From a bacterium A37T11 (GTDB taxonomy: Bacteria; Bacteroidota; Bacteroidia; Sphingobacteriales; Sphingobacteriaceae): 64,000 bases of DNA. Positions 1 to 64,000 of the stretch are shown here, piece after piece (the first letter of the stretch is position 1; each line of letters begins with the position of its first letter). The position numbers and the translations under genes are program-made. The notes beneath the pieces are model-generated. The model was not told the origin of the DNA, made no database searches, and saw nothing but the letters and a program-made list of their open reading frames with translations. The DNA lies in assembly GCA_900109895.1 (NCBI GenBank), contig FOBR01000015.1:1-64000 (forward strand), written 5' to 3'.

Positions 1-1
1 A

Positions 2-79
2 ATTCTGGACAAAATCATCATCCGTTGCGCTAAGCATAAACCGATGACTTATGCTCAAGTAAAAATAGTTGAGAACTAA
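2..79 (+). CDS. C-terminal end of an unidentified protein (partial)
   Basis: An open frame enters from the left edge and ends at TAA (77-79), giving the last 25 residues of a protein. The tail is basic (KIIIRCAKHK) and ends in VKIVEN. I do not recognise the family. The next gene starts about 170 bases downstream, so this is probably the end of a separate transcription unit. The absence of an internal stop and the normal codon use are the only support. Confidence 0.4.
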   Translation: MLDKIIIRCAKHKPMTYAQVKIVEN

Positions 80-246
80 ATGGGTAACCCTATAATTTTA
101 TTTCGAAAACATCTTTACTTTTCCTATTGTATTAAATTATTAATCGTTTTTGACTCATAACATGACCATTTACGAGAATACTATAGATTAATACTCTATA
201 TCAAGAACGAAATAATTAATTTCTCAAAACAAATAACTCTATAAGT

Positions 247-1359
247 ATGTCAAAAACCCTACTCAAATACATTTTATTAATTTTTCTTTACAAAAATAGT
301 TATGCACAATCCCTTGAAGAAAATTATACCAGCCAGTTTCAAGAACTTATTCCATTTACTAATAGTTATCTGAATGCATTCAGCCATAGTTTTTTGGTTA
401 ATGCAGGATTTTCCCTTAATCATGGGTGGACGTATGCGATAGATCCAGGCAAATTTGGCTCAATACGTGTTTCGCTGGTCACATCAAGTGCCTTAATTCC
501 AAATAGTGGAGGCTATTTGAATACTGATCAAATATATCAAAAGCCGAATTTAGAGATTTCCGGATTAGTCGCAACAATTTACGGAGGTAAATCAACAGGC
601 ATCGCAAGTTTCTATATGTTAGATCCAGAAAATGGTAGTCGTTTATTAAACCCCATGAATGGTGAATACATTAAAGGAGATTTTGAACTTCCTGACGGTC
701 TTGGTACTAACATTGGAGTTACTCCCATTGTAATTCCTGAGGTGGAAGTTGGTGTAGGGTTAGGCACTTCAGTATCTATTCGTTTTTTGCCACTTTCTAT
801 TAAAATTGACAAAGGAAATGCTTCCATTAGCGCTTACGGCTTTGGCATCAAACATAACTTATTACAATATATCACCTCATCGTCAGAATCTGGTTACCAC
901 TTTAATTTTTTTGCCTCTTATATGCATGACAAATTAAAATATGTCCCAAACAGTGGAGATCTATTTGAAATATCAGGTAACTATTTTAATTCTCAAGGCA
1001 GTGAATTAACTATTGCTCATCAAAGCAATGCAATTCAAACAGTCATTTCCGGAAGCTATACAAAAGGAAAATTTTTCACCATAACGGCACAGGCTGGTGC
1101 CAGTTATCAACAAAGCAGGTTGCTTAGCAGCGGTGATTTACAAATCAATATACTTATACCGGAGATCAGTAGTACAATCTTCAGCACCCACGTTCCTAAC
1201 CTTATTCATCTGGTTCAATCCCGATGGACCCCTCATATCGGAGCCGGGGTGCTTGTGGGTAGTGGAGCATTCCAAACCAGTATACAATATGCTTATATTA
1301 ACACACATATGTTGGCATTAGGCCTGCACTGTCAAATTTACAATGTAAAAGAACGTTAA
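247..1359 (+). CDS. Secreted beta-rich outer-membrane-like protein (DUF6588-like)
   Basis: This 370-residue protein opens with a hydrophobic signal peptide (about residues 4-20, ending SYAQ). The rest is Gly/Ser/aromatic-rich with alternating hydrophobic residues, as in an outer-membrane beta barrel. The stretch around GLGTNIGVTPIVIPEVEVGVG and the later KYVPNSGD region resemble the Bacteroidota family annotated DUF6588, whose function is unknown. It is probably exported and located in the outer membrane. No neighbour suggests a pathway, and I saw no clear -7 box upstream. The family call comes from memory of the sequence pattern, not from a search. Confidence 0.6.
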   Translation: MSKTLLKYILLIFLYKNSYAQSLEENYTSQFQELIPFTNSYLNAFSHSFLVNAGFSLNHGWTYAIDPGKFGSIRVSLVTSSALIPNSGGYLNTDQIYQKPNLEISGLVATIYGGKSTGIASFYMLDPENGSRLLNPMNGEYIKGDFELPDGLGTNIGVTPIVIPEVEVGVGLGTSVSIRFLPLSIKIDKGNASISAYGFGIKHNLLQYITSSSESGYHFNFFASYMHDKLKYVPNSGDLFEISGNYFNSQGSELTIAHQSNAIQTVISGSYTKGKFFTITAQAGASYQQSRLLSSGDLQINILIPEISSTIFSTHVPNLIHLVQSRWTPHIGAGVLVGSGAFQTSIQYAYINTHMLALGLHCQIYNVKER

Positions 1360-1399
1360 ATAACCCACATTTTGTCATATCAATACATGATAATAAATG

Positions 1400-1430
1400 T
1401 TTGTGAAGTTTTTGAAATATTGTATCTTTG
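1400..1430 (+). promoter_or_regulatory. Bacteroidota-type promoter for tRNA-Pro
   Basis: TTTG at 1400-1403 and TATCTTTG at 1423-1430 are separated by 19 bases. This fits the -33/-7 arrangement (TTTG and TAnnTTTG) known for the primary sigma factor of Bacteroidota. The -7 box ends 10 bases before the tRNA, so transcription would start just ahead of the mature 5' end. Confidence 0.65.
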
Positions 1431-1440
1431 TATTCCATTT

Positions 1441-1514
1441 CGGGGTGTAGCGCAGCCCGGTAGCGCGCTTCGTTCGGGACGAAGAGGCCGTGGGTTCGAA
1501 TCCCGCCACCCCGA
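1441..1514 (+). tRNA. tRNA-Pro (anticodon CGG)
   Basis: A full cloverleaf is readable. The acceptor arm CGGGGTG (1441-1447) pairs with CACCCCG (1507-1513), followed by discriminator A. The anticodon stem CTTCG/CGAAG (1468-1472, 1480-1484) encloses the loop TTCGGGA with anticodon CGG at 1475-1477, which reads codon CCG. The T stem (1490-1494/1502-1506) encloses TTCGAAT. CCA is not encoded. The arm sequences closely resemble bacterial proline tRNAs of the CGG type. Confidence 0.95.
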
Positions 1515-1699
1515 CAATCTACCACAGCAACTCTCATTAAACCAACTTAAAATTCTTTAAACAGTGAAAAAAATAGTCCAAATACATATTACGGAATTTT
1601 CATTTAACATAACTTAACTAACATGTCTGTGGCATTCCAACCTAGTGAACATTCCACAGAAAATCAAGAAACTACCTTTTATAAAAGTAAAAATTTTCA

Positions 1700-1729
1700 T
1701 TGTATATATAACATATTTGAATACTTTTG
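1700..1729 (+). promoter_or_regulatory. Promoter for the Lys/Ala-rich protein gene
   Basis: TACTTTTG at 1722-1729 matches TAnnTTTG, with a TTG at 1700-1702 placed 19 bases upstream. The box lies 26 bases before the ATG at 1756, predicting a leader of about 20 bases. Confidence 0.5.
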
Positions 1730-1755
1730 CAACTGAAAGTTAAATAAATACAGCA

Positions 1756-2457
1756 ATGGCAAAAGTTAATATCACAGAAGATCAAATTATTAAATATTTA
1801 AATGATCGAAAAAAAGAGCTGACAGTTGACCTGGATAAGGTAACGAAAGCATTAGGTGTACTGGAATTGTCGGCTAAATCTGCGGCGTTAAGCCCCACTA
1901 AAGTAGCCAAACCGGTTAAAGAAATTCCTACACCTTCTAAAATCACTACTTCAAAAGCAATTAGCTCAAAGGGCGCTACAAAAAGTGCTAGCACAAAAGC
2001 ATTACCCCAAAAAGAAACAAAACCAGAAGTCGTTAAAGCAACAACTAAACACATTTCCGCTAAGCCAGAGCCAAAAGTAACTCAGGCCATTAAATCTGCA
2101 TCGTCAAAATCAGGTTTAAAAACTTCATCACCAATAATACCTGCCCCTATAAAAAAAGAAGCAAAAGCTACTTCCGTTGATAAATCGGTTCCTGCTAAAC
2201 CAGAGGGTAGCGCTGCATCTGTTAGTAAACCAGCACCAATCAATAAAGAAATAAAAACCACGCCTGTAGCAAAAGCTGCGTCAGCTAAAAAGGTAACACC
2301 TCCATTGGCAGCCACTCTCGCACCTGTAAAAAAGGAATCCAAAGCAGCTATAGTTAAGCCTACACCTGCAAAGAAAGAAGCTAAACCTGCTGTCGCTTCC
2401 AAAACAGAAAATAGCAACTCACCGGCTATTGATGAAAAAACTGCTCTTACAAAATAA
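1756..2457 (+). CDS. Lysine/alanine/proline-rich histone-H1-like protein
   Basis: This 233-residue protein has a short ordered N-terminus (about residues 1-42, TEDQIIKYLNDRKKELTVDL and a following helix with alternating charge). A long low-complexity tail follows, made of repeated KKEAKP, APIKKE and PAKKEAK-type units rich in Lys, Ala, Pro, Ser and Thr. Such tails resemble bacterial H1-like nucleoid proteins and suggest nucleic-acid binding, but this is inference. The N-terminus does not match a family I can name. The gene stands alone between tRNA-Pro and a terminator, with its own promoter. The degenerate repeats probably make tail length variable between strains. Confidence 0.6.
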   Translation: MAKVNITEDQIIKYLNDRKKELTVDLDKVTKALGVLELSAKSAALSPTKVAKPVKEIPTPSKITTSKAISSKGATKSASTKALPQKETKPEVVKATTKHISAKPEPKVTQAIKSASSKSGLKTSSPIIPAPIKKEAKATSVDKSVPAKPEGSAASVSKPAPINKEIKTTPVAKAASAKKVTPPLAATLAPVKKESKAAIVKPTPAKKEAKPAVASKTENSNSPAIDEKTALTK

Positions 2458-2479
2458 CCACTGAAAAATGGTTATTTTT
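2451..2479 (+). terminator. Hairpin at the stop codon of the Lys-rich gene
   Basis: AAAATAACCA (2451-2460) and TGGTTATTTT (2469-2478) form a perfect 10-bp inverted repeat with an 8-base loop, spanning the stop codon and ending in a T run. It fits a terminator for the upstream gene, although the stem is AT-rich. Confidence 0.5.
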
Positions 2480-2498
2480 CACAACACTCCAAAAGTTT

Positions 2499-2525
2499 AA
2501 AAACCTGGCCTGATGCCGGGTTTTT
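2499..2525. terminator. Bidirectional rho-independent terminator
   Basis: AAAAACCTGGC (2499-2509) pairs with GCCGGGTTTTT (2515-2525) through 11 pairs including one wobble, around the loop CTGAT. The A tract on one side and T tract on the other suit termination of both the plus-strand gene ending at 2457 and the minus-strand gene ending at 2561. Confidence 0.75.
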
Positions 2526-2560
2526 ATAACCTTTTGAGTCACCAAAAATTATTTTTAATG

Positions 2561-3949
2561 CTAAAACTTAAAAATTTTCCAAGGATATTTTTCAGCAAAG
2601 GCAGAAATTATTTGTGTAATATAATGGTTTCCAGTATATCGGGTTAATGAATCGCGAACATTCTCGAATTGGTCTAGATCACAATAGGCATTTATAAACC
2701 CCATTCCGTAAAACTGACCTTTTTCCATCCATACACAACTTTTTTCATCCCCATTGCGCCCTTTATCAAGGATTGCATAGCTGGGCAGATTATGTTTTAA
2801 ATGATCTATCGCCTTAATTACACGCAAATTATAAGATTCAGGAGAAGGTAAGTTTGCCATAAGATCACCTCCATTAAAAAAAGAATGATAACCCAGTTTG
2901 TGTTCCGACCCAAAACTACAAAAACCAGGATAAAGATCAAATTCCTGAATTAATTGCTGCAATATTCCTATCAATTCATATTGACGATAGGCCATGTGCA
3001 CACATTGTTGGTGCTTTTGCTTCATTCCAACAGCGAGCCGAAAATAACCACGGTTATCCTCATACATAAATAAGGCATATTTTGGCTCAAGCCCCTTAAG
3101 CGCACGGTTATATGGAGGCCATAAGCGTTTTATCTCAATAGACTCCAATATTAAAGCCATCAGCTCTGTACCACAGAGTTCATAATCGACATGATAGATA
3201 TTACGCAAAAAATTCTGCCGTTGAGGTTTCTCGTTAAAACCCGCGAAATGAGAAATAACACGTTTACGCAAATTCAAGGCCTTTCCTACATATAATACTT
3301 TTCCTGCCCTATCCTTAAAATAATAAACACCTGGGGATTCTGGTAGTACATCAACTTCTTCTTTAGATAGATTAGGAGGCAATTGTTGGTCTTTAGAAGT
3401 CCGTTTAAGCATCTCCTGTATATGCCCACCTTTGTCCCATTTAAGCAGCAATCCAAAAAGTATAGCCGTGGCATCCGCATCCCCCCCGGCACGATGTCGT
3501 TGAAAAATAGCAATGCCAAGTACCTCGCACAATTTACCCAAACTATAGGAGCGTAAACCAGGCCTAATCTTTCTGCTCAACCTTACAGTACACAATTTAG
3601 GCGCAGTCCAGGAGTAGCCTTCCTTTTGCAATTGATGACGTACAAAAGAATAATCAAAATTAACATTGTGCGCTACAAATATCCTGCCTTTCAGCAAAGA
3701 ATATACCTTATCGGCTATATGCGCAAATGGTGGGCTATGTTGCACCATAGTATCTGTGATGCCTGTTAGTGCCTGAATAGATAAAGGAATAGATTGAAAT
3801 GGGTTTATCAATGTTTCATACCTTTCAATAACCTCACAACCATTATATATAACAATAGCAATTTCGGTCATTCCGCAACCGGAAGGATAACTTCCTGTTG
3901 TTTCAATATCCACAATCGCATATTCTGGGTTAATTTCAAAGCTCCACAT
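2561..3949 (-). CDS. DnaQ-like exonuclease fused to a GIY-YIG nuclease domain
   Basis: This 462-residue protein carries two nuclease modules. The N-terminal part (about residues 8-170) is a DEDD 3'-5' exonuclease: D14 and E16 in VDIETTG, D99 in HNVNFD, and H152/D157 in RHRAGGDAD. The central part (about 203-285) is a GIY-YIG fold like the UvrC N-terminus, with GVYYF at 207-211 and LYVGKA at 219-224. About 170 C-terminal residues are unassigned. Proteins of this layout are common in Bacteroidota and often annotated as DNA polymerase III epsilon-like. A repair or DNA-end-processing role is likely, but the substrate is unknown. A promoter lies 7 bases upstream of the start. Confidence 0.8.
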   Translation of the reverse strand: MWSFEINPEYAIVDIETTGSYPSGCGMTEIAIVIYNGCEVIERYETLINPFQSIPLSIQALTGITDTMVQHSPPFAHIADKVYSLLKGRIFVAHNVNFDYSFVRHQLQKEGYSWTAPKLCTVRLSRKIRPGLRSYSLGKLCEVLGIAIFQRHRAGGDADATAILFGLLLKWDKGGHIQEMLKRTSKDQQLPPNLSKEEVDVLPESPGVYYFKDRAGKVLYVGKALNLRKRVISHFAGFNEKPQRQNFLRNIYHVDYELCGTELMALILESIEIKRLWPPYNRALKGLEPKYALFMYEDNRGYFRLAVGMKQKHQQCVHMAYRQYELIGILQQLIQEFDLYPGFCSFGSEHKLGYHSFFNGGDLMANLPSPESYNLRVIKAIDHLKHNLPSYAILDKGRNGDEKSCVWMEKGQFYGMGFINAYCDLDQFENVRDSLTRYTGNHYITQIISAFAEKYPWKIFKF

Positions 3950-3956
3950 ACACTAA

Positions 3957-3986
3957 CAAAAATAGTGTTTAATAACAAATACCAAA
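3957..3986 (-). promoter_or_regulatory. Promoter for the exonuclease/GIY-YIG gene
   Basis: Read on the minus strand, TTTG (3986-3983) and TATTTTTG (3964-3957) are separated by 18 bases. Only 7 bases separate the -7 box from the ATG at 3949, so the 5' leader must be very short. Confidence 0.55.
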
Positions 3987-4031
3987 ATATTTATCACAAA
4001 ATAATTTCAACTAATCGCTTTAAAGAATATG

Positions 4032-4039
4032 TATCTTTG
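4032..4039 (+). promoter_or_regulatory. -7 box TATCTTTG for the HAD phosphatase gene
   Basis: TATCTTTG at 4032-4039 is an exact TAnnTTTG match. It overlaps a possible GTG start at 4039, which would then lie upstream of the transcript. This fixes the real start at the ATG at 4060. I did not see a clear -33 box. Confidence 0.6.
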
Positions 4040-4059
4040 TGAAAAATAATTCTTGTTGT

Positions 4060-4695
4060 ATGCCAACTATTGAAAACATTATTTTTGATTACGGCAATGT
4101 CATCTTTGACATTGACTTTTATAAGACAAAAAAGGCCTTTACGCAATTGGGTATTCCTGAGAACAGCAATATCTTTATACATGGAAACCAGCATGGACTT
4201 TTTGACGCACTGGATAAAGGCGAAATAAGCCCTTCAGGATTTAGGGATGGGATCCGTAAATTGGCTAATAATTCCGAGCTAACAGATCAACAAATAGATG
4301 ATGCCTGGAATTCATTGTTAGTTGGAATACCTAAAGGAAATAACGAACTTCTTCTGGAATTGAAGGCCAAGTATCGCACATTCCTTTTAAGCAATAACAA
4401 TAGCATACACTATGATTGGATAATTGAATATTTAAACCGCGAATATAAAGTGCCGGATAATAGTACTTACTTTGAGAAAGATTATTATTCCCATTTATTA
4501 GGAATGCGAAAGCCCCAATCAGAAATTTTTGAATTTGTAATTCAGAAGCACCAACTTAATCCAAAGAAAACCTTATTTATTGATGACTTAACTGATAACC
4601 TTGTAGCAGCTAATAAGTTAGGAATCCAAACTGCTCTGGCAACCTGTGCTAACGATTTCAAACAATTAATTTTATCGCTTAAAATCCTGCACTAA
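4060..4695 (+). CDS. HAD-superfamily phosphatase (YihX-like)
   Basis: A 211-residue HAD subfamily IA hydrolase, counted from ATG 4060; the longer GTG frame from 4039 conflicts with the promoter box. Motif I is FDYGNVI, the form found in YihX-like sugar-phosphatases, motif II is FLLSNNN, motif III is GMRKPQSEIF with the conserved Lys, and motif IV is FIDDLTDN. Proteins of this type dephosphorylate small phosphorylated metabolites, for example alpha-glucose-1-phosphate, but the substrate cannot be read from sequence. Its 3' end overlaps the convergent barrel gene by 17 bases. Confidence 0.85.
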   Translation: MPTIENIIFDYGNVIFDIDFYKTKKAFTQLGIPENSNIFIHGNQHGLFDALDKGEISPSGFRDGIRKLANNSELTDQQIDDAWNSLLVGIPKGNNELLLELKAKYRTFLLSNNNSIHYDWIIEYLNREYKVPDNSTYFEKDYYSHLLGMRKPQSEIFEFVIQKHQLNPKKTLFIDDLTDNLVAANKLGIQTALATCANDFKQLILSLKILH

Positions 4696-5935
4696 GTTTA
4701 ATACCACCGTAGGAAAGATTTACATCTTGCTTTGCCGCCCTGCCAATCGGCAACTTAATAAAAGGCTCCAGCCCCAGTTGAAATTTACCCGAAAGTGGAA
4801 TCCGGTGTCCGACAGAAAAATTTATAAAGCCATTAAAATTGCTGTTACGAAGGGGTTGTTCAGCGGTTTTTTCTGAAACACTCACTGTTTCAATAATCGG
4901 TTTAACGGCAGATGCACCGTTAATACTACTAAAATTTTCAGTACTTGTTACCTGTTTAGCATACACATTGGTGCGTGTTTCATTAACAACAGCAAAAATA
5001 GAAGCTCCCGCTGAAGCATAAAAATACTTATTAATTGCATATTTAAAATTTAACGGGATATCTAGTCCCAGAACGGATGTACGCACAGACTCAAGTTGCT
5101 TATCTTCCAATTTCTCATCAGCAGCGGCCAGCTTATTAGCAGCGGTCAAGCCCGTTGCTAGTGACGCCTGAGGTGACGAAGCACTAACACGGGGCGAATA
5201 AATTTGGCGATCAGATCGCTGCACACCCAATCCGGCCACTGAAATACCTGTTCCTACCGAAATGCGATCATTAAGACGGTAAGCCACTTCTAGCCCGCCA
5301 CCAAAATTAAACCGGTCACGCGTGGTAGCAGGAGCCAATGCAATACTATAATCCCACTTCTTTTGTCTATTTAGGGCAAGTGTGCTTGTATTTTCGAACG
5401 ATTTTTCAGATTCTTGTGAAGACGCTTTACCCTGGTCACGTTGTAAAAGTTTTAAGAAACGGTCTTCTTGAAATATATCCCTTTGGGAAGAATGGGTTGC
5501 CACATCAGCCACACTGTTCTGCACAGCTAGGTTAACCTTAGGAGTCGCAGGCAAAACTGATGATAAGGCTGTAGCAATAGATATACGTAAATATTTAGGC
5601 CTTACTATCTGCTCTTGTTTGCCTCTACTAATCAAAATTTTTGTAGTGGAGGCAGGTGTTTCAGTTGCAGTTTCAGTTTTAATTTCCTGTGTAATGGGTA
5701 TTTTCCTACTAACCACTTGCTTATTTACTTCAGGTGATCTTAACCAAAATAGGGATCCGGCCAGCAAAAGCATTGCTGCACCACTTAGGTAGGGCCATAA
5801 TATGCGTTTCCTGACAGGCACGTTTACGGAAGCGAATTTTTCCCATGCCCCTTCCTTATAAGATGTACTATATTCCTTAAGTACCTCAGCTATGTAGCTG
5901 ATGAGTTCTTTATCATCCTGCTTATTATCATTCAT
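4679..5935 (-). CDS. Membrane-tethered beta-barrel protein, probable anti-sigma partner
   Basis: The preferred ATG at 5935 gives 418 residues and an 8-base overlap with the sigma gene. The first 45 residues are charged and cytoplasm-like. A transmembrane segment follows (PYLSGAAMLLLAGSLFWL, about residues 52-69), then a Thr/Ser/Lys-rich linker of about 130 residues. The C-terminal 200 or so residues are barrel-like (WDYSIALAPATTRDRFNFGGGLEVAYRL) and end in Phe, a common signature of outer-membrane beta strands. Translational overlap with the ECF sigma gene suggests it senses the envelope and holds the sigma factor, but no zinc-finger anti-sigma motif is visible. Its function is inferred from layout. 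Confidence 0.65.
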   Translation of the reverse strand: MNDNKQDDKELISYIAEVLKEYSTSYKEGAWEKFASVNVPVRKRILWPYLSGAAMLLLAGSLFWLRSPEVNKQVVSRKIPITQEIKTETATETPASTTKILISRGKQEQIVRPKYLRISIATALSSVLPATPKVNLAVQNSVADVATHSSQRDIFQEDRFLKLLQRDQGKASSQESEKSFENTSTLALNRQKKWDYSIALAPATTRDRFNFGGGLEVAYRLNDRISVGTGISVAGLGVQRSDRQIYSPRVSASSPQASLATGLTAANKLAAADEKLEDKQLESVRTSVLGLDIPLNFKYAINKYFYASAGASIFAVVNETRTNVYAKQVTSTENFSSINGASAVKPIIETVSVSEKTAEQPLRNSNFNGFINFSVGHRIPLSGKFQLGLEPFIKLPIGRAAKQDVNLSYGGIKLSAGF

Positions 5936-6557
5936 CCTTGTATCTTCCTTCTTCATCCAATGGGGTGGCCACTGAATCGAGATATAATTTACGTAATTTC
6001 TGTTTTGCACGGGTCAAATAAGTTCTTGAGGTACTTTCCGGTATGTTTAAATGACTGGCAATTTCCTCATGCGAATAACCTTCTATCTCAAACATATTGA
6101 ATATGACACGTTGTATTTCTGGCAGATTATTTAGCAAATTTAAAATATCTGCTACCTGTAATTGATCTGAAGCGTTAACTTTTAACGAGTTATAATCCGT
6201 TTCTGCTACATCATCCAATGACAGTAAATGCTTTTGTGCACGTAAATGATCAATGGATATATTAGCTGCAATGCGGGCAAGCCAAGCTCTAAATGATTTT
6301 TCATATGCGTGTTCATCAGAAGATGATCCCTTAAAGCGGTCAGCGTTTTTAAAAGCCCGCATGAAGCTTTCGTTGGTCAGCTCCTCGGCATCGAACGTAT
6401 TTTTAACGTAGCGCAAAATCACGGCCATGACATATCCATAGTATTTTTTATAGATAAATTCTTTGCCCCTTTCATCATTATGCACGGCACAAGCCTCTAA
6501 GGCCTCTTCCAGGGAGACGAAACGAGGCTTACTAATATATCTCATGCGATAACTCAC
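5928..6557 (-). CDS. ECF-type RNA polymerase sigma factor
   Basis: A 209-residue sigma-70 family protein without regions 1 and 3. Region 2 covers about residues 30-100 (EFIYKKYYGYVMAVILRYVKN, then DAEELTNESFMRAFKN). Region 4 covers about 140-195 (LPEIQRVIFNMFEIEGYSHEEIASHLNIPESTSRTYLTRAKQKL, here seen as its helix-turn-helix). Met5 (6545) is an alternative start. It is followed immediately by the membrane barrel protein it overlaps, the usual order for an ECF sigma and its anti-sigma factor. Targets are unknown. Confidence 0.9.
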   Translation of the reverse strand: MSYRMRYISKPRFVSLEEALEACAVHNDERGKEFIYKKYYGYVMAVILRYVKNTFDAEELTNESFMRAFKNADRFKGSSSDEHAYEKSFRAWLARIAANISIDHLRAQKHLLSLDDVAETDYNSLKVNASDQLQVADILNLLNNLPEIQRVIFNMFEIEGYSHEEIASHLNIPESTSRTYLTRAKQKLRKLYLDSVATPLDEEGRYKDE

Positions 6558-6699
6558 AGAATGTGAAATTTATTAACCGCAGCAGGTTTTATTATGCCCA
6601 AACAGTATAGTTACATTCATTAATAGATATAACGGACAAACCCCACTAAACGCTACAGTGATTATGGCGTAAAGAAAGAAAAAATTAGGCAATTTTTAC

Positions 6700-6707
6700 T
6701 AAGTTTG
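6700..6707 (+). promoter_or_regulatory. -7 box TAAGTTTG upstream of lysS
   Basis: TAAGTTTG at 6700-6707 matches TAnnTTTG and lies 21 bases before the lysS ATG. No convincing -33 element was seen. Confidence 0.5.
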
Positions 6708-6728
6708 CGCCAATTGACGAAGTAAAAA

Positions 6729-8447
6729 ATGAGCATTGTATTATCGGAACAAGAAATACAGCGCAGGGAAGCGCTGACTGCACTCTATAATTTGGGTATA
6801 GATCCCTATCCAGCAGCAAGTTTTGAAGTGAATGTCTCCAGTAGTGACATTCATGAAAACTATGAACGCGATAAGTTGGATTATAAAAACGTGAGCATTG
6901 CTGGCCGGATGATGAGCCGCCGGATTATGGGAAATGCCTCTTTTTTTGAATTGCAGGATGCCACCGGACGCATACAGGTGTACTTAAAACGCGACGACCT
7001 ATGCCCTGAAGAAGACAAAACACTTTATAACACGGTTTTTAAACGGCTGCTGGATATTGGCGACATCGTAGGCATAACAGGCGATGTATTTACCACGCAA
7101 ACAGGCACAATTTCAATTCATGCTACTGGGCTAAAATTACTTTCCAAATCACTCAAGCCCCTTCCCGTTGTCAAAGAAGCCGATGGAAAAGTGTTTGATG
7201 CCGTTACCGACCCAGAATTTAGGTACCGCCAGCGCTATGTGGATCTGGTTGTCAACCCACAAGTCAAAGAAACTTTTAAAAAGGTTACGGCCGTTAAGAC
7301 CGCAATACGTGCTTTTTTGGATGAAAGAGGTGCATTGGAAGTAGATACCCCTGTTTTACAAAGCATACCTGGTGGTGCCGCAGCCAGGCCGTTCATCACC
7401 CATCACAACGCGCTGGACATTCCATTGTATTTGCGCATTGCCAACGAGCTTTATCTAAAACGGCTCATTGTTGGCGGATTTGATTGGGTATATGAATTCA
7501 GTCGCAATTTTCGTAACGAAGGTATGGATCGTACCCACAATCCAGAATTTACAGTACTTGAGTTTTATGTGGCTTACAAGGACTATGAATGGATGATGGG
7601 TGTAACAGAACAATTATTTGAAAAAGTGGCGTTGGCAACCAACGGAAAAACCAACCTACAAGTAGGAGACAAAGAAATAAATTTTGAAGCGCCATACCCG
7701 CGTGTCCCCATTTATGATGCTATTAAAGCACATACAGGTTTTGATGTAAGCGAAATGGATGAAATTGCCTTACGGGAGGTGTGCCGGCAACTATCCATTC
7801 CGGTCGATGAATCAATGGGAAAAGGGAAACTAATTGACGAAATTTTTGGGGGTAAATGTGAAAAACATTATATCCAACCCACTTTTATTACAGATTATCC
7901 CATTGAAATGAGTCCATTGACCAAAAAGCATCGCAACAAAAAAGGGCTGGTTGAACGTTTTGAGCTTATGGTGAATGGTAAAGAGCTGGCAAATGCCTAC
8001 AGTGAGCTAAATGACCCAATTGATCAGTTGACCCGATTTGAAGATCAGTTAAAGCTGATGGAACGCGGCGATGATGAAGCCATGTTCATTGACCATGATT
8101 TTGTGCGTGCACTGGAATACGGAATGCCCCCAACCGCAGGCATAGGAATTGGTATCGATCGGCTGGCCATGCTAATGACCAACCAGGTCAGCATCCAAGA
8201 CGTATTATTTTTTCCGCAGATGCGGCCAGAAAAAGTGAATAAGATAGCGCCATTGACAGAATATGTAAAACAGGGCGTACCTTCAGAATGGGTGCCGGTT
8301 CTTCAAAAAATGGGATTCAACACTTTAGCTGAATTGAAAAATGCCAACCCAAATAAAGTTTTTAATGATTTGGGCGGTATGAGGAAAAAATTAAAACTAG
8401 ACATTACCCTTCCCGTAAAAGAAGAGGTCATGAAATGGTTTGATTAA
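6729..8447 (+). CDS. lysS: Lysine--tRNA ligase, class II
   Basis: A 572-residue lysyl-tRNA synthetase that charges tRNA-Lys in the cytoplasm. The N-terminal OB-fold anticodon-binding domain spans about residues 55-155 (VSIAGRMMSRRIMGNASFFELQD, shown here as its first strand and turn). The class II catalytic core follows, with motif 2 FRNEGMDRTHNPEFT and motif 3 GIGIDRLAML. About 65 extra residues follow FFPQMRP (NKIAPLTEYVKQGVP to the end). That C-terminal extension is usual in Bacteroidota LysS and makes the protein longer than the roughly 500 residues of E. coli LysS. Its stop codon overlaps the convergent GH92 gene stop by 4 bases. Confidence 0.97.
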   Translation: MSIVLSEQEIQRREALTALYNLGIDPYPAASFEVNVSSSDIHENYERDKLDYKNVSIAGRMMSRRIMGNASFFELQDATGRIQVYLKRDDLCPEEDKTLYNTVFKRLLDIGDIVGITGDVFTTQTGTISIHATGLKLLSKSLKPLPVVKEADGKVFDAVTDPEFRYRQRYVDLVVNPQVKETFKKVTAVKTAIRAFLDERGALEVDTPVLQSIPGGAAARPFITHHNALDIPLYLRIANELYLKRLIVGGFDWVYEFSRNFRNEGMDRTHNPEFTVLEFYVAYKDYEWMMGVTEQLFEKVALATNGKTNLQVGDKEINFEAPYPRVPIYDAIKAHTGFDVSEMDEIALREVCRQLSIPVDESMGKGKLIDEIFGGKCEKHYIQPTFITDYPIEMSPLTKKHRNKKGLVERFELMVNGKELANAYSELNDPIDQLTRFEDQLKLMERGDDEAMFIDHDFVRALEYGMPPTAGIGIGIDRLAMLMTNQVSIQDVLFFPQMRPEKVNKIAPLTEYVKQGVPSEWVPVLQKMGFNTLAELKNANPNKVFNDLGGMRKKLKLDITLPVKEEVMKWFD

Positions 8448-10690
8448 TCGCTGGCAGATGTTGGCCATGACTCTTTTTTCTTGCCCCATTTTTTATTGGG
8501 CTTCGCCCCCATTTCAATCTCCAATTCGCCACCGTTCTTGAAATCGGTATGCGATATAAAGGTTTTTAAATAAGGTTTACCATTTAGACGCACTTTCTGA
8601 ACATATTTATTTTGCCGGCTATTATTTAGAGCTTTAATCGTCATTTTGCGGTTATTGCCCACATTGAAGCTTACGTCATCTACCTGTGGGCTTCCAATAA
8701 TATACTCGCCGCTTGCGGCATTGGCTGGGTACAGACCGGCCATACTCCACACGGCCCAGGCGCTCATCTGTCCACAATCTTCATTGCCGGCATACCCATC
8801 GGGCAGAGCCTGATACATAGATTCAGTGATCTGTCTTACCTTTTCCTGGGTTTTCCATGCTTCACCAATATACGTATACATATAAGCGATGTGGTGGCTG
8901 GGTTCATTTCCATGAGCATACTGCCCCATCATACCGCTCACATCAGGCGAAGTGTTATTACCATGCATTACAGAACTTACAGTAAACAGCGAGTCCAATT
9001 TTTTTCCCAATTGTTCCTGCCCCCCATAAAGAGCAGCCAAACCATTCACGTCTTGCGGCACAAAGAACGAGTGTTGCCATGCATTGCCTTCAACATACTG
9101 AGATCTAGCCCCGTCATGTTCAGACCAAAAAGGGTCAAACGGTGTGACGAATTTTCCGTCACTATTTTTTGCCCGCATAAATCCCGTGCTGTTGTCAAAC
9201 AAGTTAGCGTATGAGTGGGCGCGTTTCATATATACCTCATAGTCTACTTCCTTTCCCAGCTTTTTAGCAACCTGCGCAATACAATAATCATCAAAAGCAT
9301 ATTCAAGGGTAATCGTCACGCTCACATTATGCTTATCCTGTGGCTCATAACCGTATTTAATATAATCTGGCACCCCCCTTCCCGATTGATTAGCACTAGC
9401 AATCATAGCGGTATAAGCTCTATTAGCATCCACACCTGGCCAATCTTTTAAAACTGCATCTGCCAGTACAGGAACAGCATGGTAGCCGGACATCGTATTT
9501 GTCTCACAGGTGCTAAGATCCCAAACTGGCAATAATCCATTTTCATCATAAAAGCGCAGCATACTATTTAATATGTCAGCGTATCGGCTAGTTTGGGTGA
9601 GTGTAAATAAAGGGTTGAGCGCTCTGAAAGTATCCCATAGCGAATAAACCGTGTATCTTTGTGCAGCAATGTCAGGATGCTTAATCTCACCCTTGGCATT
9701 TTTGTATTCTCCATCTTCGTCTGAATAAAGAACAGGAGCTATACAGGTGTGGTAAAGCGCAGTGTAAAAAACGCGTTTTAGATTTTCGTCTGAAGAATTA
9801 ATCTGAATCTTCTCCAGTTCAGTTTCCCATTTTTCATCCGCCTGTTTCCTGGCTTGATCAAAAGTAAAATCATTGGCATCAAGGGCTTTCAAGGCTTTAT
9901 CATAACTGGTCATTGACAAGGCCACTCTTAACTCTATCGATTTAGCCGCTGACGGAGAGAAGACTAATTGGGCAGTTACGCCCTTACCTTTATCCACCGT
10001 TTCCATAATGTCAGTCATGTCAGATTCAGTGGTACCATCCCCAAGAATGGTTTTTGAAAATGGGATGGATGTACGGGCAGCAAAATATACCTTTTGAACA
10101 TTTGCCCAACCAGTAGAGTATCGATAGCCCGTAATGGTTGAATCATTAACGACGGTAATATACGTTTCTGTAGGAGCATCCCAATTATGTGCATAACCAA
10201 GGTCAAAACGGATAACGGGAATACTTTGCTCAGGAAATTGGTAACGATGAAATCCACAACGTTCGGTCGCAGTCAACTCAACTTTGATACCATTCCTGAA
10301 GACAACGGAATAATACCCTGGTTTTGCTGATTCATATTTATGATTAAATAGCTGGCTTACCGAATCATGCATAGCTTCTAAGGGTGAAGTTAAGGGCATA
10401 ACGGAAACATCCTGCCAATCGCCAATACCTGTGCCGCTTAAGTGAGTATGGCTAAATCCCGTAATAACACTATCCGAATAATGATAACCGCTGCACCAAT
10501 CCCATCCATCTCGTCCATTATCGGGGCTTAATTGAACCATCCCAAATGGTACCACAGCACCCGGAAAGGTATGGCCGTGCCCTCCGGTACCAATAAAAGG
10601 ATCAACTAAATTAGTCAGTTTAAGTTGTGCCTGCACAACTGGTAAATAGAAAAATATGATAATGAAACAGATCAGCCAGATTCTACGCAT
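8444..10690 (-). CDS. GH92 family alpha-mannosidase, secreted
   Basis: The ATG at 10690 is chosen because it begins directly with a signal peptide (MRRIWLICFIIIFF, cleavage near VQAQ), giving 748 residues. Family GH92 hallmarks are clear: DPFIGTGGHGHTFPGA, PFGMVQLSPD, GFSHTHLSGTG, YVEGNAWQH and GNEDCGQMSAW. GH92 enzymes are calcium-dependent exo-alpha-mannosidases, many acting on alpha-1,2 linkages of N-glycans or yeast mannan. The export signal implies a periplasmic or surface role. The gene diverges from a LacI-type regulator 126 bases away, suggesting sugar-dependent control. No SusC/SusD pair is present, so this is not a full polysaccharide utilisation locus. Confidence 0.93.
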   Translation of the reverse strand: MRRIWLICFIIIFFYLPVVQAQLKLTNLVDPFIGTGGHGHTFPGAVVPFGMVQLSPDNGRDGWDWCSGYHYSDSVITGFSHTHLSGTGIGDWQDVSVMPLTSPLEAMHDSVSQLFNHKYESAKPGYYSVVFRNGIKVELTATERCGFHRYQFPEQSIPVIRFDLGYAHNWDAPTETYITVVNDSTITGYRYSTGWANVQKVYFAARTSIPFSKTILGDGTTESDMTDIMETVDKGKGVTAQLVFSPSAAKSIELRVALSMTSYDKALKALDANDFTFDQARKQADEKWETELEKIQINSSDENLKRVFYTALYHTCIAPVLYSDEDGEYKNAKGEIKHPDIAAQRYTVYSLWDTFRALNPLFTLTQTSRYADILNSMLRFYDENGLLPVWDLSTCETNTMSGYHAVPVLADAVLKDWPGVDANRAYTAMIASANQSGRGVPDYIKYGYEPQDKHNVSVTITLEYAFDDYCIAQVAKKLGKEVDYEVYMKRAHSYANLFDNSTGFMRAKNSDGKFVTPFDPFWSEHDGARSQYVEGNAWQHSFFVPQDVNGLAALYGGQEQLGKKLDSLFTVSSVMHGNNTSPDVSGMMGQYAHGNEPSHHIAYMYTYIGEAWKTQEKVRQITESMYQALPDGYAGNEDCGQMSAWAVWSMAGLYPANAASGEYIIGSPQVDDVSFNVGNNRKMTIKALNNSRQNKYVQKVRLNGKPYLKTFISHTDFKNGGELEIEMGAKPNKKWGKKKESWPTSASD

Positions 10691-10751
10691 GAAATACAGG
10701 TTAAAAACACACAATAATACACTTTTTATCAACAAAATGTTTTACTTTTAC

Positions 10752-10780
10752 TAAATATTTATCTGGACATGATTAAATCA
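10752..10780. promoter_or_regulatory. Candidate operator palindromes between GH92 and lacI-type genes
   Basis: Two small palindromes lie in the divergent intergenic region: TAAATATTTA (10752-10761) and TGATTAAATCA (10770-10780). LacI regulators bind short palindromes, so one may be the operator, but both are AT-rich and could arise by chance. Confidence 0.25.
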
Positions 10781-10815
10781 GTAAACCAAGTTGAATAACA
10801 AGCTTAAAAGATTAT

Positions 10816-11832
10816 ATGGGTAAAAAAATACTGATCAGCGACATCGCTAAAGCTTTAAATGTATCCATTACAACCGTTTCGTTTATATTAAACGGGAAAG
10901 CGAAAGAAAAACGTATTAGTGATGGACTTACAAAAAAGGTATTGGAATATATCAACGAAGTTGGATATAAGCCAAATGAACTAGCTAAAAGTCTTAGAAC
11001 CGGGAAAACAAAGATAATTGGCTTAATGGTTGAAGATATTTCTAATCCATTTTTTGCAAATATAGCCAGGTATATTGAAGAAAAAGCTTACAAGCGCGGT
11101 TACCGCATTATTTACTGTAGTACAGAAAACGATACTGCCAAGACCAGCGAGCTAATTCGCATGTTTCGCGATCGCCATGTGGATGGTTACATTATCACAC
11201 CTTCCGAGGGGATAGACAAAGATATAGAGAATCTTTTGACAGACCAGCTTCCCTTAGTGCTATTTGACCGAAACTTACCTCATCTTCAAACAAATTATGT
11301 AGTGTCTGATAACTTCAGAGGCGCTTATGAAGCTACGCTCCACCTGGCAGAGCAAGGTTTTAAAAAAATTGGATTTGTTACACTAAATTCAGATCAGTCA
11401 CAAATGGGCGATAGGTTATCTGGATATCTAAAAGCCATAGAAGTATTTCAGTTAACCCCATATATTAAAAAAATTACCACCTCTATAGAAGAACAAAATA
11501 AAATAGATAGCCTAACTGAATTCTTTATTATTGAAAAACCTGATGCAGTTTTTTTTGCAACGAATTACTTGGCAATTTCCGGTCTAAGAGCACTAAAAGA
11601 TGCAGAAACACCGCTTCCAGCCCTTGTTTCCTTTGACGATCACGTTCTTTTCAGGCTTTACAACCCAACTATTACAGTGGTGTCCCAACCAATAGAGCAA
11701 ATTGCCTCCGAGCTCATAAACATCTTGCTTAAACAACTTGACAACCCGAAAGGAAAGGCTATTTTGCAGCAGATAATTTTGCCTTCTATGCTCATCGTAC
11801 GCGAATCAAGTATAAAAAAGAAAGGAAAATAA
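10816..11832 (+). CDS. LacI family transcriptional regulator
   Basis: This 338-residue regulator has an N-terminal helix-turn-helix and hinge (about residues 5-60: ISDIAKALNVSITTVSFILNG, then KPNELAKSLRTGK). A periplasmic-binding-protein-like ligand domain follows (IGLMVEDISNPFFANIARYIE, shown as its first strand, and LVSFDDH near residue 275). LacI proteins are usually relieved from DNA by a sugar. The divergent position next to the GH92 mannosidase makes that gene the most likely target, and a mannose-containing sugar a plausible ligand. No -7 box was found before the start. Confidence 0.9.
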   Translation: MGKKILISDIAKALNVSITTVSFILNGKAKEKRISDGLTKKVLEYINEVGYKPNELAKSLRTGKTKIIGLMVEDISNPFFANIARYIEEKAYKRGYRIIYCSTENDTAKTSELIRMFRDRHVDGYIITPSEGIDKDIENLLTDQLPLVLFDRNLPHLQTNYVVSDNFRGAYEATLHLAEQGFKKIGFVTLNSDQSQMGDRLSGYLKAIEVFQLTPYIKKITTSIEEQNKIDSLTEFFIIEKPDAVFFATNYLAISGLRALKDAETPLPALVSFDDHVLFRLYNPTITVVSQPIEQIASELINILLKQLDNPKGKAILQQIILPSMLIVRESSIKKKGK

Positions 11833-11838
11833 GGCCAG

Positions 11839-12720
11839 TTAAGCCTGAACCTTACTTAGCTCTTCAGCCATAGAAGCACCAATCTCCGCAGGAGATTCAA
11901 CTACCCGGATCCCGCATTCACGCATAATTTTCATTTTCGCTGCAGCAGTATCCTCAGAACCACCTACAATAGCACCCGCATGTCCCATCCTCCGACCAGG
12001 AGGCGCAGTTTGACCCGCAATAAATCCAACCACAGGTTTTGTACCATGTTCCTTAATCCACCTAGCAGCTTCAGCTTCCATACCACCACCGATTTCGCCA
12101 ATCATGATAATACCTTCGGTTTCCGAATCGTTCATCAACAATTCTACCGCCTCTTTGGTTGGCGTACCAATAATCGGGTCGCCCCCGATGCCAATAGCAG
12201 TAGTAATTCCCAATCCGGCTTTAACCGTTTGATCAACGGCTTCATAGGTCAGCGTACCTGATTTGGAAACAATTCCCACCGTACCTTTCTTGAATATAAA
12301 GCCTGGCATAATACCAATCTTTGACTCGTCAGCAGTAATGATTCCAGGACAATTTGGCCCAATAAGCCTTGACTTTTTATCACTAAGATAAGATTTTACC
12401 TGAATCATATCCTTTGTAGGGATACCTTCGGTAATACAAACGATAACGGCAATACCAGCTGCTGCCGCTTCCATAATCGCATCCGCCGCAAACGCCGGTG
12501 GCACAAATATGATTGAAACATTAGCACCTGTTTGATCCACTGCGTCCTGAACGGTATTAAACACCGGGCGGTCAAGATGAGTCTGTCCACCTTTACCCGG
12601 AGTGACCCCTCCAACTACATTAGTTCCATACTCAATCATTTGCGATGCATGGTAGGTACCTTCATTTCCGGTAAATCCCTGCACAATAACTTTTGAATCT
12701 TTATTTACAAGTACACTCAT
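11839..12720 (-). CDS. sucD: Succinate--CoA ligase subunit alpha
   Basis: A 293-residue alpha subunit of succinyl-CoA synthetase, which interconverts succinyl-CoA and succinate with nucleotide triphosphate formation in the TCA cycle. The CoA-binding Rossmann domain begins [28 protein letters not shown] and GPNCPGII are family signatures. The phospho-accepting His lies in [12 protein letters not shown]. Length and ends match the family. The beta-subunit gene sucC is not next to it, as it would be in proteobacteria. A TAGCTTTG -7 box lies 22 bases upstream. Confidence 0.96.
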
Positions 12721-12742
12721 TGAATCCCATTTTTTGGTGCCC

Positions 12743-12750
12743 CAAAGCTA
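12743..12750 (-). promoter_or_regulatory. -7 box TAGCTTTG for sucD
   Basis: The plus strand reads CAAAGCTA at 12743-12750, so the minus strand carries TAGCTTTG, an exact TAnnTTTG match 22 bases before the sucD ATG. No -33 box was evident. Confidence 0.5.
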
Positions 12751-12800
12751 CTAATATAATTTGAAGAATAGAAGGATACTCCCTGATATTTGCCAAGAAT

Positions 12801-13571
12801 TTATCGTGATAAATGAGAAGGATAAGATACCTCCGTTAAATACAATCCACATGCAGGTACAGAAACCCCTGCAATTGAACGGTCTCGGCTTTCAATAATC
12901 CGTCGCATATCCTCCACGCTAAGTTTCATCCAACCAATTTCCAATAACGTTCCTACAATTGCCCTTACCATATTTCGTAAAAACCGGTCGGCCGTAATAC
13001 GGAATACCAATTGGTAATCATTTTTCCATACCCATAAGGCTTCCGTAATACAGCAATTATTAGTAAAAACCTGCGTATTTGATTTACTAAACGAACTAAA
13101 ATCGCAATATTCTTTCAATAAACGGGCCGCATCGTTCATGGCAAGCATGTCCGGAACAGAACGCTGTTGCCAAGAAAGACCATTTAAAAAAGGCTGCTTG
13201 CCAAAATGTATCCGGTATTCATAGGTTCGTGAAAGAGCATCAAAACGTGCGTGCGCTTCGGCAGGAACTGATTTTATCCCATTAACCGCAATATCAAAAG
13301 GCAATAAACCATTCAACCGATAAATTATTTCTTTTTCCCTCTTCATATCAATTGGCAAATTCAGGTCAAAATGAGCAAAGAACTGGGCAGCATGTACCCC
13401 TGTATCAGTTCGGCCACACCCTAATGTTGAAACAGTTTCACGAAAAAAAGTGCTCAGCGCTGCATCCAGTACTTCTTGCACGGTAATGGCATTAGGCTGC
13501 GTTTGCCATCCATGGTAAGCGGCCCCGTGATAAGCCAATTCAATAAAATATCGTTTACTTTCGGGAATCAC
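12801..13571 (-). CDS. truA: tRNA pseudouridine(38-40) synthase TruA
   Basis: A 256-residue TruA that converts uridines 38-40 in the anticodon arm of tRNAs to pseudouridine. The catalytic Asp is D56 in GCGRTDTGVHA. Family motifs ELAYHGAAYHGWQ near the N-terminus and FRITADRFLRNMVRAIVGTL near residue 200 are intact. Length matches the family. There is no other Met nearby, so the start is secure, and a TACCTTTG box lies only 7 bases upstream, predicting a nearly absent leader. It shares its promoter region with the divergent DUF4293 gene. Confidence 0.95.
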   Translation of the reverse strand: MIPESKRYFIELAYHGAAYHGWQTQPNAITVQEVLDAALSTFFRETVSTLGCGRTDTGVHAAQFFAHFDLNLPIDMKREKEIIYRLNGLLPFDIAVNGIKSVPAEAHARFDALSRTYEYRIHFGKQPFLNGLSWQQRSVPDMLAMNDAARLLKEYCDFSSFSKSNTQVFTNNCCITEALWVWKNDYQLVFRITADRFLRNMVRAIVGTLLEIGWMKLSVEDMRRIIESRDRSIAGVSVPACGLYLTEVSYPSHLSR

Positions 13572-13578
13572 AAGAATG

Positions 13579-13586
13579 CAAAGGTA
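13579..13586 (-). promoter_or_regulatory. -7 box TACCTTTG for truA
   Basis: The minus strand reads TACCTTTG across 13586-13579, with 7 bases between the box and the truA ATG. The plus strand carries another TACCTTTG at 13619-13626, forming a divergent pair. Confidence 0.5.
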
Positions 13587-13618
13587 AAGAATTAGTCTGC
13601 ATAATAAATGAATCTTAT

Positions 13619-13626
13619 TACCTTTG
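13619..13626 (+). promoter_or_regulatory. -7 box TACCTTTG for the DUF4293 gene
   Basis: TACCTTTG at 13619-13626 lies 23 bases before the ATG at 13650. The -33 box is weak or absent. Confidence 0.5.
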
Positions 13627-13649
13627 TTCCATAAATTTTAATATAAAAA

Positions 13650-14123
13650 ATGATTCAACGCATTCAAAGTATCTGGTTATTTCTTGCAGCAGTTGTATTT
13701 TTAGGTTTGTTTTTATTTCCCTATTTACAGTATTCGGACACAGCAGGCCTGGGGCATGCACTTAAAATTACCGGTGAATATCAGGCTATTGCCGGCCAGG
13801 CCGTACAAAAAAAGTCCTTTATATTTCAAACCATCATTACCGTAATTATTGGAATTTTGCCCTTGTACACCATTTTTTTATTCAAAAACCGCAAAAAACA
13901 ACGCCTGTTTGTATTTCTAACTATTACGTTAATCATTCTATTTGGGGTGTGGCTTTATACTACCATTCAAAGTACGTTGGAAGTTTCCGGGCAAAATTTA
14001 TCAGCCAATAATATTGGAATCGGATTTTTTCTGTTACCCATCTCAACCATATGTTTAGTTCTAGCCTTAAATGGCATACAAAAAGATGAAAGGCTTATCC
14101 AGTCAGCAAATAGACTTAGGTAA
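13650..14123 (+). CDS. DUF4293 four-helix membrane protein
   Basis: A 157-residue integral membrane protein with four predicted hydrophobic helices (about residues 8-24, 58-78, 88-107 and 122-142). The N-terminus MIQRIQSIWLFLA is characteristic of the DUF4293 family, which is essentially confined to Bacteroidota and has no known function. The last segment, KDERLIQSANRLR, is charged and probably cytoplasmic. It diverges from truA and converges on a TPR-like membrane protein 17 bases away. Confidence 0.85.
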   Translation: MIQRIQSIWLFLAAVVFLGLFLFPYLQYSDTAGLGHALKITGEYQAIAGQAVQKKSFIFQTIITVIIGILPLYTIFLFKNRKKQRLFVFLTITLIILFGVWLYTTIQSTLEVSGQNLSANNIGIGFFLLPISTICLVLALNGIQKDERLIQSANRLR

Positions 14124-14140
14124 AATCCATTAATTTGGTC

Positions 14141-14677
14141 TTAGCGATATTTAAATTGCTGTTTGTCCATTATTCCCAGCTGATCTTTCATCATCTTAAT
14201 CTGATCTGCCAGCAGTTTATTCTTATCGGCTTTTTTGGCTTCTTGCAAATACTTCACAGCCTCCCTTTTATTCCGCTTTGCCATGGCAATACCAGCCAAA
14301 CTAAGCTTGGCTAAGGCAACATTATGATCCATTTGCAAACCAAGGGAAAGAGCCTTTTTAAAATATTTTTCAGACTGCATTGGCGCATTTCGCGATTCAA
14401 TAAGGCCAATGAGTAAATTATAGTAACCATGCTGAGGTTTAAAAAGTTGCTTTTCATAGTTAGTAATTCGGTTGAGCCACTGCTTAGCTTTTTCCATGTT
14501 CTCCTTTCGCAGGTAATATTGAGCTATTAGCATGTTTTCATTAAAGAAAAAGGTGACAATCACCAGCAAAGTCAATAAGATCCCCAAGATAGCCCATCCC
14601 CACTGCCCAAAATAAAACAGGGCAACTGTTCCTACCAACAATATACCTGCAAATATGATCCTGATAAAATTTGGCAT
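14141..14677 (-). CDS. Membrane-anchored TPR-like protein
   Basis: A 178-residue protein with two adjacent transmembrane helices at the N-terminus (about residues 5-24 and 26-45). Helical repeats follow that look like tetratricopeptide units (AQYYLRKENMEKAKQWLNR, AEKYFKKALSLGL-like QSEKYFKKALSLGLQ, and REAVKYLQEAKKADKN). The repeat region probably faces the cytoplasm and mediates protein contacts. I do not recognise a named family. There is no clear operon partner: its upstream neighbour ung diverges from it. Confidence 0.6.
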   Translation of the reverse strand: MPNFIRIIFAGILLVGTVALFYFGQWGWAILGILLTLLVIVTFFFNENMLIAQYYLRKENMEKAKQWLNRITNYEKQLFKPQHGYYNLLIGLIESRNAPMQSEKYFKKALSLGLQMDHNVALAKLSLAGIAMAKRNKREAVKYLQEAKKADKNKLLADQIKMMKDQLGIMDKQQFKYR

Positions 14678-14765
14678 AGTTAAAATGAATAATAAAAATT
14701 ATGTGAATGTGAATGTATATTATTGTACCTGCAAATATCTATTAATTTCAGCGTTTACACAACCA

Positions 14766-14797
14766 TTTGGGTGATATTTATAAATCCAGTAACTTTG
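14766..14797 (+). promoter_or_regulatory. Promoter immediately abutting the ung start codon
   Basis: TTTG at 14766-14769 and TAACTTTG at 14790-14797 are spaced by 20 bases. The -7 box ends only 3 bases before the ung ATG at 14801, so transcription should begin at or next to the start codon. Confidence 0.6.
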
Positions 14798-14800
14798 GCC

Positions 14801-15472
14801 ATGAGCATTCAGATAGAAGATAGCTGGAAAGAAGTCCTAGGAAGTGAATTTGAGCAACCCTACATGCAACAGCTTCGGTTTTTTTTAAAAGAAGAACAAA
14901 AACAGCATACGGTTTTCCCACCCAATAAATTAATATTTAATGCATTTAATAACACCCCATTTCATAAAGTAAAGGTGGTGATCCTTGGGCAGGACCCCTA
15001 TCATAACATAGGCCAAGCCCATGGATTATCATTTTCGGTCCCAGCCGGAATTGAAATACCCCCATCATTGCGTAATATGTACAAAGAACTGTCAACAGAT
15101 ATCGATGGGTTTAACATACCGGCACACGGCGATTTGACAGCCTGGGCCTATCAGGGGGTATTGCTGCTAAATGCAACCTTAACAGTTCGCGCACATATGG
15201 CGGGCTCCCATCAGAATAAAGGATGGGAACTTTTTACTGACAAAGCAATTTCTGCACTATCTGCTGGCCGTGAAGGTCTCGTATTTATGTTGTGGGGAAG
15301 GTATGCAAAAAACAAAACTGCTTTAATAGATCACCGCAAGCATTTAATCCTGACAGCAGCACACCCTTCTCCCCTGTCGGCATATAATGGATTTTTCGGG
15401 TCCAGGCATTTCTCAAAAGCAAACGACTATATAATCAGTCAAGCAAAATCACCTATTATTTGGCAACTTTAG
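14801..15472 (+). CDS. ung: Uracil-DNA glycosylase
   Basis: A 223-residue family 1 uracil-DNA glycosylase that removes uracil from DNA to start base-excision repair. The water-activating Asp is D65 in GQDPYH (63-68). The C-terminal HPSPLSAYNGFFG motif carries the catalytic His and minor-groove loop. The frame is open 26 codons further upstream, but the start is placed at MSIQIEDSWKEVL because that is where family members begin and because the promoter's -7 box ends just before it. The mRNA may be leaderless. It converges on the Lrp gene with a 4-base gap. Confidence 0.95.
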   Translation: MSIQIEDSWKEVLGSEFEQPYMQQLRFFLKEEQKQHTVFPPNKLIFNAFNNTPFHKVKVVILGQDPYHNIGQAHGLSFSVPAGIEIPPSLRNMYKELSTDIDGFNIPAHGDLTAWAYQGVLLLNATLTVRAHMAGSHQNKGWELFTDKAISALSAGREGLVFMLWGRYAKNKTALIDHRKHLILTAAHPSPLSAYNGFFGSRHFSKANDYIISQAKSPIIWQL

Positions 15473-15476
15473 GCCA

Positions 15477-15947
15477 TTAATATTCTATGGGAACAATAGG
15501 TTCCTTTTTACTGGTAGACATGATCATCATGGTCTGAAACGTTTTTACATAAGGAATTTTGCTTATTTTTTCCATAATCAAAGCTTCATAGGCCTTAATG
15601 TCTTTTACATAGACCTTCAGGATAAAATCACATTGGCCGGTTACATGGTGGCATTCAGTCACTTCCTTAATCTGCTTTACCATTTGTACAAATTCAGGAA
15701 TAGCATTATGGGTATGGAAATCTAACTGTATCTGAATAAAAGATTTAATGCCAAGTCCTAGCATTTCCTCATCCACAAAAGCATGATAACTTTTTATAAA
15801 ACCAGCATTTTCAAGCTTCCGGACCCGCTCAAGCGTTGGCGCTGGCGACAATCCTATATTTGAAGCCAATTGAAGATTTGTGACCCGGCCATTCTCTTGT
15901 AAAAGTTTTAAAATTTTAAAATCTAATTTATCCGGCTGATAGGGCAT
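15477..15947 (-). CDS. Lrp/AsnC family transcriptional regulator
   Basis: A 156-residue feast/famine regulator. The N-terminal winged helix-turn-helix spans residues 6-65 (LDFKILKLLQENGRVTNLQLA, read as its first two helices, then LSPAPTLERVRKLENAGFI). The C-terminal RAM/AsnC ligand-binding domain spans about 70-150 (VTGQCDFILKVYVKDIKAYE). Lrp proteins bind amino acids and often repress their own gene. A TTGGTAAA/TTTACCAA dyad sits just upstream. The gene follows the suf operon in the same direction but is separated by the dyad, so it is probably transcribed separately. The regulon is unknown. Confidence 0.92.
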   Translation of the reverse strand: MPYQPDKLDFKILKLLQENGRVTNLQLASNIGLSPAPTLERVRKLENAGFIKSYHAFVDEEMLGLGIKSFIQIQLDFHTHNAIPEFVQMVKQIKEVTECHHVTGQCDFILKVYVKDIKAYEALIMEKISKIPYVKTFQTMMIMSTSKKEPIVPIEY

Positions 15948-15976
15948 ATGACTTTTTATAAATCACAAAATATTAT

Positions 15977-16003
15977 TTGGTAAAAATAAGTTTTATTTAC
16001 CAA
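15977..16003. promoter_or_regulatory. Dyad upstream of the Lrp-type regulator, candidate operator
   Basis: TTGGTAAA (15977-15984) and TTTACCAA (15996-16003) form a perfect 8-bp inverted repeat with an 11-base AT-rich spacer, 30 bases upstream of the Lrp start. Size and AT-rich centre suit Lrp/AsnC autoregulation. It could alternatively be a weak terminator of the suf operon. Confidence 0.4.
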
Positions 16004-16019
16004 TATCACCGAAATATTC

Positions 16020-16439
16020 TCAAATTCTTGATTTTAGAGCCAGTGCGTACAGTTTCATCTGTTTCACCATAGACAACAATCCGTTAGCGCGAGTGGGCGA
16101 AAGATGTTCTTTGAGACCAATCTGATCAATAAAATAAAGCTGTGCTTCAGAAATTTCCTCCGGGCTATGACCGGAAAGAACCTTGATCATCAAACCAACC
16201 AAACCTTTAGTAATGATGGCATCGCTATCAGCAGTAAAATTAATCACACCATTGGCAAAATCAGCATGCAGCCATACTTTTGACTGGCAACCCCTAATGA
16301 GGTATTCCTCTTTTTTATATTGATCATCAATCAGTGGAAGCTCCTTACCTAGCTGAATAATATACTCATATTTCGCCATCCAGTCATCAAAAAAAGCAAA
16401 ATCGCCAATTAAATCATCCTGTATTTCGTTTATCGTCAT
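16020..16439 (-). CDS. sufE: SufE cysteine desulfuration protein
   Basis: A 139-residue SufE that takes the persulfide sulfur from SufS and passes it to the SufBCD scaffold. The sulfur-accepting Cys is C51 in IRGCQSKVWL, and the family pattern GLVGLMIKVLSGHSPEEI follows. It ends the operon sufB-sufC-sufD-sufS-sufE, starting 5 bases after sufS. Length fits the family. Confidence 0.95.
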   Translation of the reverse strand: MTINEIQDDLIGDFAFFDDWMAKYEYIIQLGKELPLIDDQYKKEEYLIRGCQSKVWLHADFANGVINFTADSDAIITKGLVGLMIKVLSGHSPEEISEAQLYFIDQIGLKEHLSPTRANGLLSMVKQMKLYALALKSRI

Positions 16440-16444
16440 AATAA

Positions 16445-17671
16445 TTAAGCTAGAAGCATTGATGCTGCCTTTTTAATTCCCTCGACCAGCGTATCAATAT
16501 CATCCACGGTTGTGTACAAGGCTAAAGAAGCCCTAACAGTTCCCGGAATACACAAACGATCCATTAAAGGTTCCGTACAGTGATGACCTGTGCGAACGGC
16601 TATACCCAATTTATCCAAAATAACGCCCACATCGTACGGATGAACATTCCCTATCAAAAAAGAAATAACACTCGATTTTTCGGTTGCGGTACCCACTAAT
16701 CGTAATTCAGGGATATCTAACAAAGCATTTGTGGCATATTCCAATAACTCATGCTCGTAGGTATATATATTGGCAAGGCCAATATCATTCAAATAATCCA
16801 CAGCCGCAGAAAGGCAAATAACCCCCTCAATATTCGGCGTACCCGCCTCAAATTTAAAAGGCAATTCGTTATAAGTCGTTTTTTCAAACGTCACCCGTTT
16901 AATCATTTCACCGCCACCCTGGTAGGGCGGCATTTTATTTAGCCATTTTTCTTTGCCATATAGAACACCTATTCCAGTAGGACCGTACATTTTATGTCCT
17001 GAAAACGCCAAAAAATCAACATCTAATTCTTGTACATCAATCGGCACATGCTGCACAGCCTGGGCAGCGTCAAGCAATACCGGAATATCATAGCCATGTG
17101 CCAGCTTAATGATCTCCCTTACTGGATTTATAGTGCCCAATGAATTGGAAATGTAAGCCACAGCCACCAATTTGACCCGATCGTTCAACAATAAACGGAA
17201 CGCGTCCATATCCAGTTCGCCGGCATCAGTAATAGGTATAATTTTTAACGTGGCACCTATATCTTCGCACAACATTTGCCAAGGAACCATATTGGAATGA
17301 TGCTCCAGAGCAGAAATAATGATCTCATCACCGGCATTAACAAATGCCTTACCATAACAGGCAGCAACTAAATTAATACTCTCGGTAGTACCCCGGGTAA
17401 AAATAATTTCGTGATCATGCAAACTGTTCAGGAAAACCTGAAGTTTTTTTCTGCTTGCTTCAAAAGCATCCGTAGCCCTTTGACTTAAATAATGCACACC
17501 CCTATGCACATTACTGTTTAAGGTAGAATAATATTGGCTTATAGCATCAATAACAGACTGAGGCTTTTGTGTAGTAGCCCCGTTGTCCAAATAGATAAGG
17601 GGCTTATCGTATATCGTAGCAGCAAGTATCGGGAAATCATTCCGGATACGTTGAATATCATAATGTGCCAA
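16445..17671 (-). CDS. sufS: SufS cysteine desulfurase
   Basis: A 408-residue group II cysteine desulfurase that uses pyridoxal phosphate to remove sulfur from cysteine as an enzyme persulfide for Fe-S cluster assembly. PLP-binding Lys is K227 in FSGHKMYGPTGIG, His124 in ALEHHSNMVPW is the usual stacking/general-base position, and the catalytic Cys is C365 in RTGHHCTEPLM. The active-site loop is short, as in SufS rather than IscS. It lies 6 bases downstream of sufD. Confidence 0.96.
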   Translation of the reverse strand: MAHYDIQRIRNDFPILAATIYDKPLIYLDNGATTQKPQSVIDAISQYYSTLNSNVHRGVHYLSQRATDAFEASRKKLQVFLNSLHDHEIIFTRGTTESINLVAACYGKAFVNAGDEIIISALEHHSNMVPWQMLCEDIGATLKIIPITDAGELDMDAFRLLLNDRVKLVAVAYISNSLGTINPVREIIKLAHGYDIPVLLDAAQAVQHVPIDVQELDVDFLAFSGHKMYGPTGIGVLYGKEKWLNKMPPYQGGGEMIKRVTFEKTTYNELPFKFEAGTPNIEGVICLSAAVDYLNDIGLANIYTYEHELLEYATNALLDIPELRLVGTATEKSSVISFLIGNVHPYDVGVILDKLGIAVRTGHHCTEPLMDRLCIPGTVRASLALYTTVDDIDTLVEGIKKAASMLLA

Positions 17672-17677
17672 TGGATC

Positions 17678-18979
17678 TTAAAGTCCCTCCTCAACCAATC
17701 TTTCTACATAATTTTTAACAGCCTCATTGCTAAAACGGCTAGTTACATCAAACGCAAAGGCATGAACTAAAAGAATGCGAGCCTGCTCCTCACCTATTCC
17801 TCTTGCCCGCAAATAAAATAAAGATTGCTCATTAAACTGCCCGATAGTACAACCATGGCTGCACTTCACATCATCCGCAAAGATCTCCAATTGAGGCTTG
17901 CTATACACCGTTGATTTATCACCAATCAGCATATTATTATTTTGTTGAAACGCATTCGTCTTCTGGGCATCCTCCCTTACAAATATTTTTCCATTAAATA
18001 CAGCAGTAGAAGCATCCTGCACTATATTCTTATACCATTCATAACTTTCGCAATGTGGTTTCAAATGATCCACAATCGTATGATTGTCTACCAACTGATC
18101 ATCTGCCGTTAAGGTAATGCCATACAAATGCCCTTCAACATCAGCCTCAGCCAAACGTACATTAATATTATTACGTACAAAAGATGCACCTGGAAAAGTA
18201 CAATTGTAATTATTATATAAACTATATTTAGACTGATGAATTTCAGTATGCGTCAAATAACTGCTTTGGCTGCTGGCCGTTTGTAAAATATAATGCTGCA
18301 TACGTGCACTTTCTTCGAGCACCACCTCACTTACCAAGTTGTTCAGACTCTTACCAGCACCTTGTTCGGTGATAAATGTTTCCACAATATCAGCCGAAGA
18401 ATTTGGCCCCATCACGATGAGATTGCGCGTTTGCGAAAATAGCGATTCAGAACCAGCCACTACATGAATAATATGAATAGCCTTAGCAGCCACCGAGCCT
18501 TTATCAAACGAGATAAATAAACCATTCTGGAACAGTGCAGTGTTCAAGGCAACAAAAGGGTTATCAGTCTTATCAGCATAAGCCGCAAAATGTTTAGCAA
18601 ATAACAATTCGTCCAGAGCCTCAGCCATTGGCATAACCGTAATACCTGAATCTTCAATCGAATCGGACAGATCCGGACGAAAAGCCCCATTAACCATCAC
18701 CAAATGATAAGAAGCTAAACCGGGGATGTGCGCACGTTCATGCGCAACCGGTCTGCCAGGTAAGCTATCTTCCAGCGAATAGGATTGGTTAACAAGTCCC
18801 TGCAGGTTAATATATTTCCAATCTTCCAATTTCATAGTCGGAAAACCCAACTGCTTAAACTTTCTGAAAGACTGCGACCGAATATCCGTAAACGTTTTTG
18901 GCTCCTGTCCGGGCTGCAAACAATCCGGGGCCGCCATTACTAATTGATTATATAATGAAGTTGTCAATTGTGTGATCAT
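17678..18979 (-). CDS. sufD: Fe-S cluster assembly protein SufD
   Basis: A 433-residue SufD, partner of SufB in the SufBC2D scaffold where Fe-S clusters are built. The beta-helix core and the conserved C-terminal segment KCSHGCTIGQFNEQSLFYLRAR (quoted in part: HGCTIGQ, LFYLRARG) are present. The start is placed at Met (18979), 4 bases after the sufC stop. A longer frame reaching 19009 would overlap sufC and lacks family similarity. Confidence 0.93.
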   Translation of the reverse strand: MITQLTTSLYNQLVMAAPDCLQPGQEPKTFTDIRSQSFRKFKQLGFPTMKLEDWKYINLQGLVNQSYSLEDSLPGRPVAHERAHIPGLASYHLVMVNGAFRPDLSDSIEDSGITVMPMAEALDELLFAKHFAAYADKTDNPFVALNTALFQNGLFISFDKGSVAAKAIHIIHVVAGSESLFSQTRNLIVMGPNSSADIVETFITEQGAGKSLNNLVSEVVLEESARMQHYILQTASSQSSYLTHTEIHQSKYSLYNNYNCTFPGASFVRNNINVRLAEADVEGHLYGITLTADDQLVDNHTIVDHLKPHCESYEWYKNIVQDASTAVFNGKIFVREDAQKTNAFQQNNNMLIGDKSTVYSKPQLEIFADDVKCSHGCTIGQFNEQSLFYLRARGIGEEQARILLVHAFAFDVTSRFSNEAVKNYVERLVEEGL

Positions 18980-18983
18980 GATA

Positions 18984-19754
18984 TTAAATGGCTTTTTCTG
19001 CCTCGGCATCCACTGTTTCTTTCAGCCAATCGTAGCCTTTTTCTTCCAATTCAAGAGCCAGTTCCTTAGTGCCAGAGCGCACTATCCGGCCCTTATAAAG
19101 TACATGTACAAAATCGGGCACAATGTATTCCAATAAGCGTTGATAATGGGTAATTAAAATAAAAGCATTTTCTTTACTCCGCAATTGATTTACCCCATTG
19201 GCTACTATGCGCAGGGCATCAATATCCAAACCAGAATCCGTTTCATCCAAAATAGACAATTTGGGTTGTAACATCGCCAGTTGGAAGATCTCGTTCCGTT
19301 TCTTTTCCCCTCCTGAAAACCCTTCATTCAATGATCGGTTGGCCAGCTTGGCATCAAATTCAACCAGCCCCTGTTTTTCCTTAACCATATTTAGAAAATC
19401 TTTGGCCTCCATTGGAGAAAAACCTTTGTAAGCCCTAATTTCATTCACTGCTGTCTTAAGAAAATTAATATTGGAAACACCAGGAATTTCAACCGGATAC
19501 TGAAACGCCAAAAAAAGACCTTCCCGAGCTCGGTCCTCCGGAGAAAGAGATAACAAATCCTTACCGTCAAATGTAACACTTCCGCCTGTAACGTTGTATG
19601 ATTCGCGTCCGGCTAGTACATTTCCGAGCGTACTTTTACCAGAGCCATTTGGTCCCATTATCGCGTGTACTTCGCCCGCGCCAACTTCCAGATTTAAGCC
19701 CCTTAAAATTTGTTTATCTTCTATTGAAGCCTGTAAATTGCGTATACTTAACAT
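18984..19754 (-). CDS. sufC: Fe-S assembly ATPase SufC
   Basis: A 256-residue ABC-type ATPase that drives the SufBCD scaffold. Walker A is GPNGSGKST, the signature loop is LNEGFSGGEKKRNEI, Walker B is LSILDETDSGLD, and the H-loop His is in LITHYQRLL. The start at MLSIRNLQ (19754) matches the family; ten extra upstream codons are possible but unlikely. It lies between sufB and sufD, with 73 bases separating it from sufB, the widest gap inside the operon. Confidence 0.96.
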   Translation of the reverse strand: MLSIRNLQASIEDKQILRGLNLEVGAGEVHAIMGPNGSGKSTLGNVLAGRESYNVTGGSVTFDGKDLLSLSPEDRAREGLFLAFQYPVEIPGVSNINFLKTAVNEIRAYKGFSPMEAKDFLNMVKEKQGLVEFDAKLANRSLNEGFSGGEKKRNEIFQLAMLQPKLSILDETDSGLDIDALRIVANGVNQLRSKENAFILITHYQRLLEYIVPDFVHVLYKGRIVRSGTKELALELEEKGYDWLKETVDAEAEKAI

Positions 19755-19827
19755 TATTTTTCTTAAAAATCGCGATTGCCGCAAACTGTATTCTAATTTT
19801 AATTAAATTTTATAAATCTCAGTGCTA

Positions 19828-21282
19828 CTATCCAACACTACCTTCCAGAGAAATTGCCAACAACTTCTGTGCTTCAACCGCAAATTCCATTGGCAGCTGG
19901 TTAAGAACCTCTTTCGCATAGCCATTAATAATTAGACCCACTGCCTTTTCAGAATTAATACCACGCTGGTTCAAATAAAAAATCTGGTCCTCCCCAATTT
20001 TTGAAGTGGTTGCTTCATGTTCCAGCAGGGCCGAATTATTTCTTGTTTCGATATAAGGAAAGGTATGCGCACCGCAGCGATCGCCGATAAGCAGCGAATC
20101 ACATTGCGTAAAATTACGCGCATGGTCAGCCCCGGGCGAAATCTTTACCTGGCCCCTATAGCTATTATGGCTAAAACCAGCTGAAATACCCTTTGAAATA
20201 ATGCGGCTACGTGTGTTTTTACCCAAATGAATCATTTTTGTACCCGTATCAGCCATTTGGTAGTTGCGGGTTAAGGCTACCGAGTAAAATTCGCCAACAG
20301 AATGATCACCTTTTAAAATCACGCTTGGATATTTCCAGGTTATGGCAGAGCCTGTTTCCACCTGGGTCCATGATATCTTACTATTATTACCCTTACAAAT
20401 TCCACGTTTCGTGACAAAATTAAAAATACCCCCAACCCCATTTTTGTCACCCGGATACCAGTTTTGTACCGTTGAATATTTAATCTCTGCATTTTCAAGA
20501 GCCACCAGTTCAACAACCGCAGCATGCAACTGATTTTCGTCGCGCATAGGCGCAGTGCATCCTTCCAGATAACTTACATAGGCCCCATCATCGGCAATAA
20601 TTAATGTGCGTTCAAACTGTCCGGTATTTTCAGCATTAATCCTGAAATAGGTAGAAAGCTCCATCGGGCAATTTACCCCTTTGGGAATATATACAAAGGA
20701 ACCATCTGAAAAAACAGCGGCATTTAACGCCGCGTATACGTTGTCTGTTTGGGGCACTACAGAACCCAAATATTTTTTCACCAGGTCAGGATGTTCCTGT
20801 ACAGCCTCACCAAACGAACAGAAAATTACCCCTACCTCTTTAAGCTTCTCACGAAAAGTGGTTTTAACAGAAACACTGTCAAATACAGCATCCACTGCCA
20901 CCACGCCTGCCAGAATCTTTTGTTCATCCAATGGTATTCCTAACTTAGCAAAAGTGCTCAACAGTTCAGGGTCAACTTCGTCCAGATTGTTCACCTGAGG
21001 TTTTTTTCTCGGTGCCGCATAATAGGAAATATCTTGAAAATCAATATTCGGATGCCTGAAATTTTGCCAGGTAGGCAATTCCATTTGATGAAAATACCTC
21101 AACGCTTTCAAGCGCCATTCAAGTAACCATTCAGGCTCATTCTTTTTAGCCGAAATAAAACGTACCATATCCTCAGACAAGCCTTTTTTAGCTATATCCA
21201 TTTCAATATCGGTCGTAAACCCGTACTTATATTCTTGTTCAGCGAGCTCCTGTAGTAATATTTCGTCGTTTGTATTGTTCAT
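19828..21282 (-). CDS. sufB: Fe-S cluster assembly protein SufB
   Basis: A 484-residue SufB, core subunit of the SufBC2D scaffold for [4Fe-4S] clusters. Recognisable segments include [45 protein letters not shown] with the conserved Cys, and [22 protein letters not shown]. The start at 21282 (MNNTNDE) is preferred over a 13-codon longer frame. It is the first gene of sufBCDSE. A TATCTTTG box at 21361-21354 implies a leader of roughly 70 bases, longer than most in this window. Confidence 0.96.
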
Positions 21283-21353
21283 GATATTTTTCAGATTTCC
21301 GGTAAAAATAACCAGTATCAAACAGATAGACCCATCCCTATCGCTTTATTCCA

Positions 21354-21361
21354 CAAAGATA
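21354..21361 (-). promoter_or_regulatory. -7 box TATCTTTG for the suf operon
   Basis: The plus strand reads CAAAGATA at 21354-21361, which is TATCTTTG on the minus strand. It is 71 bases upstream of the sufB start. I saw no recognisable iron- or cluster-responsive operator in the leader. Confidence 0.45.
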
Positions 21362-21455
21362 CAATTTGAAAGCCAAAAAACAGCAGGATTTACACCATCT
21401 TTTACCCTCATTTGATATTTGGGCCGCCCACCTAATAAACCTGCTTACACATTCA

Positions 21456-22292
21456 TTAAACAATCACCCCTGCCTTTACTAACTCAGCCTCCATCTCTTT
21501 TTGCAACAACTGCGCCTCCACTCTGGCTTTATCTGCAAAATCTGTTTCATTTGAAGCATATATTATGGACCGCGTGGCATTTACTAATAAACCACAATCG
21601 GGGGTCATGCCAAACCTGCACACATCCACCAGGCTGCCACCCTGGGCACCAACACCCGGAACCAATAAAAAGTGATCAGGAGCGTGCTTGCGAATTATAG
21701 CAAATGCCTCACCACGGGTTGCTCCCACCACATACATCGTGTTTTCAATATTACCCCATGCATTTGCCTTTTGAATAACCTGTTCAAAAAGTTGAAATCC
21801 AGTATCGCTAGTAATATTCTGAAAATCGGCCGAACCCGTATTAGAAGTTAAGGCCAGGATAATGACCCATTTGCCCTGAAACTCAAAAAACGGCACTACT
21901 GAATCTTTACCCATATATGGGGCTACCGTCACCGCATCAAAGCCCATTCCCGATGAGGATGGATCAAAAAAAGCCCTCGCATACATTGAAGAAGTGTTTC
22001 CAATATCACCCCGTTTAGCATCGGCTATGTTAAGGCAATCAACAGGCAGCAACTCCCAGGTTTTTATCAGGCATTCCCATCCGCTGGCTCCCCGGCTTTC
22101 GTAAAAAGCTACATTTGGTTTATAGGCTACGCACAAGTCGGCAGTTGCCGCAATAATTAGCTTATTAAATTCAAGCACCGGATCCTTATATTTAAGCAAG
22201 AAGGGCGGAATCTTAGTAATATCAGTATCCAAACCTACACATAAAAAAGATCGCTTTTTTTTAATTTGTCGGATCAGCTCTGCTCTGGTCAT
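21456..22292 (-). CDS. pyrF: Orotidine-5'-phosphate decarboxylase
   Basis: A 278-residue enzyme that decarboxylates OMP to UMP, the last step of de novo pyrimidine synthesis. CVGLDTDI near residue 20, [14 protein letters not shown] (catalytic Lys and Asp) and [10 protein letters not shown] near the phosphate-binding end are present. The length fits the long type 2 PyrF group rather than the 230-residue E. coli type. The start at 22292 is chosen because the -7 box TATGTTTG (22317-22310) overlaps the earlier Met codons. It is monocistronic. Confidence 0.95.
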
Positions 22293-22309
22293 GCCTGTAA
22301 TTTTTTTTG

Positions 22310-22317
22310 CAAACATA
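22310..22317 (-). promoter_or_regulatory. -7 box TATGTTTG for pyrF
   Basis: The plus strand reads CAAACATA at 22310-22317, giving TATGTTTG on the minus strand, 17 bases before the ATG at 22292. This rules out the upstream Met codons as starts. Confidence 0.5.
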
Positions 22318-22612
22318 GCTAAAAATGGACTATTGCCATTCAGATACACACATTAGAATTAAACTATTACTTATAATCAGCAACAAATCAACAAATTCAA
22401 TATATTTTAAAAGAAAGTTTTGATATCTCAATTCTTATACCTATTCTTGCACCATTATTCTCATAAATTTATCCTGAACTATCAAGGAAAGCATAAGAAA
22501 ATTCCGGATATCCATTACAGGGGATGTACATTAGGAACATTTTGTTGTGGGATAAATTTCTGTATAAAATCGGTATAAAACTGTAATCCATTTAAAATTT
22601 TTAGAATATTAC

Positions 22613-24085
22613 ATGAATATTAATGAATTGAACGCGAAGCTTGTTTCCGAGCTACGTGAAATTGCAAAGTTAATCGGGATTCCTGATGCAGAGAAGTTGC
22701 GTAAACACGAACTTATTAGTCAAATAATAGCTACAGACGAAAAAAACAATACTGACGAAGACTCCTCCGGCGAAGAAAAGGCTACCAAAAGAGCCCGCAC
22801 TTTAAAAACGGGACCTGAAAGAACAGGTGGAAGTTATTCTCAGGCAGTTGAAGATACCGCCCTTACGGCAGAGAGAGAAATAAGCCAAACAACACCAGAC
22901 ATTCAAACAGCCCGTGTAGCACCTTCTTTGCCAACCGGCAATGGCAACACCGTTGTTAGCACTCTAGATTTTGATAACGTAATTGTAAATGAAGGCGTAC
23001 TTGAAATAATGCCTGACGGTTATGGATTTTTGCGATCTTCAGATTATAACTATCTAACCTCTCCGGACGACATTTATGTATCCCAGTCACAAATCAAATT
23101 ATTTGGGTTAAAAACAGGCGATACCGTGCGCGGAAGCATCCGTCCTCCAAAAGAAGGCGAAAAATATTTTCCTTTAGTACGGGTAGAATCCATTAATGGG
23201 CAGAACCCGGCAGAAGTTAGAGACCGGGTACCTTTTGATTTTCTGACCCCTCTATTTCCAACAGAACGATTAAATTTGTATACCGGAACAAACAATCTTT
23301 CCACACGCATTATGGACCTTTTTACCCCCATAGGAAAAGGACAACGCGGACTCATTGTTGCCCAGCCCAAAACTGGCAAAACCATGTTATTAAAAGACGT
23401 GGCCAATGCCATAGCCAAAAATCACCCTGAAGTATACCTCATCATCTTACTGATTGATGAACGACCCGAAGAAGTGACCGACATGGCCAGAAGTGTACGG
23501 GCTGAGGTAGTATCATCAACCTTTGATGAACCCGCAGAAAGGCATGTTAAAATTGCTAATATTGTGTTGGAAAAAGCTAAAAGAATGGTTGAATGCGGCC
23601 ATGACGTAGTTATCCTGTTAGACTCCATTACCCGTTTGGCACGCGCATACAACACTGTTGCCCCCGCTTCAGGTAAGATCTTGTCAGGTGGAGTGGATGC
23701 CAATGCCCTGCACAAACCTAAACGATTCTTTGGAGCAGCACGGAATATTGAACACGGTGGTTCGCTAACTATTCTGGCCACAGCACTAATTGATACCGGA
23801 TCAAAAATGGATGAGGTAATCTTTGAAGAATTTAAAGGAACCGGCAACATGGAACTCCAGTTAGATCGCAAGTTGTCTAACAAACGCGTATTCCCAGCTA
23901 TTGACCTTACGGCATCAAGTACCCGTCGGGATGATCTGCTTCATGATAAAGAAACCCTTCAGCGTATTTGGATCCTCCGCAACCATCTGGCAGACATGAA
24001 CTCAAACGAAGCCATGGAATTCTTGTTATCACAAATGCGCGGAACACGGTCAAACGAGGAATTTCTAATCAGCATGAATAAATAA
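22613..24085 (+). CDS. rho: Transcription termination factor Rho
   Basis: A 490-residue hexameric RNA helicase that ends transcription. An N-terminal helical Rho_N domain ([20 protein letters not shown] and following) is separated by a charged, low-complexity insertion (about residues 45-120) from the RNA-binding cold-shock-like domain ([18 protein letters not shown]). The ATPase domain has Walker [12 protein letters not shown], Walker [17 protein letters not shown], and the Q/R loop region [21 protein letters not shown]-like as [19 protein letters not shown]. The insertion explains its length above the 419 residues of E. coli Rho. The 260 bases upstream hold no feature I can name. Confidence 0.97.
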
Positions 24086-24091
24086 TTTTAT

Positions 24092-24180
24092 GATGAGTTA
24101 TGAGTGATGGATGATTAATTAACTCATCCATCATTTATCATCCATCATTTATCATCCATCATTTATCATCCATCCTTTAT
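24092..24180. repeat. Heptad repeat array with an inversion between rho and pssA
   Basis: Four 7-base units (GATGAGT, TATGAGT, GATGGAT, GATTAAT; 24092-24119) are followed by four 14-base copies of CATCCATCATTTAT (24125-24180, last copy one base different). The second half is roughly the reverse complement of the first, and GATGGATGA (24106-24114) pairs with TCATCCATC (24124-24132). The array could form a long imperfect hairpin. It ends 4 bases before the pssA start. Confidence 0.9.
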
Positions 24181-24184
24181 AATT

Positions 24185-24862
24185 ATGAAACAGTTACCCA
24201 ATGCACTTACTTGCCTAAATTTATTTAGCGGTTGCATTGGTGTTTTTTTTGCTTTTCATGCTAAGATTGAAGGCGCGGCCCTCTGTATATTACTATCTGG
24301 CATTTTTGATTTTTTTGATGGCTTTGCAGCCAGGCTTCTTAAGGTTAAATCAGCCATTGGCAAAGAACTTGACTCTCTAGCCGATGTAATAAGCTTTGGA
24401 TTATTACCTGCTGTCGTCTTATTTCAAATGGGACAGAAATCGCTGCCGGATAATTGGCAATTATTAGCATTTGCAGCCTTTTTGGTTACTGTTTTCTCAG
24501 CACTCCGGCTTGCAAAATTCAATATTGATGACCGTCAAACAACCGACTTTATTGGACTTAACACGCCTACCAATACATTTTTTATCATATCATTGCCTTT
24601 TATAGGCCAGCATTACCCCGGGCTTATTTACCATCCCGTATTTCTTTTTAGTATCGTTATCATAACCTGTTGGCTGCTTGTAAGCAAAATTCGGCTATTT
24701 TCCTTAAAATTCAATGGACTATCCTGGCAACACAACAAATACAAATTCATTTTCCTTATTTTATGCGTGCTGTCCATCAGTTTGCTTAAATTTGCCGCAT
24801 CACCAGTTATACTGGTTTTTTATATCTTATTTTCTTATATACATTTTAGCAAAGAAACATGA
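24185..24862 (+). CDS. pssA: CDP-diacylglycerol--serine O-phosphatidyltransferase
   Basis: A 225-residue integral membrane enzyme that makes phosphatidylserine from CDP-diacylglycerol and serine, the first step towards phosphatidylethanolamine. The CDP-alcohol phosphotransferase motif is intact: DGFAAR, then G 8 residues on and two Asp at the end of GKELDSLADVISFG. About seven hydrophobic helices are visible. It overlaps purS by 4 bases (ATGA), so the two are translationally coupled. The heptad repeat lies directly upstream. Confidence 0.92.
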   Translation: MKQLPNALTCLNLFSGCIGVFFAFHAKIEGAALCILLSGIFDFFDGFAARLLKVKSAIGKELDSLADVISFGLLPAVVLFQMGQKSLPDNWQLLAFAAFLVTVFSALRLAKFNIDDRQTTDFIGLNTPTNTFFIISLPFIGQHYPGLIYHPVFLFSIVIITCWLLVSKIRLFSLKFNGLSWQHNKYKFIFLILCVLSISLLKFAASPVILVFYILFSYIHFSKET

Positions 24863-25116
24863 AGTTTACAGCATCCATTAATGTTATGCCCTTAAAAGAA
24901 ATTCTTGATCCACAAGGAAAAGCGGTCACCAGAAGTATGGAAAACCTGGGACTATCCGAAATACTGGAAGTTCGAATCGGTAAACACATTACACTAACTG
25001 TAGATGCACCTGATGAAGAATCGGCCCGGAAAAAAGTAGACGAAGCGTGCAAAAAATTGTTAGCAAACCTAATTATGGAGAGCTATGAATTTGAACTTGA
25101 GGCTCAATTGTCTTAA
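24859..25116 (+). CDS. purS: Phosphoribosylformylglycinamidine synthase subunit PurS
   Basis: An 85-residue PurS, the small subunit that holds PurQ and the short PurL together in the FGAM synthase complex of purine synthesis. MKFTASINVMPLKEILDPQG, VTRSMENLGLSEILEVRIGK and a final DEACKKLLANLIMESYEFEL follow the family pattern. It overlaps pssA by 4 bases, an unusual pairing of lipid and purine genes. purQ and purL are not in the window. Confidence 0.9.
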   Translation: MKFTASINVMPLKEILDPQGKAVTRSMENLGLSEILEVRIGKHITLTVDAPDEESARKKVDEACKKLLANLIMESYEFELEAQLS

Positions 25117-25128
25117 GCACATAAGACC

Positions 25129-25491
25129 CTAAAACATCTTCAGAGCAGTACCCAATACGGTTATCAACGCATCAAAACGGGGTTGCAACTCATTTAAATG
25201 AGCCTGCAGCCCTTCTAATTCCGTACCAGTACGCGCATTATTTTCCATTCGTTGCATTTCTTCCCGCAAAGCAGCAGCCCCTACATAATGCAGCGTAGGT
25301 TTTATTCGATGTGCCTGGTCGGCTACCCTGTTCCAATCACCTTCAAAAATAAGCTGGCGCAATAAAGCAAGGTCTATAGGCGTCTGCGAAATAAACATTT
25401 CTATGATTTCGCGCATAAAATCAGTGTTACCCCCCGCAAGCTCATCCAAATAGGTTAAATCAGCTTCTCCTAAATTGTTTAAATCTTTCAT
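25129..25491 (-). CDS. Stand-alone histidine phosphotransfer (Hpt) protein
   Basis: A 120-residue all-helical Hpt domain protein that relays phosphate between hybrid kinases and response regulators. The phospho-accepting His is H61 in DQAHRIKPTLHYVGA, the usual AHxLK-type pattern. No other domain is present. It is 4 bases downstream of folK on the same strand, so the two may be co-transcribed. No partner kinase is adjacent; the hybrid kinase at the window end has its own Hpt domain. Confidence 0.88.
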   Translation of the reverse strand: MKDLNNLGEADLTYLDELAGGNTDFMREIIEMFISQTPIDLALLRQLIFEGDWNRVADQAHRIKPTLHYVGAAALREEMQRMENNARTGTELEGLQAHLNELQPRFDALITVLGTALKMF

Positions 25492-25495
25492 AACA

Positions 25496-25990
25496 CTATA
25501 AATAATCCGAATTAAATCTTTGAACCTTTCCTTGGTCTTCTAGCTCATCCAATAATCGTTTCACCGTAAATTGTAAAACAGGATGCATAAAATTACTTGC
25601 TAATTCGTTCAAGGGTTCAAGGGTAAATCTTCGTTTGTGAAGTAGAGGATGCGGCACCGTCAAATTCTCCGTCTCAATGACCTCCTGGTCATAAAACAAA
25701 ATGTCAATATCGATTGTCCGGGCTTCCCATTTTTGCACACGGACCCTTCCCAAATGCCTTTCAATCAGTTGTGTTTCGTACAAAACCTCAAAAGGAGTCA
25801 GTTTGGTATTCACTTTCAGTACCTGATTAAGGTATGGGGATTGGCCAAAAACCCCCCACGCAGCTGTTTCATATACGGACGAGGAGGCTTCTAGCATACC
25901 CACCTTTTGCCTAACAGCATCCCTTGAATGTTGCAGCTGCATCACCCTGTCACCCACATTAGATCCAAGAAGCAGGTATACTATGTGCAT
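25496..25990 (-). CDS. folK: 2-amino-4-hydroxy-6-hydroxymethyldihydropteridine pyrophosphokinase
   Basis: A 164-residue HPPK that transfers pyrophosphate from ATP to the pterin in folate synthesis. The N-terminus MHIVYLLLGSNVGDR is the family start, and the signature WEARTIDIDILFYD and VPHPLLHKRRFTLEPL follow. The frame is open a further 11 codons upstream, but a TAGTTTTG box ends 3 bases before the chosen ATG, so the longer start is excluded and the mRNA is probably leaderless. Hpt follows 4 bases downstream. Confidence 0.94.
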   Translation of the reverse strand: MHIVYLLLGSNVGDRVMQLQHSRDAVRQKVGMLEASSSVYETAAWGVFGQSPYLNQVLKVNTKLTPFEVLYETQLIERHLGRVRVQKWEARTIDIDILFYDQEVIETENLTVPHPLLHKRRFTLEPLNELASNFMHPVLQFTVKRLLDELEDQGKVQRFNSDYL

Positions 25991-25993
25991 GTG

Positions 25994-26024
25994 CAAAACT
26001 ATTAAAAATATCCATGCAAACAAA
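25994..26024 (-). promoter_or_regulatory. Promoter immediately abutting the folK start codon
   Basis: On the minus strand TTTG (26024-26021) and TAGTTTTG (26001-25994) are spaced by 19 bases. Only 3 bases separate the -7 box from the folK ATG, the same spacing as at ung. Confidence 0.6.
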
Positions 26025-26133
26025 TTTTACAGAATATTGACCTGTGTAACAACTTTTCAATTAGGTACTCTAAATGAAAGAAAATTCCAAAAACCACAAT
26101 AAATAAGTATCATTGCACTAATAAGGATAAGTC

Positions 26134-27897
26134 ATGAAGCAGTTTTTTAAATACGTATTTGCTACAATAACGGGCATAATTATTTCATTTTTCCTCATTA
26201 TTATTATCGGAACCGCCATCATCGCAGGCATGGTCAGCACTTTGGGCAATAAAAATACCGTCGTGGTAACCGATAACTCCATTTTAATGATCAATTTAAA
26301 TTATACAATCACCGAGCGTAGCAGTAAAAACCCATTACAAGACCTGGATATACCCGGAATAAGCACCGAAAAAACACTTGGACTTAATGATATCCTCGCT
26401 AATATTAAGGCCGCCAAGACAGACAACCACATAAAAGGAATTTACCTAGATCTCCAGCCAACCCCGGGAAGTTTTGCTACTCTCCAAGAAATAAGGGATG
26501 CCCTTATTGACTTTAAGCGCTCAAAGAAATTTATTATTGCCTACAGTGAAATCTATACACAGGGAATTTATTACCTAGCCTCTGTAGCCGATAAAGTGTA
26601 CCTTAACCCGGCTGGCGAAATCTTATTTAACGGCTTCTCAGCAAGCACTATGTTTTATAAAGGCCTATTTGAAAAACTAGGTGTAGAAGCACAGGTATTC
26701 AAAGTAGGCACCTATAAAAGCGCAGTTGAGCCTTATATACTTGACAAGATGAGCGATGCAAACCGAGAACAGGTCAATTCCTTCCTTGGAGATATTTACC
26801 ACGGTTACCTAACCAATATCGCTAAAACCCGGAACATAAACCCGGACTCTTTGTTTTCCATAGCCAATGAACTAAAAGTGCGCAAAGCAGACGATGCCGT
26901 AAAATATCACCTGATTGATGCCTTAAAATACAAAGACCAAGTATTGGATGAACTACGAACCAGACTGAAACTAAAAAAAGAAGACGATATCAACACAGTC
27001 TCCATAGCCAAATATGATCCCGAGACGCCGGTAAACTCAGCCAAAGACCGTATTGCGGTTGTTTACGCCGTTGGAGAAATCGTTTCTGGTGAAGGCTCCG
27101 ATGAAACCATTGGATCAGAGCGTATTTCAAGGTCTTTGCGGCAAGTGCGAAAAGATGACAAAGTAAAAGCCGTTGTATTACGGGTAAATTCACCTGGCGG
27201 AAGTGCACTGGCTTCAGACATAATTTGGCGCGAAGTTATGCTTACAAAAAAAGTAAAACCCATTATCGTTTCCATGGGTGACGTAGCCGCATCAGGTGGA
27301 TACTATATATCAGCTGCGGCTGACTCAATCATAGCCCAACCCAATACCATTACAGGTTCCATTGGCATCTTTGGCATTTACCCCAACCTGCAGGGCTTTT
27401 TTAATGACAAGCTGGGAATCACCTTTGACGTTGTAAAAACAGGCAAATATGCCGATCTAGGCGATATAAGCAGGCCTGTAACAGCTGATGAGCGGGCCAT
27501 TATCCAAGGCGAAGTAAATAAAGGCTACCAAACATTCACCCAAAAAGTTGCCGATGGCCGAAAAATGACCCAGCCACAAGTAGATCAAATAGGCCAGGGC
27601 CGGGTATGGACCGGCAGCCAAGCCTTACAAATAGGCTTGGTAGACCGTTTAGGTAATTTTAATGAAGCCATTAAGTCTGCAGCCAAAAAAGCCAAGCTCA
27701 AAGACTACAGAATCGTTAGCTATCCCGCCATCAAAGACCCCATACAGGAATTATTGAGAACTGGAAGTGAACAGGTCAAAAACTATTTTACAAAGCAAGA
27801 ACTAGGAGTAAGTTACCCATACTATGTTCAGGCTAAAAAAATTATTCAACAAAGCGGTATCCAGGCAAGATTGCCTTTCGTGGTAGACATTCGTTAA
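26134..27897 (+). CDS. sppA: Signal peptide peptidase SppA, 67K type
   Basis: A 587-residue membrane-anchored serine protease that degrades cleaved signal peptides. An N-terminal transmembrane segment spans residues 7-35. Two tandem peptidase S49 domains follow: the first contributes the catalytic Lys near YLASVADKVYLNP, the second the Ser in VAASGGYYISAAAD. Length matches the long two-domain type. Upstream lies TATCATTG (26108-26115), a near match to the -7 consensus. Confidence 0.93.
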   Translation: MKQFFKYVFATITGIIISFFLIIIIGTAIIAGMVSTLGNKNTVVVTDNSILMINLNYTITERSSKNPLQDLDIPGISTEKTLGLNDILANIKAAKTDNHIKGIYLDLQPTPGSFATLQEIRDALIDFKRSKKFIIAYSEIYTQGIYYLASVADKVYLNPAGEILFNGFSASTMFYKGLFEKLGVEAQVFKVGTYKSAVEPYILDKMSDANREQVNSFLGDIYHGYLTNIAKTRNINPDSLFSIANELKVRKADDAVKYHLIDALKYKDQVLDELRTRLKLKKEDDINTVSIAKYDPETPVNSAKDRIAVVYAVGEIVSGEGSDETIGSERISRSLRQVRKDDKVKAVVLRVNSPGGSALASDIIWREVMLTKKVKPIIVSMGDVAASGGYYISAAADSIIAQPNTITGSIGIFGIYPNLQGFFNDKLGITFDVVKTGKYADLGDISRPVTADERAIIQGEVNKGYQTFTQKVADGRKMTQPQVDQIGQGRVWTGSQALQIGLVDRLGNFNEAIKSAAKKAKLKDYRIVSYPAIKDPIQELLRTGSEQVKNYFTKQELGVSYPYYVQAKKIIQQSGIQARLPFVVDIR

Positions 27898-27909
27898 AAA
27901 GATATTAAT

Positions 27910-27917
27910 TATCTTTG
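27910..27917 (+). promoter_or_regulatory. -7 box TATCTTTG for the DUF4254-GT9-SixA cluster
   Basis: TATCTTTG at 27910-27917 is an exact match and ends 4 bases before the ATG at 27922, predicting a leaderless or nearly leaderless mRNA. The -33 region is weak. Confidence 0.5.
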
Positions 27918-27921
27918 CACG

Positions 27922-28524
27922 ATGACTAGTGAACAAGCCAATGATATATTTGAGCAGGCTATTGCCGATTATCACGTGTTTGACAGCATTGACCATGAAC
28001 TGGAAAACCCCTATCCTATTTCAGACCCAAAGCATTTGTTTTATCTGAAATGCTGGATAGACTGCGTGCAATGGCACATGGAAGATGAAGTGCGCAAACC
28101 ATCCATTGACCCTTCTATGGGATTGTATTGGAAAAGGCGCATCGACCAATCAAACCAGCAGCGCACAGACACTGTAGAATACATTGACAGTTATTTTCAG
28201 CAAATGTTCAGCCAGGTCGTTATCCAAAAAAATGCCCGAATCAATACTGAGAGCCCCGCTTGGGCCTTTGACCGCTTGTCTATCCTGCAATTAAAAATCT
28301 ATCATATGCGTCTTGAAGTAATTCGTGAAAACGCAGGGGCAGCACATCAGCAACAATGCCAGGCCAAGCTGCTCATTTTGCTTGAACAGCAAAAAGATCT
28401 ATTGACCAGCATTGATGAATTGTTAAACGATATTGCCCAGGGAAAAAAACAAATGAAGGTATACCGGCAGCTAAAGATGTACAATGACCCCATGCTAAAC
28501 CCGGCCTTATATAGCAGCCAATAA
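27922..28524 (+). CDS. DUF4254 domain protein
   Basis: A 200-residue soluble, helical protein. The N-terminal ANDIFEQAIADYHVFD and the segment WHMEDEVRKPSIDPSMGLYWKRRIDQSNQQR (quoted here as WHMEDE and KRRIDQSNQQR) match the Bacteroidota DUF4254 family, whose function is unknown. It is immediately followed, 1 base later, by a GT9 glycosyltransferase and then a SixA-like phosphatase. DUF4254 next to GT9 is a recurrent arrangement in Bacteroidota as far as I recall, suggesting a role in lipopolysaccharide or surface-glycan assembly. Confidence 0.85.
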   Translation: MTSEQANDIFEQAIADYHVFDSIDHELENPYPISDPKHLFYLKCWIDCVQWHMEDEVRKPSIDPSMGLYWKRRIDQSNQQRTDTVEYIDSYFQQMFSQVVIQKNARINTESPAWAFDRLSILQLKIYHMRLEVIRENAGAAHQQQCQAKLLILLEQQKDLLTSIDELLNDIAQGKKQMKVYRQLKMYNDPMLNPALYSSQ

Positions 28525-28525
28525 G

Positions 28526-29560
28526 ATGCAGTCAAAGCGACCGATTATTGTGCTCAGGTTTTCGGCCATGGGCGATGTGGTTATGGCCGCCTCCGTTCTT
28601 CGTGAATTCAGACAACAGCACCCTGATGTACCAGTTGTTATGGTTAGCAGAGAACTGTTCAGGCCTTTTTTTGATGACATAGCCAACTTAAAATTTCATA
28701 CTTTCAACCCAAAAACAACCCATCGGGGCATTCGTGGACTACATAGGCTTTACCAAGAATTATTAGCCTATGGCCCCGGAGCAATAGCCGATTTGCATGC
28801 AAATTTACGCAGCCGTTTACTATGCGCCTTTTTTCGCGCAAATGCTTATCCCATTCAGCGCATAGACAAAGGGCGAAAAGAAAAAGCTGCCCTTATTCGA
28901 TCGCGCAACAAAATACTAAAGCCCTTGCGACGAACTGTTGAACGTTATGCTGACGTTCTCAGGGCCCTTGGCTATCCCATTATTCTACATTACAGACTGC
29001 AGCGTAGACCATTACCCCTACCACAAACCGCCATGCACTATTTTGCAGACCAACATTCACCCAAAATAGGCATTTCACCTTTCGCGCAGCATCCATACAA
29101 AGTGTACCCAATACCTAAAATGGAAGAAGTGATCAGTTCTTTAGCCAAAGCTGGGTGTACAATCTTCATTTTTGGGGGCGGCGCTTCTGAAAAAGCAGTG
29201 GCACAGGATTGGGCAAAAAAATATCCGAAAGTATACAATCTGATCGGCAATTTTACTATTCATCAGGAAATGGAAATTATTTCTAACCTGGACATCATGC
29301 TCAGTATGGATTCGGCCGGAATGCACCTGGCCTCCCTTATGGGTATCAGGGTCCTATCCATATGGGGCCCAACCCACCCCTATGCCGGCTTCCTTGGATA
29401 TGGCCAGCAGGAAAGCGACTGCATACAAATCAACCACCCTTTCAGGCCTAATTCAGTATATGGCAACAAACCCTGTTATTGCGATGGCATACCTTGTATA
29501 AACCTAATAGAGCCGGGCATGATTATTGACAAATTTCGACAAATCGGATTCGATGTCTAA
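28526..29560 (+). CDS. Family 9 glycosyltransferase (heptosyltransferase-like)
   Basis: A 344-residue GT9/GT-B enzyme of the ADP-heptose:LPS heptosyltransferase superfamily. The N-terminal fold opens VLRFSAMGDVVMAASVLREF, the C-terminal donor-binding fold carries KIGISPFAQHPYKVYP, and DSAGMHLASLMGIRVLSIWG holds the usual DxxxxH pattern. Such enzymes add heptose to the inner core of lipopolysaccharide at the cytoplasmic face. The donor here is not certain. It is the second gene of a three-gene cluster and overlaps the next by 8 bases. Confidence 0.9.
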   Translation: MQSKRPIIVLRFSAMGDVVMAASVLREFRQQHPDVPVVMVSRELFRPFFDDIANLKFHTFNPKTTHRGIRGLHRLYQELLAYGPGAIADLHANLRSRLLCAFFRANAYPIQRIDKGRKEKAALIRSRNKILKPLRRTVERYADVLRALGYPIILHYRLQRRPLPLPQTAMHYFADQHSPKIGISPFAQHPYKVYPIPKMEEVISSLAKAGCTIFIFGGGASEKAVAQDWAKKYPKVYNLIGNFTIHQEMEIISNLDIMLSMDSAGMHLASLMGIRVLSIWGPTHPYAGFLGYGQQESDCIQINHPFRPNSVYGNKPCYCDGIPCINLIEPGMIIDKFRQIGFDV

Positions 29561-30041
29561 AAAAGATCTATTTATCGTGCGTCATGCCAAAGCCGAATCA
29601 GGCAGTAGGGTACTTGATTTTGACCGGAAATTGAGCTATCAAGGAATTAATGAGGCCACACAAATGGCTCAAAAGATCAAAGACTACGAAATTCAACCAA
29701 CTTTTTTGGTAACAAGTCCCGCCAAAAGAGCCCTTGGTACGGCCGAAATTTTCGCAGAAATACTCCAAATACCTATTAGCAAAATAGAACAAGTAAATGA
29801 AATCTATGAAAGCGAAGTAGACATCCTGATGGATATTATCCATGGTTTGGATGAACAGCATGACAGCGTCGCAATATTTGGACATAATCCTGAAATAATA
29901 ATGCTTGCTTTTCAACTCTCAGAACTTTCCATTGAAGGTTTCCCGACGTGTGCAGTGGCACATTTGCATTTTCCGGAAGCCAGCTCATGGCAATTAATCA
30001 ATCCGCAAAGTGGCAAATTGCGCCTGTTTATACATCCTTAA
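29553..30041 (+). CDS. SixA-like histidine phosphatase
   Basis: A 162-residue histidine phosphatase of the phosphoglycerate-mutase fold. The catalytic RHAKAE motif is at residues 10-15 and the second His is in FGHNPEI. In E. coli SixA removes phosphate from Hpt domains, so a signalling role is possible. The start at 29553 is chosen because the upstream 9 codons lie inside the GT9 gene. Its end overlaps the convergent dprA by 4 bases. Confidence 0.85.
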   Translation: MSKKDLFIVRHAKAESGSRVLDFDRKLSYQGINEATQMAQKIKDYEIQPTFLVTSPAKRALGTAEIFAEILQIPISKIEQVNEIYESEVDILMDIIHGLDEQHDSVAIFGHNPEIIMLAFQLSELSIEGFPTCAVAHLHFPEASSWQLINPQSGKLRLFIHP

Positions 30042-31129
30042 ACTGCCCTAAAAACTTTTCCTGGCAAAGCAGCGAGTAAGCCCTTCAATTCCATTTCAAG
30101 CAAAATAAGGGCAAGTTTAGCCGTAGGTATATCCATCATTAAGGCCAATGTATCTATACTAACCTGCCCATTTTCAATCACTATCTTATATAATTTTTCT
30201 TCCTGAGCACTCACATTCAATTTAGACAATTGAGCATCATTTATTTTTTCAAGTTTGGGTTCCCAATTCATCAAATATTCCAGATCTTCAACCCGGGTAA
30301 TCAAATTTGCCCGATGAGTTTTGATCAGGTAATTACAGCCCGTTGAAAACTCCTGCTGTATATTTCCTGGAAAAGCACAAACATCCCGATTATAATTGTT
30401 GGCAATTTCAGCCGTGATCAATGCACCACCGCGCAAGGCTCCCTCTACAACCACCGTTACATCTGCCAGGCCCGCTATAATGCGATTCCTTTCAGGAAAA
30501 TGTCCTCTTTCGGGCAATGAATCCGAAGGGTACTCGGTTATCAGGCCCCCGTTCTCCAGCATATTTGCAGCCAAACCACGATTGCTATCCGGATAGATCC
30601 GGTCAAGGCCATGCCCCAAAACCCCCACCGTCGGAATGTTATATTTAACAGAAGCTTTATGCGCACAGCTGTCAATACCATATGCCAAACCACTTACCAC
30701 CATCACACCATAAGCCTGCAACGCCCGAATAAATTCATCGCAAATACCCTTACCATAAGCAGTCGCATGCCGCGTGCCCACAATACTCACAATCCGGGCA
30801 TGATCCAAATCGGCCGTTCCACGGTAAAAAAGCATCACTGGCGCATCCGCACATTCCATAAGCCTTTTCGGATAATTCTTAGAAGCCCAGGCCAGCCCAT
30901 TGATCCGGTGTTTTTCCATAAATGCCATTTCTTTATCTGCATTTTGAAAAACTTGCTTATCAGAAAGCGCTGCCACTGTATGTGGCCCAATGCCCGGCAC
31001 CACCAACAGATCACTACGGCTAGCCTTAAACACCGCTTCGGCACTTCCAAAGTGGGTAAGCAATTTTTTTGCCGACACCACGCCAATTCCTTTTACATAA
31101 GTTAATGCCAATTCATACCAATTATTCAT
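30038..31129 (-). CDS. dprA: DNA-processing protein DprA
   Basis: A 363-residue single-strand-DNA-binding protein that loads RecA on incoming DNA during transformation. An N-terminal helix-hairpin-helix region (VKGIGVVSAKKLLTHFGS, VPGIGPHTVAAL) is followed by the Rossmann-like DprA fold (VGTRHATAYGKG, GLAYGIDSCAHKAS, ITAEIANNYNRDV) and a C-terminal winged helix (about residues 300-360, GQVSIDTLALMMDIPTAKLA). All domains are intact. A well-formed promoter lies upstream. Confidence 0.95.
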   Translation of the reverse strand: MNNWYELALTYVKGIGVVSAKKLLTHFGSAEAVFKASRSDLLVVPGIGPHTVAALSDKQVFQNADKEMAFMEKHRINGLAWASKNYPKRLMECADAPVMLFYRGTADLDHARIVSIVGTRHATAYGKGICDEFIRALQAYGVMVVSGLAYGIDSCAHKASVKYNIPTVGVLGHGLDRIYPDSNRGLAANMLENGGLITEYPSDSLPERGHFPERNRIIAGLADVTVVVEGALRGGALITAEIANNYNRDVCAFPGNIQQEFSTGCNYLIKTHRANLITRVEDLEYLMNWEPKLEKINDAQLSKLNVSAQEEKLYKIVIENGQVSIDTLALMMDIPTAKLALILLEMELKGLLAALPGKVFRAV

Positions 31130-31152
31130 AGACAGCTCATTTTTATTGCTAA

Positions 31153-31183
31153 CAAAATTAGTTGATTAAAATGAGGAATCAAA
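31153..31183 (-). promoter_or_regulatory. Promoter for dprA
   Basis: On the minus strand TTTG (31183-31180) and TAATTTTG (31160-31153) are spaced by 19 bases, an excellent match to the Bacteroidota consensus. The leader would be about 18 bases. Confidence 0.65.
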
Positions 31184-31207
31184 ATTTTTTATAGCATAAG
31201 TAAATAG

Positions 31208-31215
31208 TAACTTTG
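31208..31215 (+). promoter_or_regulatory. -7 box TAACTTTG for prpD
   Basis: TAACTTTG at 31208-31215 ends 5 bases before the ATG at 31221, so the 5' leader is short or absent. The -33 region is a T tract without a clear TTTG. Confidence 0.5.
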
Positions 31216-31220
31216 CCCCC

Positions 31221-32681
31221 ATGTCACAGCACACAATAATCAATAACAATCGCCCCGAAACTGATCAGGTGATTAGCGATATAGCCGATTATGTATTAAC
31301 TTATCAAATTGATAGTCCCTTAGCCTATCAAACGGCCCATTATTGCCTGCTTGACACACTTGGATGCGGTATGGAGGCACTTGAATATCCGGCATGCACC
31401 AAACTGCTGGGCCCCATCATACCAGGCACTGTGGTGCCCAACGGTTCCAAAGTACCCGGCACCAACTATCAATTAGATCCTGTGCAAGCAGCCTTTAATA
31501 TCGGCTCCATCATTCGGTGGCTTGACTTTAACGACACCTGGCTTGCCGCCGAGTGGGGCCATCCTTCAGATAACCTAGGTGCCATTCTGGCCACCGCAGA
31601 CTGGCTAAGCCGAAGTGCCGTAGCAGCTGGCAACCCCCCACTTACAATGCTACAGGTGCTTGACGCAATGATTCGTGCGCACGAGATACAGGGCATTATC
31701 GCGCTTGAAAATTCGTTTAACCAGGTTGGTTTGGATCACGTCCTACTGGTAAAACTGGCTTCAACCGCTGTGGCAGGCAAGCTTATCGGTCTCAACCGTG
31801 AAGAACTCATCAATGCCCTCTCGCTGGCTTTGGTTGATGGGCATTCATTGCGCACATACCGGCATTCACCAAACACCGGCAGCCGCAAATCATGGGCGGC
31901 CGGCGATGCCACCTCCCGCGGCGTACGTTTAGCCCTCATTGCCAAAACCGGTGAGATGGGATATCCATCTGTACTAAGTGCCCCAGTCTGGGGTTTTTAC
32001 GATGTATTGTATAAAGGCCAGCCATTCAAGTTTCAGCGCAGCTATAGCTCTTACGTCATGGAAAATGTACTCTTTAAAATATCGTTTCCGGCCGAGTTTC
32101 ATTCACAAACCGCTGCTGAAGCAGCAATCACCCTTCATGAAACACTAAAAGCTAGGGGAAAAACGGCCGATGATATTCAGCATGTTCATATCCGAACGCA
32201 TGAAGCGGCCATTCGCATCATTGACAAAAAAGGACCACTGCACAACCCTGCTGACCGTGACCATTGCATACAGTACATGATCGCCATACCGCTTTTGTTT
32301 GGCAGGCTCACCGCTGCCGATTATGAAGACAATGTAGCCAATGACCCGCGGATAGACGCCTTGCGTGAAAAAATGGACACTGCCGAAGACAAACAATTTA
32401 CACTGGATTATCACGATCCCGAGAAAAGGTCGATCGCCAATGCACTGACCATAACCCTTAAAGATGGCACCCTGCTAGATGAAGTCGTTGTTGAATATCC
32501 CATCGGGCATAAAAGAAGACGAGAGCAAGGCATACCCCTACTTATCGAGAAGTACAAGCATAATTTAACGCGGCGCTTCGCCAAAAAGCAGCAACAAGCA
32601 ATATTGGATGCAACATTAAATTATGGCAATTTAATCCACCTACCGGTTCATGAATTTGTAGACCTCATGACCACCGCCTGA
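31221..32681 (+). CDS. prpD: MmgE/PrpD family protein, probable 2-methylcitrate dehydratase
   Basis: A 486-residue member of the MmgE/PrpD family, close in length to E. coli PrpD. The segment [26 protein letters not shown], quoted in part as [18 protein letters not shown], is the characteristic region, and the C-terminal part carries the IEYPIGH-like [14 protein letters not shown]. PrpD dehydrates 2-methylcitrate to 2-methylaconitate in propionate degradation. The gene is not next to prpB or prpC, so the pathway assignment rests on similarity alone. Confidence 0.85.
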
Positions 32682-32689
32682 TCTATGGA

Positions 32690-33397
32690 TCAGCCCGCCG
32701 GCTTAATGATGATTTCATTTACATGCGCCCCTTTACTCATCAAAAGGCAAGCCCTCACTGCAGAGGCAACGTCTTCAGGAAGGATGAATGTGTCTTTTTC
32801 CACTTGTTCCCCATCCCATGAAGCCGTTAATGTCGACCCAGGTATTACTTCGGTAACCTTTACCCCATACGGTGCAAGTTCTAAACGTAAAACCGCTGTT
32901 AAACCCGCTACTGCAAATTTCGTTATCGTGTATGAACCCGCAGCAACCACTGGTTCACGGGAGGCAATAGAGCTGATATTAAAGATATGCCCACTTTTAC
33001 GAGCCCTCATGCTCTTCCCAATTTGTTTACACAAATAGTACGCAGTTTTGAAATTAACCTGCCATTGATCATAAAAGTCGGAATCCGATTCATCCAGCAA
33101 GCTTACCTGCCTGTATATGCCCACATTATTCACTAACACATCCAAATTTTTAAAAATAGCCATAACTTCATCAACCATCCTCACCAACTCGCTGTATTCA
33201 AGGAAATCACAAACATAAGGATATACCCGTACTCCATGCCGGTTTTCAAGTTCATTTTTTAAAACATCCAGATCCAAATAACTGCGTGCCGATAAAACTA
33301 AATGAAAGCCTTCGGCCGCCAGCATCCGTGAAATAGCCAGGCCCATGCCTTTAGTAGCCCCGGTTACCAAGGCCAATTTATTCAGTTGGGTATTCAT
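32690..33397 (-). CDS. SDR family oxidoreductase
   Basis: A 235-residue classical short-chain dehydrogenase/reductase. The cofactor motif is TGATKGMGLA near residue 12, NNVG replaces the usual NNAG, the catalytic Ser is in NISSIASREP, and the YxxxK pair is in SYTITK. The preferred ATG is at 33397, because the 28 upstream codons show no SDR similarity and would carry the protein beyond the nucleotide-binding strand. The substrate is unknown. It converges on prpD, with 8 bases between the genes. Confidence 0.88.
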   Translation of the reverse strand: MNTQLNKLALVTGATKGMGLAISRMLAAEGFHLVLSARSYLDLDVLKNELENRHGVRVYPYVCDFLEYSELVRMVDEVMAIFKNLDVLVNNVGIYRQVSLLDESDSDFYDQWQVNFKTAYYLCKQIGKSMRARKSGHIFNISSIASREPVVAAGSYTITKFAVAGLTAVLRLELAPYGVKVTEVIPGSTLTASWDGEQVEKDTFILPEDVASAVRACLLMSKGAHVNEIIIKPAG

Positions 33398-33508
33398 ATT
33401 TTTTGTTGTAAACATACTGAAAAATGCAAGACCCCCAAAACACGGCATCAATATTGTTTTTAAATAAACATCAAAATTCATATATTTAGCGCTTATTGAT
33501 CATGACAT

Positions 33509-34243
33509 ATGTTTTTTACTAATTTTGGTAAATATCTACTGCTCCTTAAATCTGTGTTCCGGAAGCCAGAAAAATGGAAAATTTACTGGAAAGAAATTTT
33601 CCATGAAATGAACAGCATTGGCGTCGGGTCGTTAATACTAGTTGGAATAATATCCACCTTCATCGGTGCCGTTATGACCATGCAGATTGCCTTTCAGCTT
33701 GTTTCAGACCTCATACCCAATTCTATAATCGGGCAAATAAACCGTGACTCCAGCATTTTGGAGCTCAGCCCCACCATATCGGCCTTGGTGCTGGCCGGCA
33801 AAGTAGGCTCATCCATTTCCTCCCAAATAGGCTCCATGCGGGTTACTGAACAGATCGATGCCCTTGAAATTATGGGCATCAATGCACCCGGCTACCTCAT
33901 ACTACCCAAAATACTTGCTGGTATAACCATGGTGCCTATGCTGGTCATCTTGTCTATAGGGCTGGCATTAATTGGTGGGTTGGTAGGTGGCGCATTATCC
34001 GGCGCGGTAACCCCCGCTGATTATGTTACGGGCATTACGGGAACCTTTAACGGGTATACCCTATGGGTTGCCATGGTCAAAGCCATCATATTTGGATTTA
34101 TCATCACATCCGTATCTTCCTATCAGGGGTTTTATGTACAGGGAGGCGCACTTGAAGTAGGCCAGGCAAGTACAAAAAGCGTGGTGATCAGTTGCATTAG
34201 TATATTGGCCGCAGATTACGTAATTACAGCAGTTATGCTATAA
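33509..34243 (+). CDS. mlaE: MlaE family ABC transporter permease, copy 1
   Basis: A 244-residue permease of the MlaE/YrbE family, part of an ABC system that moves phospholipids between the two membranes. An amphipathic N-terminal segment precedes about five transmembrane helices. The conserved cytoplasmic loop VGSSISSQIGSMRVTEQIDALEIMG is intact (quoted as IGSMRVTEQIDALE). The ATPase gene starts 5 bases downstream. No MCE (MlaD) gene follows, unlike the second locus at 49-51.6 kb. Confidence 0.92.
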   Translation: MFFTNFGKYLLLLKSVFRKPEKWKIYWKEIFHEMNSIGVGSLILVGIISTFIGAVMTMQIAFQLVSDLIPNSIIGQINRDSSILELSPTISALVLAGKVGSSISSQIGSMRVTEQIDALEIMGINAPGYLILPKILAGITMVPMLVILSIGLALIGGLVGGALSGAVTPADYVTGITGTFNGYTLWVAMVKAIIFGFIITSVSSYQGFYVQGGALEVGQASTKSVVISCISILAADYVITAVML

Positions 34244-34248
34244 ACTAA

Positions 34249-35001
34249 ATGATTGAGATAAAAGATATCCATAAAAGTTTTGGCGGCAACCATGTGCTCA
34301 ACGGCATAACAGCGGCTTTTGAACCAGGAAAAATCAGTTTGATCATTGGCGGCTCTGGTTCCGGCAAAAGCACGCTTCTTAAATGTATAGTAGGTTTGCA
34401 TGAACCCGATAACGGCAAAGTGCTATATGACGGGCAGGATTTTAGCCGCCTTAATTTTGAACAGCGCATTCCCATTCGCCAGCACATCGGCATGCTTTTT
34501 CAAAATTCAGCTCTTTTTGATTCCATGACTGTGGAAGAAAACATCATCTTCCCGTTAGAAATGTTTACGGACATGAGCAAAAGTGAAAAGCTGGACCGGG
34601 CCAATTACTGCCTGGAACGGGTAAACCTCAAAGAAAGCAACAAGCTGTTCCCTGCAGAACTATCCGGCGGCATGAAAAAACGGGTTGGTATCGCGCGTGC
34701 CATCTCTATGAACCCAAAATACCTGTTTTGCGATGAGCCAAATTCAGGTCTTGACCCACAAACATCCATCTTAATAGATGAGCTTATCCAAGACCTAACC
34801 GAAGAATTCAAATGCACCACCATGGTGGTAACACACGATATGAACTCTGTAATGGGCATTGGTGAACACATTCTGTTCCTGCATAAGGGCGAAAAATGGT
34901 GGGAAGGCTCCAACAAGGAAATTGCACATACGAATGTAAAAGAATTGAATGAATTTGTGTTTGCCAGTTCTTTTATGAAAGCAGCTAAGGATAAGTTATA
35001 A
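34249..35001 (+). CDS. mlaF: MlaF-type ABC transporter ATPase, copy 1
   Basis: A 250-residue ABC ATPase that pairs with the MlaE permease. Walker A is GGSGSGKST, the Q loop is GMLFQNSALFDSMTVEENI, the signature is LSGGMKKRVGIARA, Walker B is YLFCDEPNSGLDPQ, and the H-loop His is in MVVTHDMNSV. It shares the FQNSALFDSMTV pattern of Mkl/MlaF proteins. It ends 1 base before the convergent cardiolipin synthase gene. Confidence 0.92.
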   Translation: MIEIKDIHKSFGGNHVLNGITAAFEPGKISLIIGGSGSGKSTLLKCIVGLHEPDNGKVLYDGQDFSRLNFEQRIPIRQHIGMLFQNSALFDSMTVEENIIFPLEMFTDMSKSEKLDRANYCLERVNLKESNKLFPAELSGGMKKRVGIARAISMNPKYLFCDEPNSGLDPQTSILIDELIQDLTEEFKCTTMVVTHDMNSVMGIGEHILFLHKGEKWWEGSNKEIAHTNVKELNEFVFASSFMKAAKDKL

Positions 35002-35002
35002 G

Positions 35003-36466
35003 TTAGAGAAGTGGGGCCAGAAGGCGGCAGAGTGAGTCAAAGCCTCGGGTTATAACGGGCCGGTGTTTCCAACCTTCAAGCGTGAGCAGAACGCTTTGCT
35101 CACGGTCAAGGGAAAACTGCGTGTCTAACCGCTGGCAAAGCTGCTCATCCTGCACAATAGCGCTTATTTCAAAATTGATATAAAAACTACGCGTATCCAG
35201 GTTAACCGTACCAATAAAAGCCATCTGGCCATCTATACTAATCGTTTTGGCATGAATAAACCCTTTCTGGTATAAATATACCTTTACGCCACGTTCAAGC
35301 AACGGTTTCAGAAAAGAAAAAGAAGCATGTTGTACCACAAATGAATCACCTTTTGCGGGCATCATCAGTTCAACCTCCACCCCCGAAGAAGCAGCTAATT
35401 GCAGGGCAGTAGTTAATTGGTCGGAAGGAATAAAATAAGGCGTACAAAGCTTCAGTGATTTTTTTGCCTGTGAAATGGCCAGCAACATTGCCTCCATATT
35501 ATAGGCCGCTTTTGACCCTGGGTCGCTATAGGCAAAGGTCACGGCCATATCACCATATTCCTTATCCGATGAGTTGAGGTAGCCTTCGCCCAAGTCAAAC
35601 ATTGGTCCATTCGCAAACAACCAGTCCATCCAGAACCAAATTTGCAGTACATTGACAGCAAAACCCTCTATTTTCACACTTGTGTCGCGCCAGTATAACG
35701 GATATTTCCCATTATTGTTATAGCGGTCACTAATGTTAATCCCGCCTACAAAAGCCGTGTCGCCATCAATAATAGCCACCTTCCGGTGGTTGCGATAATT
35801 GCTGTCGGCCAATGAAGTAAAATTTACCGGTAGGAACCGCAGCATTTCAACCCCCTCCCGCCTAAACATGTCTACCGTCTTTTTAAATGACGAAGAGCCA
35901 AAATCATCAATAATGAGCCTTATCTGCACACCTTCGGTCACTTTCTGTTTTAAAATTGCTAAAATTTCAGTCCCAATATCATCCTGCTCAAAAATATAAT
36001 ATTCCAGGTGGATGTGGTGTCGGGCGCCGCGAAGCGCACTCAGAAGCGCCGGGAATTTCTCTTCACCGTTAATCAGCAACTTAACACGATTTCGAAGCGT
36101 CACCGATGATATATGTTCTTTATATAAAAACTCAAACACTCGGCTTAAAGGACCTATACGAGCAGCCAGCACTTCCATGTTTTCGTCCATCAGCGGTTTA
36201 ATTCGCTTCCAGGATGCCAGCAACCGTTGGTGTTCGTATGAATTTTTACGCCTAAAAGAACGTTCTTTCTTAAATTTTTGTCCAAAAATATAATAGACTA
36301 CCAAGCCCAAAATAGGCAAAAATACAATGACCAATACCCAGGCTACCGTTTTTTCAGGATCGCGATTCTCTGTCAAGATAGTAATAATAACACCCAAATA
36401 CACAAATAAAATGGGTATCCAATACCACTGTTTCAGCAATCCGATCAATGCATGTACAAAATCCAT
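35003..36466 (-). CDS. cls: Cardiolipin synthase
   Basis: A 487-residue phospholipase-D superfamily enzyme that condenses phosphatidylglycerol to cardiolipin. Two N-terminal transmembrane helices (about residues 10-25 and 38-60) are followed by two HKD motifs: HRKVAIIDGDTAFVGG and HAKTISIDGQMAFIG. Length and architecture match bacterial Cls. It converges on mlaF, a phospholipid transporter component, which places two lipid functions side by side. Confidence 0.93.
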   Translation of the reverse strand: MDFVHALIGLLKQWYWIPILFVYLGVIITILTENRDPEKTVAWVLVIVFLPILGLVVYYIFGQKFKKERSFRRKNSYEHQRLLASWKRIKPLMDENMEVLAARIGPLSRVFEFLYKEHISSVTLRNRVKLLINGEEKFPALLSALRGARHHIHLEYYIFEQDDIGTEILAILKQKVTEGVQIRLIIDDFGSSSFKKTVDMFRREGVEMLRFLPVNFTSLADSNYRNHRKVAIIDGDTAFVGGINISDRYNNNGKYPLYWRDTSVKIEGFAVNVLQIWFWMDWLFANGPMFDLGEGYLNSSDKEYGDMAVTFAYSDPGSKAAYNMEAMLLAISQAKKSLKLCTPYFIPSDQLTTALQLAASSGVEVELMMPAKGDSFVVQHASFSFLKPLLERGVKVYLYQKGFIHAKTISIDGQMAFIGTVNLDTRSFYINFEISAIVQDEQLCQRLDTQFSLDREQSVLLTLEGWKHRPVITRGFDSLCRLLAPLL

Positions 36467-36503
36467 ACTTTTATTAAAATATTACAATATGCTAATTTTT
36501 TCG

Positions 36504-36511
36504 TAACTTTG
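36504..36511 (+). promoter_or_regulatory. -7 box TAACTTTG for the cold-shock protein gene
   Basis: TAACTTTG at 36504-36511 predicts a leader of about 72 bases before the ATG at 36588. Long leaders are typical of cold-shock mRNAs, while most genes here have leaders of a few bases. Confidence 0.5.
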
Positions 36512-36587
36512 AAAAAAAGAAGATTTTCTCACCGCTTTTTTGAACTTTCTTCATTAAGCACAAAACAATAAAGATTAAAGATTAACT

Positions 36588-37094
36588 ATGGCCAGATCCC
36601 AAGAAACATTTATAAAAAAAGAAAATGTAAAAAAGCGCCTTCAAAAAAAGAAGGACAAAGAACAACGTAAGGAACAACGAAAAGCAAATTCAGACAAAGG
36701 AAAAGGCCTTGACGAAATGATGGCTTATATTGATGAAAATGGCAATATTTCGGATGTTCCTCCTGATCCCAAAAAAATGCGCCAATTCAATGCCGATGAT
36801 ATCCGCGTAAGTGTACCCAAGCTTGAAGAACTTGAAATGGATGACCCGATGAAAGTGGGCACTGTAACATATTATAACGAGGAAAAAGGTTATGGTTTCA
36901 TCACAGAGGGAAAGACCGGCGAACGTATTTTTATCCACGCCAACGACGCAACCGAACCCATTGCATTTAATGATAAGCTGCAATTCAAAATTAAAAGAGG
37001 GCACAGAGGGCTTCAGGCATCAGAAGTTTCTAAATATACCGCTCCAGCTGCGACACCTGCTACTCCCATAGCCCCAAAAACAACTACTGATTGA
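36588..37094 (+). CDS. Cold-shock domain protein with basic N-terminal extension
   Basis: A 168-residue protein, over twice the length of a simple cold-shock protein. Residues 1-40 are strongly basic (KKENVKKRLQKKKDKEQRKE). A short acidic linker follows. The cold-shock domain spans about residues 88-152, with RNP1 KGYGFI and an RNP2-like RIFIHA. The tail is Ala/Pro/Thr-rich. It probably binds single-stranded nucleic acid or ribosomes, and the basic extension may add RNA affinity. This layout is common in Sphingobacteriales. The long leader suggests control at the mRNA level. Confidence 0.88.
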   Translation: MARSQETFIKKENVKKRLQKKKDKEQRKEQRKANSDKGKGLDEMMAYIDENGNISDVPPDPKKMRQFNADDIRVSVPKLEELEMDDPMKVGTVTYYNEEKGYGFITEGKTGERIFIHANDATEPIAFNDKLQFKIKRGHRGLQASEVSKYTAPAATPATPIAPKTTTD

Positions 37095-37110
37095 ACCAGC
37101 GCCAGTATCA

Positions 37111-38178
37111 CTATGAAAGGCCCAATCGGTATAAAAGCCGCCAGTGAGATCTAAAGGCTTTCCAAACACTACGGTGTTCTAAATATACAACATTGAATTC
37201 TTTACAGGTTTGTTTAACCAGTCTGTTAATAGCTGGATAATGCACATGGCTTATCCGAGGAAACAAGTGATGCTCAACCTGAAAATTAAGGCCACCCAGT
37301 AACCATGAAATAGTACTATTGTCCGTTGCAAAATTGGCAGTAGTACTCAACTGATGCACCATCCATTCTTCGGCTATTTTATCCGTTCCGGCAACAGCCA
37401 TTGGGAAACTTGTTTCTTCCACTACATGGGCCAATTGAAAAACCAAAGCAATGCAAAAACCACACACAGTGCCCGCAATAAGCCAACCCAGCAAAGCCTG
37501 CAGCCAGCCTACCATCAGTAATGGTAAAACCAAATACACAAAAATATAAGTCAATTTAGTTATCCAAAAAACAACATGCTCTTTAAAAGGCATCACTTTA
37601 CGTTGAGCCATTGAGCCCATCTTGCCTGAAAAATATTTCTCAAAATCCTGGTACATCACCCATGCTATGTACGAAATACCGTATAGTAAAAACCAATAAG
37701 CAAATTGAAAACGGTGAAAAGCCTTGCGGGGTTGTTGCTGGTTCATTCGCATAAACTTTACTTCAATATCATGATCCAACCCTTCTAGATTAGTATATGT
37801 ATGATGGCTTATGTTGTGCTTCTGTTTCCAGAAATAAATAGTGCCGCCCAGCATGTTTAAGCTGTAAGATGACAGATTGTTGAGCCAACCTTTTTTCGAA
37901 AAACTGGCATGTCCCCCATCGTGCATCACATTAAAGCCAATGGCCGCCATATTAAGCCCCAATAAAACACATAATATAACTGCCCAAACTATCGGAGGAG
38001 TAAAAAAAACCAACACTATATAATTGGCAATTGCCATAGCTACAAGCAAAGAACTTTTAATATAAAGCTTCCGGTTGCCCGTATTGGAAATATTATTATT
38101 TTTAAAATACGCATTTACCCGTTGTTTCAGCGTTTTTGAAAACAACGTATTTTGTGTATTAAAACTTACTTTTGACAT
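37111..38178 (-). CDS. Membrane fatty acid desaturase (acyl-CoA/linoleoyl type)
   Basis: A 355-residue integral membrane di-iron desaturase that introduces double bonds into acyl chains. The three histidine boxes are HDGGH, HNISHH and QVEHH, the last typical of front-end or delta-6-like desaturases. There are four to five hydrophobic helices. It converges on the cold-shock gene 16 bases away and lies 15 bases downstream of a lysine-rich microprotein gene, so it may be co-transcribed with it. Cold adaptation of membranes is a plausible shared theme with its neighbour. Confidence 0.9.
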   Translation of the reverse strand: MSKVSFNTQNTLFSKTLKQRVNAYFKNNNISNTGNRKLYIKSSLLVAMAIANYIVLVFFTPPIVWAVILCVLLGLNMAAIGFNVMHDGGHASFSKKGWLNNLSSYSLNMLGGTIYFWKQKHNISHHTYTNLEGLDHDIEVKFMRMNQQQPRKAFHRFQFAYWFLLYGISYIAWVMYQDFEKYFSGKMGSMAQRKVMPFKEHVVFWITKLTYIFVYLVLPLLMVGWLQALLGWLIAGTVCGFCIALVFQLAHVVEETSFPMAVAGTDKIAEEWMVHQLSTTANFATDNSTISWLLGGLNFQVEHHLFPRISHVHYPAINRLVKQTCKEFNVVYLEHRSVWKAFRSHWRLLYRLGLS

Positions 38179-38193
38179 TCGTCCCTTTACTCT

Positions 38194-38307
38194 CTATTGG
38201 CGTTTTTTATCGTCACGTTTCGCCTTCTTATCAGCCCTTTTTCCTTTGAGACTTTTTGTCGCCTCTTTTTTGCCGCTTTCTTTTTGCGGTCCTTTTTCCT
38301 TTGACAT
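38194..38307 (-). CDS. Lysine-rich microprotein (37 residues)
   Basis: An ATG (38307) to TAG (38194-38196) frame encodes 37 residues, of which more than a third are Lys or Arg (opening MSKEKGPQKESGKKEATK, ending DDKKRQ). There is no hydrophobic segment. It lies 35 bases downstream of the HU gene and 15 bases upstream of the desaturase on the same strand. The in-frame start, position and HU-like basic composition support a real gene, possibly a nucleoid- or RNA-associated peptide, but the function is unknown and low complexity weakens the case. Confidence 0.5.
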   Translation of the reverse strand: MSKEKGPQKESGKKEATKSLKGKRADKKAKRDDKKRQ

Positions 38308-38342
38308 AAAAAATTATTTTTTTAAAGATACTTTAAAATCCG

Positions 38343-38648
38343 TTATTTTTTTTTCTTTTTCTTGCCAGAGTGCGATTCTTTTACTTTTTCCACAAAAATT
38401 GGAGCAGGTTTAAATGCCGGAATAAAATGTTCAGGAACCACCATCGTCCTATTTTTTGTAATATTTCGTGCTATCTTTTTGGCCCGCTTTTTAACAATAA
38501 AACTACCAAAGCCCCGAAAATAAACATTCCTACCTGCTACCAAATTACTTTTGATCGCAGCAAAAAAAGCCTCTACAGATTTTTCAGCATCTGATTTTTC
38601 AATACCAGTCGCCGCAACGATTTCACTTACAATATCAGCTTTTGTCAT
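38343..38648 (-). CDS. HU/IHF family DNA-binding protein
   Basis: A 101-residue histone-like protein. The N-terminal helices TKADIVSEIVAATGIEKSDAEKSVEAFF and the beta-arm core VYFRGFGSFIVKKRAKKIARN are intact (quoted in part, FRGFGSFIVKKRA). The C-terminus ends in GKKKKKK, a lysine tail seen in Bacteroidota HU proteins. It bends and compacts DNA. It probably begins a transcription unit that includes the lysine-rich microprotein and perhaps the desaturase. Confidence 0.93.
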   Translation of the reverse strand: MTKADIVSEIVAATGIEKSDAEKSVEAFFAAIKSNLVAGRNVYFRGFGSFIVKKRAKKIARNITKNRTMVVPEHFIPAFKPAPIFVEKVKESHSGKKKKKK

Positions 38649-38687
38649 GATTAAACTATATGATTAACAAGCGAAGGTATTAATCAT

Positions 38688-39755
38688 TTATTTAATTAAA
38701 GAATTATTTTTACGCCCGGGCATTTTATCACCCAGTAACTTACCCCAAGGCTTCAAGCCGTCTATTCGGTCAAAAATAATCTTCAGTACAGCAACCAGCG
38801 GAATGGCAAGAAACATGCCGCTCACACCCCACAAAGCCCCCCCTAATAATACCACAATGATAGACACTAGCGCGTTTATGGAAACTTTGGATGAAACCAC
38901 TTTTGGGACCAATATATTGTTATCTACAAACTGAATCACAGTATAGGCAATTACAATCAGCAAAGGTGTGGTTAAACCATCATCTTTTGTAATAAACGAA
39001 ATTAATACCGGTAAGGCAATGGCAATAATACCTCCAATATAAGGTATCAAATTAAGAATTGCACCAATACATCCCAATAGTATGGCATATTTAACACCCA
39101 ACAGCATTAATGCCCCTGAATTAAGGACAGCTACAATTAACATTTCAATTAACAAACCGACTATATAGCTTTGAATGGCCGATTTTGTTTCCTGCAAAAT
39201 TTCCTGTACTCGCTCAGATTCATTATCTTCAAAAATCTCATAAATAAAATTTAAAATTAAGGGTTTATAAAACAGCAGCAAAAACACATATAAAGGTATC
39301 AGCACAAAAAAACTAAGAACCCCAAATACTGTATTCAGTGTTTGGCCCACATAAGCTTTGCTTCCGTTCATGGCATCATTTACCATGCTCATCTGCTTTT
39401 GGGTTGAAATGCCAAAGGAATTAGAAAGCCATGCCTGTATATCCTTTGACAAAGAGAGCAACTTATCCCTTAGTTGAGGCAGCATTTCACCAAATTGAGC
39501 AATTTGGGATGAAAGGAAGAACAATACACCCGACACTAATAATACCGCCAATAAAATAGTTAGCAAAATCGCCACAATCTTATTCACTTTCCATTTTTGC
39601 AAACGGTTAAAAACCGGGTTTAGCAATATCGCAATCAGTCCCGAAAAAATAAACGGTACCATAATGTCCTGTAACAGGAACAGCAGATAAAAAAATAAAT
39701 ACAGGCCCAATAGAATCATTGGCACCTTGATGTAAAAAGGAATTGTTTTATTCAT
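38688..39755 (-). CDS. AI-2E family transporter
   Basis: A 355-residue polytopic membrane protein with about eight hydrophobic helices and a large loop near residues 80-150. The last third (GAILNLIPYIGGIIAIALPVL, IQFVDNNILVPKVVSSKVSINALV) carries the family signature around NLIPYIGG and DNNILVP. The family was named after E. coli TqsA/AI-2 export, but members transport diverse substrates, so the cargo is unknown. It lies 39 bases upstream of HU on the same strand. Confidence 0.9.
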   Translation of the reverse strand: MNKTIPFYIKVPMILLGLYLFFYLLFLLQDIMVPFIFSGLIAILLNPVFNRLQKWKVNKIVAILLTILLAVLLVSGVLFFLSSQIAQFGEMLPQLRDKLLSLSKDIQAWLSNSFGISTQKQMSMVNDAMNGSKAYVGQTLNTVFGVLSFFVLIPLYVFLLLFYKPLILNFIYEIFEDNESERVQEILQETKSAIQSYIVGLLIEMLIVAVLNSGALMLLGVKYAILLGCIGAILNLIPYIGGIIAIALPVLISFITKDDGLTTPLLIVIAYTVIQFVDNNILVPKVVSSKVSINALVSIIVVLLGGALWGVSGMFLAIPLVAVLKIIFDRIDGLKPWGKLLGDKMPGRKNNSLIK

Positions 39756-39846
39756 AAATCGTTAAAATAAATTATTATTTATAGTAATGAGTTCTTAACA
39801 ACAAATTCCAATATTTGTTTGAATAATATAAAAAAATAGGGTAACA

Positions 39847-42237
39847 CTATTCGAGAAAATGCAAGGATTTCTCCTGCAAGGTTTGATTTCTCCAGACGCT
39901 TAAAATTAACATACCTTTCCATTTATTCGCCTTTTCTACTTTCTCAAGAAAAATAAAATCATTAATATCTTCTCCCTGCGCCTTCAGTATGACATCGCCC
40001 ACCAGCATTCCGGCTTTTTCAAGCGCACTATGCGCGTTAACTTTAACTACCAGCACGCCCCGAATAGCTGCTAAGCCTGCGGCAGACTGCTCTCCCAAGG
40101 TTTCAATATTTTTTACTTCTGCACCCTGCCAGTCAAATATTGTTCCGCTTGCTGTTGGTCCAGAAAGGATCAAGGGAGAAATTATCGGTTGCGCTGCCAG
40201 CAGCCTCAACCGGGCAGAAGTCACTCCAAATTGGTTCATTGGAAAATTTTTGAACCCGACGGCCAGGGCTGCAGATCCTTTTTTAACGCGGAAATCGCCT
40301 TCCGCCGGATCCACAAACTGCGGGTTGCCGGCGGCTGCATGAACTTCAATTCCTGCACCATCCGATCTTGATCGATCGAGGTCTGCCTGTGATGTAAAGA
40401 AATTGTAATCGACCGTGTCACCCCAAAAATTAATCTGTATAGGCTGATGACTGGTCATCACGATGTTATTGCGGAATACATCGTGGCTACTTTTGAACCA
40501 CACATGCGGATGGAATCCATTGTTTACCAAAATATTGTTATAGACCTCCCGATAAAAACCTTCCCTCAATTTTAAACCGCCGCTAAGACACAAGTTATTA
40601 AAAATTTCATAATTCCCAGAGCCGTCATCAAGATCAATGTCCCAACCGTGGTCACAGCGAAAGCGATTGTTATGAATAGTCGTCGTTTTTATAGCGTCAA
40701 GCCTGATCCAATTAGGATGAAAAGCCACCAAGCTGTCCATCACGGCCCGGTTTGGATGCCAGTAACGGTCCCTTCCCCACGAGTTAAAGGCCCCATGATC
40801 GCCCGTTTCCAACACGGTCAAAAACACATCATTAAAAGCTATTTCATGGCCACCCCAGGCACCATCACCAATATTGATCCCAGCCCGTGGCACATCATAA
40901 ATACTATTGTGCTTTACAGTGATGTCTGCCGCTAACTGGATCTCCACGCCAGCTACCTGCTTTTCAATTCTTCCAATGTGGCAAATCAGGTTGTCATAGG
41001 CAAGACACTGGGACGGGTAGTTTGCTGTTTTCGGGCCGGGGATGGTATCCATTTTATAAGGGGGGACGAATTCTTCGTAACGATATGCAGGCGACCGCAC
41101 GGCATCCGGCGAACCTACAAAACAAATGGCGCTGGCACCAATGTCTTCAATAAGGTTATCCGTAATAGCTGCATGATGGTTATAGTTACTCACGAAAATG
41201 GCATTACCACCAAGCTGGTTCAACGTAGAATTGCTCACCTTACATCCTTCGGTGCCGTCAAACAAAATAGCCCCGCCCCGGTATATGGCCCAGTCACTCC
41301 GCATCAAGGGTTCACGGGTTTTCATAAAAGTGGGGGCAGTACGAGTAAAGAGCAAGCCATTTAAGTGAATGTTTTTGACCGGCTTTTGCTCACTGCCCCT
41401 AAATTCAACTAGGTTTTCCAGGTTCGAAGCTTCAAACTTAGTACTTGCGAGGTCCATGCCCGATAACGGGTAAAGGTACAATGTGTGTGTTAGAGAATCC
41501 AGAAACCATTCGCCAGGACTGTCCAACTCCTCAAAAATATTTTCGACAAATCTAAATTTGGGATGCATGGGGCTTGGGCGGTTCATTTGCCAGCCACCTA
41601 CGTAACTTAAAGTACCATCCGCATTTTTGCCGGTAATGCGGTAATGCATATCACCCCAAATACCGCTGTGCATAGCGTGAATATATCCCGTTTGGGGTTG
41701 TTTCCAACCACTAACCCGTGCAGGGGATAGCGCATCTTCCGCATAACCGCCATAGGGCAATACCGCCGGATCATAATTAGGGAAGCGTGCACGGATCAAC
41801 TCCTTATCTCCTGCAAACAATGATTGAAACTGAATACCTGGAGCTACCTGCGTTTTATACCTTGTTGCATCGTATTTTACCCAAGTAGGCGTAATAGAAA
41901 TGGCCCCGCTCAATGTTACCTTATCCCCTGCTGCTGCCGTTATAAGGTAAGGAGCGCCTTCACTTCCTGACTCATCTGGCGTAAAAACCAACGTAGCTGG
42001 CAACAGATAATTCCCCGCTGCCAGCGTAATAGTTGCTGAATGTTTATTTCCTGCTTTTTTCAGCAGTTTTACCGCTTCCTTAGCTCTTCCAAGTGTGGCA
42101 AAAGGCTGTTCTTTTCTTCCACTGTATGTATCATTGCCCTTTGGAGATACATAGAAATGAATTTCTTGTCCATACGAACTTAACGTAATACCAAATATGA
42201 CCAAAATAAGAAATATCCCGCATTTTTTAAGTTTCAT
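39847..42237 (-). CDS. Secreted right-handed beta-helix protein with C-terminal PDZ domain
   Basis: A 796-residue exported protein with a signal peptide (about residues 1-22, ending SSYGQ). FYVSPKGNDTYSG near the N-terminus and the repeated N-rich strands (NAIFVSNYNHHAAITDNLIED, shown in part) indicate a right-handed parallel beta-helix. A PDZ domain occupies about residues 700-790 (GVLVVKVNAHSALEKAGMLVGD). The pattern resembles proteins classed in GH141 and related carbohydrate-active families, so a glycan-degrading role is possible but unproven. It stands alone, with no transporter or regulator next to it. Confidence 0.75.
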   Translation of the reverse strand: MKLKKCGIFLILVIFGITLSSYGQEIHFYVSPKGNDTYSGRKEQPFATLGRAKEAVKLLKKAGNKHSATITLAAGNYLLPATLVFTPDESGSEGAPYLITAAAGDKVTLSGAISITPTWVKYDATRYKTQVAPGIQFQSLFAGDKELIRARFPNYDPAVLPYGGYAEDALSPARVSGWKQPQTGYIHAMHSGIWGDMHYRITGKNADGTLSYVGGWQMNRPSPMHPKFRFVENIFEELDSPGEWFLDSLTHTLYLYPLSGMDLASTKFEASNLENLVEFRGSEQKPVKNIHLNGLLFTRTAPTFMKTREPLMRSDWAIYRGGAILFDGTEGCKVSNSTLNQLGGNAIFVSNYNHHAAITDNLIEDIGASAICFVGSPDAVRSPAYRYEEFVPPYKMDTIPGPKTANYPSQCLAYDNLICHIGRIEKQVAGVEIQLAADITVKHNSIYDVPRAGINIGDGAWGGHEIAFNDVFLTVLETGDHGAFNSWGRDRYWHPNRAVMDSLVAFHPNWIRLDAIKTTTIHNNRFRCDHGWDIDLDDGSGNYEIFNNLCLSGGLKLREGFYREVYNNILVNNGFHPHVWFKSSHDVFRNNIVMTSHQPIQINFWGDTVDYNFFTSQADLDRSRSDGAGIEVHAAAGNPQFVDPAEGDFRVKKGSAALAVGFKNFPMNQFGVTSARLRLLAAQPIISPLILSGPTASGTIFDWQGAEVKNIETLGEQSAAGLAAIRGVLVVKVNAHSALEKAGMLVGDVILKAQGEDINDFIFLEKVEKANKWKGMLILSVWRNQTLQEKSLHFLE

Positions 42238-42401
42238 TATTGGTATAACGGATTTTGTGGAATATTATTTGACAACTTACTATGATAACCAACAAGGAAA
42301 AGCCAACAACTACGAGCCAGCATCTACACCATGCATACTTCGATTATTGCAGCACAGTCGTAGTGAATTTAAAAGATAAACACGTTTAGACGCTGACAGA
42401 G

Positions 42402-42554
42402 GTGTTTGTAGTTGATCTTCCGGACGAAGCGAATAAGGCTCGTCCAGGTCGTCCCTTACAAGGCACTTCTTCTGGCAGACCTGAAGTGCCCGAAGGAGTG
42501 AAGCAACGCCGCATCACGTACACTGAAAAGAGGATAGAAGGGCCACGGTATTAA
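42402..42554 (+). other. GC-richer unassigned patch with short ORF and hairpins
   Basis: The 385-base gap between the beta-helix and aldo/keto reductase genes is mostly AT-rich, but 42395-42555 is visibly GC-richer. It holds a 50-codon GTG-to-TAA frame (containing ARPGRPLQG and GRPEVPEGVK) and two hairpins: GGACGA-A-GC (42422-42430) with GCTCGTCC (42438-42445), and GGCACTTC (42462-42469) with GAAGTGCC (42483-42490). I cannot identify it. It may be a gene remnant, a dispersed repeat or a structured RNA. Confidence 0.35.
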
Positions 42555-42623
42555 CTTCGATCTATCTGATAATCTGCCATTTATTCCCGCTAATGCTTTT
42601 ATAAAGCTAAGAAAAAAATAAAT

Positions 42624-43571
42624 TTAATAGCTAATTTCTTCAAGCAATTTAATATCTTCAGCATCCAAAATTAACTTTGGTGCTGCAAATATGGTTTCCA
42701 ATTGCTTTTTACTGGTAGCACTGACAATGGGAGCGCCAATATGCGGTCTGCTAAGTAACCACGCCAAAGCTACAGTTGCCTGTGTAGCTTGGTGTTTATC
42801 AGAAACCGTATCTAATACCTTCAATACTTCAAGTCCTTGTTCATTCAGGTACTTTTTAGCCGCTTCACCACGCACACTTTTTCCTAAATCGTACTCAGTC
42901 CGGTATTTACCCGTTAAAAAACCAGCCGCCAAGGACCAATATGGAAATACGGTAAGTTGATATTTCTCTGCCAAAGGGGCATATTCTGTTTCATATTTTT
43001 TCCGTTCAACTAAATTGTAGTGCGGCTGAAGAGCCACATATTTGGGCAATCCTTCCCTCTCTGCCAGATCAAACGACGCTTTTAACCTATCTGGATCTAC
43101 ATTCGAAGCAGCAATATACCGCACTTTTCCAGCCTTTATGATCTCATCATACGCAGAAAGTGTTTCTTCTAGGGGAGTCACCTTATCGTCAAAGTGGGTA
43201 TAATACAAATCGATATAATCTGTCTGCAACCTTTTTAATGACTCATCTACCGATTTAAGAATATGCTTTTTGCTGATGTCAAACGGATGTTCCTTCGTCT
43301 GTGACCCTACTTTAGTAGCAATAACCACCTGGCTACGGTTGGAACGACTCTTCAGCCAATTACCGATAATAGTTTCTGATTGTCCACCGGTACCATTTAC
43401 CCACCAGGAGTAAGTATCTGCTGTATCTATAAAATTAAATCCACCGGCCACAAAAGCATCCAATATTTCAAAAGATTGTTGTTCATCCAACGTCCATCCA
43501 AATACGTTACCACCTAAATTTATGCGGGTAACATCCAAATCTGATGTTCCAATTTTTACTTTATCCATCAC
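42624..43571 (-). CDS. Aldo/keto reductase
   Basis: A 315-residue NADPH-dependent oxidoreductase with a TIM-barrel fold. FIDTADTYSWW holds the conserved Asp and Tyr, IATKVG the Lys and YYTHFDDKVTPLEET the His of the catalytic tetrad. The C-terminal LAWLLSRPHIGAPIVSATSKKQLE is the usual cofactor-binding end (quoted in part, GAPIVSATSKKQLE). The substrate is unknown. It is flanked by gaps of 70-97 bases and is probably monocistronic. Confidence 0.9.
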   Translation of the reverse strand: MMDKVKIGTSDLDVTRINLGGNVFGWTLDEQQSFEILDAFVAGGFNFIDTADTYSWWVNGTGGQSETIIGNWLKSRSNRSQVVIATKVGSQTKEHPFDISKKHILKSVDESLKRLQTDYIDLYYTHFDDKVTPLEETLSAYDEIIKAGKVRYIAASNVDPDRLKASFDLAEREGLPKYVALQPHYNLVERKKYETEYAPLAEKYQLTVFPYWSLAAGFLTGKYRTEYDLGKSVRGEAAKKYLNEQGLEVLKVLDTVSDKHQATQATVALAWLLSRPHIGAPIVSATSKKQLETIFAAPKLILDAEDIKLLEEISY

Positions 43572-43668
43572 TATCAGTTATTAATATTAGCAAAGTACGC
43601 GATTTTAAAAATGGTAATGGGCAGAAGTAAAGCCACAATTCTGTAAAATAGCATTTAAGTTAAGCAAC

Positions 43669-44427
43669 CTAAATACATCCTAAAAATAACCGGGTAGTAT
43701 ACGTTAATTGAACAATGTCACCCACCTGATGGCGGTCAAATAATTGTTGAAGTTCAGCTAGTAATTGCAATGACTGTTCAGACCCTTCTTCGGGCAGAAA
43801 TGAGTATGATAATGTTCTACCCCTCAATTGTGTGAAATTTAAGGGGTCAGTGTGTTCGAAAACCCTATAATCAGGCTTTTGGGGGTTAAAAAAGCAGGAA
43901 AGGTCGTCATCGCTGATGCGATGTTGGGTTACTTGCAAATAATTGGCACTATAGGAGATGATCAACTTTTCATAGGCCCTTTCAAAAGGAGTTTGGGCAT
44001 TTCTTCGGTTCCAAATGATTGCGGCCTTTGCCTCTGGGGCCGCAATGCGCATAAATTCTATTTTGCATTTTTCAAGATCAAACCAATGAAAGGCCTGCGC
44101 ACAGGTTATTAATTTAACAGAATGGTTTGGCAAGGTAGTATTCTCGGCAGTTGCATCAATAAAAGCGAGGTTTTTAAACGAATCTAAGCGTTTTTGTGCC
44201 AATATCCTCATTTCAGGATTAGGCTCTACGGCATATATTTGATGGCCCCAAGACAACATGGTTTCTGTAAATATGCCGGTTCCTGCTGCAATATCAGCAA
44301 TGACGTCGCCCGGTGACCAATTTACCGAGCCGTATAAATAATCGGCTAATTCCTGTGGATAACCAGGACGATATTTGTCATAGTTATCTGCCCGTGCCGT
44401 GAAACGCTTTATATTTTGATTTTCCAT
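43669..44427 (-). CDS. Class I SAM-dependent methyltransferase
   Basis: A 252-residue methyltransferase with motif I VIADIAAGTGIFTETML, an acidic end to strand 2 (VEPNPEM) and a post-I motif ITCAQAFHWFD. It has the N-terminal pattern FTARADNYDKYRPGYP of Methyltransf_11-type enzymes. The substrate is unknown; the family often methylates small molecules. It is isolated, with about 50 bases on one side. Confidence 0.88.
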   Translation of the reverse strand: MENQNIKRFTARADNYDKYRPGYPQELADYLYGSVNWSPGDVIADIAAGTGIFTETMLSWGHQIYAVEPNPEMRILAQKRLDSFKNLAFIDATAENTTLPNHSVKLITCAQAFHWFDLEKCKIEFMRIAAPEAKAAIIWNRRNAQTPFERAYEKLIISYSANYLQVTQHRISDDDLSCFFNPQKPDYRVFEHTDPLNFTQLRGRTLSYSFLPEEGSEQSLQLLAELQQLFDRHQVGDIVQLTYTTRLFLGCI

Positions 44428-44477
44428 ATCCTTTTAAGGATACGCAATTTAATCAAAAAAATTATATGATGGTATAA

Positions 44478-45587
44478 TCAATATACCTTAACCATATAAA
44501 TATAGTTTTCCAATTTTTTTATCTGATCCCTTTGGGCCATACCATTAAGAATATTCTTGCGGTTGAGCGAGAATTTTCCGCCCAATGAATCTGCTGGGAT
44601 ATTGGACAGCGATTTTAACAGATAGTTGGATTTAATGGCAAAAGCCGCGCCTTCTGCCTGAGTCTGTTTTCCGCTGATAATACCGATGACATTGCCTTTT
44701 GAATCTAGTAGCGGCCCACCACTATTGCCTGGGTTTACGTCAATGGATACCTGATAAGAGGTGGTATCGCCACTGTACCCGGTCTTCGAACTTAAATAGC
44801 CACGACCATAAACGGCTTCATCCCGTGGAAAGCCATAGGTAAATACGTCCTCGCCAACATCGGCAATCCCTTGCTTAAAGGCATAAGGAACATTTGTCTG
44901 TACCTTAAATGAAGGATCCGTAATTTGTAGAACAGCCAGATCATAGATGGGGTCCTGGTAAATAACCTTCGCTCGGTAGGAGTCGCCGGAAATGTTCTGA
45001 ACATAAACGGAGTCTGCATCTCTGATGACGTGGTAATTGGTAACAATATAATTGGTAGGCGATAAAGCAAAGCCGGAGGCGCTATAATGGCTTGAATTAT
45101 AAACTCCATTTTTATTAGTCGAGCTATTCATATTTCTAATGGCCATATTTTGGGCTTTGACATTGCGCCTAATATTGTTCATATCCCTGCGTAAGGCACT
45201 GTACTGGGTGCTGGTGTCTTTAACGCTACTGTAATAGCCAGTTGCCCAAAGCGTGGTCAATACAGCTAAAACAGCCACGGAGGCTGCTACAAGGGCGTTA
45301 ACTTTAAACCGGGTCCAAAGGCTGATAACCGGTGGTTCATCTACGGATGATAAATGATCAATAGCAGGTGCCGATAAATGTGCGGAAATTTCCTGCAGCT
45401 GGTTTTTAAGCAATTTCCTTTTTCCGTAGCCCCGCAATTGTTCCAAAAACATACGGTGGGTTTCAAGCAAATTATATTGCTCTGGATTTGCAGCGCAATA
45501 GCTTTCAAATTTCAGGCGGTCCTCCTCACTCAAACTACCTTCCAGGTAAGCATCCGCCCATTTAGTGAAATCCATTTCGTTATTCAT
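44478..45587 (-). CDS. Anti-sigma-like membrane protein fused to an HtrA/trypsin-type protease
   Basis: A 369-residue protein. Residues 1-95 are cytoplasm-like with YLEGSLSEEDRLKFESYC, similar to the N-terminus of Bacteroidota anti-sigma factors. A transmembrane helix spans about 96-118. A coiled-coil-like linker (about 125-160) precedes a trypsin-like domain with catalytic His186 (TNYHVI), Asp216 (YDLAVL) and Ser289 (GNSGGP). It lies 14 bases downstream of an ECF sigma gene. The arrangement suggests a sigma regulator that itself carries a periplasmic protease. No PDZ domain is present. Its protease target is unknown. Confidence 0.75.
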   Translation of the reverse strand: MNNEMDFTKWADAYLEGSLSEEDRLKFESYCAANPEQYNLLETHRMFLEQLRGYGKRKLLKNQLQEISAHLSAPAIDHLSSVDEPPVISLWTRFKVNALVAASVAVLAVLTTLWATGYYSSVKDTSTQYSALRRDMNNIRRNVKAQNMAIRNMNSSTNKNGVYNSSHYSASGFALSPTNYIVTNYHVIRDADSVYVQNISGDSYRAKVIYQDPIYDLAVLQITDPSFKVQTNVPYAFKQGIADVGEDVFTYGFPRDEAVYGRGYLSSKTGYSGDTTSYQVSIDVNPGNSGGPLLDSKGNVIGIISGKQTQAEGAAFAIKSNYLLKSLSNIPADSLGGKFSLNRKNILNGMAQRDQIKKLENYIYMVKVY

Positions 45588-45601
45588 TTTTTATCTTCCT
45601 T

Positions 45602-46189
45602 TTAACCTTCTGCAAGATCATCACTGATCTGAAAGAAAAGCTTTTTTAATCGTTGCAGACATTTATATTTTTGGTTTTTAGCATTATCTGCGTTGGTGTA
45701 TCCAAATTTATCGCAAATATCTTGCATAGACCTGTTCTGAATGTAAAAATCAGTAATAATGGATTTACAGGGTTCTCCCAATTGCATCAGCGCCTCTTCC
45801 ATTTGATAATACTGACGATCGGTCTCTTCATGGATACCCAGATCCTCCTCAATTGCTAACGCATCTTCGTAATCAGCAATGTCATCGTTAAAACGGCCAT
45901 TGCGATTCAGTTGCTTTAGCCACAATCGCCTGCTGACAGCATAAAGATACGTCTTCAGTTTACTGGTCAGTTCAAAATCCGGTTGCCTGACCCGGTCGTA
46001 AAGTACCAGTACCGTATCCTGAAAAATATCTTTGGCGTCCTCTTCGGTTCCGCTGTTGTCCCTGATCAATTTCACCACCATCGGAAAATAAGTCCGGTAT
46101 AAATGGTCAAGTGTTTCCGAAGAACCTTGTTTAAGACCATGGATCAATTGCTGATCATCTGCAAAGAACTCTTCTTTTCCTTTATTCAC
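45602..46189 (-). CDS. ECF-type RNA polymerase sigma factor
   Basis: A 195-residue sigma-70 family protein. Region 2 covers about residues 20-95 (DHLYRTYFPMVVKLIRDNSG, AKDIFQDTVLVLYDRV). Region 4 lies at about 130-190 (IITDFYIQNRSMQDICDKFGYT). A -7 box for its own gene lies 45 bases upstream. The downstream gene encodes an anti-sigma-like protease fusion, so the pair likely forms an envelope-stress circuit. Its targets are not visible. Confidence 0.88.
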   Translation of the reverse strand: MNKGKEEFFADDQQLIHGLKQGSSETLDHLYRTYFPMVVKLIRDNSGTEEDAKDIFQDTVLVLYDRVRQPDFELTSKLKTYLYAVSRRLWLKQLNRNGRFNDDIADYEDALAIEEDLGIHEETDRQYYQMEEALMQLGEPCKSIITDFYIQNRSMQDICDKFGYTNADNAKNQKYKCLQRLKKLFFQISDDLAEG

Positions 46190-46233
46190 TTTTTAATACG
46201 CTAAAACCTCAATAGTAACCCACGGCAATTTGG

Positions 46234-46241
46234 CAAAACTA
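46234..46241 (-). promoter_or_regulatory. -7 box TAGTTTTG for the ECF sigma/protease operon
   Basis: On the minus strand TAGTTTTG runs 46241-46234 between the Rieske gene and the sigma gene, about 45 bases before its ATG at 46189. This is the primary-sigma consensus, not an obvious autoregulatory ECF promoter. Confidence 0.45.
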
Positions 46242-46242
46242 A

Positions 46243-46578
46243 TTATTTTTTAAATAAACGGCTTAGCAGACTTTCTTTCATGCCTACATACCATGCGTCA
46301 CCACGTTGTTCAAGAGGGTAAATGTGGATGTAGTTGCCCTGGCCCGGATCTCCCCGACCGTTTTCAAGGTTAAAAGCTTGCCGATGGTATGGACAGATTA
46401 GCCTGCCTGATTCACACCATCCCGCGGAGAGGTCTGCACCGGCATGGGGACATTCGGCGCTGGTGGCATATAATTTGCCGACATGGCGCACCACACATAA
46501 CTTTTTGCCACCTGCCTTTGTTTTCCACACCCCTTCCTGTTGTGGCACATCCGTATCGAATAGTTTAATCCATTTCAT
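46243..46578 (-). CDS. Rieske [2Fe-2S] domain protein
   Basis: A 111-residue protein from ATG 46578 (MKWIKLF). It carries both halves of the Rieske cluster-binding motif: ECPHAGAD and ICPYHRQAF, two Cys and two His. It is a stand-alone ferredoxin-like protein that likely shuttles electrons in the cytoplasm. The frame opens 17 codons earlier but the earlier part is not family-like. Its partner oxygenase or reductase is not adjacent. Confidence 0.85.
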   Translation of the reverse strand: MKWIKLFDTDVPQQEGVWKTKAGGKKLCVVRHVGKLYATSAECPHAGADLSAGWCESGRLICPYHRQAFNLENGRGDPGQGNYIHIYPLEQRGDAWYVGMKESLLSRLFKK

Positions 46579-46636
46579 GCGTTTGTCAATATCAACTGCG
46601 GGTAAAGATACATTTTCCGCATCACACATAAATGGC

Positions 46637-46644
46637 TACCTTTG
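46637..46644 (+). promoter_or_regulatory. -7 box TACCTTTG for queE
   Basis: TACCTTTG at 46637-46644 is 17 bases before the queE ATG at 46662, predicting a leader of about a dozen bases and ruling out a much earlier start. Confidence 0.5.
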
Positions 46645-46661
46645 TGCAATAATTGCTTAAG

Positions 46662-47285
46662 ATGACACAACAAGTTCCGGATGACGGCTCCTTATTGCCG
46701 CTGATGGAAGAATTTTATACCATTCAGGGTGAAGGCTATCACACGGGTAAAGCGGCTTATTTTATTCGTTTGGGTGGTTGCGACGTGGGCTGCCATTGGT
46801 GTGATGTGAAAGAAAGCTGGGATGCCAGTATTCATCCGCTCACGCCGGCCGATACCATCATTGCGCATGCAGCCCGGCATCCGGCAAAAACGGTGGTGGT
46901 AACCGGTGGCGAGCCCTTGATCTATAACCTGGATTACTTAACCAGGGGTTTACAGCAACAGGGTATTAAAACCTTTATGGAAACTTCGGGCGCCTACCCG
47001 TTAAGTGGCTACTGGGACTGGATATGCCTTTCTCCCAAGAAATTTAAGGCCCCAAGGCCAGACGTGATTGCTGCTGCGGGTGAATTAAAGGTCATTGTTT
47101 TTAATAAAAGCGACTTTGCCTGGGCAGAGAGCTTTGCTGCTGAAGTTCCGCAGACGTGTCGCCTTTACCTGCAACCTGAATGGAGCAAAGCGGCTGAAAT
47201 GACCCCGTTTATTATTGATTATGTTATGAACAACCCGAAATGGGAAATTTCACTTCAAACGCATAAGTACCTCAATATTCCTTAA
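46662..47285 (+). CDS. queE: 7-carboxy-7-deazaguanine synthase QueE
   Basis: A 207-residue radical SAM enzyme that makes 7-carboxy-7-deazaguanine on the way to queuosine. FYTIQGEGYHTG precedes the cluster-binding CxxxCxxC-type motif (GGCDVGCHWCDVK), followed by VVTGGEPL. A TTG start at 46653 is possible but unneeded. queC, queD and queF are not in the window. The GTG start of the PD40-OmpA gene is 3 bases downstream, so the two may be co-transcribed. Confidence 0.93.
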   Translation: MTQQVPDDGSLLPLMEEFYTIQGEGYHTGKAAYFIRLGGCDVGCHWCDVKESWDASIHPLTPADTIIAHAARHPAKTVVVTGGEPLIYNLDYLTRGLQQQGIKTFMETSGAYPLSGYWDWICLSPKKFKAPRPDVIAAAGELKVIVFNKSDFAWAESFAAEVPQTCRLYLQPEWSKAAEMTPFIIDYVMNNPKWEISLQTHKYLNIP

Positions 47286-47288
47286 AAT

Positions 47289-49004
47289 GTGACGAAACTG
47301 AACTACGTACTTACCCTGCTGTTGGGTGCCGGCCTTTGGCTGGATTCACCTGCACAATCTGTCCGTAACGATGCTGACAGGGCCCGGGATGTATTGGATG
47401 AAGCCCGGAATTTTCTAAAATTAGGAAAGTACGCGGAGGCACAACAGGCCTTTATGCGCTTCCGGGATATGCCGGGTACGGGCCTTAAGAGCAAACAGGT
47501 GGCTGAAAAATATCTGGCCGATTGCCGTTTTAGCTTGCAAGCCACACAACATCCCGTCCAATTTTTACCCACCAATTTAGGTGCAGCTGTCAATAGTTCG
47601 TCTGCGGAATATTTTCCGATGCTTACCGCCGACCGGCAGCTCCTTATTTATACGCGCCGGGCCAACGATCATGAAAATTTTTACCAAAGCGGGGCTGACA
47701 GCAGCGGAAAATGGCAAACGGCAGTCCCTTTGCGAGGGTCTGTTAATTCAGAAAATTACAACGAAGGGGCACATTGCATTACACCCGACGGTAAGTATTT
47801 GTTTTTTACCGGATGTAACCGCCCGGGCGGAATGGGAAGCTGTGATATTTATGTGGCCCGCCGTGAAGGCCTGCACACGTGGGGAGAGCCTTATAACCTG
47901 GGTGCTCCTGTCAATACGCCGGGTTGGGAAGCGCAACCGGCACTCAGTGCCGATGGTCGCACGCTCTATTTTGTGAGTAACAGGCCGGGTGGCCAAGGGG
48001 GGTATGATATCTGGATGGCACGCTTGCTTAAAAATGGATGCTGGGGAGCTGCCGAAAACTTAGGTAAACAGATTAACACGCCTTATGATGAGAGCACGCC
48101 TTATATTCATGCCGATGGGCAAACGCTGTATTTTGCTTCCAATGGCTGGCCCGGTCTGGGCGATAAGGATATTTTTATGAGTCGGGCAGACAGCAGCGGA
48201 GGCTGGCAGCTCCCGGTAAACCTGGGATATCCGATTAACGATTACCAGGAGCAGTTTGCGCTAACGGTTACCATGAACGGGAGGCAGGCGTTCTTTTCAA
48301 CCAACCGGAAGAATGGCTTTGGCGACCTGGATATTTATACGTTTGAACTTCCTGACGCTGTTCAACCACTTTCAGTGGCTTACCTGAAAGGTGAAATTGT
48401 GGATGGAGACAGCGGGGATAAGATGCAGGCGCAGGTAACGGTAACCGATGTGGCCACCAATAAAACGCTGTATGACGAGACCGCCGATTATGAAGATGGC
48501 AGCTTTTTGGCCCCACTTCCCTTTGGCCATACGTATGCACTGCATGTGAAACAACCCGGTTACCTTTTTTATTCGGCCAATTACACCCTAGCCAGCCCTG
48601 ATAAAGCAAATGATGCCTATAACATTCAGGTGAAACTTTTAAAAATAAAGGCAGGGCAGAAAAGCGTACTAAATAATATCTTTTTTGCAACCAATAAATT
48701 TACGCTATTAGAAAATTCAAAGGCCGATCTGGAGGCATTATCCACTTTCCTGAAATTAAATGGTACACTCAAAATAGAAATTGGAGGGCATACAGACAAT
48801 ACCGGCACCGATAAGGGAAACCTGATTCTTTCAGAAAAGAGGGCAAAGGCGGTATACGATTATCTGCTGACCCAGGGTATCAAGCCTCCGCAAATGAGTT
48901 ACAAGGGCTATGGCTCACTGCGGCCGCTGGCCAGCAACGATAACGAAGCGGGAAGAAACAGCAATAGACGGACAGACTTCTGTATTCTGAGCGTAGGTAA
49001 TTAG
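47289..49004 (+). CDS. OmpA-family protein with PD40 beta-propeller repeats
   Basis: A 571-residue envelope protein starting at GTG. It has a signal peptide (about residues 1-22), a TPR-like helical pair (about 28-80) and PD40/TolB-like repeats (about 95-350) with signatures such as YFPMLTADRQLLIYTRR, TPDGKYLFFTG and SADGRTLYFVSNRPGG. A regulatory-like beta domain (about 360-440) precedes the C-terminal OmpA peptidoglycan-binding domain (about 455-570, IGGHTDNTGT and NLILSEKRAKAVYDYL). It links the outer membrane to peptidoglycan. Similar proteins occur in PorE-type secretion contexts, but no partner is visible here. Confidence 0.9.
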   Translation: MTKLNYVLTLLLGAGLWLDSPAQSVRNDADRARDVLDEARNFLKLGKYAEAQQAFMRFRDMPGTGLKSKQVAEKYLADCRFSLQATQHPVQFLPTNLGAAVNSSSAEYFPMLTADRQLLIYTRRANDHENFYQSGADSSGKWQTAVPLRGSVNSENYNEGAHCITPDGKYLFFTGCNRPGGMGSCDIYVARREGLHTWGEPYNLGAPVNTPGWEAQPALSADGRTLYFVSNRPGGQGGYDIWMARLLKNGCWGAAENLGKQINTPYDESTPYIHADGQTLYFASNGWPGLGDKDIFMSRADSSGGWQLPVNLGYPINDYQEQFALTVTMNGRQAFFSTNRKNGFGDLDIYTFELPDAVQPLSVAYLKGEIVDGDSGDKMQAQVTVTDVATNKTLYDETADYEDGSFLAPLPFGHTYALHVKQPGYLFYSANYTLASPDKANDAYNIQVKLLKIKAGQKSVLNNIFFATNKFTLLENSKADLEALSTFLKLNGTLKIEIGGHTDNTGTDKGNLILSEKRAKAVYDYLLTQGIKPPQMSYKGYGSLRPLASNDNEAGRNSNRRTDFCILSVGN

Positions 49005-49015
49005 TATTATTTTTG

Positions 49016-50029
49016 CTATTGTTGCGCTTTTTCTTCGGCTTCTTTTGCCTTGGCGGCCTCTTTATCGCGCTTTTTAAAGAATCCGCGTAACAAGAAATTA
49101 TGCTGAAGGGCTTCCATATTTTCATCTAGTTTTGCTGTACTGGCTTCCAGGTTTACCATTGTTTGTTTTATGGTTGTAGCCGTTGCTTTGTCTGAAAGCA
49201 GCAAGCCAAGCGTATTGTCAGGGCTGCTTAAGCTGGTGTTTAGTTTTTCTGAAGCCTGGCCTAAGTTAGTGGTTAGTGCGGAGGCCGTTTGGGTAACGCC
49301 CTGCAATTGAGCAACGGCAGCGCGCAAATTGCTATAGACCACGGTATCTGTAAGCAACTCATTGGCCAGTGATCCCTGGGTATTTAGCTTGGCGGTGAAA
49401 TTGGCCAGTGCGGCTGTTACTTTATTGGTATTGGTGGCTGCCTGGGTTAGGCTGGCCATCATTGTACGCATATTATTTGCCATGATTGAATCGGTCAATG
49501 CCGCACCAATAGTGCCTTCGCCCCTAAGCACTTTCTGGCTCAATTGCCTGATATTTTCAGTTATACCTACCAGATTTTCATTGTTTACCTGCAATGTGGA
49601 CATCATTTTTTCGGTATCGGTGCCCTTCAATGTTCTTAGTTCATCACCAGATTCCACAGGAGGCACATCTGTAGATCCTCCTTCTATTACAATGATCTTG
49701 TTGCCGATCAAACCGTCTGAGCCAATTTTGGCGGTCGAATTTTTGCGGATATATTCATGCGATTTGTCATCAATGCCCAGCACCAGCTCTACTTTGCGGT
49801 CATCCCTGAAATGTACGGCCTTCACAATGCCGATCTTAACTCCGGAAAACCAGATGTTATTGCCCGTTTTTAAGCCTTCCACATTGTCAAATACGGCTTT
49901 AATTTCCACTTTTTTAGCGAAACGGTTTTGCTGGCCGCCTAGCGTAAAAATGGCGGCAAACAAAATACCGATACCTACCAGGACAAAAATACCTAATATG
50001 ATTGAACGTTTATTATCTGCTTTACTCAT
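49016..50029 (-). CDS. mlaD: MlaD/MCE domain protein
   Basis: A 337-residue membrane-anchored MCE protein. A transmembrane helix spans about residues 9-30. The MCE domain spans about 38-115 (VEIKAVFDNVEGLKTGNNIW, SGVKIGIVKAV, GLIGNKIIVIEGGS). A long helical tail follows (about 130-337), ending in a basic, Ala/Glu-rich stretch. It is the periplasmic lipid-carrying subunit of the Mla-type ABC system. Its gene is the third of the minus-strand operon mlaE-mlaF-mlaD, 23 bases after mlaF. Confidence 0.93.
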   Translation of the reverse strand: MSKADNKRSIILGIFVLVGIGILFAAIFTLGGQQNRFAKKVEIKAVFDNVEGLKTGNNIWFSGVKIGIVKAVHFRDDRKVELVLGIDDKSHEYIRKNSTAKIGSDGLIGNKIIVIEGGSTDVPPVESGDELRTLKGTDTEKMMSTLQVNNENLVGITENIRQLSQKVLRGEGTIGAALTDSIMANNMRTMMASLTQAATNTNKVTAALANFTAKLNTQGSLANELLTDTVVYSNLRAAVAQLQGVTQTASALTTNLGQASEKLNTSLSSPDNTLGLLLSDKATATTIKQTMVNLEASTAKLDENMEALQHNFLLRGFFKKRDKEAAKAKEAEEKAQQ

Positions 50030-50052
50030 GGTGTTATGCTAAATATCTTTTC

Positions 50053-50829
50053 TTAATCTATAAAATTATAATCATGGAAGGGTTTCACGCGGGCATCATC
50101 TGTATCAAAAATCTCGTCAAAATTTCCTTGTCTTTCAAAACGGCCATCCAGCAACATAACAATGCGGTCACCGACGGTCTTTGCGCAAGCCAGGTCATGG
50201 GTAATGATGATGGATGAAGTTTTATATTGTTGTTGCACTTCATTGATGAGGTTATTGATATCAATGCAGGTAATGGGGTCCAATCCGGCTGTAGGCTCAT
50301 CATAAAGCATAATATCAGGCTGCAAAATAAGCGTTCTGGCTATACCAATGCGTTTTCGTTGTCCACCGGACAACTCTGACGGCATTTGGTTAATGGTTTG
50401 CGACAGGCCCACGGCCTCCAAAACATTTTCTACGCTTTCGTCTATTTCAGCACGTTTCAAATGGCGCTTGTTGCGCACCAATGGAAACTCCAGATTCTCC
50501 CGGATAGTCATACTGTCATAAAGCGCACTGCTTTGAAAAGAAAAGCCAATACGCAGGCGGAGCTTTTGCAGTTCTTTAACATCCAGCTCGTCCACCTGTT
50601 CACCCAAAACATTGATCGTTCCCTGGTCTGGCATGAGCAGGCCCGATATCAATTTAATGAGTACCGATTTACCCGTACCTGACCTACCAAGTACTACTAG
50701 GTTTTCTCCCTTAAATAATTGAAGGTCCACCCCCTTCAATACCTCCAGGGTGCCAAAAGACTTGTACACATCGTGTATGTCAATGACCTTATCATTATAG
50801 TCAATGGTGGATGTATGCTGCTTAATCAT
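50053..50829 (-). CDS. mlaF: MlaF-type ABC transporter ATPase, copy 2
   Basis: A 258-residue ABC ATPase with Walker A GRSGTGKSV, Q loop GFSFQSSALYDSMTIRENL, signature LSGGQRKRIGIART, Walker B IMLYDEPTAGLDP and H-loop His in IITHDLACA. It energises the adjacent MlaE permease. It lies 3 bases downstream of mlaE and is about as long as copy 1, but its signature loop differs (LSGGQRKR versus LSGGMKKR). Confidence 0.94.
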   Translation of the reverse strand: MIKQHTSTIDYNDKVIDIHDVYKSFGTLEVLKGVDLQLFKGENLVVLGRSGTGKSVLIKLISGLLMPDQGTINVLGEQVDELDVKELQKLRLRIGFSFQSSALYDSMTIRENLEFPLVRNKRHLKRAEIDESVENVLEAVGLSQTINQMPSELSGGQRKRIGIARTLILQPDIMLYDEPTAGLDPITCIDINNLINEVQQQYKTSSIIITHDLACAKTVGDRIVMLLDGRFERQGNFDEIFDTDDARVKPFHDYNFID

Positions 50830-50832
50830 CGT

Positions 50833-51597
50833 TTAAACCCGTAACCCCTGTAAAATCTGTACTATCAATAACTCTTCAACAAAGATTAAAAACATGGACA
50901 TAACCACCGACCAGTTGGCGGCACGCCCCACGCCCTCTGTCCCCTTGGAAGAATGGTAACCCTGATAACAACCCACAATGCCAATGGTAAAGCCAAATAT
51001 AATGGACCTAAAGCCCATGGCAAACAAGTCTAAAAAATCCACCGCGTCAAATACCTCATAAAAATAGCTCAGGAAACTGGTATTCTCATTTTGATTGATA
51101 TTCAGGAAACCACCTAAAAGCCCTACAAATGCCGAATAAAATGTGAGTATAGGGATCATAAAAGTAGTTGCGATGACCCGGCTTACCACTAAAAACTTAA
51201 ACGGATTGGTACCCGAAACCTCCATGGCATCTATCTGCTCGGTTACGTTCATGGAACCAAGTTCTGCCCCAATATTGGAACCAACTTTACCTGCGGATAT
51301 CAATGCGGTTACCAGCGGGGCCAATGCACGGATTATGGCAATGGAAATGAGTGCCGGAAGCCAGGAAGTGGCACCAAATTCCTGAAGCGAGGGACGTGAC
51401 TGGTTGGTAAATACAAACCCAACTACAAATCCGGTTAGCGATATAAGTGGCAACGACTTCCATCCCACTTCGTAGCATTGGCGAATAATCTCTTTAAACT
51501 CAAAAGGCGGATTAAATAATTCCTTAAAAAAACGGCCAACGAACCGGGCTATATTGGCCAGTTCAATGAACATACGTTTAATTTTGTCTAATGCCAT
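50833..51597 (-). CDS. mlaE: MlaE family ABC transporter permease, copy 2
   Basis: A 254-residue permease with about five transmembrane helices and the conserved loop NIGAELGSMNVTEQIDAMEV. It is the first gene of mlaE-mlaF-mlaD, a complete lipid-transport operon. A TATTTTTG box lies 7 bases upstream of the start, so the leader is very short. Confidence 0.94.
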   Translation of the reverse strand: MALDKIKRMFIELANIARFVGRFFKELFNPPFEFKEIIRQCYEVGWKSLPLISLTGFVVGFVFTNQSRPSLQEFGATSWLPALISIAIIRALAPLVTALISAGKVGSNIGAELGSMNVTEQIDAMEVSGTNPFKFLVVSRVIATTFMIPILTFYSAFVGLLGGFLNINQNENTSFLSYFYEVFDAVDFLDLFAMGFRSIIFGFTIGIVGCYQGYHSSKGTEGVGRAANWSVVMSMFLIFVEELLIVQILQGLRV

Positions 51598-51604
51598 ATG
51601 GGGG

Positions 51605-51612
51605 CAAAAATA
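51605..51612 (-). promoter_or_regulatory. -7 box TATTTTTG for the mlaEFD operon
   Basis: The plus strand reads CAAAAATA at 51605-51612, which is TATTTTTG on the minus strand, ending 7 bases before the ATG at 51597. No clear -33 box was seen. Beyond it the remaining 300-base gap up to 51909 holds nothing else I can name. Confidence 0.45.
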
Positions 51613-51908
51613 GCAGATATAATATTATAAATTGACTTTCCCAGTAAAAAAATAAGTATTTTTAAAATTATGCTAAACTATACTGTCTTCTTTTGGTAAT
51701 TCATTGATTCATTCCTCTTCAAAATGTTACACTATGAAATGCAACTAAATGTACTTTTACGGTGTCATAACAATTAATTGGGTATAAAGTTTGTATTGAT
51801 TACATATGAAATCAATATTTATTTTTAAGCGAAAATTAAACTTCGCGCCACCAACTATGTCTTAACTATAATATAAATAAAATGGTGGATATTAAAAACA
51901 CTGGAATC

Positions 51909-53033
51909 ATGAAAACGATAAAAAAACTTAGTTTAAGTATTGCCTCAGCGCTTATGTTGCTGGCATTCATTCCTTATAAATCTTTAGCACAAAATACAGG
52001 AAACGTATCATTCCAACTATTCTATGATGAATTGGCGCCCTATGGGCAGTGGATTAATGATGCCCAATATGGGTACATCTGGATACCGGACGAGGGGCGT
52101 GACTTCCGTCCGTATGCCTCCAATGGAAATTGGGTAGTGACTTCTTATGGTAATACTTGGGTATCTAACTATCCATGGGGATGGGCACCTTTCCACTACG
52201 GGCGCTGGAATTACAGTGACTATTATGGTTGGGCTTGGGTTCCAGGCTACGAATGGGGACCCGCCTGGGTTAACTGGCGTAATGGTGGCGGCTATTATGG
52301 CTGGGCACCGCTTTTACCCGGGCTAAACGTTTCTGTTAATGTCAACATACCCAGTTTTGCATGGAACTTTGTTCCGCAACGCTACATTTGTAGTCCTTAC
52401 CTTTCCCGGTACTATGCCCCACACCGGGATTTGGGCCGGATTTATAATAGCACGACGATTATTAATAATACTTACGTGTATAATAACCGCTCTTATATTA
52501 GTGGCCCAAGCCGCCATGACCTGGAACGCGCGACACGCAGTCGGGTTAACGTAAGGGATATCAGGGACGTCTCACGTCCGGGAAGAACGAGTTTCAATGA
52601 GCGTTCGGTTAGTTTATACCGTCCGGCTGTAGAACGCGGTTCGCGCAATACGGCACGTCCTAGCCGCGTAACTGATGTGAATAGTGTAATGAACAGTCGC
52701 CCGTCAAGAACCTCAAATCCTTCGAGAGACAACAACATTTATAGAAGCAACCCCACTTCTAGAGTTAACAACACTTATCCTATTGAATCTGGCAGGACTG
52801 GCAGGTCATCGAGAACGGAAATGGGTACTTCCAGGTCATCCTCTCAAGAGCGAAACAATATGCGTGATAGGGTTATTGCTCCGGCACAAAGAGAAAGCAG
52901 ACCAGCCGTACGCACGGAGTCTGCCAGGCCATCAGGACGTTCAGAGTCTGTAAGGCCAGCAGTACCTAAAGGGAGCAATGAGCCAGCCCATCGTGAAAGC
53001 AGTGGTCATGGTCGCAGCTCACGGGGAAGATAA
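51909..53033 (+). CDS. DUF6600-like secreted protein with low-complexity tail
   Basis: A 374-residue exported protein from ATG 51909, with a signal peptide (about residues 4-28, ending SLAQN). The next 140 residues are unusually rich in Trp, Tyr and Gly (PYGQWINDAQYGYIWIPD, YYGWAWVPGYEWGPAWVNWR), a pattern of the DUF6600 family of unknown function. The C-terminal half is Arg/Ser-rich, low complexity and probably disordered. A strong terminator follows. The 27 bases upstream of the chosen start are in frame but not needed. Confidence 0.8.
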   Translation: MKTIKKLSLSIASALMLLAFIPYKSLAQNTGNVSFQLFYDELAPYGQWINDAQYGYIWIPDEGRDFRPYASNGNWVVTSYGNTWVSNYPWGWAPFHYGRWNYSDYYGWAWVPGYEWGPAWVNWRNGGGYYGWAPLLPGLNVSVNVNIPSFAWNFVPQRYICSPYLSRYYAPHRDLGRIYNSTTIINNTYVYNNRSYISGPSRHDLERATRSRVNVRDIRDVSRPGRTSFNERSVSLYRPAVERGSRNTARPSRVTDVNSVMNSRPSRTSNPSRDNNIYRSNPTSRVNNTYPIESGRTGRSSRTEMGTSRSSSQERNNMRDRVIAPAQRESRPAVRTESARPSGRSESVRPAVPKGSNEPAHRESSGHGRSSRGR

Positions 53034-53067
53034 TTCATTTTTGATTTTTGTTTAAAAAATTGGTTTT

Positions 53068-53102
53068 GGGGGGTAGTGCCTATACTATCCCCCATTTTTA
53101 TT
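53068..53102 (+). terminator. Rho-independent terminator after the DUF6600 gene
   Basis: GGGGGGTAGT (53068-53077) pairs with ACTATCCCCC (53084-53093) through 10 pairs, one a wobble, around a 6-base loop, and a T-rich tract (ATTTTTATTT) follows. Confidence 0.85.
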
Positions 53103-53154
53103 TGTTGTTCGTCAAAAAAAATAATACATTGCCATCCAAAATAAATCAATAACA

Positions 53155-53913
53155 ATGAGCTTAAATAACAGACGAGATTTTATCAAAAAAGCGGCCTGGA
53201 GCGGTGCTCTGGCCATAAGTATCCCAGAAATTGTATCAACCGCATTTGCTGCCGGTAATAAAGGCCAAAGAATAACACTGAACACCAGTGATGTAGTCCT
53301 TTTTCAGGGGGATTCCATTACAGATGCCGGACGAAACAAAGAGCAGACTTCATATAATAATGCGAACATACTTGGCTCAGGTTATGCATTGGTAGCTGGT
53401 AGCCAGTTGCTTTTAAAATATGCGGACAAAAACCTGAAAGTTTACAATAAAGGGATAAGCGGAAACAAGGTATATCAGCTGGCTGAACGTTGGGATGCCG
53501 ATTGTCTGGATATTAAACCACAAGTATTAAGTATATTGGTTGGGGTAAATGATTATTGGCATACTTTAACCGGCAAATATAATGGTACAATCAAAACCTA
53601 CCGTGATGACTTCAAAGCACTGCTTGATCGCACCCTAAAAGCGCTTCCAAATGTAAAACTGATTATCGGGGAGCCCTATGCCGTCAATGGGGTGAAAGCA
53701 GTAACGGATGCCTGGTATCCTGCTTTTGATGGGTATCGGATTGCTGCCAAAGAGCTCGCAACCGAGTATAAAGCTATTTTTATTCCCTATCAGGCGGTTT
53801 ATGACGAAGCCATTAAACATGCACCTGCAGCTTATTGGACTGGGGATGGGGTGCATCCATCACTTGCCGGCGCTGCTTTAATGGCCGAAGCATGGTTAAA
53901 ATCCATAAACTAG
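53155..53913 (+). CDS. SGNH/GDSL hydrolase with twin-arginine signal
   Basis: A 252-residue exported esterase-like protein. The N-terminus NNRRDFIKKAAWSG has a twin-arginine motif followed by a hydrophobic stretch, pointing to Tat export of a folded protein. The SGNH blocks are complete: Ser in GDSIT, Gly in NKGISGNK, Asn in GVNDYW, and Asp/His in GDGVHPS. Substrates in this family include acetylated sugars and lipids; none can be chosen here. It ends before a bidirectional terminator shared with clpB. Confidence 0.87.
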   Translation: MSLNNRRDFIKKAAWSGALAISIPEIVSTAFAAGNKGQRITLNTSDVVLFQGDSITDAGRNKEQTSYNNANILGSGYALVAGSQLLLKYADKNLKVYNKGISGNKVYQLAERWDADCLDIKPQVLSILVGVNDYWHTLTGKYNGTIKTYRDDFKALLDRTLKALPNVKLIIGEPYAVNGVKAVTDAWYPAFDGYRIAAKELATEYKAIFIPYQAVYDEAIKHAPAAYWTGDGVHPSLAGAALMAEAWLKSIN

Positions 53914-53930
53914 TAACAAATTGTACATAA

Positions 53931-53959
53931 AAAAACCGTAGATGGTTATCTACGGTTTT
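53931..53959. terminator. Bidirectional terminator between the SGNH hydrolase and clpB
   Basis: AAAACCGTAGAT (53932-53943) and ATCTACGGTTTT (53948-53959) form a perfect 12-bp stem with loop GGTT, with A and T runs on the outer sides, suitable for both convergent genes. Confidence 0.88.
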
Positions 53960-53990
53960 CCTTCTCTCTTTTGTTTGGGTGTAAACCCTT

Positions 53991-56603
53991 TTAACTGACC
54001 ACTTCTTCTTCCTTGTTATTTAAAAATACAAATTTATTATCAAACATATCCAGTTTAATGCTGGCGTTCTTATCTACTTTTCCAGCCAGCAATTCTTTGG
54101 ACAACTCGTTTAAAATCCGTTTCTGAATAACGCGTTTTAACGGGCGGGCTCCAAACTGCGGATCATAACCCAATTGTGCTAACCATTCCAGCGCTTCATC
54201 GCTTGCGGTCAAATGGATATCCAGTTCTTCTAACTGTTTTTGCAAGGCCTTAAACTGGAGCTTCACAATGTCGGCCAATTCTTCCCTGCTAAGCGGCGTG
54301 AACATGATAACCTCGTCAATACGGTTCAGAAACTCAGGCCGGATGCTCTGTTTCAGCAATTCAAATACCTCATTTTTTGTCTTTGCAATGACCTCATCTT
54401 TATTGGCATCATCTAGTTTACTAAAGTTTTCCTGAATAAGGTGTGAACCGATGTTGGACGTCATGATAATAATGGTATTTTTAAAATTCACGACACGGCC
54501 CTTATTATCAGTTAAACGTCCGTCATCCAATACTTGTAATAAGATATTAAAGACATCCGGATGGGCTTTTTCAATCTCATCCAACAGGATGACTGAATAA
54601 GGGCGCCGACGCACGGCTTCTGTTAATTGACCGCCTTCATCATAGCCTACATATCCCGGAGGCGCGCCAATAAGACGCGACACCGCATGCCGTTCCTGGT
54701 ATTCACTCATATCTATACGTACCATTGACTGTTCGTCATTGAACAGGAATTCTGCCAAGGCCTTTGCCAGTTCTGTTTTACCGACACCGGTAGTACCTAA
54801 AAAGATGAATGATCCGATAGGCCTGCGTTTGTCGCTCAGGCCGGCCCTTGACCGACGAATGGCGTCGGAAATGGCCTCAATAGCTTCTTCTTGCCCTGCG
54901 ACGCGTTTATGCAGTTCTTCTTCAAGGTGCAGTAATTTTTCACGTTCACTTTGTACCATACGAGTTACCGGTATTCCTGTCCAGCGGGATACCACACCGG
55001 CTACATCTTCGGCGGTCACTTCTTCTTTTAGCATGCGGCCAGTGACTTGTTTTTCCTCCAACTCAGCCTTCAGCTTTTCAACTTTGTCTTGCGATTCTTT
55101 GATACGTCCGTAACGAATTTCGGCTACTTTGCCGTAATCACCTGCCCGCTCAGCCTGATCAGCCTCCAGTTTAAAATTTTCAATTTGTTCAATTTCTTGG
55201 TTTATTTGATCAACCAGTGTTTTCTCGCTTTGCCATGCTGCCCGAAGGGAATCACGCTCGGCAGATAAATTGGCAATCTCACGGCTTAAATGTTCTACTT
55301 TATGATCATCTTTTTCCCGCTTGATGGCTTCGCGTTCTATTTCGAGCTGCATAATGCGGCGTTCCAACTCATCCACCGCTTCAGGTACGGAGTCCATTTC
55401 AAGCCGTAGTTTGGAAGCTGCCTCATCCATCAGGTCTATGGCTTTATCGGGCAAGAAACGATCGGCTATATAGCGTTGAGATAGCTCAACGGCAGCTATG
55501 ATGGCTTCATCTTTTATCCGCACTTTATGGTGGGTTTCATAGCGTTCTTTTAATCCGCGAAGTATGGAAATGGCATCTTGCGTATCGGGTTCTTCAACCA
55601 TTACACGCTGGAAACGCCTTTCAAGAGCCTTGTCTTTTTCAAAGTATTTCTGGTATTCGCTCAAAGTGGTGGCTCCAATGGCTCTCAATTCACCACGGGC
55701 AAGGGCAGGTTTAAGGATATTGGCTGCGTCCATAGCACCTTCTCCCCCACCGGCTCCTACTAATGTATGGATCTCGTCAATGAACAGGATAATTTCTCCA
55801 TCGCTTTCCGTAACCTCTTTGACTACGGCTTTTAGGCGTTCTTCAAATTCACCCTTATATTTAGCTCCAGCTATTAAAGCCCCCATGTCCAATGAATAAA
55901 CAGTCTTGCTTTTCAGGTTTTCAGGCACGTCGCCTTGTATAATGCGATGTGCGATGCCTTCTGCAATGGCTGTTTTACCTACCCCGGGTTCTCCTACCAG
56001 GATAGGGTTATTCTTTGTACGGCGTGATAAAATTTGGATAACGCGCCTAATCTCTTCATCCCGTCCGATAACAGGGTCAAGTTTTCCCGATTCGGCAAAT
56101 TCATTCAGGTTGCGGGCATACTTATTTAGGGCATTGTACGTAGCTTCTGCATTCTGATCAGTCACCCGGTTATTGCCTCTTAGCTCAGTAATGGCTTTTT
56201 TAAGGTCTTTTTCAGTGACACCCTGATCTTTTAGCAAAGAAGCGGCCTTATCTCCTGCATTCAGGATACCTAATAATAAATGCTCTACAGAAACATATTC
56301 GTCCTTGAACTCTTTTAGGTAACCTTGCGCTTTTTGCAAAGCGGAATTGGCTGTAGATGACAGGTAAACATCGCTGCCGCTAACCTTAGGAAATGAAGCA
56401 ATTTGCTGATCAAGTGATTCATTAAGGTGATTAACATTAACATTTAATTTTTTTAACAAGTGGCTTACAACATTTTCATCAACCGTAAGTAATGCCTTTA
56501 ATAAATGGGCCGGTTCGATGGCCTGTTGCTGATGACCACTAACAATCTCAGAAGCCTTTTGAATGGCCTCCTGCGCTTTTATTGTGAAATTATTTAAATT
56601 CAT
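53991..56603 (-). CDS. clpB: ATP-dependent disaggregase ClpB
   Basis: An 870-residue Hsp104/ClpB chaperone that, with DnaK, extracts proteins from aggregates. The N-terminal Clp_N repeats occupy about residues 1-145. NBD1 has Walker A GEPGVGKT (204-211), the coiled-coil middle domain covers about 410-530, and NBD2 has Walker A GTTGVGKT (near 605). The IGF loop of ClpA/ClpX is absent, which supports ClpB over ClpC/ClpA. Stress control is expected, and two dyads lie in the intergenic region shared with recR, but no classic CIRCE element was seen. Confidence 0.97.
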
Positions 56604-56733
56604 ATATATTATTTTCCTTTCATTTAAAAGTTGACTTCAAGCTTTAAGAAGTTTTCTGCAATCCGATTCAAATTCAATACCAAGGCACAATAAGGCTATA
56701 AACCGGAAATTCTGTCGTATGTTTTTCAAAATC

Positions 56734-56782
56734 ACCTGAATAATTGTCTGTAAATAAAATTTTACCTGATAAATTATCAGGT
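56734..56782. promoter_or_regulatory. Paired dyad in the clpB-recR intergenic region
   Basis: A strong 19-base dyad ACCTGATA-AAT-TATCAGGT occupies 56764-56782. A second, degenerate copy starting ACCTGA lies at 56734-56752 and matches 13 of 19 positions. Their centres are 30 bases apart, close to three helical turns. This looks like a tandem operator for an unidentified dimeric regulator of clpB, recR or both. Confidence 0.45.
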
Positions 56783-56838
56783 CTACTAAGTTAATATTTT
56801 TCTCTGACTGCCCGCTTTCCGTTTTTCACTTTTTCAAT

Positions 56839-56846
56839 TACCTTTG
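56839..56846 (+). promoter_or_regulatory. -7 box TACCTTTG for recR
   Basis: TACCTTTG at 56839-56846 ends 6 bases before the ATG at 56853, so the leader is minimal. It overlaps a TTG at 56844 and rules that out as the start. Confidence 0.5.
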
Positions 56847-56852
56847 TATGAT

Positions 56853-57467
56853 ATGAACTTTTCATCAAAGCTGCTGGAAGATGCAGTCTCTGAATTTGGC
56901 AGGCTTCCGGGTATCGGACAGAAAACCGCTCTACGATTGGTGTTGCACTTGCTAAATCAACCAGATACGGACATTGAACGTTTTGCCAACGCACTAACCA
57001 AATTAAAACAGGATATTAAACATTGCCAAGTTTGTTATAATATAGCTGATGAGCCTGTATGCCGCATTTGTAGTTCGCCTAAACGGGATAAAAGCATAAT
57101 TTGTGTAGTAGAAGATACGCGGGATGTAATGGCTATTGAAAATACCGACCAATATCATGGGGTGTACCATGTGTTAGGTGGCCTTATTTCGCCGATGGAT
57201 GGCATAGGGCCATCTGACCTTCGCATAGATTCACTCCTTCAACGTGCCCAAGCAGGTGATGCAAAAGAGGTCATCCTGGCACTGAGTGCTACGATGGAAG
57301 GCGATACAACCATTTTTTATCTTCATAAGAAGTTAATGGCGCTGCCTATACAGATTAGCACCATTGCCCGCGGCATTTCTTTTGGCGGGGAATTGGAATA
57401 TGTGGACGAAGTGACGCTGGGCCGCTCCATTATCACCCGCATTCCGTATGAACGAAGTACGGTATAG
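56853..57467 (+). CDS. recR: Recombination mediator RecR
   Basis: A 204-residue RecR that helps load RecA onto single-stranded DNA in the RecFOR pathway. A helix-hairpin-helix ([20 protein letters not shown]) opens the protein, four Cys form a zinc finger ([16 protein letters not shown]) and the Toprim domain ([15 protein letters not shown]) follows. The start at ATG 56853 ([10 protein letters not shown]) is supported by the adjoining promoter. Confidence 0.95.
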
Positions 57468-57504
57468 CAGTGTTAATGTAACCTTAAAAAAAAATTGCAT
57501 TACT

Positions 57505-57536
57505 TTTGTTTGTTCATAAACTATTTATCATATTTG
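57505..57536 (+). promoter_or_regulatory. Promoter of the trp leader
   Basis: TTTG at 57505-57508 and CATATTTG at 57529-57536 (7 of 8 matches to TAnnTTTG) are spaced by 20 bases. A second possible -7 box, TACTTTTG, is at 57501-57508. The first arrangement places the start of transcription about ten bases before the leader peptide ATG. Confidence 0.5.
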
Positions 57537-57549
57537 CACCGTAAGAATC

Positions 57550-57618
57550 ATGAACGTAAAATTTGTCAATATAAATGGTTGGTGGCACAGAGATTTTCTT
57601 TGTGGCATGACCCTATAA
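57550..57618 (+). CDS. trp operon leader peptide
   Basis: A 22-codon frame from ATG 57550 to TAA 57616-57618 has adjacent Trp codons at positions 11 and 12 (TGG TGG, 57580-57585). Tryptophan is otherwise rare, and this short gene lies directly upstream of a strong terminator and trpD. When tryptophan is scarce, ribosomes would stall on these codons and change the folding of the downstream RNA. No protein function beyond being translated is expected. Confidence 0.75.
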   Translation: MNVKFVNINGWWHRDFLCGMTL

Positions 57619-57661
57619 TATAAAATATTATCATAATCATTATCATAAAAAAGGGCCTGCC
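57586..57661 (+). promoter_or_regulatory. Alternative RNA helices of the trp attenuator
   Basis: CACAGAG (57586-57592) can pair with CTTTGTG (57598-57604), the 1:2 hairpin next to the Trp codons. Alternatively GGCA (57604-57607) and CCCT (57611-57614) can pair with TGCC (57658-57661) and AGGG (57652-57655), which lie in and beside the terminator 5' arm. This second helix would prevent the terminator from forming. Confidence 0.55.
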
Positions 57662-57681
57662 GAAAAAGCAGGCCCTTTTTT
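57647..57681 (+). terminator. trp attenuator (intrinsic terminator)
   Basis: AAAAAAGGGCCTGC (57647-57660) pairs perfectly with GCAGGCCCTTTTTT (57668-57681) around a 7-base loop, giving a 14-bp stem with a GC-rich core and a U tract. It is 30 bases before the trpD ATG and follows the leader peptide, so it can decide expression of the operon. Confidence 0.9.
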
Positions 57682-57711
57682 ATGCATATAGCACTTTAGT
57701 AACCCCAAAAA

Positions 57712-58698
57712 ATGAAGAAAATATTAAGCCACTTGTTTGAGCAAAAAACATTTAGCAGAAATGAAGCTTATGAGATATTGACCAATATTACGGCAGGCAA
57801 ATATAACAACGCCCAAATGGCTGCTTTTTTGACAGCCTACTGCATGCGCAGCATCCGCGTGGAAGAATTGGAGGGGTTTAGGGATGCGATGTTTGACCTT
57901 TGTGTAAAGGTTGACTTTTCGGGTTATGACCTTATAGACCTGTGTGGAACGGGAGGGGATGGAAAAAACACATTTAATATTTCTACCTTGGCTTCATTTG
58001 TGGTGGCTGGGGCCGGATATCCGGTTGCCAAACATGGCAATTATGGGGTATCATCGGGATGTGGATCATCAAACGTGATGGAATACCTGGGTTATCGTTT
58101 CACTAATGACGCTGGGGAGATAAGACGCGCGCTTGATGAAGCACAGATTTGTTTTTTGCACGCTCCCTTGTTTCATCCGGCCATGAAAACGGTGGCGCCT
58201 ATACGGCGTGAACTGGGTGTCAAAACCTTTTTTAATATGCTGGGCCCACTGGTTAACCCGTCTAATCCCCAGTATCAGTCTGTTGGCGTTTTCAGCCTTG
58301 ACATGGCCCGCTTATATGGCTACCTTTACCAACAAACCAAAAAACAATACACCATTCTCCATGCCATTGATGGTTATGATGAAATTTCCCTGACGGGCGA
58401 TTTTAAGACAATCAGCAATAGCGGTGAACATTATTTTACGCTTGAAAAACTAGGTCTTAAGCCGGTAGATCCCTTAGCGATTAGCGGTGGCGACACCGTA
58501 GAAGAAGCTGCCGGTATTTTTAAACGGATACTTCAAGGTGAAGGAACCACTATACAAAACCAGGTGGTACTGGCCAACGCGGCCGTGGCCATCCAAACCA
58601 TTCACCAGTTCAGAAGCTTTATCGATTGTTTTGAGGAGGCGAAAGATTCGCTATTGGGATTGAAGGCATTGGGGTGTTTTAATAAATTAATTCATTGA
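57712..58698 (+). CDS. trpD: Anthranilate phosphoribosyltransferase
   Basis: A 328-residue enzyme that joins anthranilate to phosphoribosyl pyrophosphate, step two of tryptophan synthesis. The phosphoribosyl-binding motif CGTGGDGKNTFNIST and the anthranilate-site KHGNYGVSSGCGSSNVME are intact, with normal family length. It is the first structural gene behind the attenuator. trpE and trpG, which usually precede it, are not in the window. Confidence 0.96.
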   Translation: MKKILSHLFEQKTFSRNEAYEILTNITAGKYNNAQMAAFLTAYCMRSIRVEELEGFRDAMFDLCVKVDFSGYDLIDLCGTGGDGKNTFNISTLASFVVAGAGYPVAKHGNYGVSSGCGSSNVMEYLGYRFTNDAGEIRRALDEAQICFLHAPLFHPAMKTVAPIRRELGVKTFFNMLGPLVNPSNPQYQSVGVFSLDMARLYGYLYQQTKKQYTILHAIDGYDEISLTGDFKTISNSGEHYFTLEKLGLKPVDPLAISGGDTVEEAAGIFKRILQGEGTTIQNQVVLANAAVAIQTIHQFRSFIDCFEEAKDSLLGLKALGCFNKLIH

Positions 58699-58738
58699 AT
58701 TACGAATTACAATTTACGATTTACGAATTAGGAATTAG
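58697..58738. repeat. Heptad repeat between trpD and trpF
   Basis: Six 7-base units follow one another without gaps: GAATTAC twice, AATTTAC, GATTTAC and GAATTAG twice. They overlap the trpD stop by 2 bases and end 2 bases before the trpF ATG. trpC occupies this position in many Bacteroidota trp operons. Confidence 0.85.
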
Positions 58739-58740
58739 GA

Positions 58741-59361
58741 ATGGCGGTTAAGATAAAGATTTGTGGGATGACGGATCCTGAGAATGTAAAGGAGGTGTTG
58801 GCGTTAAAACCCGATTATCTCGGCTTTATTTTTTACCCCGGCTCTAAACGTTTTCTGGATCCGCTTCAAGCTAGTTGGGTAAAGGAGGTGCCGGGGGTAA
58901 AAAAGGCTGGTGTTTTTGTAAATGCAGGTTTGGAAGAAATATTGGAAATAACTTCTGCACTTTCATTGGATGCGGTGCAGCTACACGGATCTGAAAGTCC
59001 GGAAATATGTAAGGAGCTGAAGTCAGCTAATTTTGAAGTTATCAAAGCTATTGGTTTAAATGAAGCTTTTAGCTGGAGATCATTGGAGGTATACCAGGAT
59101 TCGGTGGATAATTTTTTATTTGACACCGCTTCTGCACAGTTTGGAGGTACGGGTAAATCATTTAACTGGGAATTATTGCAAAAATACCCTCTCCAAATAC
59201 CCTATTTTTTAAGTGGTGGTCTTGACCCTGAAAATCTATTTGCCGCTTACAGCGTTGATGACCATCGCTTATTTGCCCTTGACCTCAATTCCCGCTTTGA
59301 AGAGCGGCCCGGAATTAAGAATATATCTGTGCTAAAAAAGGCTTTGTCCTTAATTATATAA
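58741..59361 (+). CDS. trpF: Phosphoribosylanthranilate isomerase
   Basis: A 206-residue beta/alpha-barrel that isomerises phosphoribosylanthranilate, step three of tryptophan synthesis. [11 protein letters not shown] carries the catalytic Cys, [11 protein letters not shown] is a family mark, [11 protein letters not shown] follows, and the Asp region [17 protein letters not shown] is intact. It starts right after the heptad repeat and ends 4 bases before trpB. Confidence 0.95.
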
Positions 59362-59365
59362 GAAG

Positions 59366-60550
59366 ATGAGTAATTATCAAGTAAACGAAAAGGGCTATTA
59401 TGGGACGTTTGGCGGTGCCTACATTCCTGAGATGTTATATCCAAATGTCGAAGAGCTTCGTCAAAACTATCGGCAAATCATGGATGAGCCTGCCTTTAAG
59501 GCAGAGTTTGACAAGCTTATGCGCGATTATGTAGGCCGCCCGTCGCCACTTTACCTGGCTGGCAGGCTATCTGAACGCTATGGAGCTAATATTTACCTAA
59601 AGAGGGAAGATCTGAACCATACAGGTGCCCATAAGATCAACAATACCATTGGCCAGATTTTGCTGGCCCAACGGTTGGGAAAAACACGTATTATCGCTGA
59701 AACAGGCGCTGGCCAGCATGGGGTGGCTACTGCGACCGTTTGTGCCTTGAAAGGTCTTGAATGCGTGGTTTACATGGGCGAAATTGATATACAACGTCAG
59801 GCTCCGAATGTTGCACGCATGAAAATGATGGGCGCAGAGGTACGTCCGGCCAAATCCGGCAGCAAAACATTGAAGGATGCCACCAATGAGGCCTTGCGTG
59901 ACTGGATTAATAATCCGGTTAATACCCACTATATCATCGGTTCGGTTGTAGGCCCTCACCCCTATCCGGACTTGGTGGCTAGGTTTCAATCCATTATTTC
60001 TGAAGAGACCAAAAAACAGCTAAAAGAAAAAACGGGAAGCGAATTGCCTAATTATGCCCTAGCCTGTGTAGGGGGTGGTAGCAACGCTATGGGCATGTTT
60101 TATCATTTCCTGGATGATGAAAGTGTAAGGCTTATCGCCGCTGAAGCTGCGGGTAAGGGTGTGCACAGCGGCCATTCAGCAGCTACCTCCGTTCTGGGCA
60201 AAGAAGGCGTGCTTCATGGCAGTCGAACCATTTTGATGCAAACCCCCGATGGGCAGGTGATTGAGCCTTACTCCATTTCAGCAGGCCTTGACTACCCGGG
60301 TATAGGGCCTCAACACGCCTGGCTGCACAAGATCCAAAGGGCCGAATATGTAAGTATTACCGATGATGAAGCCATGCAGGCGGGTTTATTGCTCACCAGG
60401 CTGGAAGGCATTATCCCAGCCATTGAAAGCGCTCACGCCTTGGCCCAGCTTGAAAAGATGAAATTTAAACCAGAGGATACTGTGGTTGTGTGCCTTTCAG
60501 GCCGTGGTGACAAGGATCTGGATAATTATATGAAGTATTTTGGATTTTAG
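59366..60550 (+). CDS. trpB: Tryptophan synthase beta chain
   Basis: A 394-residue PLP enzyme that joins indole and serine to tryptophan. The PLP Lys is in [18 protein letters not shown], the allosteric loop [13 protein letters not shown] and the phosphate-binding [10 protein letters not shown] are intact. It is the main TrpB1 type. It lies 4 bases after trpF and about 160 bases before trpA. Confidence 0.97.
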
Positions 60551-60590
60551 AATCGTTATTATTATTCCTGATTATATCTACAGAACAATT

Positions 60591-60690
60591 AAAATCGGGT
60601 ATGCCCGGCAGCGGCCTCAGGAAAATAACGGAGCCCCGATACTTCAGGGCGCATTGGTTTTTAGTAGCCGCAGAGGATATGCCCGATTTT
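60591..60690 (+). ncRNA. Structured segment upstream of trpA (candidate RNA element)
   Basis: The 159-base trpB-trpA gap holds a long-range stem: AAAATCGGGTAT (60591-60602) pairs with ATGCCCGATTTT (60679-60690), 12 pairs with one wobble. Inside, GCGGC (60611-60615) pairs with GCCGC (60667-60671) and GCCC (60633-60636) with GGGC (60647-60650). An alternative fold, GG-CTC (60613-60618) with GAG-CC (60631-60635), is mutually exclusive with these. It could be an RNA switch or a small mobile-type element. It is not recognised. Confidence 0.45.
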
Positions 60691-60709
60691 ATAAATCGTA
60701 CATCAAAAA

Positions 60710-61480
60710 ATGAACCGTATCAACAAACTATTTGCTAATAAAGAGAAAAAAAATATTCTTTCAATTTACTTTACGGCCGGTTATCCCGAGCTTGACAGTA
60801 CGGTAAAAATTGCCGAAGCGCTGGAAAAGGCTGGGGCGGATTTTCTGGAAATTGGCTTTCCGTATTCAGATCCGGTAGCTGATGGCCCGGTCATTCAGCA
60901 CAGTTCTGAAGAAGCCCTAAAAAATGGCATGACGCTGGAAGTATTGTTTAAGCAATTGGCCGGCCTTCGCGAAAAAGTACAAATACCCGTTTTACTGATG
61001 GGTTATGTAAATCCCGTATTGCAGTATGGCGTTGAACGCTTTTGCCAGGATTGTGAAAAAGTCGGTATTGATGGGGTCATTGTCCCGGATCTTCCCCTTT
61101 CTGAGTATGAAGAGTTTTATCAGGGTACCTTCGCTAAACACCAGCTTAGCAATATTTTTCTGGTCACGCCACAAACAGCCGATGACCGCATCCGTAAGAT
61201 CGATAAGCTTAGCACTGGTTTTATCTACCTGCTGTCATCCTCGGCCACCACGGGCAAAAACCTGCAAATATCAGAAAGTGTCAGTGAATATTTCGCCCGC
61301 ATACGGGAAATGAACCTTAACAATCCGATCGTTATTGGTTTTGGGATTCATGATAAGACTACTTTTGACCAAACCCTTAATTATGCTGATGGGGCTATCG
61401 TGGGTAGTGCATTTGTACGGTTACTTGCCGAAGAAAACTTCCTGGAACAGATACTGCCCTTTGTGCAACAGTTTAAATAG
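60710..61480 (+). CDS. trpA: Tryptophan synthase alpha chain
   Basis: A 256-residue TIM-barrel that splits indole-3-glycerol phosphate and passes indole to TrpB. LEIGFPYSDPVADGPVIQ contains the catalytic Glu and Asp, and GVIVPDLPLSEYEEF and FGIHDKTTF support the call. The active-site residues appear intact. Unlike the close-packed trpF-trpB, it is separated from trpB by a structured segment, so its expression may be set separately. Confidence 0.95.
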   Translation: MNRINKLFANKEKKNILSIYFTAGYPELDSTVKIAEALEKAGADFLEIGFPYSDPVADGPVIQHSSEEALKNGMTLEVLFKQLAGLREKVQIPVLLMGYVNPVLQYGVERFCQDCEKVGIDGVIVPDLPLSEYEEFYQGTFAKHQLSNIFLVTPQTADDRIRKIDKLSTGFIYLLSSSATTGKNLQISESVSEYFARIREMNLNNPIVIGFGIHDKTTFDQTLNYADGAIVGSAFVRLLAEENFLEQILPFVQQFK

Positions 61481-61539
61481 TTTCCGTAAGGCATATTTTT
61501 TGCGTACCTTTATAACTGAATGACATATGGATCTGTAAA

Positions 61540-64000
61540 ATGCCTGAAATTTTAAAAGTTTCTTCTGGTAGTGTACGCAGGAAGGTCATATTTGTGTTCC
61601 TTTGCTGCTTAGGCGCGCTGATTTTGGCATGGCTGACCAGCAGAGTGGCTTTTCGCGCTATTATGGACACGGTAGATAACATTTCTACCCCTAATGAAAA
61701 ATTAGGTTTAGTCAGTAAAATAAGCCGTGACATTATGCAGCTTGACCAGCTGCAGCGTTCACAGGCTATTTTGAATGCGGGTTCATCATACAAGAATTTT
61801 GCCAAGGAATCAAAGGCAATTTCGGCATCGCTGGATACTCTAAAAAAGCTTTATACAGGTAGTAGCCTTCAGGTAAAACGTCTGGATTCTATTAACAACT
61901 TATTAAAGCGCCGCGACAGGCTTTTTAATGAATATATTAAGGTTAGGGACAGGCTGGTGAACGGCGACGAATTCTCCAGTCAGCTGCAATCATTGGATAG
62001 TTTGTTTTTTGTGCCCGACACCACCGTAAGGACAACAGAAAAAAAAACCAGCTCCACTACCTTTAACGGAAATGACGAGATCCCGAAGAAAGACGATCGC
62101 GGATTTTTTGCAAAACTTTTTGGTTCGCGGAAGAAAACAGAATTACTCCCAGAGCGGCAAACCGTAAAGGAAGAGGTCAATGTGATCATAGATAGTATTG
62201 CCAAATCATTACCCGATAGTATAAAAAATCGTATAGATAGTACGCTGGCCCTCATACGTGAAAATCAACGCAAGCAAAGTGAAATATTTACATCAAGGGA
62301 AATTGAGCTTACAATAGCAGGAAATACGCTGATCAGTAGTATGCTCAACATTTTGCAAAGTGTCGAAAACGAGGCTATGCAACAAATGCAGGCTGATAAT
62401 CAGGGTGCCCGCCAGGTGGTTAATGACAGTGTGTTGCGTATTGGCATCATCATTATTAGTTTCCTGCTTATTATGTCTGTACTCATTTACCTCATCTTGG
62501 CCGATATAAGGAAAAGTAATGCTTACCGGTTGGCTCTTGAACAAGCCAAGGAAGAAGCTGAATATCATAGTGCGGCCAAACAACGTTTTCTTTCGAATAT
62601 GAGCCATGAATTGCGGACGCCCCTTCAATCCATTATAGGCTATACCGAGCAAATGAAAACCGAATCCCGGACGGATCCGAATAAATTGGAAATTGTTTAT
62701 CAGTCTTCTGAACATCTTTTACAGATTGTCAATGAGATTCTGGACTATAACCGGATCACATCGGGGAAGATTGTGCTGAATAATCAGCCTTTTTATTTAG
62801 GGGAGCTGGTGGATGAAGTATTGCTGGCCATGCGGCCGCAGGCAGAGAAAAAGAAATTAGTGCTCGAAAAAAATATCCGTATTCATGGAGCGGGGTATTA
62901 TAAGAGCGATGCTTTCCGGATTAAACAAATTCTATTTAACCTGTTGAGTAATGCAATTAAATTTACCGATGAAGGAAAAGTAACTCTGAATATCGGCACG
63001 GCATTGTATGGCAACACGGCGCGGCTAAGTGTTTTGGTAAAGGATACGGGTAAGGGCATCCAGGAAGCTGATATGGAGCGCATCTTCAACGAATTTGAGC
63101 AGGCCTCTCATGCTAATTCAGGCTATCATTTTGGAAGTGGTTTAGGTCTTAGCATTGTGAGGACCATTTGCGAGACGATGGGTGGCAGTATTGAGGCTAA
63201 GAGTAAACCAGGAAAAGGTTCAAGCTTTTTCGTCAATTTGCCGTTGGAAACCATTGATCCGGCAATTCAATTGGTGGAGGAAAAGGATTTGAAGATATCA
63301 AAAGGGTTTGATGGTGTTGTTTGGATTGTGGATGACGATGCATTTATTTTATCGTTATGCCATACCATACTTGAAAAGCATGGTATTGAGCACCATTGCT
63401 TTTCTTCGCCTGAAGAAGTACTGAAAGTACCTGTTGATGCGTCATTAAAAGTTATTTTAATGGATATGCGCATGCCAGGAATGTCTGGGGAAGAGTTGCA
63501 AAAAGCGATGCGTAATCGCATTGATCAGTATGTGCGTATTTTTGCTTTCACTGCGCAGGTATTGCCCGAAGAACAGGAGAACCTGCTTGCGATGGGTTTT
63601 GACGGCTTATTGCTAAAACCCTTTAAGGAAAGTGGCTTGTTGCAGGTACTGGGTATTCAAAAAAGTCCGGAGTTCAAAAAAGACGCACCAGCAGCCGACC
63701 TTTCTAAACTCCGCAAGCTTACATTTCACAACGAACAACAGTTCCGAAACATCATCCAATTATATATTCAGGATACCCGGTCTGATATGGATGAACTGGA
63801 TGCAGCCATTTCCAAGGCGGATATGAATTCTATGGCGTTGTTATTTCACCGGATGGCGGGCAGGACGGCACAAATTGGAAATGAAAAAATAGCTTTTCAG
63901 CTTCGAAAGCTTGAAATAGACAGCCGGAATGGTGATATGCCATCATCGGAAATAATAACCGGTTTAAAACAGGATACTAAACAGCTTATTAATTTTCTCA
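61540..64000 (+). CDS. Hybrid sensor histidine kinase/response regulator (partial at window end)
   Basis: A frame from ATG 61540 runs 820 codons to the right edge with no stop. It has two transmembrane helices (about residues 15-33 and 300-322), a 265-residue helical extracytoplasmic region with an unusual charged insert, and a HisKA domain with His356 in SNMSHELRTP. An HATPase domain follows (N471 in NLLSNAIKFT, DTGKGI, GSGLGLSI). A receiver domain has Asp642 in LMDMRMPG. A C-terminal Hpt-like domain has His770 in LLFHRMAGRTAQIG. It can relay phosphate internally. A TACCTTTA box (61505-61512) lies upstream. Ligand and targets are unknown. Confidence 0.9.
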   Translation, partial: MPEILKVSSGSVRRKVIFVFLCCLGALILAWLTSRVAFRAIMDTVDNISTPNEKLGLVSKISRDIMQLDQLQRSQAILNAGSSYKNFAKESKAISASLDTLKKLYTGSSLQVKRLDSINNLLKRRDRLFNEYIKVRDRLVNGDEFSSQLQSLDSLFFVPDTTVRTTEKKTSSTTFNGNDEIPKKDDRGFFAKLFGSRKKTELLPERQTVKEEVNVIIDSIAKSLPDSIKNRIDSTLALIRENQRKQSEIFTSREIELTIAGNTLISSMLNILQSVENEAMQQMQADNQGARQVVNDSVLRIGIIIISFLLIMSVLIYLILADIRKSNAYRLALEQAKEEAEYHSAAKQRFLSNMSHELRTPLQSIIGYTEQMKTESRTDPNKLEIVYQSSEHLLQIVNEILDYNRITSGKIVLNNQPFYLGELVDEVLLAMRPQAEKKKLVLEKNIRIHGAGYYKSDAFRIKQILFNLLSNAIKFTDEGKVTLNIGTALYGNTARLSVLVKDTGKGIQEADMERIFNEFEQASHANSGYHFGSGLGLSIVRTICETMGGSIEAKSKPGKGSSFFVNLPLETIDPAIQLVEEKDLKISKGFDGVVWIVDDDAFILSLCHTILEKHGIEHHCFSSPEEVLKVPVDASLKVILMDMRMPGMSGEELQKAMRNRIDQYVRIFAFTAQVLPEEQENLLAMGFDGLLLKPFKESGLLQVLGIQKSPEFKKDAPAADLSKLRKLTFHNEQQFRNIIQLYIQDTRSDMDELDAAISKADMNSMALLFHRMAGRTAQIGNEKIAFQLRKLEIDSRNGDMPSSEIITGLKQDTKQLINFL

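Follow-up and report, generated by a model that had tools for sequence, protein, structure and literature searches.

The leader of the Escherichia coli trp operon carries tandem Trp codons, follows a 1:2/2:3/3:4 pairing logic and ends in a terminator that lies before the first structural gene. We analyzed a 64,000-nucleotide stretch of contig FOBR01000015.1 from the Sphingobacteriaceae bacterium A37T11 (hereafter, the window), in which a leader with tandem Trp codons, the same 1:2/2:3/3:4 logic and a terminator before a structural gene resembles E. coli trpL (RF00513) but, unlike the latter, precedes trpD of a split pathway. Another difference from E. coli is that the mRNAs of Bacteroidetes have no Shine-Dalgarno sequences (PMC6847099). 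Bacteroid-trp (RF01692), an element of the same phylum, is like the window leader in that, where read, it consists of a leader with three consecutive Trp codons (WWW) and a terminator before trpE; it is listed in Weinberg 2010 (PMC2864571) and has been placed before the trp operon of Flavobacterium psychrophilum (PMC6414381), a bacterium whose amino-acid operons provide clues to leader-peptide attenuation (PMC9723704). Streptomyces lividans has two trpL in one genome, and several of its leader peptides lack a 5' UTR (PMC8079986); thus, two Trp-dependent leader peptides per genome are found there as well, but this is a member of Actinobacteria, and we claim no relation. In Sinorhizobium meliloti, the trp genes lie in several operons and the trpL RNA starts at its own ATG (PMC7298713); there, only trpE(G) of the three operons is attenuated, whereas in the window genome both operons that we found have a Trp leader. 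In the literature searched, no paper dealt with trp attenuation in Sphingobacteriaceae or reported twin trp leaders in this family, and the family-wide twin-leader arrangement described below was not seen there; Lopatovskaya 2010 and Merino 2008 may treat Bacteroidetes.

The initial annotation of the window had described a 22-codon leader ORF with TGG TGG at codons 11 and 12, followed by a 1:2 hairpin (57586-57592/57598-57604), a possible antiterminator (57604-57614 with 57652-57661) and a 14-bp terminator (57647-57681) located 30 bases from trpD. All these elements were recovered, and the coordinates proved correct to within one or two bases (Table 1). The ORF sits between recR (end 57467) and trpD, starts with the ATG at 57550 and stops with the TAA at 57616-57618; its two Trp codons occupy 57580-57585, and the ATG of trpD at 57712 is 29 bases past the end of the terminator hairpin. 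Gene names at this locus were assigned from the sequences and are backed by matches among relatives. As judged from the sequence and its comparison among relatives, this is very probably a ribosome-mediated transcription attenuator of the trpDFBA operon.

Table 1. Features of the trpDFBA leader, its putative promoter and the genes downstream (window coordinates)
Feature	Position	Strand	Basis
Candidate -33 promoter element, two TTTG words	57505-57512	+	sequence; consensus TTTG/TANNTTTG (PMC6847099)
Promoter-like -7 box CATATTTG, first base differs from TANNTTTG	57529-57536	+	sequence; 13 nt before the leader ATG
Leader ORF, 22 codons, peptide MNVKFVNINGWWHRDFLCGMTL	57550-57618	+	sequence; conserved in relatives
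Region 1, 5' arm of the 1:2 hairpin, immediately 3' of the Trp codons	57586-57593	+	fold, covariation
Region 2, 3' arm of the 1:2 hairpin	57597-57604	+	fold, covariation
Region 2, antiterminator arm pairing with region 3	57603-57614	+	fold; core helix paired in 93.8% of cells
Region 3, partner of region 2 or region 4	57652-57662	+	fold, covariation
Intrinsic terminator, 3:4 hairpin and T tract	57646-57682	+	fold, covariation; 95.8% of cells paired
trpD, first gene of the operon under the attenuator	57712-58698	+	sequence, matches among relatives
trpF	58741-59361	+	family assignment; same order matched in 80/80 relatives
trpB	59366-60550	+	matches among relatives
trpA	60710-61480	+	matches among relatives

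The terminator arms (57646-57660/57668-57682) fold with -23.6 kcal/mol (z -6.0) and the whole leader (57550-57682) with -42.1 kcal/mol (z -5.6), with none of the 200 shuffles as good in either case. For the antiterminator, folded on 57598-57663 so as to exclude region 1 and the 3' arm of the terminator, the energy is -11.8 kcal/mol (z -1.5), and 15 of the 200 shuffles were as good; this 2:3 helix contains unpaired positions, and in the single-sequence shuffle test, the window leader yielded p 0.08 for 2:3 and p 0.017 for 1:2. By itself, the window antiterminator is not exceptional, and the case for more than chance rests on conservation. Weak Rfam matches to sRNAs such as STnc370 and OrzO-P, which fall on the terminator hairpin, are below the cut-off and were discarded.

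A strong terminator about 180 nt past the end of recR might simply terminate recR transcription, with an unrelated promoter downstream and a small ORF that arose by chance. Comparison with relatives makes this reading hardly credible. The TrpD search fetched 318 relatives, and the best 80 of these were kept; by record titles, they come from Parapedobacter, Olivibacter, Sphingobacterium, Pedobacter, Daejeonella, Mucilaginibacter and others, including some MAGs. Parapedobacter and Mucilaginibacter belong to Sphingobacteriaceae, and we take Olivibacter, Sphingobacterium, Pedobacter and Daejeonella to be members of the same family. A leader with adjacent Trp codons (WW) was detected by script within 320 nt before trpD in 76 of these 80 loci, compared with a mean of 1.2 and a maximum of 4 in dinucleotide shuffles of the same 80 stretches. 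The other four were recovered by other means: the leaders of L065 and L076, both from Pedobacter, contain WW but lie 457 and 352 nt before trpD, respectively, because an extra repeat-like sequence separates the leader terminator from trpD; L074 carries WRW; and L048 carries, by eye, a single Trp. RecR is encoded upstream in only 5 of the 80 loci (up to 3 kb examined, less in eight), and in the window a promoter-like box precedes the leader ORF. In all 80 loci, trpF, trpB and trpA come after trpD. Most relatives have three Trp codons, compared with two in the window.

From an alignment (A1) of 32 non-redundant trpD leaders, we built a covariance model (R1), which scores the four loci missed by the script at 58.7-83.9 bits and also finds both Bacteroid-trp loci given to it (L159, 58.5 bits; L162, 56.7 bits). 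Counted irrespective of the gene downstream, R1 matches are present in 120 of the 121 genomes of the order to which the window belongs, a set that may include genomes used for model building. The only genome without a match (G005, 1.7 Mb) has just a weak, paralogue-like TrpE match and, given this, probably lacks the tryptophan pathway. As a separate observation, the trpDFBA locus of L070 is flanked by matches to the Flavo-1 RNA (RF01705) at 737-819 (-) and 6822-6898 (+).

The initial annotation had held that the attenuator would be refuted if the paired bases or the Trp codons were not conserved in close relatives; in fact, the leader, the helices and the terminator are retained, with compensatory changes. 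In the 32 trpD leaders, 74.9% of the 1:2 cells are paired, with changes on both sides in six of the seven pairs and in 26 cells, compared with 9.0 in shuffled alignments (none of the 500 as high); for 3:4, both-side changes are found in 27 cells compared with 11.6 (again, none of the 500). The 2:3 structure is less uniform: the outer helix is paired in 58.1% of the cells and the structure as a whole in 76.2%, compared with 33-50.4% in slid controls, and covariation is modest (21 cells compared with 14.9; 20 of the 500 shuffles as high). In 31 trpE leaders, for which 2:3 and 3:4 were counted, the respective numbers are 15 cells compared with 6.9 and 19 compared with 4.1, with none of the 500 shuffles as high for either helix. 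These figures lean towards the model because the structures were read from the same sequences, and the shuffling of alignment columns ignores relatedness.

Shuffles of single leaders yielded p < 0.05 for 2:3 in 33 of the 77 trpD leaders and 12 of the 21 trpE leaders, and for 1:2, in 20 of the 77 and 4 of the 21, respectively; by this measure, 1:2 of the trpE leaders is weak (p 0.93 for the trpE leader of the window genome). In 75 of the 77 trpD leaders and 16 of the 21 trpE leaders, region 2 pairs better with the terminator arm of the same leader than with the median arm from the other operon type; among the 21 trpE leaders, only 4 have their own arm as the top-ranking partner of region 2. The trpE counts include some leaders for which the script picked an over-long terminator (L125) or a weak duplex (L128-L130). 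Taken together, sequence comparison supports the leader ORF, its Trp codons, the 1:2 and 3:4 helices and the core of 2:3.

Regulators of a different type, namely, a T-box, a Trp-binding protein or a riboswitch, control trp genes in other phyla and could in principle select between the terminator and the antiterminator here. This seems highly improbable: no Rfam family matches the leader region of the window at the cut-off, and what is conserved is a coding frame whose Trp codons hold a constant position beside region 1. Running the Rfam Trp_leader and Bacteroid-trp models, as the initial annotation had proposed, did not identify the window leader with either family, the scores being 31.4 bits for RF00513 (gathering cut-off 41) and 23.2 bits for RF01692 (gathering cut-off 49). 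The ribosome-mediated attenuator is a known mechanism made of known ingredients that belongs to a known functional class and to no Rfam family. As in other members of this class, a short ORF containing consecutive Trp codons lies ahead of the first trp gene, and the 1:2, 2:3 and 3:4 helices are mutually exclusive, with modest covariation for 2:3.

Under this mechanism, RNA polymerase would start transcription about 8-9 nt 5' of the leader ATG, at the predicted promoter, with the ribosome trailing on the nascent RNA. When charged tRNA-Trp is ample, the ribosome would clear both Trp codons, reach the stop codon and cover region 2, so that the 3:4 terminator would form and transcription would end before trpD. 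When charged tRNA-Trp is short, the ribosome is predicted to stall at the Trp codons and cover region 1, which would allow 2:3 pairing, read-through and transcription of trpDFBA; such would be the response to tryptophan. If the leader remains untranslated, 1:2 would form, with termination as the default. The stop codon precedes region 2 in 62 of the 77 trpD leaders, lies inside it in 2 and follows it in 13, including the window, where the ribosome accordingly would read right through region 2.

The initial annotation had considered the position before trpD rather than trpE unusual. In the family, this is not odd: the trp genes fall into two groups, trpEGC and trpDFBA, with a leader on both, and the attenuator before trpD is explained by this split into two operons, each with its own Trp leader. 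In the window genome, trpE, trpG and trpC lie on another contig and are preceded by their own Trp leader and terminator; this leader starts with GTG at L083:6796 and encodes the peptide MKLIHTTFGNWWWPLEKSAGSCYI. The same three genes are adjacent in all 20 other family genomes sampled (18 genera), and no matches to trpD, trpF, trpB or trpA were detected in the trpEGC stretches fetched from these 20 genomes. The split between trpEGC and trpDFBA thus looks like the rule of the family. Leaders with WW were detected by script before trpE in 17 of the 20 sampled genomes; by eye, the remaining three carry WCW (L128), WLW (L133), and one Trp at the usual place with another ten codons on (L131). All 29 further trpE loci of the family, 20 of them from genomes not sampled before, have a leader with at least two Trp codons (script). 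The comparison shows two trp operons, both headed by a Trp leader.

The trpE leader of the window genome extends over L083:6796-6940 (G000:C15) and combines the GTG start, located 5 nt after TAAATTTG, with WWW and a terminator. Upstream of it lies a gene (L083:6271-6723) that, judging from sequence similarity, seems to encode the same small membrane protein as the genes found ahead of the trpE leader in L128, L129, L131 and L133, and thus in several genera. In the window genome, R1 at E <= 0.001 matches one place, that in the window, and does not reach the trpE leader at this threshold. A pattern search for Trp leaders in this genome returned 346 places compared with 190 for the reversed pattern; both known leaders are among the first ones, but the search was too unspecific and was dropped as a source of further leaders.

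With a separate attenuator of the same logic before trpEGC, both halves of the pathway would answer one signal. Given the precedent of rnTrpL in S. meliloti (PMC7298713), the attenuator might work as described while its terminated short RNA or its peptide additionally regulates the other trp operon in trans. We consider this addition unlikely: each operon has its own leader, so that control in trans would be unnecessary.

Outside the family, 26 strong TrpE places were found, of which 25 were obtained as loci. Leaders with WW or WxW were detected by script in 21 of these 25 loci, from 16 families (shuffle mean 0.9, maximum 4), and those with WW alone, in 18 (mean 0.6, maximum 2). Of the script misses, two had little upstream sequence available (21 nt for L168, 160 nt for L169), and L174 has, by eye, a leader with one Trp. 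In L175, where the gene order is trpB-E-G-D, a leader encoding MRSILVNTYWWRYLQLNKS is found before trpB (about 4086-4266, -), which indicates that the attenuator follows the operon head; the leader precedes the first trp gene whichever gene that is. R1 at E <= 0.01 finds 19 of the 25 loci, including L174 and L175. TrpD is encoded downstream of TrpE in 21 of the 25, and no WW or WxW leader was detected in up to 330 nt before trpD (about 206 nt in L186) in seven trpD loci from outside the family. Among the 23 out-of-family trpE loci scored by either model (L169 was unscored, and L168 was omitted, its R2 match not being before trpE), R1 scores above R2, the trpE model, in 15; the trpD leader is perhaps the older form, but with 16 base pairs in R1 and 8 in R2 the comparison is not a fair one, and we make no claim from it.

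The Rfam families for trp leaders capture little of this. At their cut-offs, none matched in 20 of the 25 loci from outside the family that were scanned (L162, L168, L169 and L175 were not scanned), whereas the positive control L159, from family f4, scored 71.3 bits with RF01692. Within the family, RF01692 reached its cut-off in none of the 19 trpD loci and none of the 19 trpE loci, and RF00513, in none of the scanned trpD, trpE or out-of-family loci. Across 198 genomes of the phylum, scanned under strict filters that lose weak matches, RF01692 had matches in 17, of which 15 were over the cut-off; all these genomes belong to f4 and none to the family of the window. The control genome, Bacteroides ihuae (Bacteroidaceae), is matched as well.

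In 76 of the 77 trpD leaders, the ATG is preceded at a distance of 5-19 nt by a putative promoter box, NNNNTTTG (shuffle mean 12.3, maximum 26). The strict TANNTTTG is present in only three of the 77 (shuffle mean 1.6); the boxes are mostly CATATTTG or GATATTTG, with the first base off the consensus in nearly all. A looser form of the box, picked after viewing the trpD leaders, is found in 69 of the 77 (shuffle mean 2.5). In all 21 trpE leaders, 4-9 nt separate the end of the NNNNTTTG box from the start codon (shuffle mean 2.5, maximum 8), and TANNTTTG itself occurs in 16 (mean 0.2, maximum 2); all 29 further trpE loci have the box 4-8 nt before the start codon, for a total of 41 genomes. These spacings use the first in-frame start; in several leaders, a second ATG would give 8-15 nt.

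In Flavobacterium johnsoniae, the distance from the -7 element to the transcription start is 4 or 5 nt, and the start codon is preceded by more than 10 nt in 87% of the transcripts with a probable promoter (PMC6847099). By this spacing, transcription in the window is predicted to start at 57541-57542, and the 5' UTR would be 8-9 nt for the window leader and 0-5 nt for the trpE leader RNA. Because the box is located 4-9 nt before the first start in all 41 genomes, the trpE leader is predicted to be leaderless. Such mRNAs are rare in other transcript maps of the phylum, where those with under 10 nt make up 3.7% (PMC7366714) and leaderless ones 5.5% (PMC9723704).

Going further, we entertain, with somewhat less than even confidence, a single joint proposal. 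The twin attenuators of Sphingobacteriaceae would differ by design, the trpEGC leader being leaderless, with transcription beginning at its start codon or no more than a few bases away, and the trpDFBA leader having a short 5' UTR; since initiation in this phylum does not use Shine-Dalgarno sequences, attenuation would be tied to ribosome loading on leaderless RNA, and the two operons would answer different tryptophan levels. As part of the same proposal, Trp-leader attenuation would be the usual control of trp genes across the class, mostly missed by Rfam, which would imply close coupling of transcription and translation.

For annotation, it matters that Rfam misses most of the Trp leaders examined in the class, its Bacteroid-trp model being over the cut-off in one family of the 198-genome sample and one control. 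The predicted leaderless trpE leader would lend itself naturally to testing how ribosomes initiate in the absence of Shine-Dalgarno sequences. For the family itself, the findings suggest that a pathway split over two operons could stay coordinated by RNA alone, with a tryptophan sensor on each half.
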